A DNA stretch of 39,691 bases. It comes from an uncultured Blastococcus sp. Lineage in GTDB: Bacteria > Actinomycetota > Actinomycetes > Mycobacteriales > Geodermatophilaceae. The notes beneath the pieces are model-generated. The model had not been told where the DNA came from and made no database searches. It was given only the letters and a program-made list of their open reading frames with translations. Both the position numbers and the translations under genes were made by a program. The stretch is taken from contig CADCTN010000122.1 of the NCBI GenBank assembly GCA_902805535.1, positions 1 through 39,691 on the forward strand, read 5' to 3'. Below are positions 1-39,691 of the stretch, piece by piece; positions within the stretch are counted from its first letter, which is position 1, and each line of letters opens with the position of its first letter.

Positions 1-146
1 TAGACGGCCGAGGAGACCATCCCCACCTCGCGCGCGACCGCGCGCAGCGAGAGCGCCGCGGCACCGACCTCGGCCAGCTGGCGGCGGGCCGCGTCGGTGA
101 TCTCGGCGGTCAGCTCGGCGCGGACGCGTTCACGGGCGGTCGGCAT
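1..146 (-). CDS. TetR/AcrR-family regulator, N-terminal part (cut by window edge)
   Basis: Only the first 48 or so codons are present; the gene runs off the left edge. The visible part starts MPTARERVRAELTAEI and continues through AARRQLAEVGAAALSLRAVA and REVGMVSSAV, the first helices and helix-turn-helix of TetR-family DNA-binding domains. The ATG at 146-144 was chosen because the TetR N-terminus begins just after it. A GATCAT hexamer ends 6 nt upstream, so a leaderless start is possible. The gene follows the FAD oxidase on the same strand after a 52-nt gap. It is the obvious candidate to bind the palindromes at 1847-1915, but that is inferred from position. The ligand-binding domain is not visible. 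Confidence 0.85.
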   Translation of the reverse strand, partial: MPTARERVRAELTAEITDAARRQLAEVGAAALSLRAVAREVGMVSSAV

Positions 147-198
147 CCGGCGATGATCACCTGCGGAGAGCATGGGTCACAAGTGGGAGCGCCGCTCC

Positions 199-1770
199 TC
201 AGCGGCCGTGCCACCCGTCGGGGCGGGGATGGCCGTACCGGCTCGGGGCGATCGTGTCGTGCGGGTCGAGGAGCCGCTTGAGGCGCAGCGTCAGGTCCCG
301 CGCCGCGGCGTCGAGCGCCACCCGGTCGGTCCAGTCGGCGTGGTCGACGTCGAGCCGGTAGGGGAGGAAGCCGGCCCCGATGAAGAGCTCGTGCGCGCGG
401 TCCAGCGCGGCGTGCACCGCCGTCCGGTCCTCCGGGCCGAAGCGCACCGACATCACGAAGTCGGCGTACTCGGTGCTCAGGCCGTGCAGGACGGAGCCGA
501 ACCGCACGCCGGTCTCCGCGGCGAGCTGCTCCTTGAGCCGGTTGGCGGTGGCGATGTCCGCGCCGGTGAAGGGCACCAGCGGCAGGAAGAACAGCCAGCC
601 GCGGCCGCTGTCGTCGAGCTCCTCGGGGGTGGTGCCGAAGGTGGCGCCGAAGAGGACGTCGTTGTGGGTCGGGTCGCCGGCGTAGTTGGCCACGACGTCG
701 CGGGCCACCAGGTCGGCCGGCTCCTCGGCGCTGTCGACGTCGGTGAACGCGCCCGTGGCGTGCGCCTCGGCCACCAGGAGGCCGACCAGGGCGTCGATGG
801 TCCGGGCGGTGCCGTCGACGCACAGGTGCGCGACGAACTCCCCGGTGCCCGCCGTGCCGCCGTAGCGGGTGGTCGCCGCGTCGTCGTACAGCTTCGGGAC
901 GGCGTCGACGAGGCCGGCCACCAGCCAGTCGCGGATGGCGTCGACGGCGGGGACCAGCTTGTCGCCGGGGAACCGCACCCGCACGACGCGGGACCGCTCG
1001 GGCCGTGGCAGCAGGCGCACGACGGCGCCGGTGACGATGCCGAGGTCGGACTGGAGGAACAGCGGCAGGAGGCCGGGGCCCAGGCCGTGCGGATAGGCGG
1101 GTGTGACGCGGTCGGCCTCGGGCCACCAGCCCACGCGCACCAGGTCGCCGTCCGGGAGGACCACCTCGAGGCCGAGGAGATCCTCGACGCGCTGCGCCCG
1201 GAAACCGACGCCGCGCTCGATCGCGTTGCCGACGACGCTCGTGCACGAGGCGGAGTTGGTCACGTTGATCATGCGTGCGGTGCCGGCCAGCCGGGCGGCG
1301 AGCTGCCCCTGCGTGACGCCGGGGTCGATCACCGCGTAGCCGCGAGCGAGGTCCAGCTCCCGGATCTCGGTCAGGTCGCCGAGGTCGAGGGTGACGACGT
1401 CGTCGAAGGCGGGCTCGCGGGAGCCCAGCCCCCAGTTGCGCCCGGTGCTCAACGCCTGGAGACCGCACGCCGCGGGGAAGCGGTCGAAGGCGAGGACGAC
1501 GGCGCGGGCCTGCTGCGGCGTCCGGGGGCGGACCGTGCCGAGGACCGAGCGGCTGCGGAACATGCCGACGTTGGCGCTCCGGGCGATCGGCGCGGCCCGG
1601 CCGTCGCTGTCGACGGCGCTCACCACCCGGCCGGCACCCACGACGGCGGCGGCCGCCAGCAGCGCCTCGCGCGTGCCCGCGGCGTCCGGAGGGGCCACCG
1701 GACGAGGCGACGGCAGGCCCGTCGACGTCCGGGGGCCGGCGAATGCGTCGGGCAGTTCGGCGGTCGTCAC
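199..1770 (-). CDS. FAD-linked oxidoreductase, PCMH/VAO type
   Basis: The 523-aa product has a PCMH-type FAD-binding domain from about residue 70 to 260: VRPRTPQQARAVVLAF near residue 80, LSTGRNWGLGS near 107, then VIDPGVTQGQLAARL and TNSASCTSVVGNAIERGVG. The C-terminal half resembles the substrate cap of vanillyl-alcohol-oxidase/p-cresol-methylhydroxylase flavoenzymes, which oxidise phenolic or other alcohol side chains. I cannot name the substrate. No signal peptide is seen, so it is probably cytoplasmic. The start is GTG at 1770-1768, with a CACGCT hexamer ending 6 nt upstream, which suggests a leaderless mRNA. It lies upstream of the tetR gene on the same strand and diverges from the epimerase gene, so the three may form one regulated unit. 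Confidence 0.82.
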   Translation of the reverse strand: MTTAELPDAFAGPRTSTGLPSPRPVAPPDAAGTREALLAAAAVVGAGRVVSAVDSDGRAAPIARSANVGMFRSRSVLGTVRPRTPQQARAVVLAFDRFPAACGLQALSTGRNWGLGSREPAFDDVVTLDLGDLTEIRELDLARGYAVIDPGVTQGQLAARLAGTARMINVTNSASCTSVVGNAIERGVGFRAQRVEDLLGLEVVLPDGDLVRVGWWPEADRVTPAYPHGLGPGLLPLFLQSDLGIVTGAVVRLLPRPERSRVVRVRFPGDKLVPAVDAIRDWLVAGLVDAVPKLYDDAATTRYGGTAGTGEFVAHLCVDGTARTIDALVGLLVAEAHATGAFTDVDSAEEPADLVARDVVANYAGDPTHNDVLFGATFGTTPEELDDSGRGWLFFLPLVPFTGADIATANRLKEQLAAETGVRFGSVLHGLSTEYADFVMSVRFGPEDRTAVHAALDRAHELFIGAGFLPYRLDVDHADWTDRVALDAAARDLTLRLKRLLDPHDTIAPSRYGHPRPDGWHGR

Positions 1771-1846
1771 GCACTCAGCGTGACCGATGGGCGGCGATGC
1801 GTATGTCTGCGACCCGCCGACACGCGTTCAGAGCACGTGTCAATTA

Positions 1847-1915
1847 CGAGAGCACCGCTCTTGACGGACGCGGGAGGAGAGAGCAGTCTGGCGGGGAACG
1901 AGAGCACTGCTCTCG
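1847..1915. promoter_or_regulatory. Repeated palindromic operator upstream of the epimerase gene
   Basis: A perfect 17-bp palindrome, CGAGAGCACTGCTCTCG, lies at 1899-1915. A near-perfect copy, CGAGAGCACCGCTCTTG, lies at 1847-1863. Their centres (1907 and 1855) are 52 bp apart, about five helical turns. Extra half-sites GAGAGCA at 1879-1885 and AGAGCA at 1830-1835 lie between and beside them. The size and symmetry suit a TetR-family dimer. The sites sit between the divergent oxidase and epimerase starts, close to the epimerase. Confidence 0.7.
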
Positions 1916-1936
1916 ACCCAACTCCGAGGAGGTCTC

Positions 1937-2866
1937 ATGGCACTGCACGTGATCGTCGGCAAAGGTCCGGTCGGGACGACGACGGCCGAGGAACTCCTCG
2001 CCCGCGGCCACCAGGTGCGCATCCTGTCCCGCAGCGGCGGGCGCTCGACCGGCGCGGTGGAGCACCGGCGGGTGGACGCCGGCAACGCCGCCGCGCTGAC
2101 CGAGGCCGCCCGCGGCGCGGCCGCTCTCTACAACGCCGTCAACCCGGCCTACCACCGGTGGCCCGCCGACTGGCCGCCCGTCGCGGCGGCCCTGCTCGTC
2201 GCGGCGGAGCGCACCGGGGCGGTCCTGGTCACCATGTCCAACCTCTACGGCTACGGCCGCCCGACGGGACCGATGACGCCGGAGGCGCCGCTGGCCGCCA
2301 CCGACCTCAAGGGCCGGGTGCGGATCCGGATGTGGCAGGAGGCGCTGGCCGCGCACGAGTCCGGCCGGGTGCGGGTGACCGAGGCGCGTGCGGCGGACTT
2401 CGTGGGACCGCAGGTCCCCGCCGACCACTCGCACCTGGTCCGCCAGCTGTCGACGATCCGCAAGGGCCGGCGCGCCTGGGTGATCGGGGACCCGGACGCC
2501 AGGCGCAGCTGGGCCTACCTCCCCGATGTCGCCGCCACCCTGGCCACCCTGGGCACCGACGAGCGGGCCCTCGGTCGCGCCTGGCACGTGCCGAACACCG
2601 CGCCCCGCTCGCAGCGGGAGGCGCTGGAGGCCGTCGCCACCGCGATGGGCGTCCCGCCGGTGCCGGTGAGCGGCATCCCGTGGCCGGTGCTGCGTGCCGT
2701 GGGCGTCGCCGTCCCGGTGATGCGGGAGGTCGTGGACATCCGGCACCAGTGGGACCAGGACTTCATCACCGACGCGTCCGCGACGACGCAGACCTTCGGC
2801 CTCGCGGCCACGCCCTGGGAGGAGGTCGTCCGCGCCACGGTCTCGGGCGTGCCGGCGACCGCCTGA
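1937..2866 (+). CDS. NAD(P)-dependent epimerase/dehydratase (extended SDR)
   Basis: The 309-aa product is an extended short-chain dehydrogenase. The N-terminus LHVIVGKGPVGTTTAEELLA is a Rossmann nucleotide-binding motif of the GxGPVG form. Further on are LYNAVNPAYHRW, SNLYGYG (the active-site tyrosine region) and ARRSWAYLPDVAATLATLG, typical of NAD-dependent epimerase/dehydratase proteins. The substrate is unknown. Start ATG 1937 is supported by a strong Shine-Dalgarno GAGGAGG at 1926-1932, so this mRNA has a leader. It diverges from the FAD oxidase, and the palindromes at 1847-1915 lie just upstream, which suggests repression and induction by the neighbouring TetR protein. A role in modifying a small xenobiotic or cofactor together with the oxidase is possible but not shown. 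Confidence 0.85.
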   Translation: MALHVIVGKGPVGTTTAEELLARGHQVRILSRSGGRSTGAVEHRRVDAGNAAALTEAARGAAALYNAVNPAYHRWPADWPPVAAALLVAAERTGAVLVTMSNLYGYGRPTGPMTPEAPLAATDLKGRVRIRMWQEALAAHESGRVRVTEARAADFVGPQVPADHSHLVRQLSTIRKGRRAWVIGDPDARRSWAYLPDVAATLATLGTDERALGRAWHVPNTAPRSQREALEAVATAMGVPPVPVSGIPWPVLRAVGVAVPVMREVVDIRHQWDQDFITDASATTQTFGLAATPWEEVVRATVSGVPATA

Positions 2867-2887
2867 GGGCCGTGCTCGCGCCGTCAT

Positions 2888-2893
2888 TACCGT
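2888..2893 (+). promoter_or_regulatory. -10 hexamer (TACCGT) for the small membrane ORF
   Basis: TACCGT ends 6 nt before ATG 2900, the spacing expected when transcription starts at the start codon. No clear -35 is seen. Confidence 0.5.
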
Positions 2894-2899
2894 GGGCCC

Positions 2900-3004
2900 A
2901 TGGTTTCTGCCTGGGTTGTGGCCGGCCTGGCGTCGCTGGGCGCGCTCGCCTGTGCCGCCGGTGCCTACCGGCTGGCGCGCCGGCCGACGGGAGTCCGGCG
3001 ATGA
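2900..3004 (+). CDS. 34-aa single-span membrane peptide
   Basis: This short ORF reads MVSAWVVAGLASLGALACAA followed by GAYRLARRPTGVRR. It has one hydrophobic segment (residues 3-22) and a basic tail, so it is probably an inner-membrane peptide with its C-terminus in the cytoplasm. It has its own candidate -10 (TACCGT, 2888-2893), 6 nt before the ATG. Its TGA stop (3002-3004) overlaps the ATG of the next gene in ATGA, so translation of the nitrobindin-like gene is probably coupled to it. No family is recognised. It could instead be a leader peptide whose main job is to feed ribosomes into the next gene. Confidence 0.5.
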   Translation: MVSAWVVAGLASLGALACAAGAYRLARRPTGVRR

Positions 3005-3546
3005 GCGGACCCACCGAGCTGCCGGTGCCCGACACCGTCGACGTCCGCAGCGGCCCGGAGGTCTCCGCGGAACTGCTCTCGGTGCTGCCGCTGCTCGGCG
3101 AGTGGCACGGCGAGGGTGTCCTGAACGGCGCTGCGGCGGGGTCCGATCATGATCTCCGGTTCGGGCAGTGGATCCGGTTCGCCCACGACGGGCGTGGCTT
3201 CCTCGCCTACGAGTCGCGGTCCTGGCAGCTCACCGACGACGGCGGGATCGTCGGCCCCGGCGTCCGCGAGTCCGGCTTCTGGAAGCCTCGGGGGGAGGAC
3301 GACGTCGAGCTGCTCGTGGCCGGCCCCGAGGGGCTGGTCGAGATCTACCTCGGTCGCGCCCTGACGACGACCAGCTGGGAGCTGTCCACCGACGTCCTGG
3401 CCCGGACGCCCGACGCCCCGGACGTCACCCGCGCGGTGCGCCTGTACGGCATCGTCGACGGTGCCCTGCTCTACGCGATCGACCGCGCGGGGCCCGACGA
3501 GGCGCCCCGCCCCTGGATGTCCGCCCGATTGGAGCGCCTCCGCTGA
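3001..3546 (+). CDS. Nitrobindin-like (FABP-fold/THAP4-type) beta-barrel protein
   Basis: The 181-aa product belongs to the nitrobindin-like family (once DUF1794), ten-stranded beta-barrels that in studied members bind heme b and act on peroxynitrite or NO. It has the family signature G-E-W-x-G-x-G at residues 33-39, and a matching core with FRESGFWKP-like and ELLVAGPEGLVEIYLGR-like stretches. In heme-binding members a histidine near the C-terminus ligates the iron. Here the matching stretch reads PRPWMSARLERL (about residues 169-180), with Trp and Met and no His. This may therefore be a paralogue that does not bind heme in the usual way. ATG 3001 overlaps the stop of the 34-aa ORF, and its stop overlaps the CTG start of the DUF885 gene. 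Confidence 0.82.
   Translation: MSGPTELPVPDTVDVRSGPEVSAELLSVLPLLGEWHGEGVLNGAAAGSDHDLRFGQWIRFAHDGRGFLAYESRSWQLTDDGGIVGPGVRESGFWKPRGEDDVELLVAGPEGLVEIYLGRALTTTSWELSTDVLARTPDAPDVTRAVRLYGIVDGALLYAIDRAGPDEAPRPWMSARLERLR
3531..3534 (+). promoter_or_regulatory. Shine-Dalgarno GGAG for the CTG start of DUF885
   Basis: GGAG lies 8 nt before CTG 3543. It supports this non-standard start in the absence of any ATG, GTG or TTG upstream of the conserved N-terminal region in this frame. Confidence 0.5.
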
Positions 3547-5246
3547 ACGCCACGCCCTCGTCCACCCCGCGACAGGTCGCCGACGCCTACGTGGAGGCGG
3601 TCAGCGACCTCGACCCCGTCGTCGCGACGAGCCTGGGCAACCGGCCCGGCGACGACCGGCTCCCGGACTACGGCCCGGCGGGTCTGGAGGCCGAGGCCGA
3701 CCTGGCCCGCGCGACCCTCGCCGAGCTGGACCGCGTGCTGGCGGGCGACCCGTCGCTGCACGACGACCCGGTCGAGCGCAGCTGCGCCCGGCTGCTCCGC
3801 GAGCGCCTGGGTGCCGAGCTGGCCGCGCACGACGCCGGCGAGGGCTACCGGGCGCTGTCCAACCTGTTCAGCCCGGTCCACTCCGTCCGGCAGGTCTTCC
3901 TCATCATGCCGACGCAGTCGGTGGAGGACTGGGCCGTCGTCGCCCGCCGGCTGGCCCGGGTCCCGGAGGCCTACGCCGGGTTCCGCGCCTCGCTGGAGGA
4001 GGGCACCCGCCGCGGGCTGTTCGTGGCGCCGCGGCAGGTGCGCACCGTCGTGGGGCAGCTGGACGAGTGGCTGACCGGGCCGTACTTCGCGTCGTTCGTC
4101 GCCGCCGGACCGGAGCCGCTGCGCGCCGAGCTGTCCCGGGCCGCTGCCGCGGCCGACGGTGCGGTTGCCGCGATCCGCGACTACCTGCGCGACGAGTACG
4201 CACCCCGGGCCGAGGGGACCCCGGACGCGGTCGGCCGGGAGCGCTACGCCGTCGCCGCGCGCCGGTGGACCGGCTCCGACCTCGGCGTCGGGACCGGGCT
4301 GGAGGACGCCTACGCGTGGGGCTGGGCCGAGCACCGGCGGATCCTGGCCGAGCAGCGCACCGAGGCGGGCAAGGTCGTGCCCGGCGGGACGCCCATGGAC
4401 GCCATGCGCTGGCTGGACGAGCACGGCCCGGCGGTCGAGGGCGTGGCGGCGATCCGCGAGCGCCTCCAGGCGATGATGGACGACGCCATCGCGGCCCTGG
4501 ACGGGACGCACTTCGACCTCGCGGAGCCGGTCCGCCAGGTGGAGGCGATGATCGCCCCTCCCGGCAGCGCGGCGGCGCCCTACTACACCCGCCCGGCACA
4601 GGACTTCTCCCGCCCCGGGCGAACCTGGCTGCCCACCCTCGGCCGCGAGCGCTTCCCGCTCTGGGACCTCATCTCGATCTGGTACCACGAGGGCGTTCCG
4701 GGCCACCACCTCCAGCTGGCCCAGTGGGCCTACGTGTCCAAGCAGCTCTCGACCTACCAGACGTCGCTGGGCTCGGTGGGCGCGAACGTGGAGGGCTGGG
4801 CGCTGTACGCCGAGCGACTCATGGACGAGCTCGGTTACCTGACCGACCCCGCCGCTCGGCTGGGCTACCTCGACGCGCAGCAGCTGCGCGCCGTCCGGGT
4901 GGTCATCGACATCGGCATGCACCTGCGGCTGCCGATCCCTGACGACGCCGAGGGAGTTCTCGCCGAGCACCGCGGGCAGCCCTGGACGCCCGAGCTCGCA
5001 CGCGCGTTCCTGGGCGAGAACTCCGGTGCCGACCTCGCGTTCCTCGACAGCGAGCTGGTCCGCTACCTCGGCATCCCGGGGCAGGCGATCAGCTACAAGC
5101 TCGGCGAGCGGGCCTGGCTGGAGGGCCGGGCGGCGGCGAAGGCGACGCGGGGGGCTGCCTTCGACCTCAAGGCGTGGCACATGGCCGCGCTCTCCCAGGG
5201 CTCCCTGGGCCTGGACGACCTCGCGGCCGAGCTCGCGGAACTCTGA
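3543..5246 (+). CDS. DUF885 family putative zinc metallopeptidase
   Basis: The 567-aa product is a DUF885 protein. The family signature WYHEGVPGHHLQLA lies near residue 380, and its His and Glu residues are the predicted metal site. NVEGWALYAERLMDELGYL follows about 40 residues later, and the protein ends with the usual ENSGADLAFLDSE and ISYKLGERAWLE segments. Members are predicted cytoplasmic metallo-carboxypeptidases. The conserved N-terminus (RQVADAYVEAVSDLDPVVAT) begins before any ATG, GTG or TTG in frame. The best start is CTG 3543, which overlaps the upstream stop in CTGA and has GGAG 8 nt before it. GTG 3591 is the alternative but would cut conserved residues. It is the last gene of the string that starts at 2900. 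Confidence 0.88.
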   Translation: MNATPSSTPRQVADAYVEAVSDLDPVVATSLGNRPGDDRLPDYGPAGLEAEADLARATLAELDRVLAGDPSLHDDPVERSCARLLRERLGAELAAHDAGEGYRALSNLFSPVHSVRQVFLIMPTQSVEDWAVVARRLARVPEAYAGFRASLEEGTRRGLFVAPRQVRTVVGQLDEWLTGPYFASFVAAGPEPLRAELSRAAAAADGAVAAIRDYLRDEYAPRAEGTPDAVGRERYAVAARRWTGSDLGVGTGLEDAYAWGWAEHRRILAEQRTEAGKVVPGGTPMDAMRWLDEHGPAVEGVAAIRERLQAMMDDAIAALDGTHFDLAEPVRQVEAMIAPPGSAAAPYYTRPAQDFSRPGRTWLPTLGRERFPLWDLISIWYHEGVPGHHLQLAQWAYVSKQLSTYQTSLGSVGANVEGWALYAERLMDELGYLTDPAARLGYLDAQQLRAVRVVIDIGMHLRLPIPDDAEGVLAEHRGQPWTPELARAFLGENSGADLAFLDSELVRYLGIPGQAISYKLGERAWLEGRAAAKATRGAAFDLKAWHMAALSQGSLGLDDLAAELAEL

Positions 5247-5289
5247 GCGGTCGGATCGCCCGGCGCTAGGCGGTCGGATCGCCCGGCGC
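5247..5289. repeat. Perfect 20-bp direct repeat at a convergent gene junction
   Basis: GCGGTCGGATCGCCCGGCGC occurs at 5247-5266 and again at 5270-5289, a 23-bp period. The first copy fills the 19-bp gap between two convergent genes. The second encodes the last residues of the minus-strand protein (APGDPTA). It looks like a recent tandem duplication spanning the stop codon. Confidence 0.9.
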
Positions 5290-5949
5290 GACGGCCAGCG
5301 CCTCCAGGCCCGCGGCGCCGAGCACCTGGGCGATGCACGCGGCACTGCCGCCGACGTAGCTGCTGCGCAGGTCCACGTCGGTGACCACGCACCACGCCTG
5401 ATCGGCCGGCCACCACAGGTTGGCGCTCTGCTCGTGCGGCTCGGGCGCCAGGTTGCGGACGGCGTCGCTCACCGCCCCGCGGACGAGGACGACGTCCCGT
5501 TCACCGCGCAGCAGCAGGCGCGGCGGCGCGCCGGGGTCGGTCAGGTCGTAGCCGAAACCGTCCCACCGGCCGAAGAGGCACTCGTCGGGTGTGGTCGTGT
5601 GCCGGGCCAGGATCCCGGCCAGCCGGCCGGCCGGCCCGACGGGGAGGTGGCCCTCGCTCGGGCCGTCGTCCCAGACCGGCGGCTGGCTCTCGACCGGGCC
5701 CCGGGTGAGGACATCCCACCGCGCGAGCCGGTCGGCGACGGTGCCGTTGTGCGCGGCGACCTCGGTCCAGGGGATCTCGACGTCGTCGTCCCCGGCGTAG
5801 CGGACGGCGGGGTGCAGGACGCGGGCGTAGCCGTCGAAGACGGCGGGCACGAGGCTCGCCACGGTGCCGCGCTCGCCGCGACGGCGGGCGGCGGAGATCC
5901 ACACGCCCCGGGAGACATCGGTCTCGACCGGGAGTCCGCCGAGCTCCAC
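5266..5949 (-). CDS. Protein of unknown function
   Basis: The 227-aa product has no motif I can assign. It is soluble, acidic and rich in aromatic residues, with features such as VWISAARRRGERGTV near the start, IPWTEVAAHNG in the middle, and SANLWWPADQAWCVVTDVDL then YVGGS near the C-terminus. It resembles actinobacterial hypothetical proteins of similar size. The start was set at GTG 5949-5947 because a TAGGTT hexamer (minus strand, 5962-5957) ends 7 nt before it. An upstream ATG in the same frame would add about 65 arginine- and serine-rich residues that look like non-coding translation. It faces the DUF885 gene, and its last codons lie in the 20-bp duplicated unit. Confidence 0.65.
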   Translation of the reverse strand: MELGGLPVETDVSRGVWISAARRRGERGTVASLVPAVFDGYARVLHPAVRYAGDDDVEIPWTEVAAHNGTVADRLARWDVLTRGPVESQPPVWDDGPSEGHLPVGPAGRLAGILARHTTTPDECLFGRWDGFGYDLTDPGAPPRLLLRGERDVVLVRGAVSDAVRNLAPEPHEQSANLWWPADQAWCVVTDVDLRSSYVGGSAACIAQVLGAAGLEALAVAPGDPTA

Positions 5950-5956
5950 GGGAGGG

Positions 5957-5962
5957 AACCTA
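5957..5962 (-). promoter_or_regulatory. -10 hexamer (TAGGTT) for the unknown gene at 5949
   Basis: On the minus strand TAGGTT ends 7 nt before GTG 5949. This supports a leaderless start and excludes the longer ORF. Confidence 0.55.
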
Positions 5963-6345
5963 CCCGGAGAACGGACAACCCCCGGGCTGCTCCGCGGCGC
6001 TCCCTCGGAAGAGAGCCGCACGCGGGCCGACTGGACAAATGTCGGCGGCCCGGGGGTCGGGTGACTGTCCGGTTCTCGCTCGCCGCCGTACGACGGACGG
6101 GCGATCTGCCGTCGCTCGGAATTGCGTCCGAACGGGCGGCCCATCTGGACGGCGGCTAGCGGACAGCCACCTCACGTGTCCTGTAGCTCTGCAAGTTACG
6201 GACCACCTCCTCTCTCGTGTACGACGAAAGTACGTCGCGATCGAAGGGTCGTGCAACGGGAATTTTCAGCTCTCGATGTGATCGGACGGGCTCCACGCCC
6301 CGGTCCGCTCCTCACTCGTTCCTCGCTGCGATGCTCCCGGGGCTG
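5963..6345. other. Gene-free stretch between the unknown gene and nhaA
   Basis: I see no convincing gene in this stretch. The part from about 6180 to 6285 is less GC-rich than its surroundings and holds a small inverted repeat, CGACG-AAAGTA-CGTCG (about 6223-6238). The part next to nhaA (about 6290-6340) is a GAGCATCG/AGCGAG-type repeat read on the minus strand, directly after the nhaA stop. A small RNA cannot be excluded. Confidence 0.5.
6290..6345 (-). repeat. GAGCATCG-type intergenic repeat after nhaA
   Basis: On the minus strand, just after the nhaA stop, the sequence contains GGGAGCATCGCAGCGAGGAA followed by CGAGTGAGGAGCGGACCGG. The same kind of sequence directly follows the ygfZ stop at 9356. 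It appears to be a dispersed, GAGCGAG-rich intergenic element. Confidence 0.5.
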
Positions 6346-7704
6346 TCACCCGTCGGCGGACGGGCGCGGGGAGACGTCGCCGTCCGGCCGGGCGCGGCGG
6401 TCGTCGACCGGGTCCCAGGCGTCCGGGATGCCGTCCTGGTCGACGTCGCGGTTCTCCTCCTCGTACATCCGCTTGTAGCCGCTGTTGCGCAGCCGCAGCA
6501 CGACGGTCGCCAGCAGGGCGGCCGCCAGCGTGCCGACGAGGATGCCGACCTTCGCGTGGTCGTAGCTGGCGCTCTCGGCGCCGTAGGCCAGCTCGGTGAT
6601 CAGCAGCGAGACGGTGAAGCCGATGCCGCCCAGGAGGGAGAGCCCGAGGACGTCGGGCCAGCCGAGGTTCTCGTCGAGCTGGGCGCGGGTGAAGCGGGAG
6701 ACCAGCCAGGTGGCCCCGGTGATGCCGATGGCCTTGCCGAGGACGAGTCCGGCCATGATGCCGATGGCGATGCTGTCGCCGAGCGATGCGCCGAGGCCGG
6801 AGAGCCCGCCGACCGCGACGCCCGCGGAGAAGAACGCGAAGACCGGGACGGCGACCCCGGCCGACAGCGGGCGGATGCGGTGCTCGAACTGCTCGGCCAG
6901 CCCCGGCCCGGCGTCGGGCCCGCCGGCGGCGTCGCTGCGCACCACCGGCACGGTGAAGGCCAGCAGCACGCCGGCGACGGTCGCGTGGATGCCCGACTCG
7001 TGCATGAAGACCCAGGTGAGCACCGCGAGAGGGAGGAGCAGCCACCAGGACCGCACGCGCTTCTGCACCAGGAACCCGAACACCGCCAGGGGCAGCAGGG
7101 TCAGTGCGAGGAAGGCGATCGACAGCTGCTCGGTGTAGAAGATCGCGATGACGACGATCGCGAGCAGGTCGTCGACCACGGCGAGGGTGAGCAGGAAGGT
7201 GCGCAGCGCGCTGGGCAGGTGCGTGCTGATCACCGCCAGGACGGCGAGCGCGAAGGCGATGTCGGTCGCGGACGGAATGGCCCAGCCCCGGAGGGACCCC
7301 GCTTCACCGCCCAGGTTGAACAGCACGAACAGCAGTGCGGGGACGGCCATGCCGCCGACGGCGGCGGCGATGGGCAGCGCGGCCCGGCGGGGCTCGCGGA
7401 GGTCACCCGCGACGAACTCGCGCTTGAGCTCCAGGCCGGCGACGAAGAAGAAGATCGCCAGGAGGCCGTCGGCGGCCCAGGTGCCCAGCGACAGGTCCAG
7501 GTGCAGGGACGCCGGCCCGACCCGGATGTCGCGCAGCGTCTCGTAGGCCGCGCCCCAGGGGGAGTTGGCCCAGACCAGCGCGACCGCGGCACCGACGAGC
7601 AGCAGCGCCCCGCCGACGGTCTCCTTGCGGAGGACGGCGGCGATGCGCTGGGCCTCGGAATAGGACCCGCGGCTCAGCAGCGGGGACGAGGACGAGGAAG
7701 GCAC
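6346..7704 (-). CDS. nhaA: Na+/H+ antiporter NhaA
   Basis: The 452-aa inner-membrane protein exchanges Na+ for H+. It has about twelve hydrophobic segments and the family's paired aspartates in [15 protein letters not shown]. Also present are [29 protein letters not shown] and [15 protein letters not shown]. The start is GTG 7704-7702 with GGAG about 9 nt upstream. It is longer than E. coli NhaA (388 aa), partly through a cytoplasmic tail with one acidic DVDQDGIPD motif (residues 420-428). That motif resembles a thrombospondin-type-3 or EF-hand calcium loop. The gene diverges from the Fur-family gene, and a GAGCGAG-rich repeat follows its stop. Confidence 0.95.
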
Positions 7705-7787
7705 GGGGGCGGCTCCATGGCGCGAGGGTCGGCTGAGACGTTGCCGACCAGACTTCCCGGCGCACCGGGGAGCACAGTACCGGGAAC

Positions 7788-7793
7788 TACCCT
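7788..7793 (+). promoter_or_regulatory. -10 hexamer (TACCCT) for the Fur-family gene
   Basis: TACCCT ends 6 nt before GTG 7800, predicting a leaderless mRNA in the short divergent gap shared with nhaA. Confidence 0.55.
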
Positions 7794-7799
7794 TGCCCG

Positions 7800-8255
7800 G
7801 TGGCAGACAGCCGGGACAGCACCGCTCCCCTCGCCGAGCGGCTGCGCGCCCGCGGCCTGCGGCTGACCGCTCCGCGCCAACGGGTGCTCGCGGCCGTGAG
7901 CGCGCTGGAGCACGCCACCCCGGAGGCGATCGGTGCGCGGCTGCGCGAGGAGGCCGGGCCAGACGGGACGGCCCCCGACGTGTCCACGGTCTACCGCAAC
8001 CTGGAGCTGCTCGAACGCCTGGGCCTGGTGTGGCACACCCACCTGGGCAAGGGAGCGCCGGTCTACCACGCGGCCGAGCACCCGCACCTGCACGTCGTCT
8101 GCCAGTCCTGCGGGGAGATCGCGTCGGCCGCGCCGGACCTGCTCGACAGTGCCGCGGAACGTCTGGCGGCCGAACTCGGTTTCACCGTGGACGTCGGACA
8201 CGTCGCCCTCTCGGGGACGTGCCGCGCGTGCCAGCAACGATCGGAGACCTCGTGA
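7800..8255 (+). CDS. Fur-family metal-dependent repressor
   Basis: The 151-aa product is a Fur-family regulator. A winged-helix domain comes first ([20 protein letters not shown], then [16 protein letters not shown] at about residues 62-77). The dimerisation/metal domain follows with [16 protein letters not shown], and near the end TCRAC. The two CxxC pairs should hold a structural zinc. The His-rich stretch belongs to the regulatory metal site, but I cannot tell iron, zinc, manganese or peroxide sensing apart. GTG 7800 is set by the TACCCT -10 that ends 6 nt upstream. Its stop overlaps the GTG start of ygfZ. No Zur- or Fur-like operator was recognised in the divergent gap. Confidence 0.9.
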
Positions 8256-9355
8256 ACCCCCTGCTGTCCCGTCCCGGCGCCGTCGTCGTCGAGGGAGGCG
8301 TGATCGCCGCGCACTACGGCGACCCCCTGCGCGAGCAGCGGCTGCTGTCCGAGGGCGCGGGGCTGGTGGACCGCGGCGACCGCGACGTCCTGCAGATCCC
8401 CGGTGCCGACCGGCTGAGCTGGCTGCACACCATCACCAGCCAGCACCTGGACCGGCTGGCCGACGCCGCGGGCAGCGAGGCGCTGGTGCTCTCGCCGAAC
8501 GGCCACGTGGAGCACCACCTGGTGATCGCCGAGCTGGCGGGGACGACGTGGGCGGACGTCGAGCCCGGCACCGGTGCGGCGCTCGAGGGCTACCTGCAGA
8601 AGATGCGGTTCATGCTCCGCGTCGAGCCCGCGCTGGTGACCGACCGGTGGGCGGTGCTCTCCCTGGTCGGGCCGCGGGCCGCCGACGCGCTGGCAGCCGC
8701 GGGGCTGCCCGTCCCGGAGGTGCCCTACGCCGTCCGGCCGCTGGCCGAGGGGTTCCTCCGCCGGATGCCGCCGCTGGGCGACGGCGCCGCGACGGCGTTC
8801 GATCTCGTCGTCCCCCGTGCGGAGGTCGGGGCCACGGCCGACCGGCTGGGCCTCCCGCCGGCGGGCATCCAGGCCTACGAGGCGCTCCGGGTGGAGGCGC
8901 GCCGTCCCCGGCTGGGCGTGGACACCGACCACCGGACCATCCCCAACGAGCTGCCGTGGCTGCGCACCGCCGTCCACCTGGACAAGGGCTGCTACCGCGG
9001 CCAGGAGACGGTGGCCCGGGTGCACAACCTGGGCCGGCCGCCCCGGCGGTTGGTGCTGCTGCACCTGGACGGCGTGAGCGAGGTGCTGCCCGAGCCCGGC
9101 ACGCCGGTCCTCGCCGGCACCCGCGAGGTGGGCCGGGTCGGCAGCGTCGTCCGCCACTTCGAGCTCGGGGTGATCGCGCTGGCACTGGTCAAGCAGTCGG
9201 TCGCGATGGACGCCGCGCTGAGCGTCGCCGGCTCGACCGCCGCCATCGACCCCGACGACGCGCCGGCGGGCACCGACGACACCCTGGCGGCCGCCCGCGA
9301 ACGCGTCCGCGCGGTCCGGTCTGCGACGATGCGGCCCGAGACGACGCGTTCGTGA
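8252..9355 (+). CDS. ygfZ: Folate-binding protein YgfZ (GcvT-like, Fe-S cluster repair)
   Basis: The 367-aa product belongs to the YgfZ/GcvT-like family, folate-binding proteins that help assemble or repair certain Fe-S enzymes. The signature K-G-C-Y-R-G-Q-E lies near residues 245-252. The protein also has the usual LSWLHTITSQHL N-terminal motif and the FMLRVEPALV and YEALRVEARRPRLG segments. The start is GTG 8252, overlapping the Fur-family stop (GTGA), with GGAG 7 nt upstream. The ORF continues upstream in frame, but that part is antisense-type translation of the Fur gene. Coupling to a metal regulator is consistent with a role in iron-sulfur or redox balance. Confidence 0.93.
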   Translation: MNPLLSRPGAVVVEGGVIAAHYGDPLREQRLLSEGAGLVDRGDRDVLQIPGADRLSWLHTITSQHLDRLADAAGSEALVLSPNGHVEHHLVIAELAGTTWADVEPGTGAALEGYLQKMRFMLRVEPALVTDRWAVLSLVGPRAADALAAAGLPVPEVPYAVRPLAEGFLRRMPPLGDGAATAFDLVVPRAEVGATADRLGLPPAGIQAYEALRVEARRPRLGVDTDHRTIPNELPWLRTAVHLDKGCYRGQETVARVHNLGRPPRRLVLLHLDGVSEVLPEPGTPVLAGTREVGRVGSVVRHFELGVIALALVKQSVAMDAALSVAGSTAAIDPDDAPAGTDDTLAAARERVRAVRSATMRPETTRS

Positions 9356-9450
9356 GCATCGAGCGAGCGCCAGCGAGCGAGGCGCGGAGCGACCGCGGAG
9401 GCGACCGGGTGCAGAGCGAGCGAGGAGTGGAGCGGTTGCGGAGTCGAGTC
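9356..9450 (+). repeat. GAGCGAG-rich intergenic repeat after ygfZ
   Basis: The ygfZ stop runs straight into GAGCATCGAGCGAGCG and about 80 bp of further GAGCGAG, GCGGAG and GGAGTGGAG motifs before ATG 9456. It is low-complexity and similar to the sequence after nhaA. No hairpin terminator stands out. Confidence 0.55.
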
Positions 9451-9455
9451 GCGAC

Positions 9456-10313
9456 ATGGTGACCCAGCCCACCCCGAGCGCGGCCACCCTCCTCACGGTC
9501 GCCCCCACCGGGGCCGAGTCGGCGAAGGCCGACGTCCCGGCGCTGCCGGTGACGGTGGAGGAGGTGGTCGCGACCGCGCAGGACTGCGAGCGCGTCGGCG
9601 CCGCGGTGATCCACCTGCACGTGCGCGACGCCGATACCCGGCCGACGCTCGACCTGGGCCGGGTCCGCGAGGTCGTGGCCGCCGTGCGCGAGCACACCGA
9701 CCTCGTCGTCCAGCTGTCCACCGGCGGGGCGGTGACCGATCCGTTCGACGCGCGGCTCGCCGTCCTGGACGCGGCGCCCGACGCCGCGTCGCTGACCCTC
9801 GGCACGGTGAACTTCGGCCGCGACGTCTTCTCGAACCCGTGGGACCTGATCGTCGAGCTGCACACGCAGATGCAGCAGCGCGGCATCGTCCCCGAGTACG
9901 AGGTCTTCGACCTCGGCCAGCTGGCCACCCTCGCCCGGCTGCTCGACCGGCACGGCCCGCCGTACGGCGGTCACGTGCACGTGGACCTGGTGATGGGCGT
10001 GCCCGGCGGGATGCCGGGGACGGCGCAGGCGCTGACCGCCTGCCTGCCACTGCTGCCGGCCGGGGCGACGTTCGCCGCGACCGGCGTCGGCCGGACGTCG
10101 CTGCCGGTGATGCTGGCCGCGCTGTCGGCCGGTGGGCACCTGCGGGTGGGCATGGAGGACACGCTGACCTACGCTCCCGGCGAGCCGGTCCGCGACAACG
10201 CCCAGCTGGTCGCCCGCGCCGCCGGGCTCGCCCGGATCGCCCAGCGCCCGCCGATGAGTACCCAGGACGCCCGAGACCTGTTGGGCATCAAGCCGATGGA
10301 GGCCGTGCTGTGA
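9456..10313 (+). CDS. BKACE-family beta-keto acid cleavage enzyme (DUF849)
   Basis: The 285-aa product is a beta-keto acid cleavage enzyme (DUF849; the type member is 3-keto-5-aminohexanoate cleavage enzyme). These zinc TIM barrels condense a beta-keto acid with acetyl-CoA to give acetoacetate and a new CoA ester. The motifs seen are APTGAESAK at 16-24, VIHLHVRDAD with the zinc histidines H53 and H55, LTLGTVNFG, GGHVHVDLVMGVPGGMPGT and VGMEDTL, whose Glu is the third zinc ligand. The substrate cannot be told. There is no lysine-degradation gene nearby. GGAG lies 12 nt before the ATG inside the repeat. Its stop overlaps the GTG of the RsiG-like gene (GTGA). Confidence 0.9.
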   Translation: MVTQPTPSAATLLTVAPTGAESAKADVPALPVTVEEVVATAQDCERVGAAVIHLHVRDADTRPTLDLGRVREVVAAVREHTDLVVQLSTGGAVTDPFDARLAVLDAAPDAASLTLGTVNFGRDVFSNPWDLIVELHTQMQQRGIVPEYEVFDLGQLATLARLLDRHGPPYGGHVHVDLVMGVPGGMPGTAQALTACLPLLPAGATFAATGVGRTSLPVMLAALSAGGHLRVGMEDTLTYAPGEPVRDNAQLVARAAGLARIAQRPPMSTQDARDLLGIKPMEAVL

Positions 10314-10870
10314 GTCCGAAGCCCGCTCCCGCGGGGGGTACCGCCGTCGACGCGCTCCTCGAGCCCGCATTCCTGGAGAACGCGACGACCCAGCCCATGG
10401 CCGAGGTCCGCCGGCTGCGCCGGGAGGCGGAGCAGCAGGAGGTCAACCTCTCCTACACGCGGCGGCTCCTCCAGGGACGGCTCGACATCGTCCGGCGCGA
10501 GCTGCAGCGCCGCGCCGAGGACGACGGCCGGTCGCTGATGGACCTGCTGCCGGAGATCCTGTCCGAGAAGGGCCGCGGCCCCGCGCACGGCCTGGGGCGG
10601 CACCAGACCGTGCAGCCGCAGTCGCCGGAGGACTACGAGTCCTGGGTCAACTCCCTGACCACGGGGATGGACATCTCCGCCATCCAGACGCTCGCCGACG
10701 CCGAGCTCGAGAAGGCCGCCCGGGCGCTGGCCGAGGCCGAGAGCGACCTGTCCGAGCGACGTCGCGGCGTGCAGCAGGTGATGGACGGGCTGGCCGCCGA
10801 GCTCGGCCGCCGGTACCGCGACGGCGAGGCCGACGTGGCCGCCCTGCTCGCCGACGAGGGCCGGCACTGA
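10310..10870 (+). CDS. rsiG: RsiG-like anti-sigma factor with two c-di-GMP-binding motifs
   Basis: The 186-aa product is predicted to be mostly helical. It carries two exact matches to E(X)3S(X)2R(X)3Q(X)3D: E44-S48-R51-Q55-D59 and E144-S148-R151-Q155-D159. This is the c-di-GMP signature of RsiG, the Streptomyces anti-sigma factor that holds the sigma factor WhiG when armed with c-di-GMP. In Streptomyces RsiG the two motif copies lie on two helices of one antiparallel coiled coil. Having both copies here points to the same monomeric design, not the single-motif homodimer known from Rubrobacter. The start is GTG 10310 in a GTGA overlap. No whiG/fliA-type sigma gene is visible in the window, so the partner must be elsewhere. 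Confidence 0.85.
   Translation: MSPKPAPAGGTAVDALLEPAFLENATTQPMAEVRRLRREAEQQEVNLSYTRRLLQGRLDIVRRELQRRAEDDGRSLMDLLPEILSEKGRGPAHGLGRHQTVQPQSPEDYESWVNSLTTGMDISAIQTLADAELEKAARALAEAESDLSERRRGVQQVMDGLAAELGRRYRDGEADVAALLADEGRH
10856..10860 (+). promoter_or_regulatory. Shine-Dalgarno GAGGG for the CTG start of asparaginase
   Basis: GAGGG lies 6 nt before CTG 10867. It supports CTG as the start in a frame with no ATG, GTG or TTG before the conserved N-terminal motif. Confidence 0.5.
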
Positions 10871-11841
10871 ACACCGCGGAGTGGCCCGACAACCCCGTCC
10901 TCGTCGAGGTCTGGCGGTCGGGCTTCCTGGAGTCGGTGCACCGGGGGTCCCTCGTCGTCCTGGATGCCGAGGGGGCGGTGACCTTCGCCGCGGGGGCCGT
11001 CGACCGGCCGATCCTCCCTCGCTCGTCGAACAAGCCGGTGCAGGCCACGGCGCTGCTGGCCGCCGGCTGGTCGCCCCGGTCGGCGCAGGAGCTGGCCATC
11101 GGCGCCGGGTCGCACAACGGCGAGGACGGGCACCGGGGCGTGGCCGCCGCGATGCTGGCCGCCGCCGGGCTGGGGCCCGACGATCTCGGCTGCCCTCCGG
11201 CGCTGCCGCAGCACGAGGCGACCAAGGCGGACTGGATCGCGACCGGGCGTGCCCCGGAACGGCTGGCCATGAACTGCTCGGGCAAGCACGCGGCGATGCT
11301 CTCGGCGTGCGTGGCGGCCAGGTGGCCCACCGTCGGCTACCTCGAGCGCGAGCACCCGCTGCAGCAGGCCATCGAGGCGCGGCTGGCAGAGGCGGCCGGT
11401 GAACCGGTGACCGCGGTGGTCGTGGACGGGTGTGGCGCGCCGCAGCACGCCCTGTCGGTGACGGGCCTGGCCCGGGGCGTGCTCGCGCTGGTGCAGGCGG
11501 GCGAGGGGACCGGTGAGCGAGCGGTCGCCGATGCCATGCGTGCCGAGCCGTGGTTCGTGGCCGGCACCGGCCGCGAGGACACCGACCTCATGCGGGTCGT
11601 GCCCGGTCTGCTGGTCAAGGGCGGCGCGGACGGCGTGCACGTGGCGGCGCTGCCCGGGCGCGGAGCGGTCGCCCTGAAGCTGGACGACGGCGGGGACCGG
11701 GGGCGGACCCCGGCGCTGTCGGCCGGCCTGCGCCGGCTCGGGCTGGCCGACCAGGAGCTCGACCGGTGGTTGCGGACGCCCGTCTCCGGCGGCGACGGCG
11801 TGGTCGGAGAGGTCCGTCCGGGCGCCGGGCTGCGGGACTGA
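10867..11841 (+). CDS. Asparaginase II family amidohydrolase
   Basis: The 324-aa product belongs to the asparaginase II family (PF06089), which is unrelated to the bacterial type I/II L-asparaginases and hydrolyses asparagine to aspartate and ammonia. The motifs seen are LVEVWRSGFLESVHRGSLVV at the start, RSSNKPVQA, GSHNGEDGH, MNCSGKHAAML, VVDGCGAPQHALS, GREDTDLMR and LLVKGGADGVH. The N-terminal motif begins about 12 codons after CTG 10867, and no ATG, GTG or TTG precedes it in frame. The CTG overlaps the RsiG stop in CTGA and has GAGGG 6 nt upstream. GTG 10936 would delete the conserved VRSGFxES region. It is the last gene of the furB-like/ygfZ/BKACE/rsiG string. Confidence 0.88.
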   Translation: MNTAEWPDNPVLVEVWRSGFLESVHRGSLVVLDAEGAVTFAAGAVDRPILPRSSNKPVQATALLAAGWSPRSAQELAIGAGSHNGEDGHRGVAAAMLAAAGLGPDDLGCPPALPQHEATKADWIATGRAPERLAMNCSGKHAAMLSACVAARWPTVGYLEREHPLQQAIEARLAEAAGEPVTAVVVDGCGAPQHALSVTGLARGVLALVQAGEGTGERAVADAMRAEPWFVAGTGREDTDLMRVVPGLLVKGGADGVHVAALPGRGAVALKLDDGGDRGRTPALSAGLRRLGLADQELDRWLRTPVSGGDGVVGEVRPGAGLRD

Positions 11842-11876
11842 CCTGCTCCTTCCCCTGTGAGGGGCCTCACGTCCGT

Positions 11877-11921
11877 CTGCTAGCAGCAGCGCTTGCAACT
11901 GCTAGCACCCCCGCCTAGGGT
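11877..11921 (+). promoter_or_regulatory. Promoter with paired CTGCTAGCAG operators (XRE regulator)
   Basis: A -35 TTGCAA (11893-11898), a 17-bp spacer and a -10 TAGGGT (11916-11921) end 7 nt before GTG 11929. A perfect palindrome CTGCTAGCAG lies at 11877-11886, upstream of the -35. A 9/10 copy, CTGCTAGCAC, lies at 11899-11908 inside the spacer, 22 bp downstream. This layout fits negative autoregulation by the encoded XRE protein. Confidence 0.65.
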
Positions 11922-11928
11922 CGAAGCC

Positions 11929-12480
11929 GTGCAGACGCCCGGTGAGTTCGTCCGCGAGCAGGTGACCACGGTCCGCTCGACGGTGGACCGCGTCGCCGGC
12001 AGCGTGGCGGAGTCGGTCGCGGGATCGGTGGGCGAGAAGCCCAGCGTCGCAGCCGTCAGCTCGCAGGTGGGCGACTTCATCCGCGAGCAGCGCAGTGCCG
12101 CCCGGGTGTCGCTGCGCGAGCTGGCCCGCGCCGCGGGGGTCAGCAACCCGTACCTGTCCCAGGTGGAGCGGGGTCTCCGCAAGCCGTCAGCGGAGATTCT
12201 CGCGTCGATCGCCCGGGGCCTGAAGATCTCGGCCGAGACGCTCTACGAGCAGGCCGGGATCCTCGACCGGCGGTCCGGCAATCCGGACACCGTGGCGGCG
12301 ATCCGGTCCGACGAGGGCCTGTCCGAGCGGCACAAGGCAGTCCTGCTCGAGCTGTACGAGACGTACGTGCGCGAGCACCGCTCCGCGACAGAGACCTCTG
12401 CCCGAGCCGCAGCCGCTGCCCGGCCCGCGGCCGCTTCCCAGCCCGCAGTCCAGCCCCGAAACTCGAAGGAGTCGGCATGA
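11929..12480 (+). CDS. XRE-family transcriptional regulator (Rv0474-like)
   Basis: The 183-aa product has a central helix-turn-helix of the XRE/Cro type (about residues 55-107): RVSLRELARAAGVSNPYLSQ, VERGLRKPSAEIL, ASIARGLKISAETLYEQAGI. An N-terminal helical region and an Ala/Pro-rich tail flank it. Gene order matches mycobacterial Rv0474-hbhA-Rv0476, so it probably regulates the HbhA-like gene and itself. GTG 11929 is chosen because a TTGCAA/TAGGGT promoter ends 7 nt upstream, implying leaderless translation. Its stop overlaps the ATG of the next gene (ATGA). The operators at 11877-11908 are described separately. Confidence 0.88.
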   Translation: MQTPGEFVREQVTTVRSTVDRVAGSVAESVAGSVGEKPSVAAVSSQVGDFIREQRSAARVSLRELARAAGVSNPYLSQVERGLRKPSAEILASIARGLKISAETLYEQAGILDRRSGNPDTVAAIRSDEGLSERHKAVLLELYETYVREHRSATETSARAAAAARPAAASQPAVQPRNSKESA

Positions 12481-13283
12481 CCCCCACCCAGACCGTGAAG
12501 CAGTACGGCGAGTTCGCCGTGACCGCAGCCAAGCCCGCCGTCCTGGCCGCCATCGGCGCCGGTGACCTGGCCGTCGAGCGCGCCCGCACCGTGCTCGACC
12601 AGTTCCGCTCCAAGGCCACGTCCTCGGTGCTGGCACTGCCGGGCGAGGCCCAGGTCCAGGCCGATCTGGCCGTCAAGGAGGCCCGCACCCGGGCCACCGA
12701 GGCCGCCGGCACCGCCCGCACCACCGCGCAGCAGCTCGCCGTCGCCACCCGCCCGGAGGCGCTGCGCAGCACCGTCGCCGGCCTGGTGGAGACCGCCCGC
12801 ACCCAGGCGCTCGCCACCGTCGAGACCCTGGCCGAGCGCGGCGCCGAGGTCGTCGAGGAGCTGCGTCAGCAGCCCGGCCTCCGTCGCGTCGTCCGCCGGG
12901 CCGAGCGCGCCGTCGACACCGTCGAGGACACGCTCGAGGACATCCTCGAGGACACTGCCGAGGCGGTCGTCGAGGCCTCCAACGAGGTGACCTCGGTCGC
13001 GCAGAAGACGGCGGCCAAGGCCACCAAGGTCGCGGCCAAGGCCGAGGACAAGGTCGAGGACGCCGCCCAGAGCACCAAGGCGACCGCGGAGAAGGCGGTC
13101 GAGGCCCCGAAGTCCGGCGGCAAGCCGGTCACCGCGGAGTCCACGACCGTTCCGGCCGCCCCGGCCAAGAAGAGCACCCCCGCCGCCCGGAAGGCCCAGG
13201 CGAAGTCCACCTCCGCGCGCGTGACCCGCGCCCGCACCGCCAAGCCGGCCGACCCGACCGCGGTGCCCGCCAAGAAGAGCTGA
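12477..13283 (+). CDS. HbhA-like heparin-binding hemagglutinin homologue
   Basis: The 268-aa product resembles mycobacterial HbhA. It has an N-terminal hydrophobic helix (KPAVLAAIGAGDLAVERA), a long coiled-coil middle rich in Ala, Glu, Arg and Thr, and a lysine/alanine/proline-rich tail with repeated KxAxKA-type motifs (KTAAKATKVAAKAEDKVEDA, APAKKSTPAARKAQAKS) ending PAKKS. In mycobacteria the Lys-rich tail binds heparan sulfate. In an organism with no known host, a role in cell-cell adhesion or in binding the envelope or lipid bodies is more likely; this is inference. ATG 12477 overlaps the upstream stop, with GGAG 5 nt before it. Two strong hairpins follow the stop. Confidence 0.82.
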   Translation: MTPTQTVKQYGEFAVTAAKPAVLAAIGAGDLAVERARTVLDQFRSKATSSVLALPGEAQVQADLAVKEARTRATEAAGTARTTAQQLAVATRPEALRSTVAGLVETARTQALATVETLAERGAEVVEELRQQPGLRRVVRRAERAVDTVEDTLEDILEDTAEAVVEASNEVTSVAQKTAAKATKVAAKAEDKVEDAAQSTKATAEKAVEAPKSGGKPVTAESTTVPAAPAKKSTPAARKAQAKSTSARVTRARTAKPADPTAVPAKKS

Positions 13284-13290
13284 CGTCCAC

Positions 13291-13309
13291 GGCCGGCGTG
13301 CTGCCGGCC
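13291..13309 (+). terminator. Hairpin after the HbhA-like gene
   Basis: A perfect 7-bp stem, GGCCGGC/GCCGGCC, with a GTGCT loop begins 8 nt after the stop. There is no U-tract, as is common in actinobacterial terminators. Confidence 0.55.
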
Positions 13310-13330
13310 GACGTCGGACCACCGACCAGA

Positions 13331-13359
13331 GCCCCGGAGCTGCGACAGCGCTCCGGGGC
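13331..13359 (+). terminator. Second, stronger hairpin after the HbhA-like gene
   Basis: A perfect 10-bp stem, GCCCCGGAGC/GCTCCGGGGC, with a 9-nt loop. It lies between the HbhA-like gene and the DUF2516 promoter and probably ends the upstream transcript. Confidence 0.65.
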
Positions 13360-13406
13360 ACTGTCGCGTTCGGGCACTGTCGCGTTCGGGTCCTGTCGCC
13401 CTCCGG
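13359..13406. repeat. 16-bp tandem repeat upstream of the DUF2516 gene
   Basis: CACTGTCGCGTTCGGG occurs twice in tandem (13359-13374 and 13375-13390), followed by a degenerate third unit (13391-13406). The array sits between a terminator hairpin and the -10 at 13423. Confidence 0.85.
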
Positions 13407-13422
13407 CCCGGGATCCTGCGGG

Positions 13423-13428
13423 TAGCCT
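13423..13428 (+). promoter_or_regulatory. -10 hexamer (TAGCCT) for the DUF2516 gene
   Basis: TAGCCT ends 6 nt before ATG 13435. The 16-bp tandem repeat occupies the -35 region, about 17-60 bp upstream. Confidence 0.55.
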
Positions 13429-13434
13429 GGGTCC

Positions 13435-13722
13435 ATGGCGACGTTCGACGGGCTGCTCCTGCTCGTGCTCTACGTGGGGGCGCAGGGCCTCACCCTGTGG
13501 GCCTTCGCCGACGCGCTGATCCGCCCCGCAGCCGGCTTCGTGGCCACCGGGAAACTCACCAAGCCGGCGTGGGCCGGGATCACCGCGCTCGCCACGTTGC
13601 TCATCTTCTGGCAGCAGAACCCGATGACCCTCTTCGGGCTGCCCGCCGTCATCGCCGCGATCGTCTACCTGGTCGACGTGCGTCCCGCGGTCCGCGGACT
13701 TCCGCGCGGCAACAGCTGGTGA
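13435..13722 (+). CDS. DUF2516 family membrane protein (Rv0476-like)
   Basis: The 95-aa product is a small integral membrane protein with about three hydrophobic segments: LLLLVLYVGAQGLTLWAFAD, then WAGITALATLLIFW and LPAVIAAIVYLVDV. It matches the DUF2516 family in length and in the position of Arg/Pro (ADALIRPA, DVRPAVRG). It sits directly after the HbhA-like gene as in mycobacteria, but here with its own -10 (TAGCCT, 13423-13428) 6 nt before the ATG and two hairpins in between. It is therefore probably transcribed on its own as a leaderless mRNA. Function is unknown. Confidence 0.88.
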   Translation: MATFDGLLLLVLYVGAQGLTLWAFADALIRPAAGFVATGKLTKPAWAGITALATLLIFWQQNPMTLFGLPAVIAAIVYLVDVRPAVRGLPRGNSW

Positions 13723-13750
13723 CCGGGAGCTGCTGAAGCGGTCCGGCGGA

Positions 13751-13945
13751 TCAGTCCGCCGGAACGAGGACCCACAGCACGATGTAGGCGATGAACTGCG
13801 GCCCCGGCAGGACGCAGGACACGACGAAGGCCAGGCGCAGTCCGTTGCGGGACAGTCCGTAGCGACGGGCGATGCCGGCGCAGACGCCGCCGATCATCTT
13901 GTTCCGGGAGTCCCGGCGCAGTGGCAGGTTCGCGGGCGCTGTCAT
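13751..13945 (-). CDS. PspC-domain membrane protein
   Basis: The 64-aa product is a single PspC domain: LRRDSRNKMIGGVCAGIARR, then YGLSRNGLRLAFVVSCVLPG and a hydrophobic C-terminal segment FIAYIVLWVLVPAD. Such proteins sit in the inner membrane and, where studied, belong to envelope-stress responses; this stand-alone domain has no assigned partner here. The start is ATG 13945-13943, with a TAGGGT hexamer (13959-13954, minus strand) ending 8 nt upstream. A longer in-frame ATG (13966) lies before that hexamer and is less likely. It converges with the DUF2516 gene. Confidence 0.87.
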   Translation of the reverse strand: MTAPANLPLRRDSRNKMIGGVCAGIARRYGLSRNGLRLAFVVSCVLPGPQFIAYIVLWVLVPAD

Positions 13946-14049
13946 GCCGGTGGACCCTACGACCATGCGGCTTCGTGCGGTGCGGGTGGTGACGGGATCG
14001 CGCACTCCGGGCCGAGCGCGTCCATGGGCGCTGGCCTGTGAGGCGGTGC

Positions 14050-14889
14050 TCAGCGGTTGAAGACCCCGTCGGGGGGTTCGGGGGAGTCGACGGCGTCCGC
14101 ATCCTGCACGGGACGAGCGGTGCCGGCGAAGCGGTCCAGGTCCTCGCCGTGGACGACGCGCGCCGGCATGGGGTCGCGGGCGCAGCGGCGGACGTAGCCC
14201 TCGATCGGGAGCTCGGCGTCGGAGGCGACGGCCACCAGGTTGCCGAAGCGCCGGCCGCGCAGGATGCCGGGCTCGGCGAGCAGGCAGACGTGGCGGAAGA
14301 CCGAGCGCAGGGTGGCCACCTGGGCGCGCGCGAAGCGGAGGGGCGGGCCGTCGGCGACGTTGGCCGCGTAGACCCCGCCCGGCCGGAGGGCGCGGTGCGC
14401 CGCGGCGGCGAACTGGGCGCTGGTCAGGTGTGCGGGGGTGCGGGCGCCCGCGAAGACGTCGCAGATGACCACGTCGCTGCTGGCCGTGTGCAGGGCGGTG
14501 AGGCCGACGCGGGCGTCGTCGGCGCGAACCCGGATGCGGGCGCCGCGGGGCAGCGGGAGGTGCTCGCGGACGAGATCGGTGAGCGGCTGGTCGATCTCGA
14601 CGACGCGCTGGCGCGAGCCCGGACGGGTGGCTGCGACGTAGCGGGGGAGCGTGAGGGCGCCGCCGCCCAGGTGTGCGACGTCCAGTGGCGCACCCGGTGG
14701 GGCCGCGAGATCGAGGACGTGGCCCACCCGGCGGACGTACTCGAACTCGAGGTGCGTCGGGTCGTCGAGGTCGACGTGCGACTGCGGCGTCCCGTTGACC
14801 AGGAGCATCCAGGAGCCATCGCGATCCGCGTCGGCCAGGAGCTCGGCGGTTCCCCCTGCGACAGCGGTCGGACCCGGGGGGAGCTTCAC
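14050..14889 (-). CDS. Spermidine-synthase-like SAM-fold protein
   Basis: The 279-aa product has the spermidine-synthase fold: MLLVNGTPQSHVDLDDPTHL (the conserved strand-turn with D-D-P), VAHLGGGALTLPRYVAA (nucleotide-binding glycine loop), RVVEIDQPLTDLVREHL and SDVVICDVFAG. In polyamine synthases the last motif is D-x-x-D-P; here it is DVFAG, so a true aminopropyltransferase is uncertain. Many actinobacterial relatives are annotated as fused MFS/spermidine synthase or methyltransferase-like. GTG 14889 was chosen because upstream translation is Arg/Pro-rich and unconserved. There is no clear Shine-Dalgarno. It lies downstream of the DUF222-HNH gene on the same strand, 181 bp away. Confidence 0.8.
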   Translation of the reverse strand: MKLPPGPTAVAGGTAELLADADRDGSWMLLVNGTPQSHVDLDDPTHLEFEYVRRVGHVLDLAAPPGAPLDVAHLGGGALTLPRYVAATRPGSRQRVVEIDQPLTDLVREHLPLPRGARIRVRADDARVGLTALHTASSDVVICDVFAGARTPAHLTSAQFAAAAHRALRPGGVYAANVADGPPLRFARAQVATLRSVFRHVCLLAEPGILRGRRFGNLVAVASDAELPIEGYVRRCARDPMPARVVHGEDLDRFAGTARPVQDADAVDSPEPPDGVFNR

Positions 14890-15070
14890 GCGCGCAGCTC
14901 TGGGGTCGGGACCGTCACGCGGCCATGGTGCCCCACGCCCAGCGAGCCGAGCCGCGCCGTCGGCGACAGCACCGTCGCACCGGTCTGACCCCACCGTGCA
15001 CTCGCCCGGCCGCGTCGATCGACGTGCCGGAACTCGGCAGGCGGCGATGAGTGCCCTTTCCCTGCGCGGG

Positions 15071-17002
15071 TCAGAAAGGCGCCGACTGGTCACCCGGCTC
15101 AGCCGGTCGACCGAGCACGCGTTCGCGCAGGGTGAAGGGTGCCGACCCAGGTGGTGGCGGGAGGTCGTGGTCGCTGCCGTAGCGAGGTGGGTGAGTGGTG
15201 ACGGTGTCGCCGCTGGGGGTGGTCCACCTCAGTCCGCCGTCGGGAAGGCGGGTCATGGTCCAGCCGGGTGCCTGGTGGCTGAGCCGGTGGTGGTGGCGGC
15301 ACAGGCAGCAGAGGTTGTCGCAGCTGGTCGCGCCGGCCGGCCAGACGGTGTTGTGGTCGAGGTCGCAGCGGGCGGACGGTGCGCGGCAGCCGGGAAAGCG
15401 GCAGCGGCGATCGCGGGCGCGCAGGAACCGCTGCTGAGCCTCGGTGGGCCGATAACCCTTCGCCGGTGATGGCGGACCCAGGCCGGCCCCGTCCGGCGGA
15501 TGGGTGCAGGCGGCGCGGCCGGCGCGGCAGGCGGGCCGCTGACAGGTGGCGGCGCGGCGGAGCTCGGTAGGGCTGGCCAGGGCCAGCAGCTGGCCGGAGA
15601 GTTCCTCGACGACGGCGACCTGTGGCAGGTCGGTCAGCGCGGCACCGGCGGCCGAGGGCAGTCGCAGCAGATCGGCCAGCCCGGTCGACGCCGCGACCCG
15701 GTCCACCTCGACCGCGTCCGACACCGGTGCCGTCGTGAGCGCGCCGTCGCGCGGGGCCTCGTCGGCTGCTTCACCGGCTGCTCCGTCGGATGCTTCGCTC
15801 GGGCGCGGCTCGTCGGTGCTCACGGGCGGGCTCGCCGCCGGGTGGCTGGTGGCCGGGGAACTGGTGACCGGGGTTGGTTCGGGGCGTGGGAGCAGGCCGA
15901 GGGTGTGGGCGAGTTCCCGGACGAGCAGGGCGGGAACGGGCTGGCCGTCGACCTCGCCGGGCTCGTCCCCGCCGGTCAACGTGTCCACCGAGGCAACCAC
16001 GGTCAGCTGCGCCTGCACCGGCGGGCGGCCGGACGCGTCGGGCCGCAGGATCAGGTCGACCAGGCAGTCGACCATCCGCTGATCGGTGGTCCGCTCATCG
16101 CCGGGGGTGGCGCAGTCGGCGGCGTAGGCCTCCAACGTCCGCAGGCAGGCCCGCAGCACCGGCAGCGGCAGCGTCGCGGTCAGGCTGCCCATGCCGTCCT
16201 CTCCCGGGAACCCCCGCACCGTCCGGTCGCGCACCGCCGCGGCCAGCCGACGCGCGGCGGCGGCCGCGTCGGCATGGAGCACCGCCCGCTTGGCCGCCAC
16301 ACGCAGCGCCGACACCGTCTTTCCGGCCGCCCTGGCCAGCACCCGGGCCTCCACCTCGGCCCGGATGCCGGCGTCGGTGATGGGGGCGAGCACCTCGGTC
16401 AGCATCCGGGCGTGCGCCCAGGAGATGGTGGCCTGCTCCAGGGCAGTCAGGGTGGCCGGCAGCAGCTCCACCAGCGTGACCGACTCGGCCAGCACCGCCG
16501 ATGCCGCCTGTGCTGACAGTCCCAGCGCCACCATCACCTCGTCCACGGCCCACTCGCTGACCGTGGTCAGCGCCGCAGGCCGGGCGGCCCGGGAGGCGGC
16601 CGCCGCGGCGCCGACCTCGTTGTCGGGCCGGTCCAGCGCACCGACCGGGCGGGCCGCGGCGAACGCAGCCAAGGCCCGCGCCTGCACCGCGGCCTCCCGC
16701 GATTGCGCCCGCCGCGCCTCGCGGGCTCGCTGCAGGTGCGCCGCGCCGGCTTCCAGCAGCCCCGCGAACGCGGCCGTCTCCGGCTCCAGCTCCGGCTCCA
16801 GGCTGTTCGACCGGGCGGCGGGGGTCGACGACAGTGCCGGGCGAGCCGCCGGTTCTCCGTGCGGCTCCAGCTCGACCATGACCGAGCGGCGCGGGACCAC
16901 CACCTCCAGGCGCAGCGGCGCAGCGGCCTCCAGCCACTCACCCAGCCGCTGTTCGAGCACCGTCGGACGGTCCCCGGAACCGAGCTGCGCCGAATCGAAC
17001 AT
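15071..17002 (-). CDS. DUF222 / 13E12-repeat HNH endonuclease
   Basis: The 643-aa product is of the 13E12-repeat type. A DUF222 helical domain fills roughly residues 30-330 (e.g. AAALTTVSEWAVDEVMVALG-like and ISWAHARMLTEVL). A Pro/Ala/Ser linker follows, then a C-terminal HNH nuclease: FLRARDRRCRFPGCRAPSAR, CDLDHNTVWPAGATSCDNLC and CLCRHHHRLSHQ. Such genes occur in many copies in actinobacteria, and their role is unclear. The usual call would start at ATG 17014. I prefer ATG 17002, because the first ATG is part of a consensus -10, TATGAT (17015-17010), that ends 7 nt before ATG 17002. A LexA-type SOS box overlaps this start, so expression is probably DNA-damage induced. Confidence 0.88.
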   Translation of the reverse strand: MFDSAQLGSGDRPTVLEQRLGEWLEAAAPLRLEVVVPRRSVMVELEPHGEPAARPALSSTPAARSNSLEPELEPETAAFAGLLEAGAAHLQRAREARRAQSREAAVQARALAAFAAARPVGALDRPDNEVGAAAAASRAARPAALTTVSEWAVDEVMVALGLSAQAASAVLAESVTLVELLPATLTALEQATISWAHARMLTEVLAPITDAGIRAEVEARVLARAAGKTVSALRVAAKRAVLHADAAAAARRLAAAVRDRTVRGFPGEDGMGSLTATLPLPVLRACLRTLEAYAADCATPGDERTTDQRMVDCLVDLILRPDASGRPPVQAQLTVVASVDTLTGGDEPGEVDGQPVPALLVRELAHTLGLLPRPEPTPVTSSPATSHPAASPPVSTDEPRPSEASDGAAGEAADEAPRDGALTTAPVSDAVEVDRVAASTGLADLLRLPSAAGAALTDLPQVAVVEELSGQLLALASPTELRRAATCQRPACRAGRAACTHPPDGAGLGPPSPAKGYRPTEAQQRFLRARDRRCRFPGCRAPSARCDLDHNTVWPAGATSCDNLCCLCRHHHRLSHQAPGWTMTRLPDGGLRWTTPSGDTVTTHPPRYGSDHDLPPPPGSAPFTLRERVLGRPAEPGDQSAPF

Positions 17003-17038
17003 GCGTTCGATCATAGCCTCGCAGGGACCTGCTGACCA
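16995..17038 (-). promoter_or_regulatory. SOS (LexA) box overlapping the promoter and start of the HNH gene
   Basis: TCGAAC-N4-GTTCGA at 16995-17010 is a perfect match to the actinobacterial LexA box. On the minus strand it follows directly on a -10 TATGAT (17015-17010) and a 4/6 -35, TGGTCA (17038-17033), 17 bp apart. It contains the ATG at 17002. LexA bound here would cover the transcription start. Confidence 0.8.
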
Positions 17039-17089
17039 GCCGGGATACAGCCTGTGGATGGGGTGTCGCGGTGTGGACAGCCAGGCGCC

Positions 17090-17953
17090 TCAGGTCGGTG
17101 CGACCGCCGACCATCGCACCGTGATCTCACCGTGCCGCCACCGCCGCGACGACCCCACCGTCGGCCAGCCCTGTTGGCCCAACGCCTCGACCGCGGCCAC
17201 CCAGCGCTGGCGGGGGCCGAAGGTCGACAGCCCCGCCGCCGCTGCCCACGCCGCGTCGAACGCCTGCAGGAAGTCGTGCACCGGCTGCCCCGGGACGTTG
17301 TGGTGGATGAGCGCCTTGGGCAGCCGCTCGGCCAGGTCGGACGGCCGCGAGATGTCGGCCACCCGCGTGGCGAGGGTCAAGGTGAGCGGACCGGCCGCGT
17401 CGAGCGCCACCCACGCCGAACGACGTCCCCATTCGTCGCAGGTGCCCTCGACGAGCAGCCCACCCGGGGCCAGCGCGGCCCGCATCGTGTCCCAGGCACG
17501 TGCCGCCGACTCCTCGTCGTACTGCCGGAGCACGTTGAACGCGCGCACGATCACCGGTTGCAGGCCGGCCAGCTCGAAGCCGCCGACGCGGAAATCGACG
17601 CGCGGCGGGTCGCGGTCGGCCTCGACGGCGGCCACGCGCTCGGGATCGATCTCCAGCCCGACCACCTCGAGACCGTCGACCTCCGGCCCGAGCCGCCCGA
17701 CGAGCTCCAGCGTGGTCACCGCCGACGAGCCGTATCCCAGGTCGACGACGAGGGGGCGGGCGGAGTCCCGCAGACGTGGCACCTGGGTCGCCACCAACCA
17801 GCGGTCGACCCGGCGGAGCCGGTTGGCGTTGGTCGTCCCCCGGGTCGGCAGGCCGAGGGCCCGGGCCCGTCCGGCCGCCAGCCGAGGTGCTCTGCCCTGC
17901 GCGGCAGGGGACAGCGATGCCCTCCGCTTGTGATCGCTCCCCGCCTCGCTCAC
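17090..17953 (-). CDS. Class I SAM-dependent methyltransferase
   Basis: The 287-aa product has a Rossmann-type methyltransferase core: PLVVDLGYGSSAVTTLELVG (SAM-binding motif I with the D-x-G-x-G-like loop), LEVVGLEIDPERVAAVEAD (acidic residue binding the ribose), VIVRAFNVLRQYDEESAARA, then LAPGGLLVEGTCDEWGR. The C-terminal part has several Trp and a conserved-looking LPKALIHHNVPGQPVHDFL. The substrate is unknown. The start is GTG 17953, with a TACCCT hexamer (17967-17962, minus strand) ending 8 nt before it. It diverges from murB with only 34 bp between starts, so the two promoters overlap. Confidence 0.85.
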   Translation of the reverse strand: MSEAGSDHKRRASLSPAAQGRAPRLAAGRARALGLPTRGTTNANRLRRVDRWLVATQVPRLRDSARPLVVDLGYGSSAVTTLELVGRLGPEVDGLEVVGLEIDPERVAAVEADRDPPRVDFRVGGFELAGLQPVIVRAFNVLRQYDEESAARAWDTMRAALAPGGLLVEGTCDEWGRRSAWVALDAAGPLTLTLATRVADISRPSDLAERLPKALIHHNVPGQPVHDFLQAFDAAWAAAAGLSTFGPRQRWVAAVEALGQQGWPTVGSSRRWRHGEITVRWSAVAPT

Positions 17954-17975
17954 CGGTCCGGAGGGTAGTCCCGGC

Positions 17976-17981
17976 TAGCGT
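17976..17981 (+). promoter_or_regulatory. -10 hexamer (TAGCGT) for murB
   Basis: TAGCGT ends 6 nt before GTG 17988. The gap of 34 bp to the divergent methyltransferase start means both leaderless promoters share one face of DNA. Confidence 0.6.
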
Positions 17982-17987
17982 GGTGTC

Positions 17988-18995
17988 GTGCAGGAGCGAC
18001 GCGGGGTCCGGTTGGCGGAGCTCACCACCCTCGCCGTGGGCGGCCCGATCGAGCGCCTGCTGCAGGTCGAGAGCGCCGAGGAGCTGGTCGCCGCGGTCCG
18101 TGACGCCGACGAGGCCGGACGTCCGCTGCTGGTGCTCGGCGGAGGCTCCAACGTCATCGCGCCCGACGAGGGCTGGCCCGGCGACGTCGTCCTGGTGCGG
18201 TCCCGGGGGATCGAGCGGGACGGGGACGTCCTGACCGTCCAGGCGGGGCACGACTGGGACGAGCTGGTGGCCTGCACCGTCGAGAGCCGGTTGGCCGGCA
18301 TGGAGGCGCTGTCGGGCATCCCTGGCTCGACGGGCGCCACGCCGATCCAGAACGTGGGCGCGTACGGCCAGGAGGTCGCTCAGACCATCACCGCCGTGCG
18401 CGTGTACGACCGGGTCGAGAAGTCCGAGCGCACGCTCACGCCCGCCGAGTGCGGCTTCGCCTACCGCGACAGCCGGCTCAAGCGGGATCCCGCCCGGTTC
18501 GTCGTCCTGGCAGTGACGTTCGGACTGCACCCGGGTGACGAGTCCCGGCCGGTCACCTACGCGGAACTGGCACGAACGCTCGGCGTCGGGATCGGTGAGC
18601 GCGCAGCGCTGGCCGACGTCCGTGACGCCGTCATCGGGCTCCGTCGCGGCAAGGGCATGGTCTGGGACCCCACGGACCCCGACAGCCGCAGCGCCGGCTC
18701 CTTCTTCACCAACCCGATCGTGCCGTCGGAGAAGGCGGTGGCGGGTTGCCCGAGCTGGCCGGCCGGCGACGGACGGATCAAGCTCAGCGCCGCCTGGCTC
18801 GTCCAGCACGCCGGCTTCGGCCGTGGCACGCGGGAAGGGCACGTGGGGACGTCGTCGCGGCACAGCCTCGCGTTGACCACCGAGGACGGTGCGACCGCGG
18901 ACGAACTGCTCGCCTTCGCCGGACGCGTGGTCACGACCGTGCAGGACAGGTTCGGCGTCACCCTCGACCGCGAGCCCACCGCCGTCCGACCCTGA
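17988..18995 (+). CDS. murB: UDP-N-acetylenolpyruvoylglucosamine reductase MurB
   Basis: The 335-aa flavoenzyme reduces UDP-GlcNAc-enolpyruvate to UDP-MurNAc in the cytoplasm, the second committed step of peptidoglycan synthesis. FAD-binding motifs are LVLGGGSNVIAPDEGW and GIPGSTGATPIQNVGAYGQE. The substrate side has CGFAYRDSRLKR, AGSFFTNPIV (catalytic Ser) and KLSAAWLVQHAGF. The conserved Glu is expected near the C-terminus (DREPTAVRP). GTG 17988 is set by the TAGCGT -10. The synteny murB-SDR-mshA is that of mycobacteria (Rv0482-Rv0486), but no lipoprotein/L,D-transpeptidase gene lies between murB and the SDR here. Confidence 0.95.
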   Translation: MQERRGVRLAELTTLAVGGPIERLLQVESAEELVAAVRDADEAGRPLLVLGGGSNVIAPDEGWPGDVVLVRSRGIERDGDVLTVQAGHDWDELVACTVESRLAGMEALSGIPGSTGATPIQNVGAYGQEVAQTITAVRVYDRVEKSERTLTPAECGFAYRDSRLKRDPARFVVLAVTFGLHPGDESRPVTYAELARTLGVGIGERAALADVRDAVIGLRRGKGMVWDPTDPDSRSAGSFFTNPIVPSEKAVAGCPSWPAGDGRIKLSAAWLVQHAGFGRGTREGHVGTSSRHSLALTTEDGATADELLAFAGRVVTTVQDRFGVTLDREPTAVRP

Positions 18996-19002
18996 ACCGC
19001 GG

Positions 19003-19797
19003 TCAGCTGTCCCGCGCGACCTTGTACTGGGTGGCCTGGGCGAGCGGGCGGACGATCATCAGGTCGATGTTCACGTGGTGCGGCCGGGTGACCGCCCACG
19101 CGATGCAGTCGGCCACGTCGTCGGCCAGCAGCGGCTCGCGCACGCCCCGGTAGACCGCGTCCGCCTCGCCCGCCGAGCCCAGCCGGTTGAGCGAGAACTC
19201 CTCCGTCCGCACCATGCCCGGGGCGATCTCCAGCACCCGCACCGGCTCGCCGTTCAGCTCCAGCCGCAGCGTCTCGGCCAGGGTGTGCACCCCGTGCTTC
19301 GCCGCCGTGTACGACCCCCCTCCCTCGTAGGAGACCAGCGCGGCCGTCGAGCTCACGAACACGACATCACCCCCACCAGACGCCCGCAGCGCCGGCAGCA
19401 GCGCCTTGGTCAGCCGCACGGTCCCCAGCACGTTCACCTCGTAGGTCCGGGCCCACGACTCCAGGTCGGCGTGCTCCACCCGGTTCGCGTCGAACGCCCC
19501 GCCGGCGTTGTTGACCAGCACGTCCACCCGGTCCAGTGCGTCCGCGAACGCCGTCACCGACGACGGGTCGGTCAGGTCGAGCGACAGCGCGCGCCCGCCG
19601 ATCGACGCCGCCAGCTCTGTCAGACGGTCGATCCGCCGGGCGCCGACGACGACGTCGAAGCCCTCCGCGGCCAGCCGCACGGCGGTCGCAGCACCGATGC
19701 CGCTGGAGGCTCCGGTGACGACGGCGGTGCGGCCGGCACCGGGCAGCGGCCGGTCCGGCCGGGGGGTGGGCGAGTGGTCCGTCTCGGTACCGGGCAT
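19003..19797 (-). CDS. Short-chain dehydrogenase/reductase (Rv0484c-like)
   Basis: The 264-aa product is a classical [23 protein letters not shown] (TGxxxGIG cofactor loop, about residues 24-43), [27 protein letters not shown] (NNAG), [21 protein letters not shown] (catalytic Ser and YxxxK) and [11 protein letters not shown]. It uses NAD(P)H; the substrate is unknown. The start is ATG 19797, since a CAGGAT hexamer (minus strand) ends 7 nt upstream and supports a leaderless start. ATG 19806 is the alternative. It converges with murB (7-bp gap) and diverges from mshA, across an inverted repeat built from the two facing CAGGAT motifs. Confidence 0.92.
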
Positions 19798-19803
19798 GAA
19801 CGC

Positions 19804-19826
19804 CATCCTGACGCTGTTGCAGGATG
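19804..19826. promoter_or_regulatory. Inverted repeat CATCCTG-N9-CAGGATG between SDR and mshA
   Basis: Seven-bp arms at 19804-19810 and 19820-19826 are perfectly inverted around 9 bp. The left arm, read on the minus strand, is the CAGGAT -10 of the SDR gene. The right arm could act as the -10 of mshA, or both could be one operator. Confidence 0.5.
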
Positions 19827-19874
19827 AACAGTCGACAGGGGGCCGGAAGCCCCGCACCAGCGGACCGAGAGCGG

Positions 19875-19880
19875 GGAGGT
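19875..19880 (+). promoter_or_regulatory. Shine-Dalgarno GGAGGT of mshA
   Basis: GGAGGT lies 5 nt before GTG 19886 and decides the mshA start over ATG 19796, which would overlap the SDR gene's first codon on the other strand. Confidence 0.7.
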
Positions 19881-19885
19881 CGTTC

Positions 19886-21220
19886 GTGCCCGCTCGCCGC
19901 TCCTCGCGATCCGGCACGCCCCGCCGCGTGGCCACCCTCTCGGTGCACACCAGCCCGCTCGACCAGCCCGGCGCCGGCGACGCGGGCGGCATGAACGTCT
20001 ACATCGTCGAGGCCTCCCGCCGCCTGGCCGCGCGGGGCATCGAGGTCGAGATCTTCACGCGGGCCACCTCCAGCGACCTCCCGCCGGTGGTCGAGATGAG
20101 CCCGGGCGTGACGGTCCGTCACGTCAGCGCCGGCCCCTTCGAGGGCCTCGGCAAGGAGGAGCTTCCCGCGCAGCTGTGCGCCTTCACCGCGGCCGTCCTG
20201 CGCGAGGAGGCACAGCGCGAGCCGGGCTACTACGACGTCATCCACTCGCACTACTGGCTCTCCGGCCAGGTCGGCTGGCTGGCCCGCGACCGGTGGAGCG
20301 TGCCGCTGATCCACACGGCGCACACCCTGGCCAAGGTCAAGAACGAGGCGCTGGCTGCCGGCGACCGCCCCGAACCCCGCGCCCGCGTCATCGGCGAGCA
20401 GCAGGTCGTCGCCGAGGCCGACCGGCTGACCGCCAACACCGACGAGGAGGCCCGCCAGCTGGTCCGCCTCTACGGCGCCGACCCGGCCCGCACCCTCGTC
20501 GTCCCCCCCGGGGTGGACCTGGAGCGGTTCTCCCCTGGCGACCGGGTGGGGGCCCGCCGCGCTATCGGTGCTCCCGCGGACGCCCTGGTCCTCCTCTTCG
20601 TGGGGCGCATCCAGCCGCTGAAGGCCCCCGACGTCCTGCTGCACGCCGCCGCCCACCTGCTCGCCGACGACCCCTCGCTCCGCGGCCGGCTGCGGGTGCA
20701 CGTGGTCGGCGCGCCCAGCGGCTCCGGCCTCGAGGCCCCCGAGCAGCTGCACAAGCTGGTCGCCGCCCTCGGCATCGCCGACGTCGTCACCTTCTTCCCG
20801 CCACAGCCGCCGGACCGGCTCGCCGAGCACTACCGCGCGGCCGACGTCACCGTGGTCCCGAGCCACAACGAGTCCTTCGGCCTGGTCGCGCTCGAGTCGC
20901 AGGCCTGCGGCACCCCCGTGGTCGCCGCCGCCGTCGGCGGGCTGCGCACCGCGGTTCGCAACGGCGTCTCCGGCGAGCTCGTCGACGGCCACGACCCCCG
21001 CGGCTACGCCGCGGCGGTCCGGTCGGTGCTGGCCCGCCGCGAGCTGCTCTCCGCCGGGGCCCGGCGGCACGCGAGCCTGTTCTCCTGGGACCGCACCGCC
21101 GACGCCCTCGTCGCTGCGTACACCTCCGCCGCCGAGGAGATGGCCCGAGCAGCGCAGCCGCTGCGCTCGGGCGCGTTCGGGCCGCTGCGCGCCCTGCCGG
21201 GCGTGCGGGTGGCCCGGTGA
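19886..21220 (+). CDS. mshA: D-inositol-3-phosphate glycosyltransferase MshA
   Basis: The 444-aa product is a GT4 glycosyltransferase that joins GlcNAc from UDP-GlcNAc to 1L-myo-inositol-1-phosphate, the first step of mycothiol synthesis. The diagnostic N-terminus [20 protein letters not shown] comes within the first 40 residues. Then come [58 protein letters not shown] and the donor-binding [20 protein letters not shown] with its E-x7-E. The start is GTG 19886 with a strong GGAGGT. Its stop overlaps the GTG of the ybjN gene (GTGA). Mycothiol is the main thiol of actinobacteria, which supports the taxonomic call. Confidence 0.96.
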
Positions 21221-21765
21221 GCGTCGGCGCGACCGGCGAGCGCAGCACTGCCGAGCTGGACGCCGTCATCGGGCAGACCCTGCGCGAGAACGAGCTCGTC
21301 CACGAGCACCCGGCCCCGGGGACGTGGCTGGTGGAGCTGCCCGGCACGAAGAAGCTGATGACCGCTTGCGGCCTCGTCGTCGGCGAGCACGTGCTCCGGG
21401 TGGAGGCGTTCGTCTGCCGCCAGCCGGACGAGAACCGTGAGCAGCTGTGGACCTACCTGCTGCAGCACAACGCCCGCATGTACGGCGTCAGCTACTCGAT
21501 CGACGGTTCGGGTGACGTCTACCTGACCGGCCGGCTCCCGCACGCCGCCGTGACCCCCGGCGAGCTGGACCGGATCCTCGGCTCGGTCCTCAGCTACGCC
21601 GACGACCACTTCAACACCATGCTCGAGATCGGCTTCGGCACGTCGATCCGGCGGGAGTGGGACTGGCGGGTGAAGCGCGGGGAGTCGCTGCGCAACCTGG
21701 AGGCCTTCGCCGCCTTCGCCGACCCGGCGCGCCGCGCGGAGGGCGATCCGCCCGACCGGACGTGA
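21217..21765 (+). CDS. YbjN domain-containing protein
   Basis: The 182-aa product belongs to the YbjN family, small alpha/beta proteins with a fold like type III secretion chaperones. Motifs are [55 protein letters not shown], then DVYLTGRLP and [19 protein letters not shown]. The biochemical role is unknown. The gene overlaps mshA by 4 bp (GTGA), the same neighbour as in mycobacteria (Rv0487), so it is co-expressed with mycothiol synthesis. The conserved position suggests a link to that pathway, but none is demonstrated by the sequence. Confidence 0.9.
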
Positions 21766-21792
21766 CGAGCAGCACCGACGGCACGGCGCCGT

Positions 21793-21798
21793 TAGCGT
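21793..21798 (+). promoter_or_regulatory. -10 hexamer (TAGCGT) for the small membrane protein at 21807
   Basis: TAGCGT ends 8 nt before ATG 21807, so the mRNA would be leaderless or begin 1-2 nt before the start. Confidence 0.5.
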
Positions 21799-21806
21799 GG
21801 TCGACG

Positions 21807-22109
21807 ATGGCGGACAGCAGACCCGCACCGGAGCGCCGGGCCCGGGCGCTCATGGGCGTGGTGGCCGCCTCCGCGCTGGCCTACCCGGTGCTGGTCAGCG
21901 CCGTCCAGCTGGTCGTGGCCCAGCTCTTCATCGTCGACGTGGCCGCCGTCGTGCTGTGGCTGGCCGTCGCCGTCGCGTGCTGCATCGCGCTCGTGGCCGC
22001 TCTCCGCTGGGGCGCGCAGCGGCGGGTCCTCAGCCCGTGGCTGCTGCTCGGGCTCGCCCCGCCGGCGCTGTTCGAGCTCTGGCTGGTCTGGCCCCGACTC
22101 GCGGCCTGA
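21807..22109 (+). CDS. Small membrane protein of unknown function
   Basis: The 100-aa product has about three hydrophobic segments: VVAASALAYPVLVSAVQLVV, LFIVDVAAVVLWLAVAVACC continuing IALVAAL, and WLLLGLAPPALFELWLVW, separated by basic loops (RWGAQRRV). It is probably an inner-membrane protein with its N-terminus (ADSRPAPERRARA) inside. No family is recognised. ATG 21807 is supported by TAGCGT ending 8 nt upstream. It lies between ybjN and gpmA, where mycobacteria have a LysE-type exporter (Rv0488), but this protein is too short to be one. Confidence 0.65.
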   Translation: MADSRPAPERRARALMGVVAASALAYPVLVSAVQLVVAQLFIVDVAAVVLWLAVAVACCIALVAALRWGAQRRVLSPWLLLGLAPPALFELWLVWPRLAA

Positions 22110-22120
22110 TCACCGTCGGG

Positions 22121-22126
22121 CAGGAT
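22121..22126 (+). promoter_or_regulatory. -10 hexamer (CAGGAT) for gpmA
   Basis: CAGGAT ends 7 nt before GTG 22134. Its last bases overlap the alternative ATG 22125, which argues for the GTG start. Confidence 0.5.
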
Positions 22127-22133
22127 GAGCGGC

Positions 22134-22883
22134 GTGACCGGAACCCTCGTGCTGCTCCGCCACGGTGAGAGCGAGTGGAACAAGGCCAACCTCTTCACCG
22201 GCTGGGTCGACGTCCCGCTGTCGGAGAAGGGCCGCGCCGAGGCCGCCCGCGGTGGGCAGTTGCTGGCCGAGCAAGGGCTGCTGCCCGACGTGCTGCACAC
22301 GTCGCTGCTCAAGCGGGCGATCATGACCGCGGAGCTGGCGCTCGCCCGGGCCGACCGGCAGTGGATCCCGGTCACGCGGTCGTGGCGGCTCAACGAGCGG
22401 CACTACGGCGCGCTGCAGGGCAAGGACAAGGCGGCCACCCTCGCGGAGTACGGCGAGGAGCAGTTCATGACCTGGCGGCGGTCCTACGACACCCCGCCGC
22501 CGCCCATCGAGGCCGGCAGCGAGTACTCCCAGGACGCCGACGCGCGCTACGCGTTCCTGCCCCCGGAGGCCAGGCCCGCGACCGAGTGCCTCGCGGACGT
22601 CGTCGTCCGCATGCTGCCGTACTGGTACGACGCGATCGTCCCGGACCTTCGCCTGGGGAGGACCGTCCTGGTGGCGGCGCACGGCAACAGCCTGCGCGCG
22701 CTGGTGAAGCACCTCGATGGCATGGGGGACGACGAGGTCGTCGGCCTCAACATCCCGACCGGGGTCCCGCTGCGCTACGACCTCGACGACGACCTGCGTC
22801 CGGTGAAGCCAGGCGGTGAGTACCTCGACCCGGCCGCGGCCGCGGCCGCCATCGAGGCGGTCAGGAACCAGGGGAAGAAATAA
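22134..22883 (+). CDS. gpmA: 2,3-bisphosphoglycerate-dependent phosphoglycerate mutase
   Basis: The 249-aa cytoplasmic enzyme interconverts 3- and 2-phosphoglycerate in glycolysis. It has the histidine phosphatase motif [12 protein letters not shown] with the phosphorylated His near residue 11, then [31 protein letters not shown] and [20 protein letters not shown] with the second catalytic His. Its length equals that of mycobacterial Gpm1. GTG 22134 was chosen over ATG 22125 because the ATG overlaps the CAGGAT -10 and no Shine-Dalgarno precedes it. The gene converges with phoU. Confidence 0.95.
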
Positions 22884-22896
22884 AGGGCCTCTCCTC

Positions 22897-23559
22897 TCAG
22901 GGCTGCGCGGCCTCGGGGACGTGCCGCTCGCCGGTCACCAGGTAGACGACGCGACGCGCGACGCCGACGGCGTGGTCGCCGAAGCGCTCGTAGTACCGGC
23001 CGAGCAGGGTGACGTCGATCGCCGTCTCCACGCCGTGCGGCCAGCTGTCGGAGAGCAGCTCCCGGAACAGCCCGCGGTGGATCCGGTCCATCGCGTCGTC
23101 GTCGGTCTCCAGCTCACGGGCCGCCTGGACGTCCCGCTTGGCGATGACGGTGCCGGCCTTCGCGACCAGCATCTCCGCGACGTGGCCGGCCTCCAGGAAC
23201 GCCGGCCGCACCTCCTGCGGCACCGCGTGATCCGGGAAGCGCATCCGCGCCACCTTCGCGATGTGCTCGGCGAGGTCGCCCATCCGCTCGAGGTCGCTGG
23301 CGATCCGGGTGGCGACCACGATCGTCCGCAGGTCGGTGGCCACCGGCTGCTGCCGGGCCAGCAGGGTGAAGCACCGTTGGTCGATGCTCTCCCGGGTGGC
23401 GTCGATCTCCTCGTCGCCGGCGATGACCAGGTCGGCCAGGGCGACGTCGGCGTCCAGCAGCGCCGTCGTGGCCGTGCTCATCTGCGAGCCGACCGAGTTG
23501 GCCATCTCGACCAGGCAGCCCCGGATGTCCTCGAGCTCCTCGAAATAGCTCTCGCGCAT
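22897..23559 (-). CDS. phoU: Phosphate-signalling complex protein PhoU
   Basis: The 220-aa cytoplasmic protein consists of two three-helix PhoU repeats: MRESYFEELEDIRGCLVEMA at the start, DLRTIVVATRIASDLERMGD (first metal-binding signature with D-x-x-R-M-G-D), and YYERFGDHAVGVARRVVYLV (second). PhoU links the Pst transporter to the SenX3/PhoR kinase and restrains phosphate-starvation signalling. ATG 23559 follows a strong AGGAGGA. The gene diverges from senX3, and a PHO-box-like repeat lies in the shared upstream region, with its GTTCACC units oriented towards phoU. Confidence 0.95.
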   Translation of the reverse strand: MRESYFEELEDIRGCLVEMANSVGSQMSTATTALLDADVALADLVIAGDEEIDATRESIDQRCFTLLARQQPVATDLRTIVVATRIASDLERMGDLAEHIAKVARMRFPDHAVPQEVRPAFLEAGHVAEMLVAKAGTVIAKRDVQAARELETDDDAMDRIHRGLFRELLSDSWPHGVETAIDVTLLGRYYERFGDHAVGVARRVVYLVTGERHVPEAAQP

Positions 23560-23636
23560 GTCTCGTCCTCCTGTTGCCCCGCAGTGGTGCCTGCCTGCGA
23601 GGGTAGGACTGCGGCGCGCGGCACTACCCGCCGCCC

Positions 23637-23665
23637 GGTGAACGCGCCCCCTCTCTGAGGTGAAC
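23637..23665 (-). promoter_or_regulatory. PHO-box-like direct repeat between phoU and senX3
   Basis: GTTCACC (written GGTGAAC on the plus strand) occurs at 23637-23643 and 23659-23665, exactly 22 bp apart. That equals two 11-bp PHO-box units with a degenerate unit between. The unit matches the Streptomyces PhoP and mycobacterial RegX3 half-site. Confidence 0.65.
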
Positions 23666-23724
23666 ACTGACCCGTCCGGGCTGGACAACCCTCCGTCATC
23701 GGCCGGAAATGGCGCAAACGGACC

Positions 23725-23730
23725 TAGCAT
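23725..23730 (+). promoter_or_regulatory. -10 hexamer (TAGCAT) for senX3
   Basis: TAGCAT ends 6 nt before GTG 23737, predicting a leaderless senX3-regX3 mRNA. Confidence 0.6.
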
Positions 23731-23736
23731 CGGGTC

Positions 23737-24999
23737 GTGAGTCCGCTGGTCGCCCTGGTGGTCGGCCTCGTCCTGGGCGGGGTTGCGACCGTCACAGTCA
23801 TGCTCGGGCGCCGTCGCGCGTTCGACGGCCCGGTGGGCGACGTCGCCGTCGTCGGCCCGCCCGAGGCCGCCTTCGCCCGGCGGCTCCTGGATCTCATGGA
23901 CCCGGCCGTCGTCCTCGTGGACGTCGACGACGCGGTCCTGCTGGCCAACCCGGCGGCTCGCGCCCTGGGCATCGTTCGGGGCAGCCGGCTGCTCGTGCCG
24001 GAGCTGATCACGCTCGTGCAGACCGTCCGCGGCGGCGGCAGCCGCCGGGCCGACGTCCGGCTGCCCGGGGACCTCGCCGGGGCCGGCCCCCGGCTGATGG
24101 GCGTGCACGGCGTGCGACTGCACAGCGGCGCCGCGCCGCTGGCCGGCCCCGTCGCGCTCGTGCTGCAGGACGTCACCGAGACCCGGCGAACCGAGGCGGT
24201 CCGTCGCGACTTCGTCGCCAACGTCGGCCACGAGCTCAAGACGCCGGTCGGGGCCCTCGCGTTGCTGGCCGAGGCCATCGAGCAGGCCGCCGACGACCCC
24301 GAGGCCGTGCAGCGCTTCGCCGGGCGGATCGCCCGCGAGTCCGACCGGCTGGCCCGTCTGGTCCGGGAGCTGATCGACCTGTCCCGGCTGCAGGGCGGCG
24401 AGCCGCTGCCGGACCTGGTGCCCGTGGAGGTCGACGACGTCATCGCCGAGGCGGTGGACCGGACCCGCACCGCGGCGAAGGCCAAGGACCTGCAGATCGC
24501 GATCGGCGGCGACGCCGGCCTCGTCGTCCGCGGCGTCGAGAACCAGCTGGTCACCGCGGTGACCAACCTGCTGGCCAACGCGGTCGCCTACAGCGAGGGG
24601 CAGAACCGCATCGCCGTCGCCGCGCGCGCACGGTCCGGCTTCGCCGAGATCGCGGTGACCGACAGCGGCGTCGGCATCCCCCGCAAGGACCGGAACCGGG
24701 TCTTCGAGCGCTTCTACCGCGTGGACCAGTCGCGGGCCAGCAGCACCGGCGGGACCGGGCTGGGCCTGGCGATCGTCAAGCACGTGGCCAGCAACCACGG
24801 CGGTTCCGTCTCGGTGTGGAGCGAGGAAGGCCTCGGCTCCACCTTCACCCTGCGCATCCCCCTGGTGTCCGGGGACGGCGCGGAAGCAGACGGTCCACCC
24901 TCCGACGGCCCTGCCTGCGGAAGCTCTGCCTACGGAAGCCCGGCCTCCGGAGGATCCGGCGACGTCGTCGCCGTGGACGTGACGAAAGGAAGTCCATGA
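23737..24999 (+). CDS. senX3: Sensor histidine kinase SenX3
   Basis: The 420-aa product is the phosphate-responsive sensor kinase (PhoR/SenX3 type). One N-terminal membrane segment (about residues 3-24) precedes a PAS-like domain (about 45-150). The dimerisation/H-box RDFVANVGHELKTPVGAL follows with phospho-acceptor H165. The ATPase domain has the N box (NLLANAVAYS), G1 (VTDSGVGIPRKD), F box (RVFERFYRVD) and G2 (STGGTGLGLAIVKHV). The Gly/Ser-rich tail contains three 15-bp repeats. GTG 23737 follows a TAGCAT -10 by 6 nt. The stop overlaps the regX3 ATG (ATGA), whereas mycobacteria carry MIRU repeats at this junction. Confidence 0.95.
   Translation: MSPLVALVVGLVLGGVATVTVMLGRRRAFDGPVGDVAVVGPPEAAFARRLLDLMDPAVVLVDVDDAVLLANPAARALGIVRGSRLLVPELITLVQTVRGGGSRRADVRLPGDLAGAGPRLMGVHGVRLHSGAAPLAGPVALVLQDVTETRRTEAVRRDFVANVGHELKTPVGALALLAEAIEQAADDPEAVQRFAGRIARESDRLARLVRELIDLSRLQGGEPLPDLVPVEVDDVIAEAVDRTRTAAKAKDLQIAIGGDAGLVVRGVENQLVTAVTNLLANAVAYSEGQNRIAVAARARSGFAEIAVTDSGVGIPRKDRNRVFERFYRVDQSRASSTGGTGLGLAIVKHVASNHGGSVSVWSEEGLGSTFTLRIPLVSGDGAEADGPPSDGPACGSSAYGSPASGGSGDVVAVDVTKGSP
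24908..24952 (+). repeat. Three 15-bp units in the 3' end of senX3
   Basis: GCCCTGCCTGCGGAA, GCTCTGCCTACGGAA and GCCCGGCCTCCGGAG lie in tandem at 24908-24922, 24923-24937 and 24938-24952. They encode imperfect five-residue units of the form A-x-G-[S/G]-[S/P] in the kinase tail. Confidence 0.8.
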
Positions 25000-25682
25000 C
25001 CCGCGTGCTGGTCGTCGAGGACGAGGAGTCCTTCTCCGACGCACTGTCCTACATGCTCCGACGTGAGGGGTACGAGGCCGTCGTCGCCGGGACCGGTCCG
25101 GACGCGCTGGCGGAGTTCGACCGCGGGGGTGCCGACATCGTCCTGCTCGACCTGATGCTGCCCGGGCTGCCGGGGACCGAGGTCTGCCGGGCGCTGCGCA
25201 GCCGCAGCAACGTCCCGATCATCATGCTGACGGCCAAGGACGGCGAGATCGACAAGGTCGTCGGTCTGGAGCTCGGCGCCGACGACTACGTGACCAAGCC
25301 GTACTCCGCGCGGGAGCTGGTCGCGCGCATCCGGGCGGTGCTGCGCCGCCGGGGCGAGGCGGCGGAGGCGCAGTCCACCGAGGGCGTGCTCGAGGCCGGC
25401 CCCGTCCGGATGGACGTCGAGCGGCACGTCGTCGCCGTGGACAACGAGCAGGTGTCCCTCCCGCTGAAGGAGTTCGACCTGCTCGAGTACCTGCTCCGCA
25501 ACGCCGGGCGCGTGCTCACCAGGGGCCAGCTCATCGACCGGGTCTGGGGTTCGGACTACGTGGGTGACACCAAGACCCTCGACGTCCACGTCAAGCGGCT
25601 GCGCGCCAAGATCGAGCCCGACCCCGCCAACCCGAAGTTCCTGCTGACGGTGCGGGGTCTGGGCTACAAGCTGGAGGCATGA
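24996..25682 (+). CDS. regX3: Response regulator RegX3 (OmpR/PhoB family)
   Basis: The 228-aa product has a receiver domain (acidic pocket VVEDEESF, phospho-acceptor D52 in VLLDLMLPG, T79 region MLTA and K101 in TKPYSA) and a C-terminal winged helix (LKEFDLLEYLLRNAGRVLTR, TLDVHVKRLRAKIE, VRGLGYKLE). It is the partner of SenX3 and should control phosphate-starvation genes through GTTCACC-type repeats, including those between phoU and senX3. ATG 24996 overlaps the kinase stop (ATGA), so the two proteins are made in a coupled way. Confidence 0.96.
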   Translation: MTRVLVVEDEESFSDALSYMLRREGYEAVVAGTGPDALAEFDRGGADIVLLDLMLPGLPGTEVCRALRSRSNVPIIMLTAKDGEIDKVVGLELGADDYVTKPYSARELVARIRAVLRRRGEAAEAQSTEGVLEAGPVRMDVERHVVAVDNEQVSLPLKEFDLLEYLLRNAGRVLTRGQLIDRVWGSDYVGDTKTLDVHVKRLRAKIEPDPANPKFLLTVRGLGYKLEA

Positions 25683-25697
25683 GGCCGGCGGGGCTGC

Positions 25698-25910
25698 TCA
25701 GCCGTTCTTCAGCTCGTCGATCTTCTGCGACGCCGCGGCCTTGGTGAGGTCCTCGGGCACCTCCTCGTCGGACTGGCGCGTCAACGTCTCGAGGTAGCTC
25801 TTCTGTGCCCCGGTGGCCGGCTCGTCGCCGGTCACCCAGTCGGCGGGGTCCTTCTCCGCCGACGCGGCCGGCTGTGTCGTCTGGTCGGGGGACGTGTTCG
25901 ATTCGCTCAT
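25698..25910 (-). CDS. DUF3072 family protein
   Basis: The 70-aa acidic, soluble product carries the DUF3072 signature: DPADWVTGDEPATGAQKSYL, then ETLTRQSDEEVPEDLTKAAA and SQKIDELK. The N-terminus (SESNTSPDQTTQPAAS) is low-complexity. Function is unknown; similar short domains occur across actinobacteria. It converges with regX3 (15-bp gap) and lies downstream of the zinc-ribbon gene on the same strand, 10 bp after it, so the two may share a transcript. Confidence 0.88.
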   Translation of the reverse strand: MSESNTSPDQTTQPAASAEKDPADWVTGDEPATGAQKSYLETLTRQSDEEVPEDLTKAAASQKIDELKNG

Positions 25911-25920
25911 GTGTTCGATG

Positions 25921-26124
25921 CTAGGCCGGGACGGCGGTCCGCGCCCGTCGGGGCGGAGCCGTCCGCGCCGGCAGCTTCCGGCCGGTTCGGTAGACGTGCA
26001 CGCTCCCGCAGGAGGGGCACTCGACGTGCATCGCGATGTGCGCCGGGTGGTTGGCGACCGATCGGATCCGCCGGTCGGCGACCAGCTCGTCGGTCCCGGT
26101 GACGGGGCAGGTGATCAGCAACAT
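25921..26124 (-). CDS. Small zinc-ribbon-like protein
   Basis: The 67-aa product begins MLLITCPVTGTDELVADRRI and has VECPSCGSVHVYRTGRK further on. C6, C36 and C39, with nearby histidines (H26, H29, H33, H43), suggest a metal-binding knuckle. The C-terminus is Arg/Ala-rich. The start ATG 26124 has no Shine-Dalgarno, but a CACTCT hexamer (minus strand, 26137-26132) ends 7 nt upstream, compatible with leaderless translation. An upstream in-frame ATG (26208) would overlap the divergent regulator and is less likely. Function is unknown. Confidence 0.6.
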   Translation of the reverse strand: MLLITCPVTGTDELVADRRIRSVANHPAHIAMHVECPSCGSVHVYRTGRKLPARTAPPRRARTAVPA

Positions 26125-26194
26125 GGAGAGGAGAGTGCTCGGGTCCCGGCGCAGGTACGAGTGGCAGCGCTGACCGCTACCGCACCTTTTCTGC

Positions 26195-26200
26195 CATGAT
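26195..26200 (+). promoter_or_regulatory. -10 hexamer (CATGAT) for the GlxA-type regulator
   Basis: CATGAT ends 6 nt before ATG 26207. The surrounding sequence (from about 26188) is locally less GC-rich. Confidence 0.5.
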
Positions 26201-26206
26201 GCGGGC

Positions 26207-27289
26207 ATGGCACTCCCCGGCCGCCCACTGGTCGTCAGCGTCGTCGTGGCCGACGGCCTCGTCGGCAGCTTCGGCCTCGGGGTCTGCGCCGAGATCTTCG
26301 GCTACGACCGCACCGGCATCGGCCTGCCCCGGTTCGACTTCGCGCTGGTGAGCGAGGCGCCGGGCGTGCTGCGCACCGACACCGGCATCCCGATCACCGT
26401 GGAGCACGGCCTCGACCGGCTGGCCCGTTCCGACATCATCGCGATCACCGCGTGGGAGCTGTTCGGCCGCGTGCCGTCGCCCGCGCTGCTCGACGCCGTC
26501 CGCGCGGCCCACGCGCGCGGGGCGACCATCGTCAGCCAGTGCACCGGCGCCTTCGTGCTGGCCGAGGCGGGCCTGCTCGACGGCAAGCGCGTCACCACCC
26601 ACTGGCAGTGGGCGGGCGAGCTGGCCGCCCGGTTCCCGGCCGTCACCGTCGACCCCGCGGTGCTCTACGTCGACAACGGCCAGGTCATCACCGGCGCGGG
26701 AACGGCGGCAGGCGTGGACACCCTGCTGCACCTGGTCCGGCGCGAGTGGGGCTCCGCCGCGGCCAACGCGCTCGCGCGCGAGATGGTCGTCCCCCCGCAC
26801 CGCGACGGCGGCCAGGCCCAGTTCATCGACGCCCCCGTGCCCGCGTGCGAGGACGACCTGCTCGGCGTCGTCCTCGGATGGGCGGCGAAGAACCTGGCCG
26901 AGGACATCTCGGTCGATCTGCTGGCCCGCCGCGCCCTGATGAGCCCGCGCAGCTTCGCCCGGCGCTTCAAGGCGGCCACCGGCACCACGCCGCACGCCTG
27001 GCTGCTCGGCCGGCGGCTGGCCGCTGCCGAAGGCCTGCTGGAGGAGACCGACGCCCCGGTCGAGGAGATCGCCCGGCTGGTGGGCTTCGGCACGGCCGCC
27101 GGGCTGCGCGAGCAGTTCGCCCGCCGTCGCGGGGTCTCCCCGCGCGCGTACCGGCAGACCTTCCGGACCGGTCTTGCCGGCTCAGGCGCCCGGCCGGCGC
27201 CGGTGCAGCTCGACGGGCACCGGGGCGGGGCTGGCCGGGTGGGGGGCGAGCAGGCCCTGGTCGAGGCGGAGCTCGGCCAGCCGGCGTAG
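26207..27289 (+). CDS. GlxA-family regulator (DJ-1/PfpI plus AraC HTH)
   Basis: The 360-aa product joins an N-terminal DJ-1/PfpI-like domain (about residues 5-190; [20 protein letters not shown] carries the nucleophile-elbow Cys, and [12 protein letters not shown] follows) to an AraC-type double HTH (about 215-320; [20 protein letters not shown], then [20 protein letters not shown] and [11 protein letters not shown]). GlxA-type regulators usually activate nearby catabolic or stress genes; no target is clear here. The last 36 codons (27182-27289) run antisense over the 3' end of the convergent Cys-rich gene. They look unlike any AraC domain, so the tail is probably an extension by loss of an earlier stop. 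Confidence 0.9.
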
Positions 27290-28006
27290 CTCGGCGAAGG
27301 CCGCCTCCCCCAGCAACTCGGTCAGCTCGGGGGCGTAGGTCTCCACGAGGGGCTCCGGTGAGACGTGGGCCAGCGGCGCGCCGGTGCACCACCAGTGCAG
27401 GTCCGCCCCTCCCGGCCCCCAGCTGCGGCGGTCGAACTCGCCGATGGTCGACACCAGCACCCGGGTGCCGTCGGGTCGCTCCACGTGCTCCTGCTCCCGC
27501 CGCACCGGGAGCTGCCAGCAGACGTCGGGCTTCGTCGTCAGCGGGTGGACGCCGGTCCGCAGCGCCATCCGGTGCAGCGCGCACCCGGCGCCTCCGGGGA
27601 AGCCGGGGCGGTTGAGGAAGACGCACGCCCCGTCGACCACCCGGGTGCGCAGTGCGCCCGTGCCCTCGTCCCCGTCCGCGGGGCCGTCGTGCGCGCCGTC
27701 CTCCTCGGTCCAGGCGACCCGGCCGACCGGGGCCAGCTGCCAGTCCTCGTCGGTGAGGTCGGCGACCGAGGCGGTCACCCGGGCGAGGTCGTCCTCGTCG
27801 GTGAAGAAGGCCCCGTGGCTGCAGCACCCGTCGTCCGCCCGGCCCTCGACGACGCCGGCGCATCCCCGGCCGAAGATGCACGTCCAGGCCGACGTCAGCC
27901 AGGTCAGGTCGGCGCGCACGACGTGGGCGGGATCGGCCGGGTCGGGGAACTCCACCCACTCGCGGGTGAAGTCCAGGCCGACCTCGGAGAGCGGGTCCTC
28001 CGGCAC
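27182..28006 (-). CDS. Cysteine-rich protein of unknown function
   Basis: The 274-aa product has spaced cysteines, C43 and C49 ([11 protein letters not shown]), C61 and C62 ([11 protein letters not shown]), C128, C142 ([15 protein letters not shown]) and C163 ([12 protein letters not shown]), that may bind zinc or an Fe-S cluster. The pattern recalls DUF3109 and YkgJ-like proteins, but I am not sure of the family. A conserved-looking [17 protein letters not shown] follows. GTG 28006 is set by a TAGGCT hexamer ending 6 nt upstream. Its last 36 codons overlap the tail of the regulator on the opposite strand. It diverges from ppx/gppA. Confidence 0.75.
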
Positions 28007-28012
28007 GCGTCC

Positions 28013-28018
28013 AGCCTA
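28013..28018 (-). promoter_or_regulatory. -10 hexamer (TAGGCT) for the Cys-rich gene
   Basis: On the minus strand TAGGCT ends 6 nt before GTG 28006, supporting this start and a leaderless mRNA. Confidence 0.55.
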
Positions 28019-28082
28019 GGTGCAGGATCCCGTGCCCCCTCGGCGCGCAGCTCGCGGCGGGTCCCTGCAGGGGGCCGTCCGG

Positions 28083-28088
28083 CAGACT
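28083..28088 (+). promoter_or_regulatory. -10 hexamer (CAGACT) for the ppx/gppA gene
   Basis: CAGACT ends 7 nt before ATG 28096. No Shine-Dalgarno is present between them. Confidence 0.45.
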
Positions 28089-28095
28089 GGCCCCC

Positions 28096-29040
28096 ATGCG
28101 ACTCGGGGTGCTGGACGTCGGCTCGAACACCGTCCACCTGGTGGTGGTCGACGCCCACCGCGGCGCGCACCCCACCCCTATGCACGACGACCGGGCCGTG
28201 CTGCGCCTGGCCGAGCACGTGGGACCCGACGACCTGCTGTCGAAGGCGGGGGAGAAGGCGCTCCTGCACGCGGTGCAGAACGCCTGCGACCAGGCGGAGG
28301 AGCAGGGCTGCGAGGAGCTGCTGGCCCTGGTGACGTCGGCCATCCGCGACGCCGCCAACGGCCTGGAGGTCCTCGACCGCATCCGTACCCGCACCGGCGT
28401 CGACCTGACGGTGCTCACCGGCGAGGAGGAGGCACGCCTGACCTTCCTCGCCGTCCGCCGGTGGTTCGGCTGGAGCGCCGGGCGGCTGCTCGTGCTCGAC
28501 ATCGGCGGTGGGTCGCTGGAGCTGGCCAGCGGAGTCGACGAGGATCCCGACGTGGCGCTGTCCCTGCCGCTGGGCGCCGGCCGCATGACCCGCCGCTTCC
28601 TCCCCGAGGCGATGAGCGGCGGACGTCCCGACCTGGCGGCGCTGGACAAGCTCGACGCCTACGCCACCGAGCTGCTCGCGCCCGCGGCGAAGAAGCTCCG
28701 CGGGGCGGGGAAGCCGGACCTGGTGGCCGCCACCAGCAAGACGTTCCGCACGCTGGCGAGGCTCACCGGCGCGGCCCCGTACTCGGCCGGACTGCAGATG
28801 CCCCGGGAGCTGAACGACGACGGGCTGGGCCAGCTGGTCGGCTTCGTGTCGCGGATCGAGTCCTCGGCGCTGGCCGAGCTGCGAGGCGTCTCGCCCGACC
28901 GTTCTCATCAGGTTCCGGCCGGTGCCGTGGTGGCTGCCGCAACGATGCGTTCGCTGGACGTACGGTGCGTGAGGATCTGTCCGTGGGCGCTGCGGGAGGG
29001 TGTCATCCTGCGCAGGCTGGACTCGTTGGGAGGAGTGTGA
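28096..29040 (+). CDS. Ppx/GppA-family phosphatase
   Basis: The 314-aa product is an exopolyphosphatase/guanosine pentaphosphate phosphohydrolase of the ASKHA fold. It has the phosphate loop LGVLDVGSNTVHLVVVD, TSAIRDAANG, LTGEEEARLTFLAVRRWFGW, then LVLDIGGGSLELASG (second phosphate motif with catalytic Glu upstream) and AATSKTFRTLARLTGA. It may hydrolyse polyphosphate or (p)ppGpp and so takes part in stringent or phosphate control. It matches mycobacterial Rv0496 by position (next to an Rv0497-like gene and near proC). The stop shares one base with the next ATG (TGATG). Confidence 0.92.
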   Translation: MRLGVLDVGSNTVHLVVVDAHRGAHPTPMHDDRAVLRLAEHVGPDDLLSKAGEKALLHAVQNACDQAEEQGCEELLALVTSAIRDAANGLEVLDRIRTRTGVDLTVLTGEEEARLTFLAVRRWFGWSAGRLLVLDIGGGSLELASGVDEDPDVALSLPLGAGRMTRRFLPEAMSGGRPDLAALDKLDAYATELLAPAAKKLRGAGKPDLVAATSKTFRTLARLTGAAPYSAGLQMPRELNDDGLGQLVGFVSRIESSALAELRGVSPDRSHQVPAGAVVAAATMRSLDVRCVRICPWALREGVILRRLDSLGGV

Positions 29041-29906
29041 TGGCCGAGCCCGACTGGAACCCGGACACGGGGGGACGCTCGCTCGCCGAGATCCTGCGCG
29101 AGGCCGGGATCGAGTCGGCGAACCGCGCCGCCCGCCGCCGGACCTGGGACGACCCCGAGGAGACCGGCATCCGCCAGCGCCGGGCCGAGGCGGCCGCGGC
29201 CGACGGCGTGGCCGGGCGCACCGGGTACGGACGCCGTCGCAGCGACCAGGAGCCGGACCGGCCCGACTTCTCCGCACCCCCGCCCGGCGCCGAACGGCGG
29301 CAGGGCCCCGAGCGTCGCGCCGTCCGGCGTCCCGAGCCCGGCCCCGTGACGGCGGCCATCCCGGGCCTGCGCCCCGACCGCCGGCCCGGCGTCCCCGCCT
29401 CGACCGCGACGCCCAGCGCGCCGGTGCCGGGCATCGCGGCGCCGCGGGCGCCGCTGCACAGCCAACCGGTGCCGGCCATGGACCGGCGGGCCGGCCAGGC
29501 GATCCCCCAGCGTGGCTCGTCCCGCGCGGTGGGCCAACCGGAGCATCCGTCCACCGGACCGATCCCGGTGGTCCGGGCCGTCCAGGTGGAGGACCTGGAC
29601 GACGACCTGGACGCCACGCCCCAGGAGAGCGCGCTCGCCTGGCTGCGCTTCGCCGGGGAACTGGTCATCGCGCTCGCCGCGGGGGTCGGCGTCTACTTCG
29701 CGGCCACCGTCCTGTGGGAGATCGTCCCCCACGTCGCCGTCCTGCTGGCCCCGCTCGCGGTGACCGGCCTGGTCACGGGGGTGGGCGTCTGGCGGCAGCG
29801 GCAGGGCCGGGAACCGGCCGGCGCGCTGCTGCTGGCCGTCCTCGTCTTCGCCGGGACGCTGCTCACCATCGCGCCGGCCGCCGGCCTGCTCGCCGCCGGC
29901 TCCTGA
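29040..29906 (+). CDS. Rv0497-like membrane protein with long disordered N-terminus
   Basis: The 288-aa product has a charged, Pro/Arg/Ala-rich N-terminal half that begins PDWNPDTGGRSLAEILREAG, then an acidic stretch VQVEDLDDDLDATPQESALA, then three hydrophobic segments at the C-terminus (about residues 205-288): LVIALAAGVGVYFAATVLW, VAVLLAPLAVTGLVTGVGVW and LLLAVLVFAGTLLTI. The SLAEILREAG motif and gene order fit actinobacterial Rv0497-type proteins. It is probably anchored in the membrane with the disordered part inside. Function is unknown. ATG 29040 overlaps the upstream stop by one base and has GGAGG about 6 nt before it, so translation is coupled. Confidence 0.85.
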   Translation: MAEPDWNPDTGGRSLAEILREAGIESANRAARRRTWDDPEETGIRQRRAEAAAADGVAGRTGYGRRRSDQEPDRPDFSAPPPGAERRQGPERRAVRRPEPGPVTAAIPGLRPDRRPGVPASTATPSAPVPGIAAPRAPLHSQPVPAMDRRAGQAIPQRGSSRAVGQPEHPSTGPIPVVRAVQVEDLDDDLDATPQESALAWLRFAGELVIALAAGVGVYFAATVLWEIVPHVAVLLAPLAVTGLVTGVGVWRQRQGREPAGALLLAVLVFAGTLLTIAPAAGLLAAGS

Positions 29907-29913
29907 CCGCGGG

Positions 29914-30477
29914 TCAGCCGGCCTCGTCCTGCTCGTCCGCGCGGGCGAAGCCCTCGACGACGGCGGCGCAGAAGGCGTCGAGGTCGTCGGGCTTGCGGCT
30001 GGTGGTCAGGTTCCCGTCGACCACGACGTCCTCGTCCACCCAGTCGGCACCGGCATTGCGCAGGTCGGTCCGCAGCGACGGCCACGAGGTCATCCGGCGG
30101 CCCTTCACGACGCCGGCCTCGATGAGCACCCACGGTGCGTGGCAGATCGCCGCGACGGGCTTGCCGGCGTCGAAGAACGCCGTGACGAACGCGACCGCGT
30201 CGGCGTCGGCACGGAGGAGGTCGCCGTTGATCACCCCGCCCGGCAGCAGCAGGGCCCCGTAGGCGTCGGGATCGGCGGAGCTGACGACGGCGTGGACCTT
30301 CGTGGTGGCGCCCTTGTCGAGGTGGTCGTAGGCGGTGATCGACCCGCCTCCGAGCGACACCAGTTCCGGCTCGGCGCCGGCCTCCTCGAGGACCTGCCAC
30401 GGCCGGTCGAGCTCGACCTGCTCGACACCGTCCGTGGCCAGCACGGCCACCTTCATCCCGCCCAGTTCTCCAGCCAT
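29914..30477 (-). CDS. DJ-1/PfpI type 1 glutamine amidotransferase-like protein
   Basis: The 187-aa product is a PfpI/DJ-1 family protein: MKVAVLATDGVEQVELDRPW near the start, LLLPGGVINGDLLRAD, AAICHAPWVLIEAGVVKGRR (nucleophile-elbow Cys followed by His) and DVVVDGNLTTSRKPDDLDAF. Related proteins act as deglycases, chaperones or peptidases in stress; the exact activity here is unknown. The start was set at ATG 30477, which gives the usual family N-terminus; ATG 30456 is an alternative. It diverges from the proC operon and converges with the Rv0497-like gene. Confidence 0.92.
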   Translation of the reverse strand: MAGELGGMKVAVLATDGVEQVELDRPWQVLEEAGAEPELVSLGGGSITAYDHLDKGATTKVHAVVSSADPDAYGALLLPGGVINGDLLRADADAVAFVTAFFDAGKPVAAICHAPWVLIEAGVVKGRRMTSWPSLRTDLRNAGADWVDEDVVVDGNLTTSRKPDDLDAFCAAVVEGFARADEQDEAG

Positions 30478-30523
30478 GGGGCGGCGGCTACCCGCGGCCC
30501 GGACGGGGCACACGCGTGCCCAT

Positions 30524-30529
30524 TACCGT
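30524..30529 (+). promoter_or_regulatory. -10 hexamer (TACCGT) for the PRODH-like gene
   Basis: TACCGT ends 7 nt before GTG 30537. It places the start seven codons inside the longest ORF and predicts a leaderless mRNA. Confidence 0.55.
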
Positions 30530-30536
30530 TCGGGGC

Positions 30537-31169
30537 GTGATCGTCGGCACCTGGCCCGCGCTGCAGAGGCTGCTGTCCCGGCGCGCCGCCGGAGGGCGCG
30601 ACCCGGTGGAGCTGGCGCGCGAGGCGGTCGAGGCGGGGTGCCTGGTGGCGCTCGAGACGCGCGATCCCGCGCTGGTCGCCCGGATCCGCGACGCCGGCCT
30701 GGCGGCCGAGACCGAGCTGACCGTCCGGGCGGGCACGTCTCCGGCGCTCGCCGTGCTGGCGACGGAGGCCGGGCTCGACGTGGTCCTCGTCGGGCCGGCC
30801 CGGGACGTCGATGCCGTGGGCCTGCCCGGGGCGGCGGTCGCCGTGACGGCGGGGGAGCCGGGGGCCGAGGACCGGTGCCGTGCCCTCGCCGGCGGGCGGG
30901 TACGCCTGGCCTCCGGCCGCGGCCGTGGCGCGCCGCTCGCCGTCGTCCGCTGCCTGAACGTCCTCATGGCGGGGGAGGGACACCCGGGCATCGAGGCGTC
31001 CGACCCGCGCCTGGTCGCCATCGCCGGTGAACGCGCGGCCTGGAACGGCCGCCCGTCCGACAGCTGGGAGCTCGTCATGCCGTACGGAGTCCTCGTCCAG
31101 GAGCAGCGGCGGCTGGTCGCCGCGGGCCACCGGGTCCGCGTCGCGGTGCCCGCGCGGGGTGCCGCGTGA
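30537..31169 (+). CDS. Shortened proline-dehydrogenase-like barrel protein
   Basis: The 210-aa product ends like proline dehydrogenase: ASDPRLVAIAGERAAW (residues 154-169), then WELVMPYGVLVQEQRRLVAA and GHRVRVAVP. These correspond to the HDPRLI, E-F-Q-M-L-Y-G and VRVYVPYG signatures, though several residues differ. Typical PRODH enzymes are about 300 aa. Here the N-terminal part is short and no full set of FAD/substrate residues can be traced, so this may be a decayed or repurposed barrel. GTG 30537 follows the TACCGT -10 by 7 nt. Its stop overlaps the GTG of proC (GTGA), linking it tightly to proline synthesis. A sugar-phosphate-isomerase-like gene sits near this place in mycobacteria. Confidence 0.6.
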   Translation: MIVGTWPALQRLLSRRAAGGRDPVELAREAVEAGCLVALETRDPALVARIRDAGLAAETELTVRAGTSPALAVLATEAGLDVVLVGPARDVDAVGLPGAAVAVTAGEPGAEDRCRALAGGRVRLASGRGRGAPLAVVRCLNVLMAGEGHPGIEASDPRLVAIAGERAAWNGRPSDSWELVMPYGVLVQEQRRLVAAGHRVRVAVPARGAA

Positions 31170-31984
31170 CCGCCACCGGTCGCCGCGGGCTCGCCATCAT
31201 CGGCGGCGGCAAGATCGGCGAGGCCCTGCTGTCGGGTCTGGTCCGCCGCGGCGGACCCGACGGCCTGCTCGTGTGCGAGCGCAGTGCCGAGCGGGCGGGG
31301 CAGCTCGCCGAGCGCTACGGGGTGGGCACCGTCGACCTGGGCGGGGCGGCGGCCCGGGCCCGCGTCCTCCTCCTCGCGGTCAAGCCGCAGGACATCGACG
31401 TGCTGCTCAGCTCCCTCGCCGAGCACGTGGACGCCGACCATCTCCTCATCTCCGTCGCCGCCGGTGTGCCGACGAAGCGGATCGAGGCGGCCCTGCCCGA
31501 CGGGGTCCCCGTCGTGCGGGTCATGCCGAACACCCCGGCGCTGGTGGACGAGGGCATGAGCGTGCTGTCCGCGGGCGCGCACGCCGGCGAGGAGCACCTG
31601 GACGAGGCGGAAGCGCTGCTGGCCGCCGTCGGACGGGTCCGCCGGGTGCCGGAGGACCAGCAGGACGCCGTCACGGCGCTGTCGGGGAGCGGCCCGGCCT
31701 ACTTCTTCTACCTGGTCGAGGCGATGGTCGACGCGGGGATCCTGCTGGGCCTGCCCCGGGCGCTGGCCGCCGACCTGATCGTGCAGACGGCGCTCGGCTC
31801 GGCGGTGATGATGCGGGACTCCGGCGAGCACCCGGTGCAGCTGCGCGAGGCCGTCACCAGTCCCGGCGGGACGACGATCGCCGCGGTGCGGGAGTTGGAG
31901 CGGCACGGGGTGCGGGCCGCGCTGATCGCCGCGATCGAGGCCGCGCACGCCCGCTCGGTCGAGCTCGGGAAGGCCCGGTCCTGA
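31166..31984 (+). CDS. proC: Pyrroline-5-carboxylate reductase ProC
   Basis: The 272-aa enzyme reduces pyrroline-5-carboxylate to proline with NAD(P)H, the last step of proline synthesis. It has the Rossmann motif LAIIGGGKIGEALLSGLV, LLAVKPQDIDVLLS, VVRVMPNTPALVDEGMS, VTALSGSGPAYFFYLVEAM and the C-terminal TSPGGTTIAAVRELE signature. GTG 31166 overlaps the upstream stop (GTGA). The following 309 bp carry no gene. Confidence 0.96.
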   Translation: MTATGRRGLAIIGGGKIGEALLSGLVRRGGPDGLLVCERSAERAGQLAERYGVGTVDLGGAAARARVLLLAVKPQDIDVLLSSLAEHVDADHLLISVAAGVPTKRIEAALPDGVPVVRVMPNTPALVDEGMSVLSAGAHAGEEHLDEAEALLAAVGRVRRVPEDQQDAVTALSGSGPAYFFYLVEAMVDAGILLGLPRALAADLIVQTALGSAVMMRDSGEHPVQLREAVTSPGGTTIAAVRELERHGVRAALIAAIEAAHARSVELGKARS

Positions 31985-32293
31985 CGCGAGGGTCGTGGGG
32001 TCCGTGCGGCCGGTGCGCCGGGCCATTCAGCGCAGCCGGGCACGGTATCCCAGGGAGTCCTCGGAATCCAGCACTCTGCGTCATCGACCGATCACCGCGT
32101 CGCGAAACGCGCGGCGCAACAGTTCTGAGGGGTTGCACTGGTGTAGTTCTGCCGAGGACGGACCGGTCCGCCTGTTCGATTCACCCATCGCACCAGTCAC
32201 GTGAGCCCCTTACGCTCTGTACCAGCGCATGCGTGTTCAGTTGCCGGTGGGGAAGCCGGCGCCACGACGTGAGCTAGGTCCGGAGACGAAGAC
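31985..32293. promoter_or_regulatory. Intergenic region upstream of the Rv0500A-like HTH gene
   Basis: No gene is seen. It holds a 12-bp perfect palindrome CGGACCGGTCCG (32159-32170), two AGTTCTG copies about 27 bp apart (near 32120 and 32146), and TACGCT near 32210 as a possible -10. A leader of some 70 nt would then reach GGAG (32282-32285), 8 nt before ATG 32294. Confidence 0.4.
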
Positions 32294-32635
32294 ATGACCA
32301 TGCCCCAGCGCACCGCCGCCCCTGCGATGTCCCGTCCGGGCGTGCCCGGTCCGCGGCCCGTCGGCCGCCCCATGGCCGCCACGATGGCCCGCCCCGTCCC
32401 GGCCCAGCACCCGGCCGCGATGCCCCTCGGTCGCCAGACCGTCCCGGCCCCCCGTCAGGCCGTCACGTTCCTCACCGTGGCCGAGGTCGCCGCGATGATG
32501 CGCGTCTCGAAGATGACCGTGTACCGCCTGGTCCACGCCGGCGAGCTCTCCGCCGTCCGCGTCGGCCGCTCCTTCCGCGTGCCGGAGCGCGCCGTGCAGG
32601 ACTACCTGCGCGACGCCTACACCGACATCGCCTGA
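32294..32635 (+). CDS. Rv0500A-like excisionase/BldC-type HTH protein
   Basis: The 113-aa product has a C-terminal MerR-like helix-turn-helix (about residues 57-107): VTFLTVAEVAAMMRVSKMTV, YRLVHAGELSAVRVGRSFRV, then PERAVQDYLRDAY. This matches mycobacterial Rv0500A and the BldC-type proteins of Streptomyces, which bind DNA cooperatively as short DNA-coating regulators. About 55 residues of Met/Pro/Ala/Arg-rich sequence precede the domain, which compact family members (about 70 aa) lack. GGAG 8 nt before ATG 32294 supports the longer form; an internal start cannot be excluded because the extension has several Met. It is followed by a hairpin and then the bS22 gene, as in mycobacteria. Confidence 0.88.
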   Translation: MTMPQRTAAPAMSRPGVPGPRPVGRPMAATMARPVPAQHPAAMPLGRQTVPAPRQAVTFLTVAEVAAMMRVSKMTVYRLVHAGELSAVRVGRSFRVPERAVQDYLRDAYTDIA

Positions 32636-32675
32636 GAACCACGCTGCAGAACCGCACCACGTCGTCTTCGGTCCG

Positions 32676-32697
32676 CCCGCGGCAGCGTCGCCGCGGG
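32676..32697 (+). terminator. Hairpin between the HTH gene and bS22
   Basis: A perfect 8-bp stem, CCCGCGGC/GCCGCGGG, with an AGCGTC loop lies about 40 nt after the HTH gene. It suggests termination or attenuation before the bS22 gene. A TACGCT hexamer follows at 32706-32711. Confidence 0.55.
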
Positions 32698-32803
32698 GCG
32701 GCCGGTACGCTCGGGCGCCGGGTGACACCGGGCTCCTCCTCGTGAGGCGGCCGGGAGTCGCGTTCGAGCTGAAGTTCCTCAAAGACGACGTCGGGAGCAC
32801 CAC

Positions 32804-32902
32804 GTGGGTTCTGTCATCAAGAAGCGGCGCAAGCGGATGGCGAAGAAGAAGCACCGCAAGCTGCTGAAGAAGACGCGCGTTCAGCGTCGCAACAAGAAGT
32901 GA
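32804..32902 (+). CDS. Ribosomal protein bS22 (AURKAIP1/COX24 domain)
   Basis: This 32-aa, extremely basic ORF reads VGSVIKKRRKRMAKKKHRKL then LKKTRVQRRNKK. It matches the AURKAIP1/COX24-type peptide that mycobacterial ribosome structures identified as bS22 on the small subunit. It is below the length that most gene finders keep. GTG 32804 has GGGAG 6 nt upstream. The neighbours (HTH gene before, epimerase after) are those of mycobacterial Rv0500B. A possible -10 (TACGCT, 32706-32711) would leave a leader of about 90 nt. Confidence 0.92.
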   Translation: MGSVIKKRRKRMAKKKHRKLLKKTRVQRRNKK

Positions 32903-32912
32903 CCTGACGCTC

Positions 32913-34019
32913 GTGCCGCCCGCGGTCGTCCTCGTCACCGGCGTCAGCCGGTGGCTGGGTGGCGCGTTGGCGGCCGAGCTGGCGGCCGATCCCTCCATCG
33001 GTCGGGTCATCGGTGTGGACACGGTCCCGCCCTCGCCGGACATGCTCCGGCGGCTCGGGCGCACCGAGTTCGTGCGGGCCGACATCCGCAACCCGCTGAT
33101 CGGCAAGGTGATCTCGGCGGCGTCGGTCGACACCGTCGTGCACATGAACATCAGCTCCACCCCGGCCGGCTCGGGCGGGCGGGTGCCGATGAAGGAACTG
33201 AACGTCATCGGCACGATGCAGCTGCTCGCCGCGTGCCAGCGCGCCCCGTCGGTGCGCCGCCTGGTGCTGAAGTCGACGAGCGCGGTCTACGGGGCGTCCT
33301 CGCGCGACCCGGCGGTGTTCACCGAGGCGATGCAGGCCCGCGCCGTACCCTCGGGCGGGTTCGCCAAGGACAGCCTCGACATCGAGGGCTACGTCCGCGC
33401 CTTCGCGCGCCGGCGCCCCGAGGTCGACGTCGTGATGCTGCGGTTCACCAATTTCATCGGTCCCCGGATCGACTCCCTGCTCACCGGCTTCTTCCGCATG
33501 CCCGTGGTGCCCACGGCCCTCGGCTACGACGCCCGCGTCCAGCTCCTGCACGAGGACGACGCGCTGGCCGTGCTCACCCGCGCCACGACGGGCTCGTTCA
33601 CCGGCACGGTGAACGTCGGCGGCGAGGGCACCCTGCTCCTGTCCCAGGCGATCCGGCGGCTCGGCCGGCTCGAGGCACCCATCCCGACGCGGGCGCTGGG
33701 CTCGGTGGGGCGGCTGTCCCGGCGGTTCGGCTTCGTCGACTACTCGCCGGAGCAGATGCGCTTCCTGAACTTCGGGCGGGTCGTGGACACGACGGTCCTG
33801 CGCGAGCGGTTCGGCTACACCCCCCGCTACACCACGGAGGCCGCCCTGGCCGACTACGCCCGCACGGTCGCGCCGGTGGTCTCGCCGCGGCTCGTGCACG
33901 CGGTGACCTCGCGTGTCCGGTCGGTCCTCGAGCACGCCGGTGACACCGCCACCGCGGTCGGGGAACGCCTGCGGCCGGCGCCCCCCGCCCCGGGGCTGCG
34001 GGCGGTGCGCGATGCCTGA
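32913..34019 (+). CDS. NAD-dependent epimerase/dehydratase (Rv0501-like)
   Basis: The 368-aa product is an extended SDR: VVLVTGVSRWLGGALAAELA (Rossmann loop of the GxxxxLGG form), VDTVVHMNISSTPAG, LVLKSTSAVYGASSRDP and a C-terminal domain that ends in an Arg/Pro-rich tail. The gene order bS22-epimerase-acyltransferase is that of mycobacterial Rv0500B-Rv0502, where the homologue is labelled GalE2. A nucleotide-sugar or lipid-linked substrate is possible; none is proven. The usual YxxxK is not clear, as the region reads AKDSLDIEGYV. GTG 32913 lies 10 bp after bS22, and the stop lies within the acyltransferase gene (8-bp overlap). Confidence 0.88.
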   Translation: MPPAVVLVTGVSRWLGGALAAELAADPSIGRVIGVDTVPPSPDMLRRLGRTEFVRADIRNPLIGKVISAASVDTVVHMNISSTPAGSGGRVPMKELNVIGTMQLLAACQRAPSVRRLVLKSTSAVYGASSRDPAVFTEAMQARAVPSGGFAKDSLDIEGYVRAFARRRPEVDVVMLRFTNFIGPRIDSLLTGFFRMPVVPTALGYDARVQLLHEDDALAVLTRATTGSFTGTVNVGGEGTLLLSQAIRRLGRLEAPIPTRALGSVGRLSRRFGFVDYSPEQMRFLNFGRVVDTTVLRERFGYTPRYTTEAALADYARTVAPVVSPRLVHAVTSRVRSVLEHAGDTATAVGERLRPAPPAPGLRAVRDA

Positions 34020-34920
34020 GGCCCGGGTGATCCCGCTGCGTCCGGACGACGACGATCCCTACGTCCCGCCGCCGGCCGCGCCCGGCTGGGAGGAGCAGCT
34101 CGCCGGCGGGCTGGAGTTCCTCCGCCGACGGATGACGGGGGAGTACGAGACCGACGAGTTCGGCTTCGACCCCGATCTGACCGACCACCTGCTGCTGCCC
34201 GTCCTCCGCCCCTTGTACGAGAAGTGGTTCCGGGTCGAGAGCCAGGGGCTGGACAACGTGCCGTCCACCGGCGGCGCGCTGCTGGTGGCGAACCACTCGG
34301 GCACCATCCCGATCGACGCGCTGATGACCATGGTGGCCCTGCACGACGACCACCCGGCCCGCCGCCGGCTGCGCCTGCTGGGGGCCGACCTGGTCTTCGA
34401 GCTGCCCTTCGTCGGCACGATGTCGCGCAAGATGGGCACGACGCTGGCCTGCAACGAGGACGCCGAGCGCCTGCTGACCGCCGGGGAGCTGGTCGGCGTC
34501 TTTCCCGAGGGCTTCAAGGGCATCGGCAAGCCGTTCCGCGAGCGGTACACCCTGCAGCGGTTCGGCCGGGGTGGTTTCGTCACAGCGGCTCTGCGGACCG
34601 GCGCGCCGATCATCCCCTGCGCCATCGTGGGCGCCGAGGAGATCTACCCCATGATCGGCAACGCCCGGTCGGCGGCCCGCCTGCTGGGTCTGCCGTACCT
34701 GCCGATCACCCCGACGTTCCCGCTCCTGGGTCCGCTGGGCCTCGTGCCCCTGCCGTCGAAGTGGCTGATCGCGTTCGGCGAGCCGATCGAGACGGCGTCC
34801 TACGGTCCGGCGGCCGCCGAGGACCCCATGCTGGTCTTCAACCTGACCGACCAGGTGCGGGAGACCATCCAGCACTCGCTCTACCAGCTGCTCCTGCAGC
34901 GCCCGAGCGTCTTCGCCTAG
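34012..34920 (+). CDS. Lysophospholipid acyltransferase family protein (Rv0502-like)
   Basis: The 302-aa product has acyltransferase motifs: ALLVANHSGTIPIDALM (catalytic His, with Asp seven residues on), AERLLTAGELVGVFPEGFKG (the F-P-E-G block) and APIIPCAIVGAEEIYP. The His-Asp spacing is wider than the H(X)4D of PlsC and fits the MGAT/DGAT-like branch of this superfamily, in which acyl-CoA donates a fatty acid to a glycerolipid at the membrane. The N-terminus is charged and probably disordered. The start ATG 34012 overlaps the epimerase stop by 8 bp, so the two may serve one lipid or envelope pathway. A hairpin at 34920 follows. Confidence 0.9.
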   Translation: MPEARVIPLRPDDDDPYVPPPAAPGWEEQLAGGLEFLRRRMTGEYETDEFGFDPDLTDHLLLPVLRPLYEKWFRVESQGLDNVPSTGGALLVANHSGTIPIDALMTMVALHDDHPARRRLRLLGADLVFELPFVGTMSRKMGTTLACNEDAERLLTAGELVGVFPEGFKGIGKPFRERYTLQRFGRGGFVTAALRTGAPIIPCAIVGAEEIYPMIGNARSAARLLGLPYLPITPTFPLLGPLGLVPLPSKWLIAFGEPIETASYGPAAAEDPMLVFNLTDQVRETIQHSLYQLLLQRPSVFA

Positions 34921-34936
34921 GCCCCCGTCAGGGGCC
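34920..34936. terminator. Hairpin between convergent acyltransferase and HAD genes
   Basis: A 6-bp stem, GGCCCC/GGGGCC, with a 5-nt loop starts at the acyltransferase stop. It may act in both directions. Confidence 0.45.
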
Positions 34937-34978
34937 CGCGCCGAGCGTGCGCGGTGTGGGGGGACGGGGGTCCTTCAT

Positions 34979-35896
34979 TCACCAGGGGAACTTCTCGCGC
35001 CTCCGGAGGGCGATCGCCCCGCCGACCACGCCGCCGGTCAGCGCCGCAGCGGCGACCGTCGGGACCCCGATCTTCGCCGCCTTGCGACCGGTGCGGAAGT
35101 CGCGGATGGTCCAGCCCCGTGCCCGGGCGACCGCCCGCAGCTCGGTGTCGGGGTTGACCGCGACGGCGGTCCCGGTCAGCGACAGCATCGGCAGGTCGTT
35201 GGCCGAGTCGCTGTAGGCCGTGCACCGGCCCAGGTCCAGGCCCTCACGCTCGGCGAGCGCGAGGACCGCCTCGGCCTTCGCGGGCCCGTGCATCAGCTCG
35301 CCGACCAGCCGACCGGTGTACTTGCCGTCGACGACCTCCGCGACCGTGCCGAGCGCCCCGGTCAGGCCCAGCCGGTGGGCGATGATCGACGCCAGCTCCA
35401 CGGGCGTCGCGGTGACCAGCCACACGCGCTGGCCCTCGTCGAGGTGCTTCTGGGCGAGCGCCCGGGCGCCGGCCCAGATCCGGTCGGCCATGAGCTCGTC
35501 GTAGATCTCCTCGCTGGCCTGCACGATCTCGGCCACCGGGCGGCCGGCGACGAACGCCAGCGCGTTCTCCCGGATGGTGAGCATGTCGTCGGGGTTGCCC
35601 TCGTTGCCGCCGATGCGGAACTTGGCCTGCTGCCAGACGAACCCGAGCATGTCGCGGCTGGAGAAGTACTTGCGGGCGGCCAGCCCGCGGGCGAACCAGA
35701 AGAGGGAGGCGCCCATCATCATCGTGTTGTCGACGTCGAAGAACGCTGCGCCGGTCGGGTCCGGGTGGACGGCCGGTGGCGCCGCGACCTCCGCGGCCGC
35801 CGCGGAGGCGGCACCGGCGACGTGCGCGCGGGTCTCCTCGTCCGCCACGCCGCCCGAGCGGGCGGACCGGCGACCGCGTAGCGGTACTCGCGGCAC
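34979..35896 (-). CDS. HAD-IB family hydrolase (SerB1/Rv0505c-like)
   Basis: The 305-aa product is a HAD-superfamily IB phosphatase: [20 protein letters not shown] (motif I, DxDxT with Asp nucleophile), [20 protein letters not shown] (motif II), then [15 protein letters not shown] and [20 protein letters not shown] (motif III/IV). In mycobacteria Rv0505c is called SerB1, but the substrate is not certain. An Arg/Ala-rich stretch of about 45 residues precedes the domain, and a short hydrophobic helix and basic tail end it. GTG 35896 has a strong GGGAGGT 5 nt upstream. It lies downstream of the sigma/anti-sigma pair on the same strand. Confidence 0.9.
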
Positions 35897-35982
35897 GAGG
35901 GACCTCCCTGCGATCGATCCGCACCCCCTGCGGGGTCCGGCAAATGGACCCTAGCGGGACCGGTGGAGGGTGGGTCCGGGGG

Positions 35983-37131
35983 TCAGCAGCCGGCGGGGAG
36001 CAGCAACGGCAGGCAGACGTCGAGGGGCGGCACCGGGACGACGGCCGAGGAGGGTGCGGGCGGCGCGAGCGGCGGCGGATCCGGGTTCGGCTTCGGAGTC
36101 GGCAGCGACGGGACCGGCACCCCGGGCGTCGTCGGCGCCGGCACCGTGGGCGTCGGCAGGCCGCCGGTCCCGCCGCCCTGGGGAGCGGGAACCGGCGCCG
36201 GGACGGGCGTCGGCTCGGTGGGCTGACCGGGTGTGCTGCCCTGGGGGGCGGGCGCCGGACCGGACGGCTGGCCGGCGATCGGTGCCTCCGGGTCCGGAAC
36301 GGGGCCGGGGCAGGTCGTCGCGACGGGTCCCAGTTCGTCCCTGCCGGTGACCGCGGGACCGCTCTGGCAGGACAGCGCCGCCTCGAGCTCCGTCGTGCGG
36401 ACGGCGACCTGGCCGAGGAGGTCCAGCGAGGACGTCACGGCCTGCGCCGCCTCGGCCGGGATGCCGGGCGCGAGGGCGGTCAGCTCGCCGGACTGGGCGC
36501 CGGCCCACCGGGCCAGCCGGTCCAGCGGCCCGGAGTCCTCGGTCTCGACGGCGTGCTCGGCGAGCAACGCCGCACCCTCCTGGGTCTGGTCGTCCATCGT
36601 CCGCAGCGTCTCGAGCACCAGGGCGGGGTCCGCGCCGGCCGCCGCCACCATCTCTGCCCCCGGCCTCCCGGCCGGAGAGGGGGGCAGCGCGGTGCCGCCG
36701 TCGCCGACCAGCGCCTCCAGCTCGTCGAGACGGGTGCTGGCAAAGCCCAGCAGGGTCTGGCCACGGGAGTCGCCGGCCAGGGCGAGCTGAGTCTGCTCGG
36801 TGCCACGCTTGAGCTCGTAGAGGACGTCGCCTGGCCGGGCGCCCCCGGCGACGGCCACCAGGGCGGCCAGCGCGGTGACCGTCAGGGCGGCCCCGGCCAG
36901 GCCTGCGGTCAGCCGGCTGCGCCACCGGACGGGTGCGGCGTCGACGGCGCGCACGGACAGGAGGCGCTGCAGCGTCGAGCGCGGCGCCGGCTCCGGCGTC
37001 CGGACGGCGGCCATCGCGACGACACGGGCCCGCGTGGCGGCCCGGAACCCGGGGTCCGGTGCCTCGCCGAGGGAGGGGCCCATGCCGCGCAGCCGCGCGA
37101 CGACGTCCTCCTCGCGGTCCCGCACGCTCAT
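35983..37131 (-). CDS. RsbN-like anti-sigma factor (DUF5667)
   Basis: The 382-aa product has an N-terminal cytoplasmic region (about residues 1-70; EEDVVARLRGMGPSLGEAPD then PGFRAATRARVVAMAAV), one membrane segment (about 75-96) and a DUF5667-like extracytoplasmic part (GDVLYELKRGTEQTQLALAG at about 101-120). A long Pro-rich tail follows and ends VCLPLLLPAGC. The layout and place next to a BldN-like sigma gene fit RsbN, the membrane anti-sigma factor of BldN in Streptomyces. ATG 37131 overlaps in ATGA with the stop of a 41-aa ORF. The alternative ATG 37218 would add about 29 low-complexity residues. Confidence 0.8.
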   Translation of the reverse strand: MSVRDREEDVVARLRGMGPSLGEAPDPGFRAATRARVVAMAAVRTPEPAPRSTLQRLLSVRAVDAAPVRWRSRLTAGLAGAALTVTALAALVAVAGGARPGDVLYELKRGTEQTQLALAGDSRGQTLLGFASTRLDELEALVGDGGTALPPSPAGRPGAEMVAAAGADPALVLETLRTMDDQTQEGAALLAEHAVETEDSGPLDRLARWAGAQSGELTALAPGIPAEAAQAVTSSLDLLGQVAVRTTELEAALSCQSGPAVTGRDELGPVATTCPGPVPDPEAPIAGQPSGPAPAPQGSTPGQPTEPTPVPAPVPAPQGGGTGGLPTPTVPAPTTPGVPVPSLPTPKPNPDPPPLAPPAPSSAVVPVPPLDVCLPLLLPAGC

Positions 37132-37253
37132 CCGGTCCTGCCTCCGCTCCCCGTGGACGCGGCCCGGCCCACCATCGGCCGGTCGCGCTGCACCCGATCC
37201 AACGAGGCTGCGCGGCATTCGGTTACGGCCCCGACGGCGCCCTTCCCGCTCAT
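37128..37253 (-). CDS. 41-aa ORF bridging sigma and anti-sigma genes
   Basis: This ORF begins MSGKGAVGAVTECRAASLDR and continues VQRDRPMVGRAASTGSGG before ending RTG. Its ATG overlaps the TGA of the second 6-codon ORF in the 17-bp array. Its TGA overlaps the anti-sigma ATG. No family or membrane segment is seen. It may be a real peptide, or a spacer that carries reinitiating ribosomes from the sigma gene to the anti-sigma gene. Confidence 0.35.
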   Translation of the reverse strand: MSGKGAVGAVTECRAASLDRVQRDRPMVGRAASTGSGGRTG

Positions 37254-37289
37254 CGGCCCGTCCCGCTCATCGGCCCGTCCGGCTCATCG
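37245..37289 (-). repeat. 17-bp tandem repeat forming a ladder of ATGA stop/start overlaps
   Basis: On the plus strand, CCCGCTCATCGGCCCGT occurs at 37245-37261 and 37262-37278, plus a partial unit at 37279-37289. Read on the minus strand, each unit opens with ATGAGC and ends in CCG, so every unit supplies a start for a six-codon ORF whose TGA overlaps the next ATG. The two tiny ORFs are 37287-37267 (MSRTGR) and 37270-37250 (MSGTGR). The first ATG overlaps the sigma gene stop. Confidence 0.8.
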
Positions 37290-38096
37290 CAGACCGTCGG
37301 GGAGCAGGCCGGCCAGCCGGCGGACGGCGCGGTGCTGCAGCGCCTTGATGGCCCCGTCGCGCTTGCCCATGACCTCGGCGGTCTCGGCCACCGAGAGCCC
37401 GTGCAGGAAGCGCAGGGCGAGGCATTCCTGCTGCTCGGGGCCCAGTTTGCGCATGCACTCGACCAGTTCGACGTTGGTCAGCTTCTGGACCACCGCGTCC
37501 TCGGGGCCGTCGGTGGCGGTGTCGGCGTCCCGCATGTCCGCCGTGGCCACCTCCAGCCGGTACCGGCTGCTCTTCACGTGGTCGTAGACGATGTTGCGGG
37601 CGATGGTGATCAGCCACGCGCCGACGTCGCGGCCCTGGAAGGACAGCGAGTCGATCCGGCGCAGCGCACGGACGAAGGTCTCGCTGGTCACGTCCTCGGC
37701 GGTGGTGCGGTCCCCGACGCGGTGGTAGACGTAGCGGTGGACCATGCCGACGTAGTGGTCGTAGAGCCGGCCGAACGCCTCGGCGTCGCCGTCCTGGGCG
37801 CGGCGCACCAGCTCCCAGACGTCGGGACCGTCGTCCGGCGGCGGGGGCGGCTGCACGTCCACGGGGACGCCGAGGACCTCCGTGGACCTGTCCTCGAGCG
37901 CCTCCAGCGCCACGTTGCCGTGCTCGGTGGGACCGGAGGCGGGCGCGGGCACCTCTGCGGTGCTCGGCCGGGGGCGGGGCGAGGGGCGCTCGACCGCGGC
38001 GATCTCCGAGCGCATCTCCGAGCGCGGCGCCGGCGCCGGACCCGCCGCCGGATCGGCCGCCGGCCGTCCGGTGTCCAGCGGGCGGGGAGGTGCCAT
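37284..38096 (-). CDS. BldN-like ECF sigma factor with N-terminal extension
   Basis: The 270-aa product is an ECF-type sigma factor. Region 2 (about residues 92-165) has DVWELVRRAQDGDAEAFGRL, YDHYVGMVHRYVYHRVGDRT, then AEDVTSETFVRALRRI and WLITIARNIVYDH. Region 4 (about 210-265) has LGPEQQECLALRFLHGLSVA, ETAEVMGKRDGAIKALQHRA. About 90 Pro/Ala/Arg-rich residues precede region 2, similar in length to the pro-sequence of Streptomyces BldN (about 86 residues), which is cut off to activate it. ATG 38096 follows GGAGG by 12 nt; ATG 38162 and GTG 38192 are longer options. The pairing with the downstream DUF5667 protein supports the BldN call. Confidence 0.85.
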   Translation of the reverse strand: MAPPRPLDTGRPAADPAAGPAPAPRSEMRSEIAAVERPSPRPRPSTAEVPAPASGPTEHGNVALEALEDRSTEVLGVPVDVQPPPPPDDGPDVWELVRRAQDGDAEAFGRLYDHYVGMVHRYVYHRVGDRTTAEDVTSETFVRALRRIDSLSFQGRDVGAWLITIARNIVYDHVKSSRYRLEVATADMRDADTATDGPEDAVVQKLTNVELVECMRKLGPEQQECLALRFLHGLSVAETAEVMGKRDGAIKALQHRAVRRLAGLLPDGLR

Positions 38097-38245
38097 GCCG
38101 GGTTCGGACCTCCTCGTCGACCCGCCTCGCGTGCTGCGGGGCGGCCCCCATGGTGACAACATCGCCCCGACCCGTCCACGCGACCTCGTCACGGGAGCGG
38201 CGCGGTGTCACCCGGGAGGGGGCCGGACAGGGGTCGGACGGAGAC

Positions 38246-38250
38246 GGAGG
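38246..38250 (+). promoter_or_regulatory. Shine-Dalgarno GGAGG of the acyl-CoA synthetase gene
   Basis: GGAGG lies 7 nt before GTG 38258 and favours this start over ATG 38279, seven codons further on. Confidence 0.6.
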
Positions 38251-38257
38251 AGAGGTC

Positions 38258-39691
38258 GTGGCAGCAGCCGGCACGTCCATGTCGTCGCTGGTGCGGGAGG
38301 CGGCGCAGCGCCGTCCGGACGCACCGGCCGTCGTCGACGGCGAGCGGCGGCTGACCTGGGGCGAGCTCGACGCGCTCGTCGACCGGACCGCCGCCGGCTA
38401 CGCCGCCTCGGGTCTGACCTCCGGCGACCGCGTCGCGGTGCAGCTGCCCAACGGGATCGCCTGGCTGCGCGCGGTGCTCGGTGCCCTGCGCGCCGGGCTG
38501 GTCGTGGTGCCGGTCAACACCGCCTTCACCGATCCCGAGCTCGAGCACGTCCTCGGCGACTCCGGTGCCGGTCTGCTCGTCGTCGAGGAGGAGCGCCCAC
38601 CCGTGGGCGGGGTGCCGGTCTGCGCCGGTCCCCCGGACGGCGACGGTGAGGCGCCGGCCGTGGACGACGACCCCGCGGCGCTGGCCTTCCTCGCCTACAC
38701 CAGCGGCACGACCGGCCGGCCGCGCGGCGCCATGCTGACCTCCGGCGCGCTGCGGGCCAACCAGGAGCAGTGCCTGGCCCTGGACCCGCCGCCGGTCCGG
38801 GCCGACGACCGGGTGCTGATCGTGCTGCCGCTCTTCCACGTCTACGGCCTGAACGCCGGCTTCGGCCTGGTGGCCGCCACCGGCGCCTGCGCGGTCCTCC
38901 AGCGCTCCTTCGACCCGGCAGGGACGCTCGCGCTCATGACCGAGGAGCAGGTCACCGCCGTCCCGGGCGCGCCGCCGATGTACCAGGCCTGGCTCGCCGC
39001 GGCGGAGGCCTCCGGCAGCGAGGACGACCTGCGCCGCGCCTTCGCCACGGTCCGGCAGGCCTCCTCCGGTGCCGCACCGCTGCCGGCCGAGATCTGGACG
39101 GGCATGCGCGACCGCGCGGGGGTGACGGTGTGGGAGGGCTACGGCCTCACCGAGGCCGCCCCGGTCGTGGCCAGCACCCTGGCGACCGGCCGGGCCAAGC
39201 CGCGGTGCATCGGCGGACCGCTGCCCGGCGTCGAGGTGGAGCTGCGCGACACCGCCGACACCGCCGGGGCGACCGACGGCGGCTCCTCGGCGCGGCCGGT
39301 CGAGGACGGTCCGGGGGAGGTCTGGGTCCGCGGGCCCAACCTGTTCTCCGGCTACTGGCCCGACGGCGCCGACGGCCCCGACGCCGACGGCTGGCTGGGC
39401 ACCGGTGACCTCGCCTACCGCGACGAGGACGAGGACCTGCACCTGGTCGACCGGCGCAGCGACCTGGTGCTGGTCAGCGGCTTCAACGTCTACCCGGCCG
39501 AGGTGGAGCGGGTGCTGGACCTCCACCCGGCGGTGCTCGAGAGCGCCGTCATCGGCGTGCCGGACGCGCGCACCGGAGCCGCGGTGCGCGCGGTCGTCGT
39601 CCTGAGGGAGGGGGAGCGGGTCACCGCCGACGAGTTGCGGGCGCACGCCGCGAGCTCCCTGGCCCGCTACAAGGTGCCCACCTCGGTGCAG
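38258..39691 (+). CDS. AMP-dependent acyl-CoA synthetase/ligase, C-terminus cut by window
   Basis: The 478 codons present encode an ANL-superfamily enzyme that activates a carboxylic acid as an acyl-AMP and transfers it to CoA. The motifs are LAYTSGTTGRPRGAML (P-loop A3), LPLFHVYGLNAGFGLV, VWEGYGLTEAAPVV (A5) and GWLGTGDLAYRDEDEDLHLV then DRRSDLVLVSGFNVYPAEVE (A7/A8 hinge). The frame ends at SLARYKVPTSVQ, just before the C-terminal catalytic lysine. The pattern suggests a medium- or long-chain fatty acid or related acid, but I cannot be specific. It diverges from the sigma gene, with about 160 bp between starts. Confidence 0.92.
   Translation, partial: MAAAGTSMSSLVREAAQRRPDAPAVVDGERRLTWGELDALVDRTAAGYAASGLTSGDRVAVQLPNGIAWLRAVLGALRAGLVVVPVNTAFTDPELEHVLGDSGAGLLVVEEERPPVGGVPVCAGPPDGDGEAPAVDDDPAALAFLAYTSGTTGRPRGAMLTSGALRANQEQCLALDPPPVRADDRVLIVLPLFHVYGLNAGFGLVAATGACAVLQRSFDPAGTLALMTEEQVTAVPGAPPMYQAWLAAAEASGSEDDLRRAFATVRQASSGAAPLPAEIWTGMRDRAGVTVWEGYGLTEAAPVVASTLATGRAKPRCIGGPLPGVEVELRDTADTAGATDGGSSARPVEDGPGEVWVRGPNLFSGYWPDGADGPDADGWLGTGDLAYRDEDEDLHLVDRRSDLVLVSGFNVYPAEVERVLDLHPAVLESAVIGVPDARTGAAVRAVVVLREGERVTADELRAHAASSLARYKVPTSVQ

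Follow-up and report, generated by a model that had tools for sequence, protein, structure and literature searches.

A small open reading frame (ORF) joins the gene of a BldN-like sigma factor to that of its probable RsbN-like anti-sigma factor in Geodermatophilaceae, and we think it likely that this ORF serves as a translational bridge, kept for its frame. An unbroken chain of overlapping stop and start codons runs from the sigma gene to the anti-sigma gene at 72 of the 75 distinct family junctions with an adjacent anti-sigma gene. The junction analysed here lies in a 39,691-nt stretch (the window) from an uncultured Blastococcus-like genome whose assembly measures 3.45 Mb and is 85% complete; Blastococcus species are the nearest named relatives at this locus. 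Gene order on the minus strand is BldN-family ECF sigma gene, DUF5667 gene, HAD-family gene (Pfam, NCBIfam), with these features at the junction:

37284-38192, minus strand: ECF sigma gene, BldN family, from profile matches; 5' end uncertain, conserved domain at ORF residues 128-296
37239-37289, minus strand: 17-bp tandem array of three units (TRF), present in this genome only among 82 distinct family junctions
37284-37287, minus strand: ATGA in which the sigma stop (TGA, 37286-37284) overlaps the first small start, from sequence
37267-37287, minus strand: rung 1, encoding MSRTGR, from sequence
37250-37270, minus strand: rung 2, encoding MSGTGR, from sequence
37128-37253, minus strand: rung 3, the conserved bridge ORF, 41 codons, from sequence; 24-58 codons in 69 one-rung relatives
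37222-37227, minus strand: BldN-type -35 element CGTAAC, from the published motif, read within Ala-Val-Thr in the bridge frame
37199-37204, minus strand: -10 element CGTTGG, 17 nt from the -35, from sequence; transcription would be expected to start near 37192
37141-37145, minus strand: Shine-Dalgarno site GGAGG of the anti-sigma gene, 9 nt before its ATG, from sequence; similar sites in relatives
37128-37131, minus strand: ATGA in which the bridge stop overlaps the anti-sigma start (ATG at 37131), from sequence
35983-37131, minus strand: probable anti-sigma gene, RsbN-like, DUF5667, 382 aa, from its ORF and Pfam; DUF5667 stands at the same place in other families

The sigma protein scored 202.3 bits against TIGR02952 (cut-off 206.45), far ahead of the other NCBIfam models (91 compared). 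Its top PDB match was 6dxo_A (E 1e-56; runner-up 7.6e-20), from the S. venezuelae BldN-RsbN complex. The downstream protein scored 30.7 bits against DUF5667 (Pfam cut-off 27); a PDB search with it gave no match to the partner chain of 6dxo at E 1, the only matches being two ribosomal proteins (0.33). In a Streptomyces-like locus (L112), the downstream protein read from its GTG matches 6dxo_D from residue 1 to residue 1; the PDB listing labels that chain BldN, and we presume it to be RsbN. Because the protein of the window has no direct match to the partner chain, and RsbN is reported to diverge fast (PMC4255298, partial text), we name it RsbN-like only. By analogy with RsbN, the DUF5667 product is probably an anti-sigma factor and a putative inhibitor of the sigma factor. 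The same assembly contains a second BldN-family sigma gene, about 82% identical to that of the window, at a contig end (G000 contig C174:13613-14113, L163), possibly contamination from a related strain.

The original prediction described four ATGA junctions in a row and two tiny ORFs made from a 17-bp tandem repeat. All four junctions and every ORF coordinate of the ladder were correct to the base, and TRF found the array (3.0 copies, 94% matches, score 88, the top of 67 rows in the window). That reading missed both the conservation of the one-rung form and the BldN-type promoter motif inside it. We collected 101 family loci (L001-L101), which gave 82 distinct junctions once identical ones were removed. 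One-rung chains account for 69 of the 75 junctions with an adjacent anti-sigma gene, across spacers of 70-172 nt and with (A/G)TGA at both ends. One junction has two rungs (L049), two have three (the window and L088), and three have a broken chain (L054, L091 and L093). The stop/start overlap is present at both bridge ends in the window, and its ladder is an elaboration of the conserved one-rung bridge.

At the other seven of the 82 junctions, the sigma gene lacks an adjacent anti-sigma gene and the HAD gene follows at 81-225 nt (Pfam on five of the seven). Neither a chain (0 of 7) nor a promoter motif within 200 nt was found at these junctions, several of which are closely related, so that they do not represent seven independent events. 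The loci at which a BldN-like sigma gene stands directly next to the HAD gene are L072, L089, L097-L101 and L107 (Geodermatophilus obscurus and several Modestobacter); L107, a Modestobacter locus, falls outside the 82 by its number. A record titled Bacillus sp. AZ43 (UNVERIFIED_ORG, L035) carries a clearly Blastococcus-type locus.

The frame of the bridge has been held far more strictly than its length. For 71 family junctions, a homology hit allowed us to set the anti-sigma frame independently of the chain; 67 of them keep the bridge frame, and in 68 the chain arrives in the frame so set. A wider set of 92 junctions, which adds L102-L111 (nine of these ten from other families), gave a hit at 77 and none at 15, and 69 of the 77 keep the bridge frame. 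Counted over a sigma tree for these 71 junctions, the bridge spacer changed length 40 times and frame four times, against a mean of 22.1 frame changes and a minimum of 8 when frames were drawn at random for each length class (2,000 trials, none as low as 4). The next spacer in the same genomes, from the anti-sigma gene to the HAD gene (60 loci), changed length 47 times and frame 31 times, and a comparable bridge was found there in 0 of 59. Three of the four frame-changed junctions (the window, L049 and L088) still have an unbroken chain. The proposal that overlapping stop and start codons link the sigma gene to the anti-sigma gene is thus upheld by these junctions and by the ratio of 4 frame to 40 length changes, and the chain looks selected.

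Among 148 same-strand gene pairs, called heuristically in the window and in 400 kb of one related genome, 7 had a comparable bridge, 2 of the 7 landing on a start with a Shine-Dalgarno site. A relative contains two other candidate bridges of 26 codons, one between a cysteine-rich (CCG) domain gene and a LutB-like gene (L184:16993-19906) and one between ftsH-like and GTP cyclohydrolase I genes (L193:8304-11244).

Codon choice at both bridge ends points the same way. At 70 of the 71 homology-anchored junctions the sigma stop lies in (A/G)TGA, and A or G is the final base of the last sigma codon at all 75 junctions with an anti-sigma gene. This codon is Arg in 66 of the 75 (CGG 35, CGA 27, AGA 4, CGC 0; the other nine are not Arg), whereas the 1,641 Arg codons in the sigma gene bodies of all 82 include 732 CGC, 20 CGA and, for CGA and AGA together, 21. 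A Fisher test of last-codon against body Arg usage on all 82 gave p 1.5e-16, a nominal value because the loci share ancestry and are not independent. Of the 71 homology-anchored junctions, 65 have an A directly after the anti-sigma start codon; among the remaining six, at least four are starts that our script chose downstream of an overlapping one. Most of the anti-sigma genes end in CTGA (52 of 60), so (A/G)TGA at the sigma end is not a general stop habit there. Judged from these codons, both the start and the stop of the bridge look selected.

The peptide is another matter. Were the small ORF to encode a functional peptide that acts as a third component of the switch, its conserved position and its recurring residues VT, SL and GG would be natural; these residues are, however, the letters of the -35, the -10 and the Shine-Dalgarno site read in frame. 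We compared codon positions in 14 of the 18 bridges of 40 codons, those sharing the promoter offset. Substitutions per codon position were near-flat ahead of the -35 (0.43/0.55/0.48), from the -10 to the Shine-Dalgarno site (0.36/0.40/0.44) and at the bridge end (0.34/0.30/0.35), against 0.04/0.02/0.29 in the last 60 sigma codons. The promoter spacer segment shows a mild third-position excess (0.42/0.54/0.62), which would suit a coding peptide. Third-position GC of the bridge is 0.78 vs 0.98 and 0.94 in the two neighbour genes, its length ranges over 24-58 codons, and the 41-aa ORF of the window had no Pfam or NCBIfam match at E 0.01. By these sequence measures, the bridge peptide is neither conserved nor of coding composition, and it does not have the marks of a small protein gene. 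We rejected the small ORF as a coding peptide on its near-flat codon-position rates, non-coding-like composition and variable length, and consider a functional peptide highly improbable.

Inside the bridge, the window reads CGTAAC-N17-CGTTGG, which differs from the BldN promoter motif CGTAACN16CGTTGA (PMC2375139, partial text) by one more nucleotide in the spacer and by the last base. A strict motif, CGTAAC-N16/17-CGTTG, occurs in 53 of the 75 spacers and a loose form in 64, with 0.0 and 0.1 expected from mononucleotide shuffles; the loose form was not found in the other 11. S. venezuelae rsbN is stated to have a BldN-dependent promoter of its own (PMC4255298, partial text), and the anti-sigma gene very probably also has one of BldN type, as predicted from the motif. 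A promoter of the anti-sigma gene's own was among the findings that the original prediction had named as counting against it, and in part this is what we see: a predicted BldN-type promoter, placed within the 41-aa ORF. Since the predicted transcription start at about 37192 lies downstream of all three rung starts, the short mRNA would contain none of them. RNA folding hints that the anti-sigma Shine-Dalgarno site may be masked on the long transcript, its mean unpaired probability being 0.25 there against 0.40 on the short one (n=60); the window itself goes in the opposite direction (0.48 short, 0.63 long), and we place no weight on this model.

The rival that best explains the frame conservation is an N-terminal extension, in which the anti-sigma gene starts upstream in its own frame, so that the spacer would simply code for its first residues and the small ORF would be incidental. 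Frame conservation alone leaves room for it, because the anti-sigma frame keeps the same phase to the sigma gene and is free of stops through the spacer in 57 of 67 frame-1 junctions. An in-frame ATG or GTG lies upstream in 36 of the 67, yet one backed by a Shine-Dalgarno site in only 5 (lacking in 62), and the anti-sigma frame contains stops in 10. The window offers an in-frame ATG at 37218, which the original prediction had named as a possible anti-sigma start; it sits between the -35 and the -10, upstream of the predicted transcription start, and the closest relative has no ATG there, so we judged it unlikely and rejected it. An upstream start also fits poorly with the near-flat substitutions over codon positions, with a Shine-Dalgarno site that precedes the (A/G)TGA start, and with the match of the L112 protein to 6dxo_D from its GTG start, and it leaves unexplained the constant A or G at the end of the last sigma codon. 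We regard an upstream start as improbable. No slippery site for a -1 frameshift that would extend the sigma protein into the bridge was evident by eye.

With a translational bridge as the preferred reading, we infer translation of the rungs, reinitiation and promoter activity from sequence features. Reinitiation needs an overlap or a very short gap: a 38-nt gap lowered it by 80-90% in two E. coli gene pairs and by 100% in a third (PMC10666635, partial text). A spacer of about 100 nt with a promoter would therefore uncouple the two genes. What would make the spacer necessary is the predicted BldN-type promoter of the anti-sigma gene that lies in it, and an ORF kept for frame only, overlapping both genes, would restore the coupling. 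On a long mRNA begun upstream of the sigma gene, a ribosome would finish the sigma gene at (A/G)TGA, restart at the overlapping start, read 24-58 codons, stop at the (A/G)TGA over the anti-sigma start and restart there, so that sigma and anti-sigma synthesis would stay coupled across 70-172 nt (155 nt in the window). A short mRNA from the internal promoter would begin within the bridge, lack the bridge start and be translated through the anti-sigma gene's own Shine-Dalgarno site; given that site, part of the anti-sigma translation need not be coupled. Anti-sigma output would then keep in step with sigma on the long mRNA and be independent of it on the short one. In the Blastococcus-like genome, duplication of a 17-bp segment containing ATGA would have added two rungs and left the relay unbroken.

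If the ORF did no more than keep ribosomes on the spacer, as protection against Rho or RNases, and exact coupling were beside the point, a frame open between the sigma stop and the following gene would be favoured as well; such cover could also combine with coupling. Ribosome cover needs no stop/start overlap, yet 65 of the 71 homology-anchored anti-sigma starts are followed by A, and at 69 of the 75 junctions the bridge closes with (A/G)TGA on the anti-sigma ORF. As the whole explanation, cover seems to us quite unlikely.

The array that built the two extra rungs is a separate question from the bridge. The chain was predicted to survive whatever the repeat copy number, and 0 to 5 units in silico left it intact each time; with 0 units, one 41-codon ORF opens at the sigma ATGA. 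By reasoning, the chain survives any tandem copying of an ATGA start provided that the copied length is 0 or 2 mod 3, the 17-bp unit being the one we checked. In the closest relative, B. haudaquaticus (L003/L040), 121 nt separate the sigma stop from the anti-sigma start, 34 bp or exactly two units fewer than in the window, and removing two units in silico leaves a single 41-codon ORF between both ATGA, as in B. haudaquaticus. The units differ from one another by point changes; a simple assembly stutter is therefore unlikely, and we rejected it.

When the junctions of relatives were compared and scanned for repeats, much as the original prediction had suggested, the overlapping-codon chain was kept at most of them and the 17-bp array was not found outside the window: TRF detected the array at one of the 82 distinct family junctions, the window's own, and other, weak repeats at others. 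With the array at a single junction, in collections that held one genome per species, copy-number variation cannot be seen. The idea that repeat number tunes the sigma/anti-sigma ratio found no support, given an array confined to 1 of 82 junctions and a closest relative shorter by 34 bp.

We think it fairly probable that the array is neutral slippage that tunes nothing, tolerated because each copied segment brings its own ATGA; this concerns the array alone and is compatible with the bridge. Its restriction to one junction, the chain's survival at every copy number tested and the return to the bridge length of the closest relative on loss of two units all fit, as does the lineage of L073 (Geodermatophilus dictyosporus), where an unrelated array in the bridge likewise keeps the frame. 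Against neutrality, two added termination-reinitiation steps should reduce ribosome flow if each step is imperfect. The L073 array has a 15-bp period, which keeps the bridge frame, and lies 104-147 nt past the sigma stop (2.9 copies, 93% matches). TRF also reported a tandem array of 3.3 copies at L101, which has no anti-sigma gene, and a 16-bp tandem repeat at 13356-13399 of the window (2.8 copies, 92% matches, score 74).

Outside the family, 87 places were listed and 67 fetched, leaving out 16 further Streptomyces-like ones and four others. We set aside L162 (no callable downstream gene), L163 (own genome), and L180 and L181 (own family) and analysed 66 loci, taking the downstream frame from codon-position GC. 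The bridge frame was present at 16 of 20 loci whose sigma gene ends in (A/G)TGA and at 10 of 46 with other endings; a lone bridge bounded on each side by (A/G)TGA occurs in 13 of the 20. The four with another frame comprise L165, which runs straight into a 362-codon ORF, the two-rung L145 and L169, and L142, without a clean chain. Nine named non-family loci in L102-L111 divide into five with a single bridge and four without, the latter being sigma/anti-sigma pairs at L103, L104, L106 and L108 (Umezawaea, Lentzea and a record labelled Nocardia). Downstream proteins from other groups contained DUF5667 in 8 of 8 tested.

At 30 Streptomyces-like loci, a name we inferred, the sigma stop lies in CTGA or CTAG in 29, and frames 0, 1 and 2 occur 11, 8 and 11 times; judged by sequence, these loci, with their random frame, act as a natural negative control. 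At many of L112-L141, a downstream GTGA start closes an open frame of at least 53 codons over the promoter that is unlinked to the sigma gene. In family f16 (L167, L168, L172, L174 and L178), the sigma stop TAA forms part of a GTAAC -35-like element.

Several elements of this arrangement are known. In Streptomyces sigR-rsrA, overlapping codons likewise link the pair, coupled directly by ATGA, and the anti-sigma gene, which carries a ribosome-binding site too, can be expressed independently of the sigma gene (PMC5472188, partial text); there the overlap is direct, whereas here an ORF carries it across a 70-172-nt spacer that holds a promoter. Streptomyces bldN-rsbN shares the sigma family, the adjoining DUF5667 gene and a BldN-dependent promoter of rsbN's own (PMC4255298, partial text), but Streptomyces-like genomes lack the bridge and their frames are random. 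Coupling upstream ORFs in 5' leaders are familiar from uof-fur and tap-repA. In uof-pqsR, too, translation of a short ORF promotes that of the next gene (PMC8395346, partial text), although it lies in a 5' leader and receives ribosomes de novo rather than standing between two genes with overlaps at both ends. The axe-txe minigene resembles the bridge in that a mini-ORF and an internal promoter affect one of two antagonistic proteins and that frame and distance matter; it differs in having two codons, apart from txe, in a short-transcript leader, and the text available to us describes no relay from the upstream gene (PMC8708949, partial text).

Termination-reinitiation at overlapping genes is the same physical mechanism as proposed here, and the parts of PMC6728339 and PMC10666635 available to us contain no chain of at least two hops through an ORF kept for frame only. 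No report of an intercistronic ORF of this kind was found in the literature searched, whose scope took in few subscription papers. Direct ATGA coupling of sigma and anti-sigma genes, coupling leader ORFs and a toxin-antitoxin minigene are thus known already; the probable frame-only bridge, with its three-hop form here, would extend such translational coupling.

We lean slightly towards a broader view in which such bridges belong to a class of bacterial ORFs retained only for their frame, acting as ribosome relays that would let a promoter sit between translationally coupled genes. The inhibitor gene would then have two outputs, one coupled on the sigma mRNA and one a feedback from the sigma-driven short mRNA, and in the repeat-made three-hop relay of this genome, copy number could set the ribosome loss per hop. 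The sigma/anti-sigma ratio decides whether such a switch works, and the locus shows how coupling and an internal promoter could coexist. It offers a natural example, open to testing, of an ORF selected for its frame and not for its peptide, and it gives a rule for searching other operons: a short, non-coding-like ORF with overlapping stop and start codons at both ends and a promoter inside.
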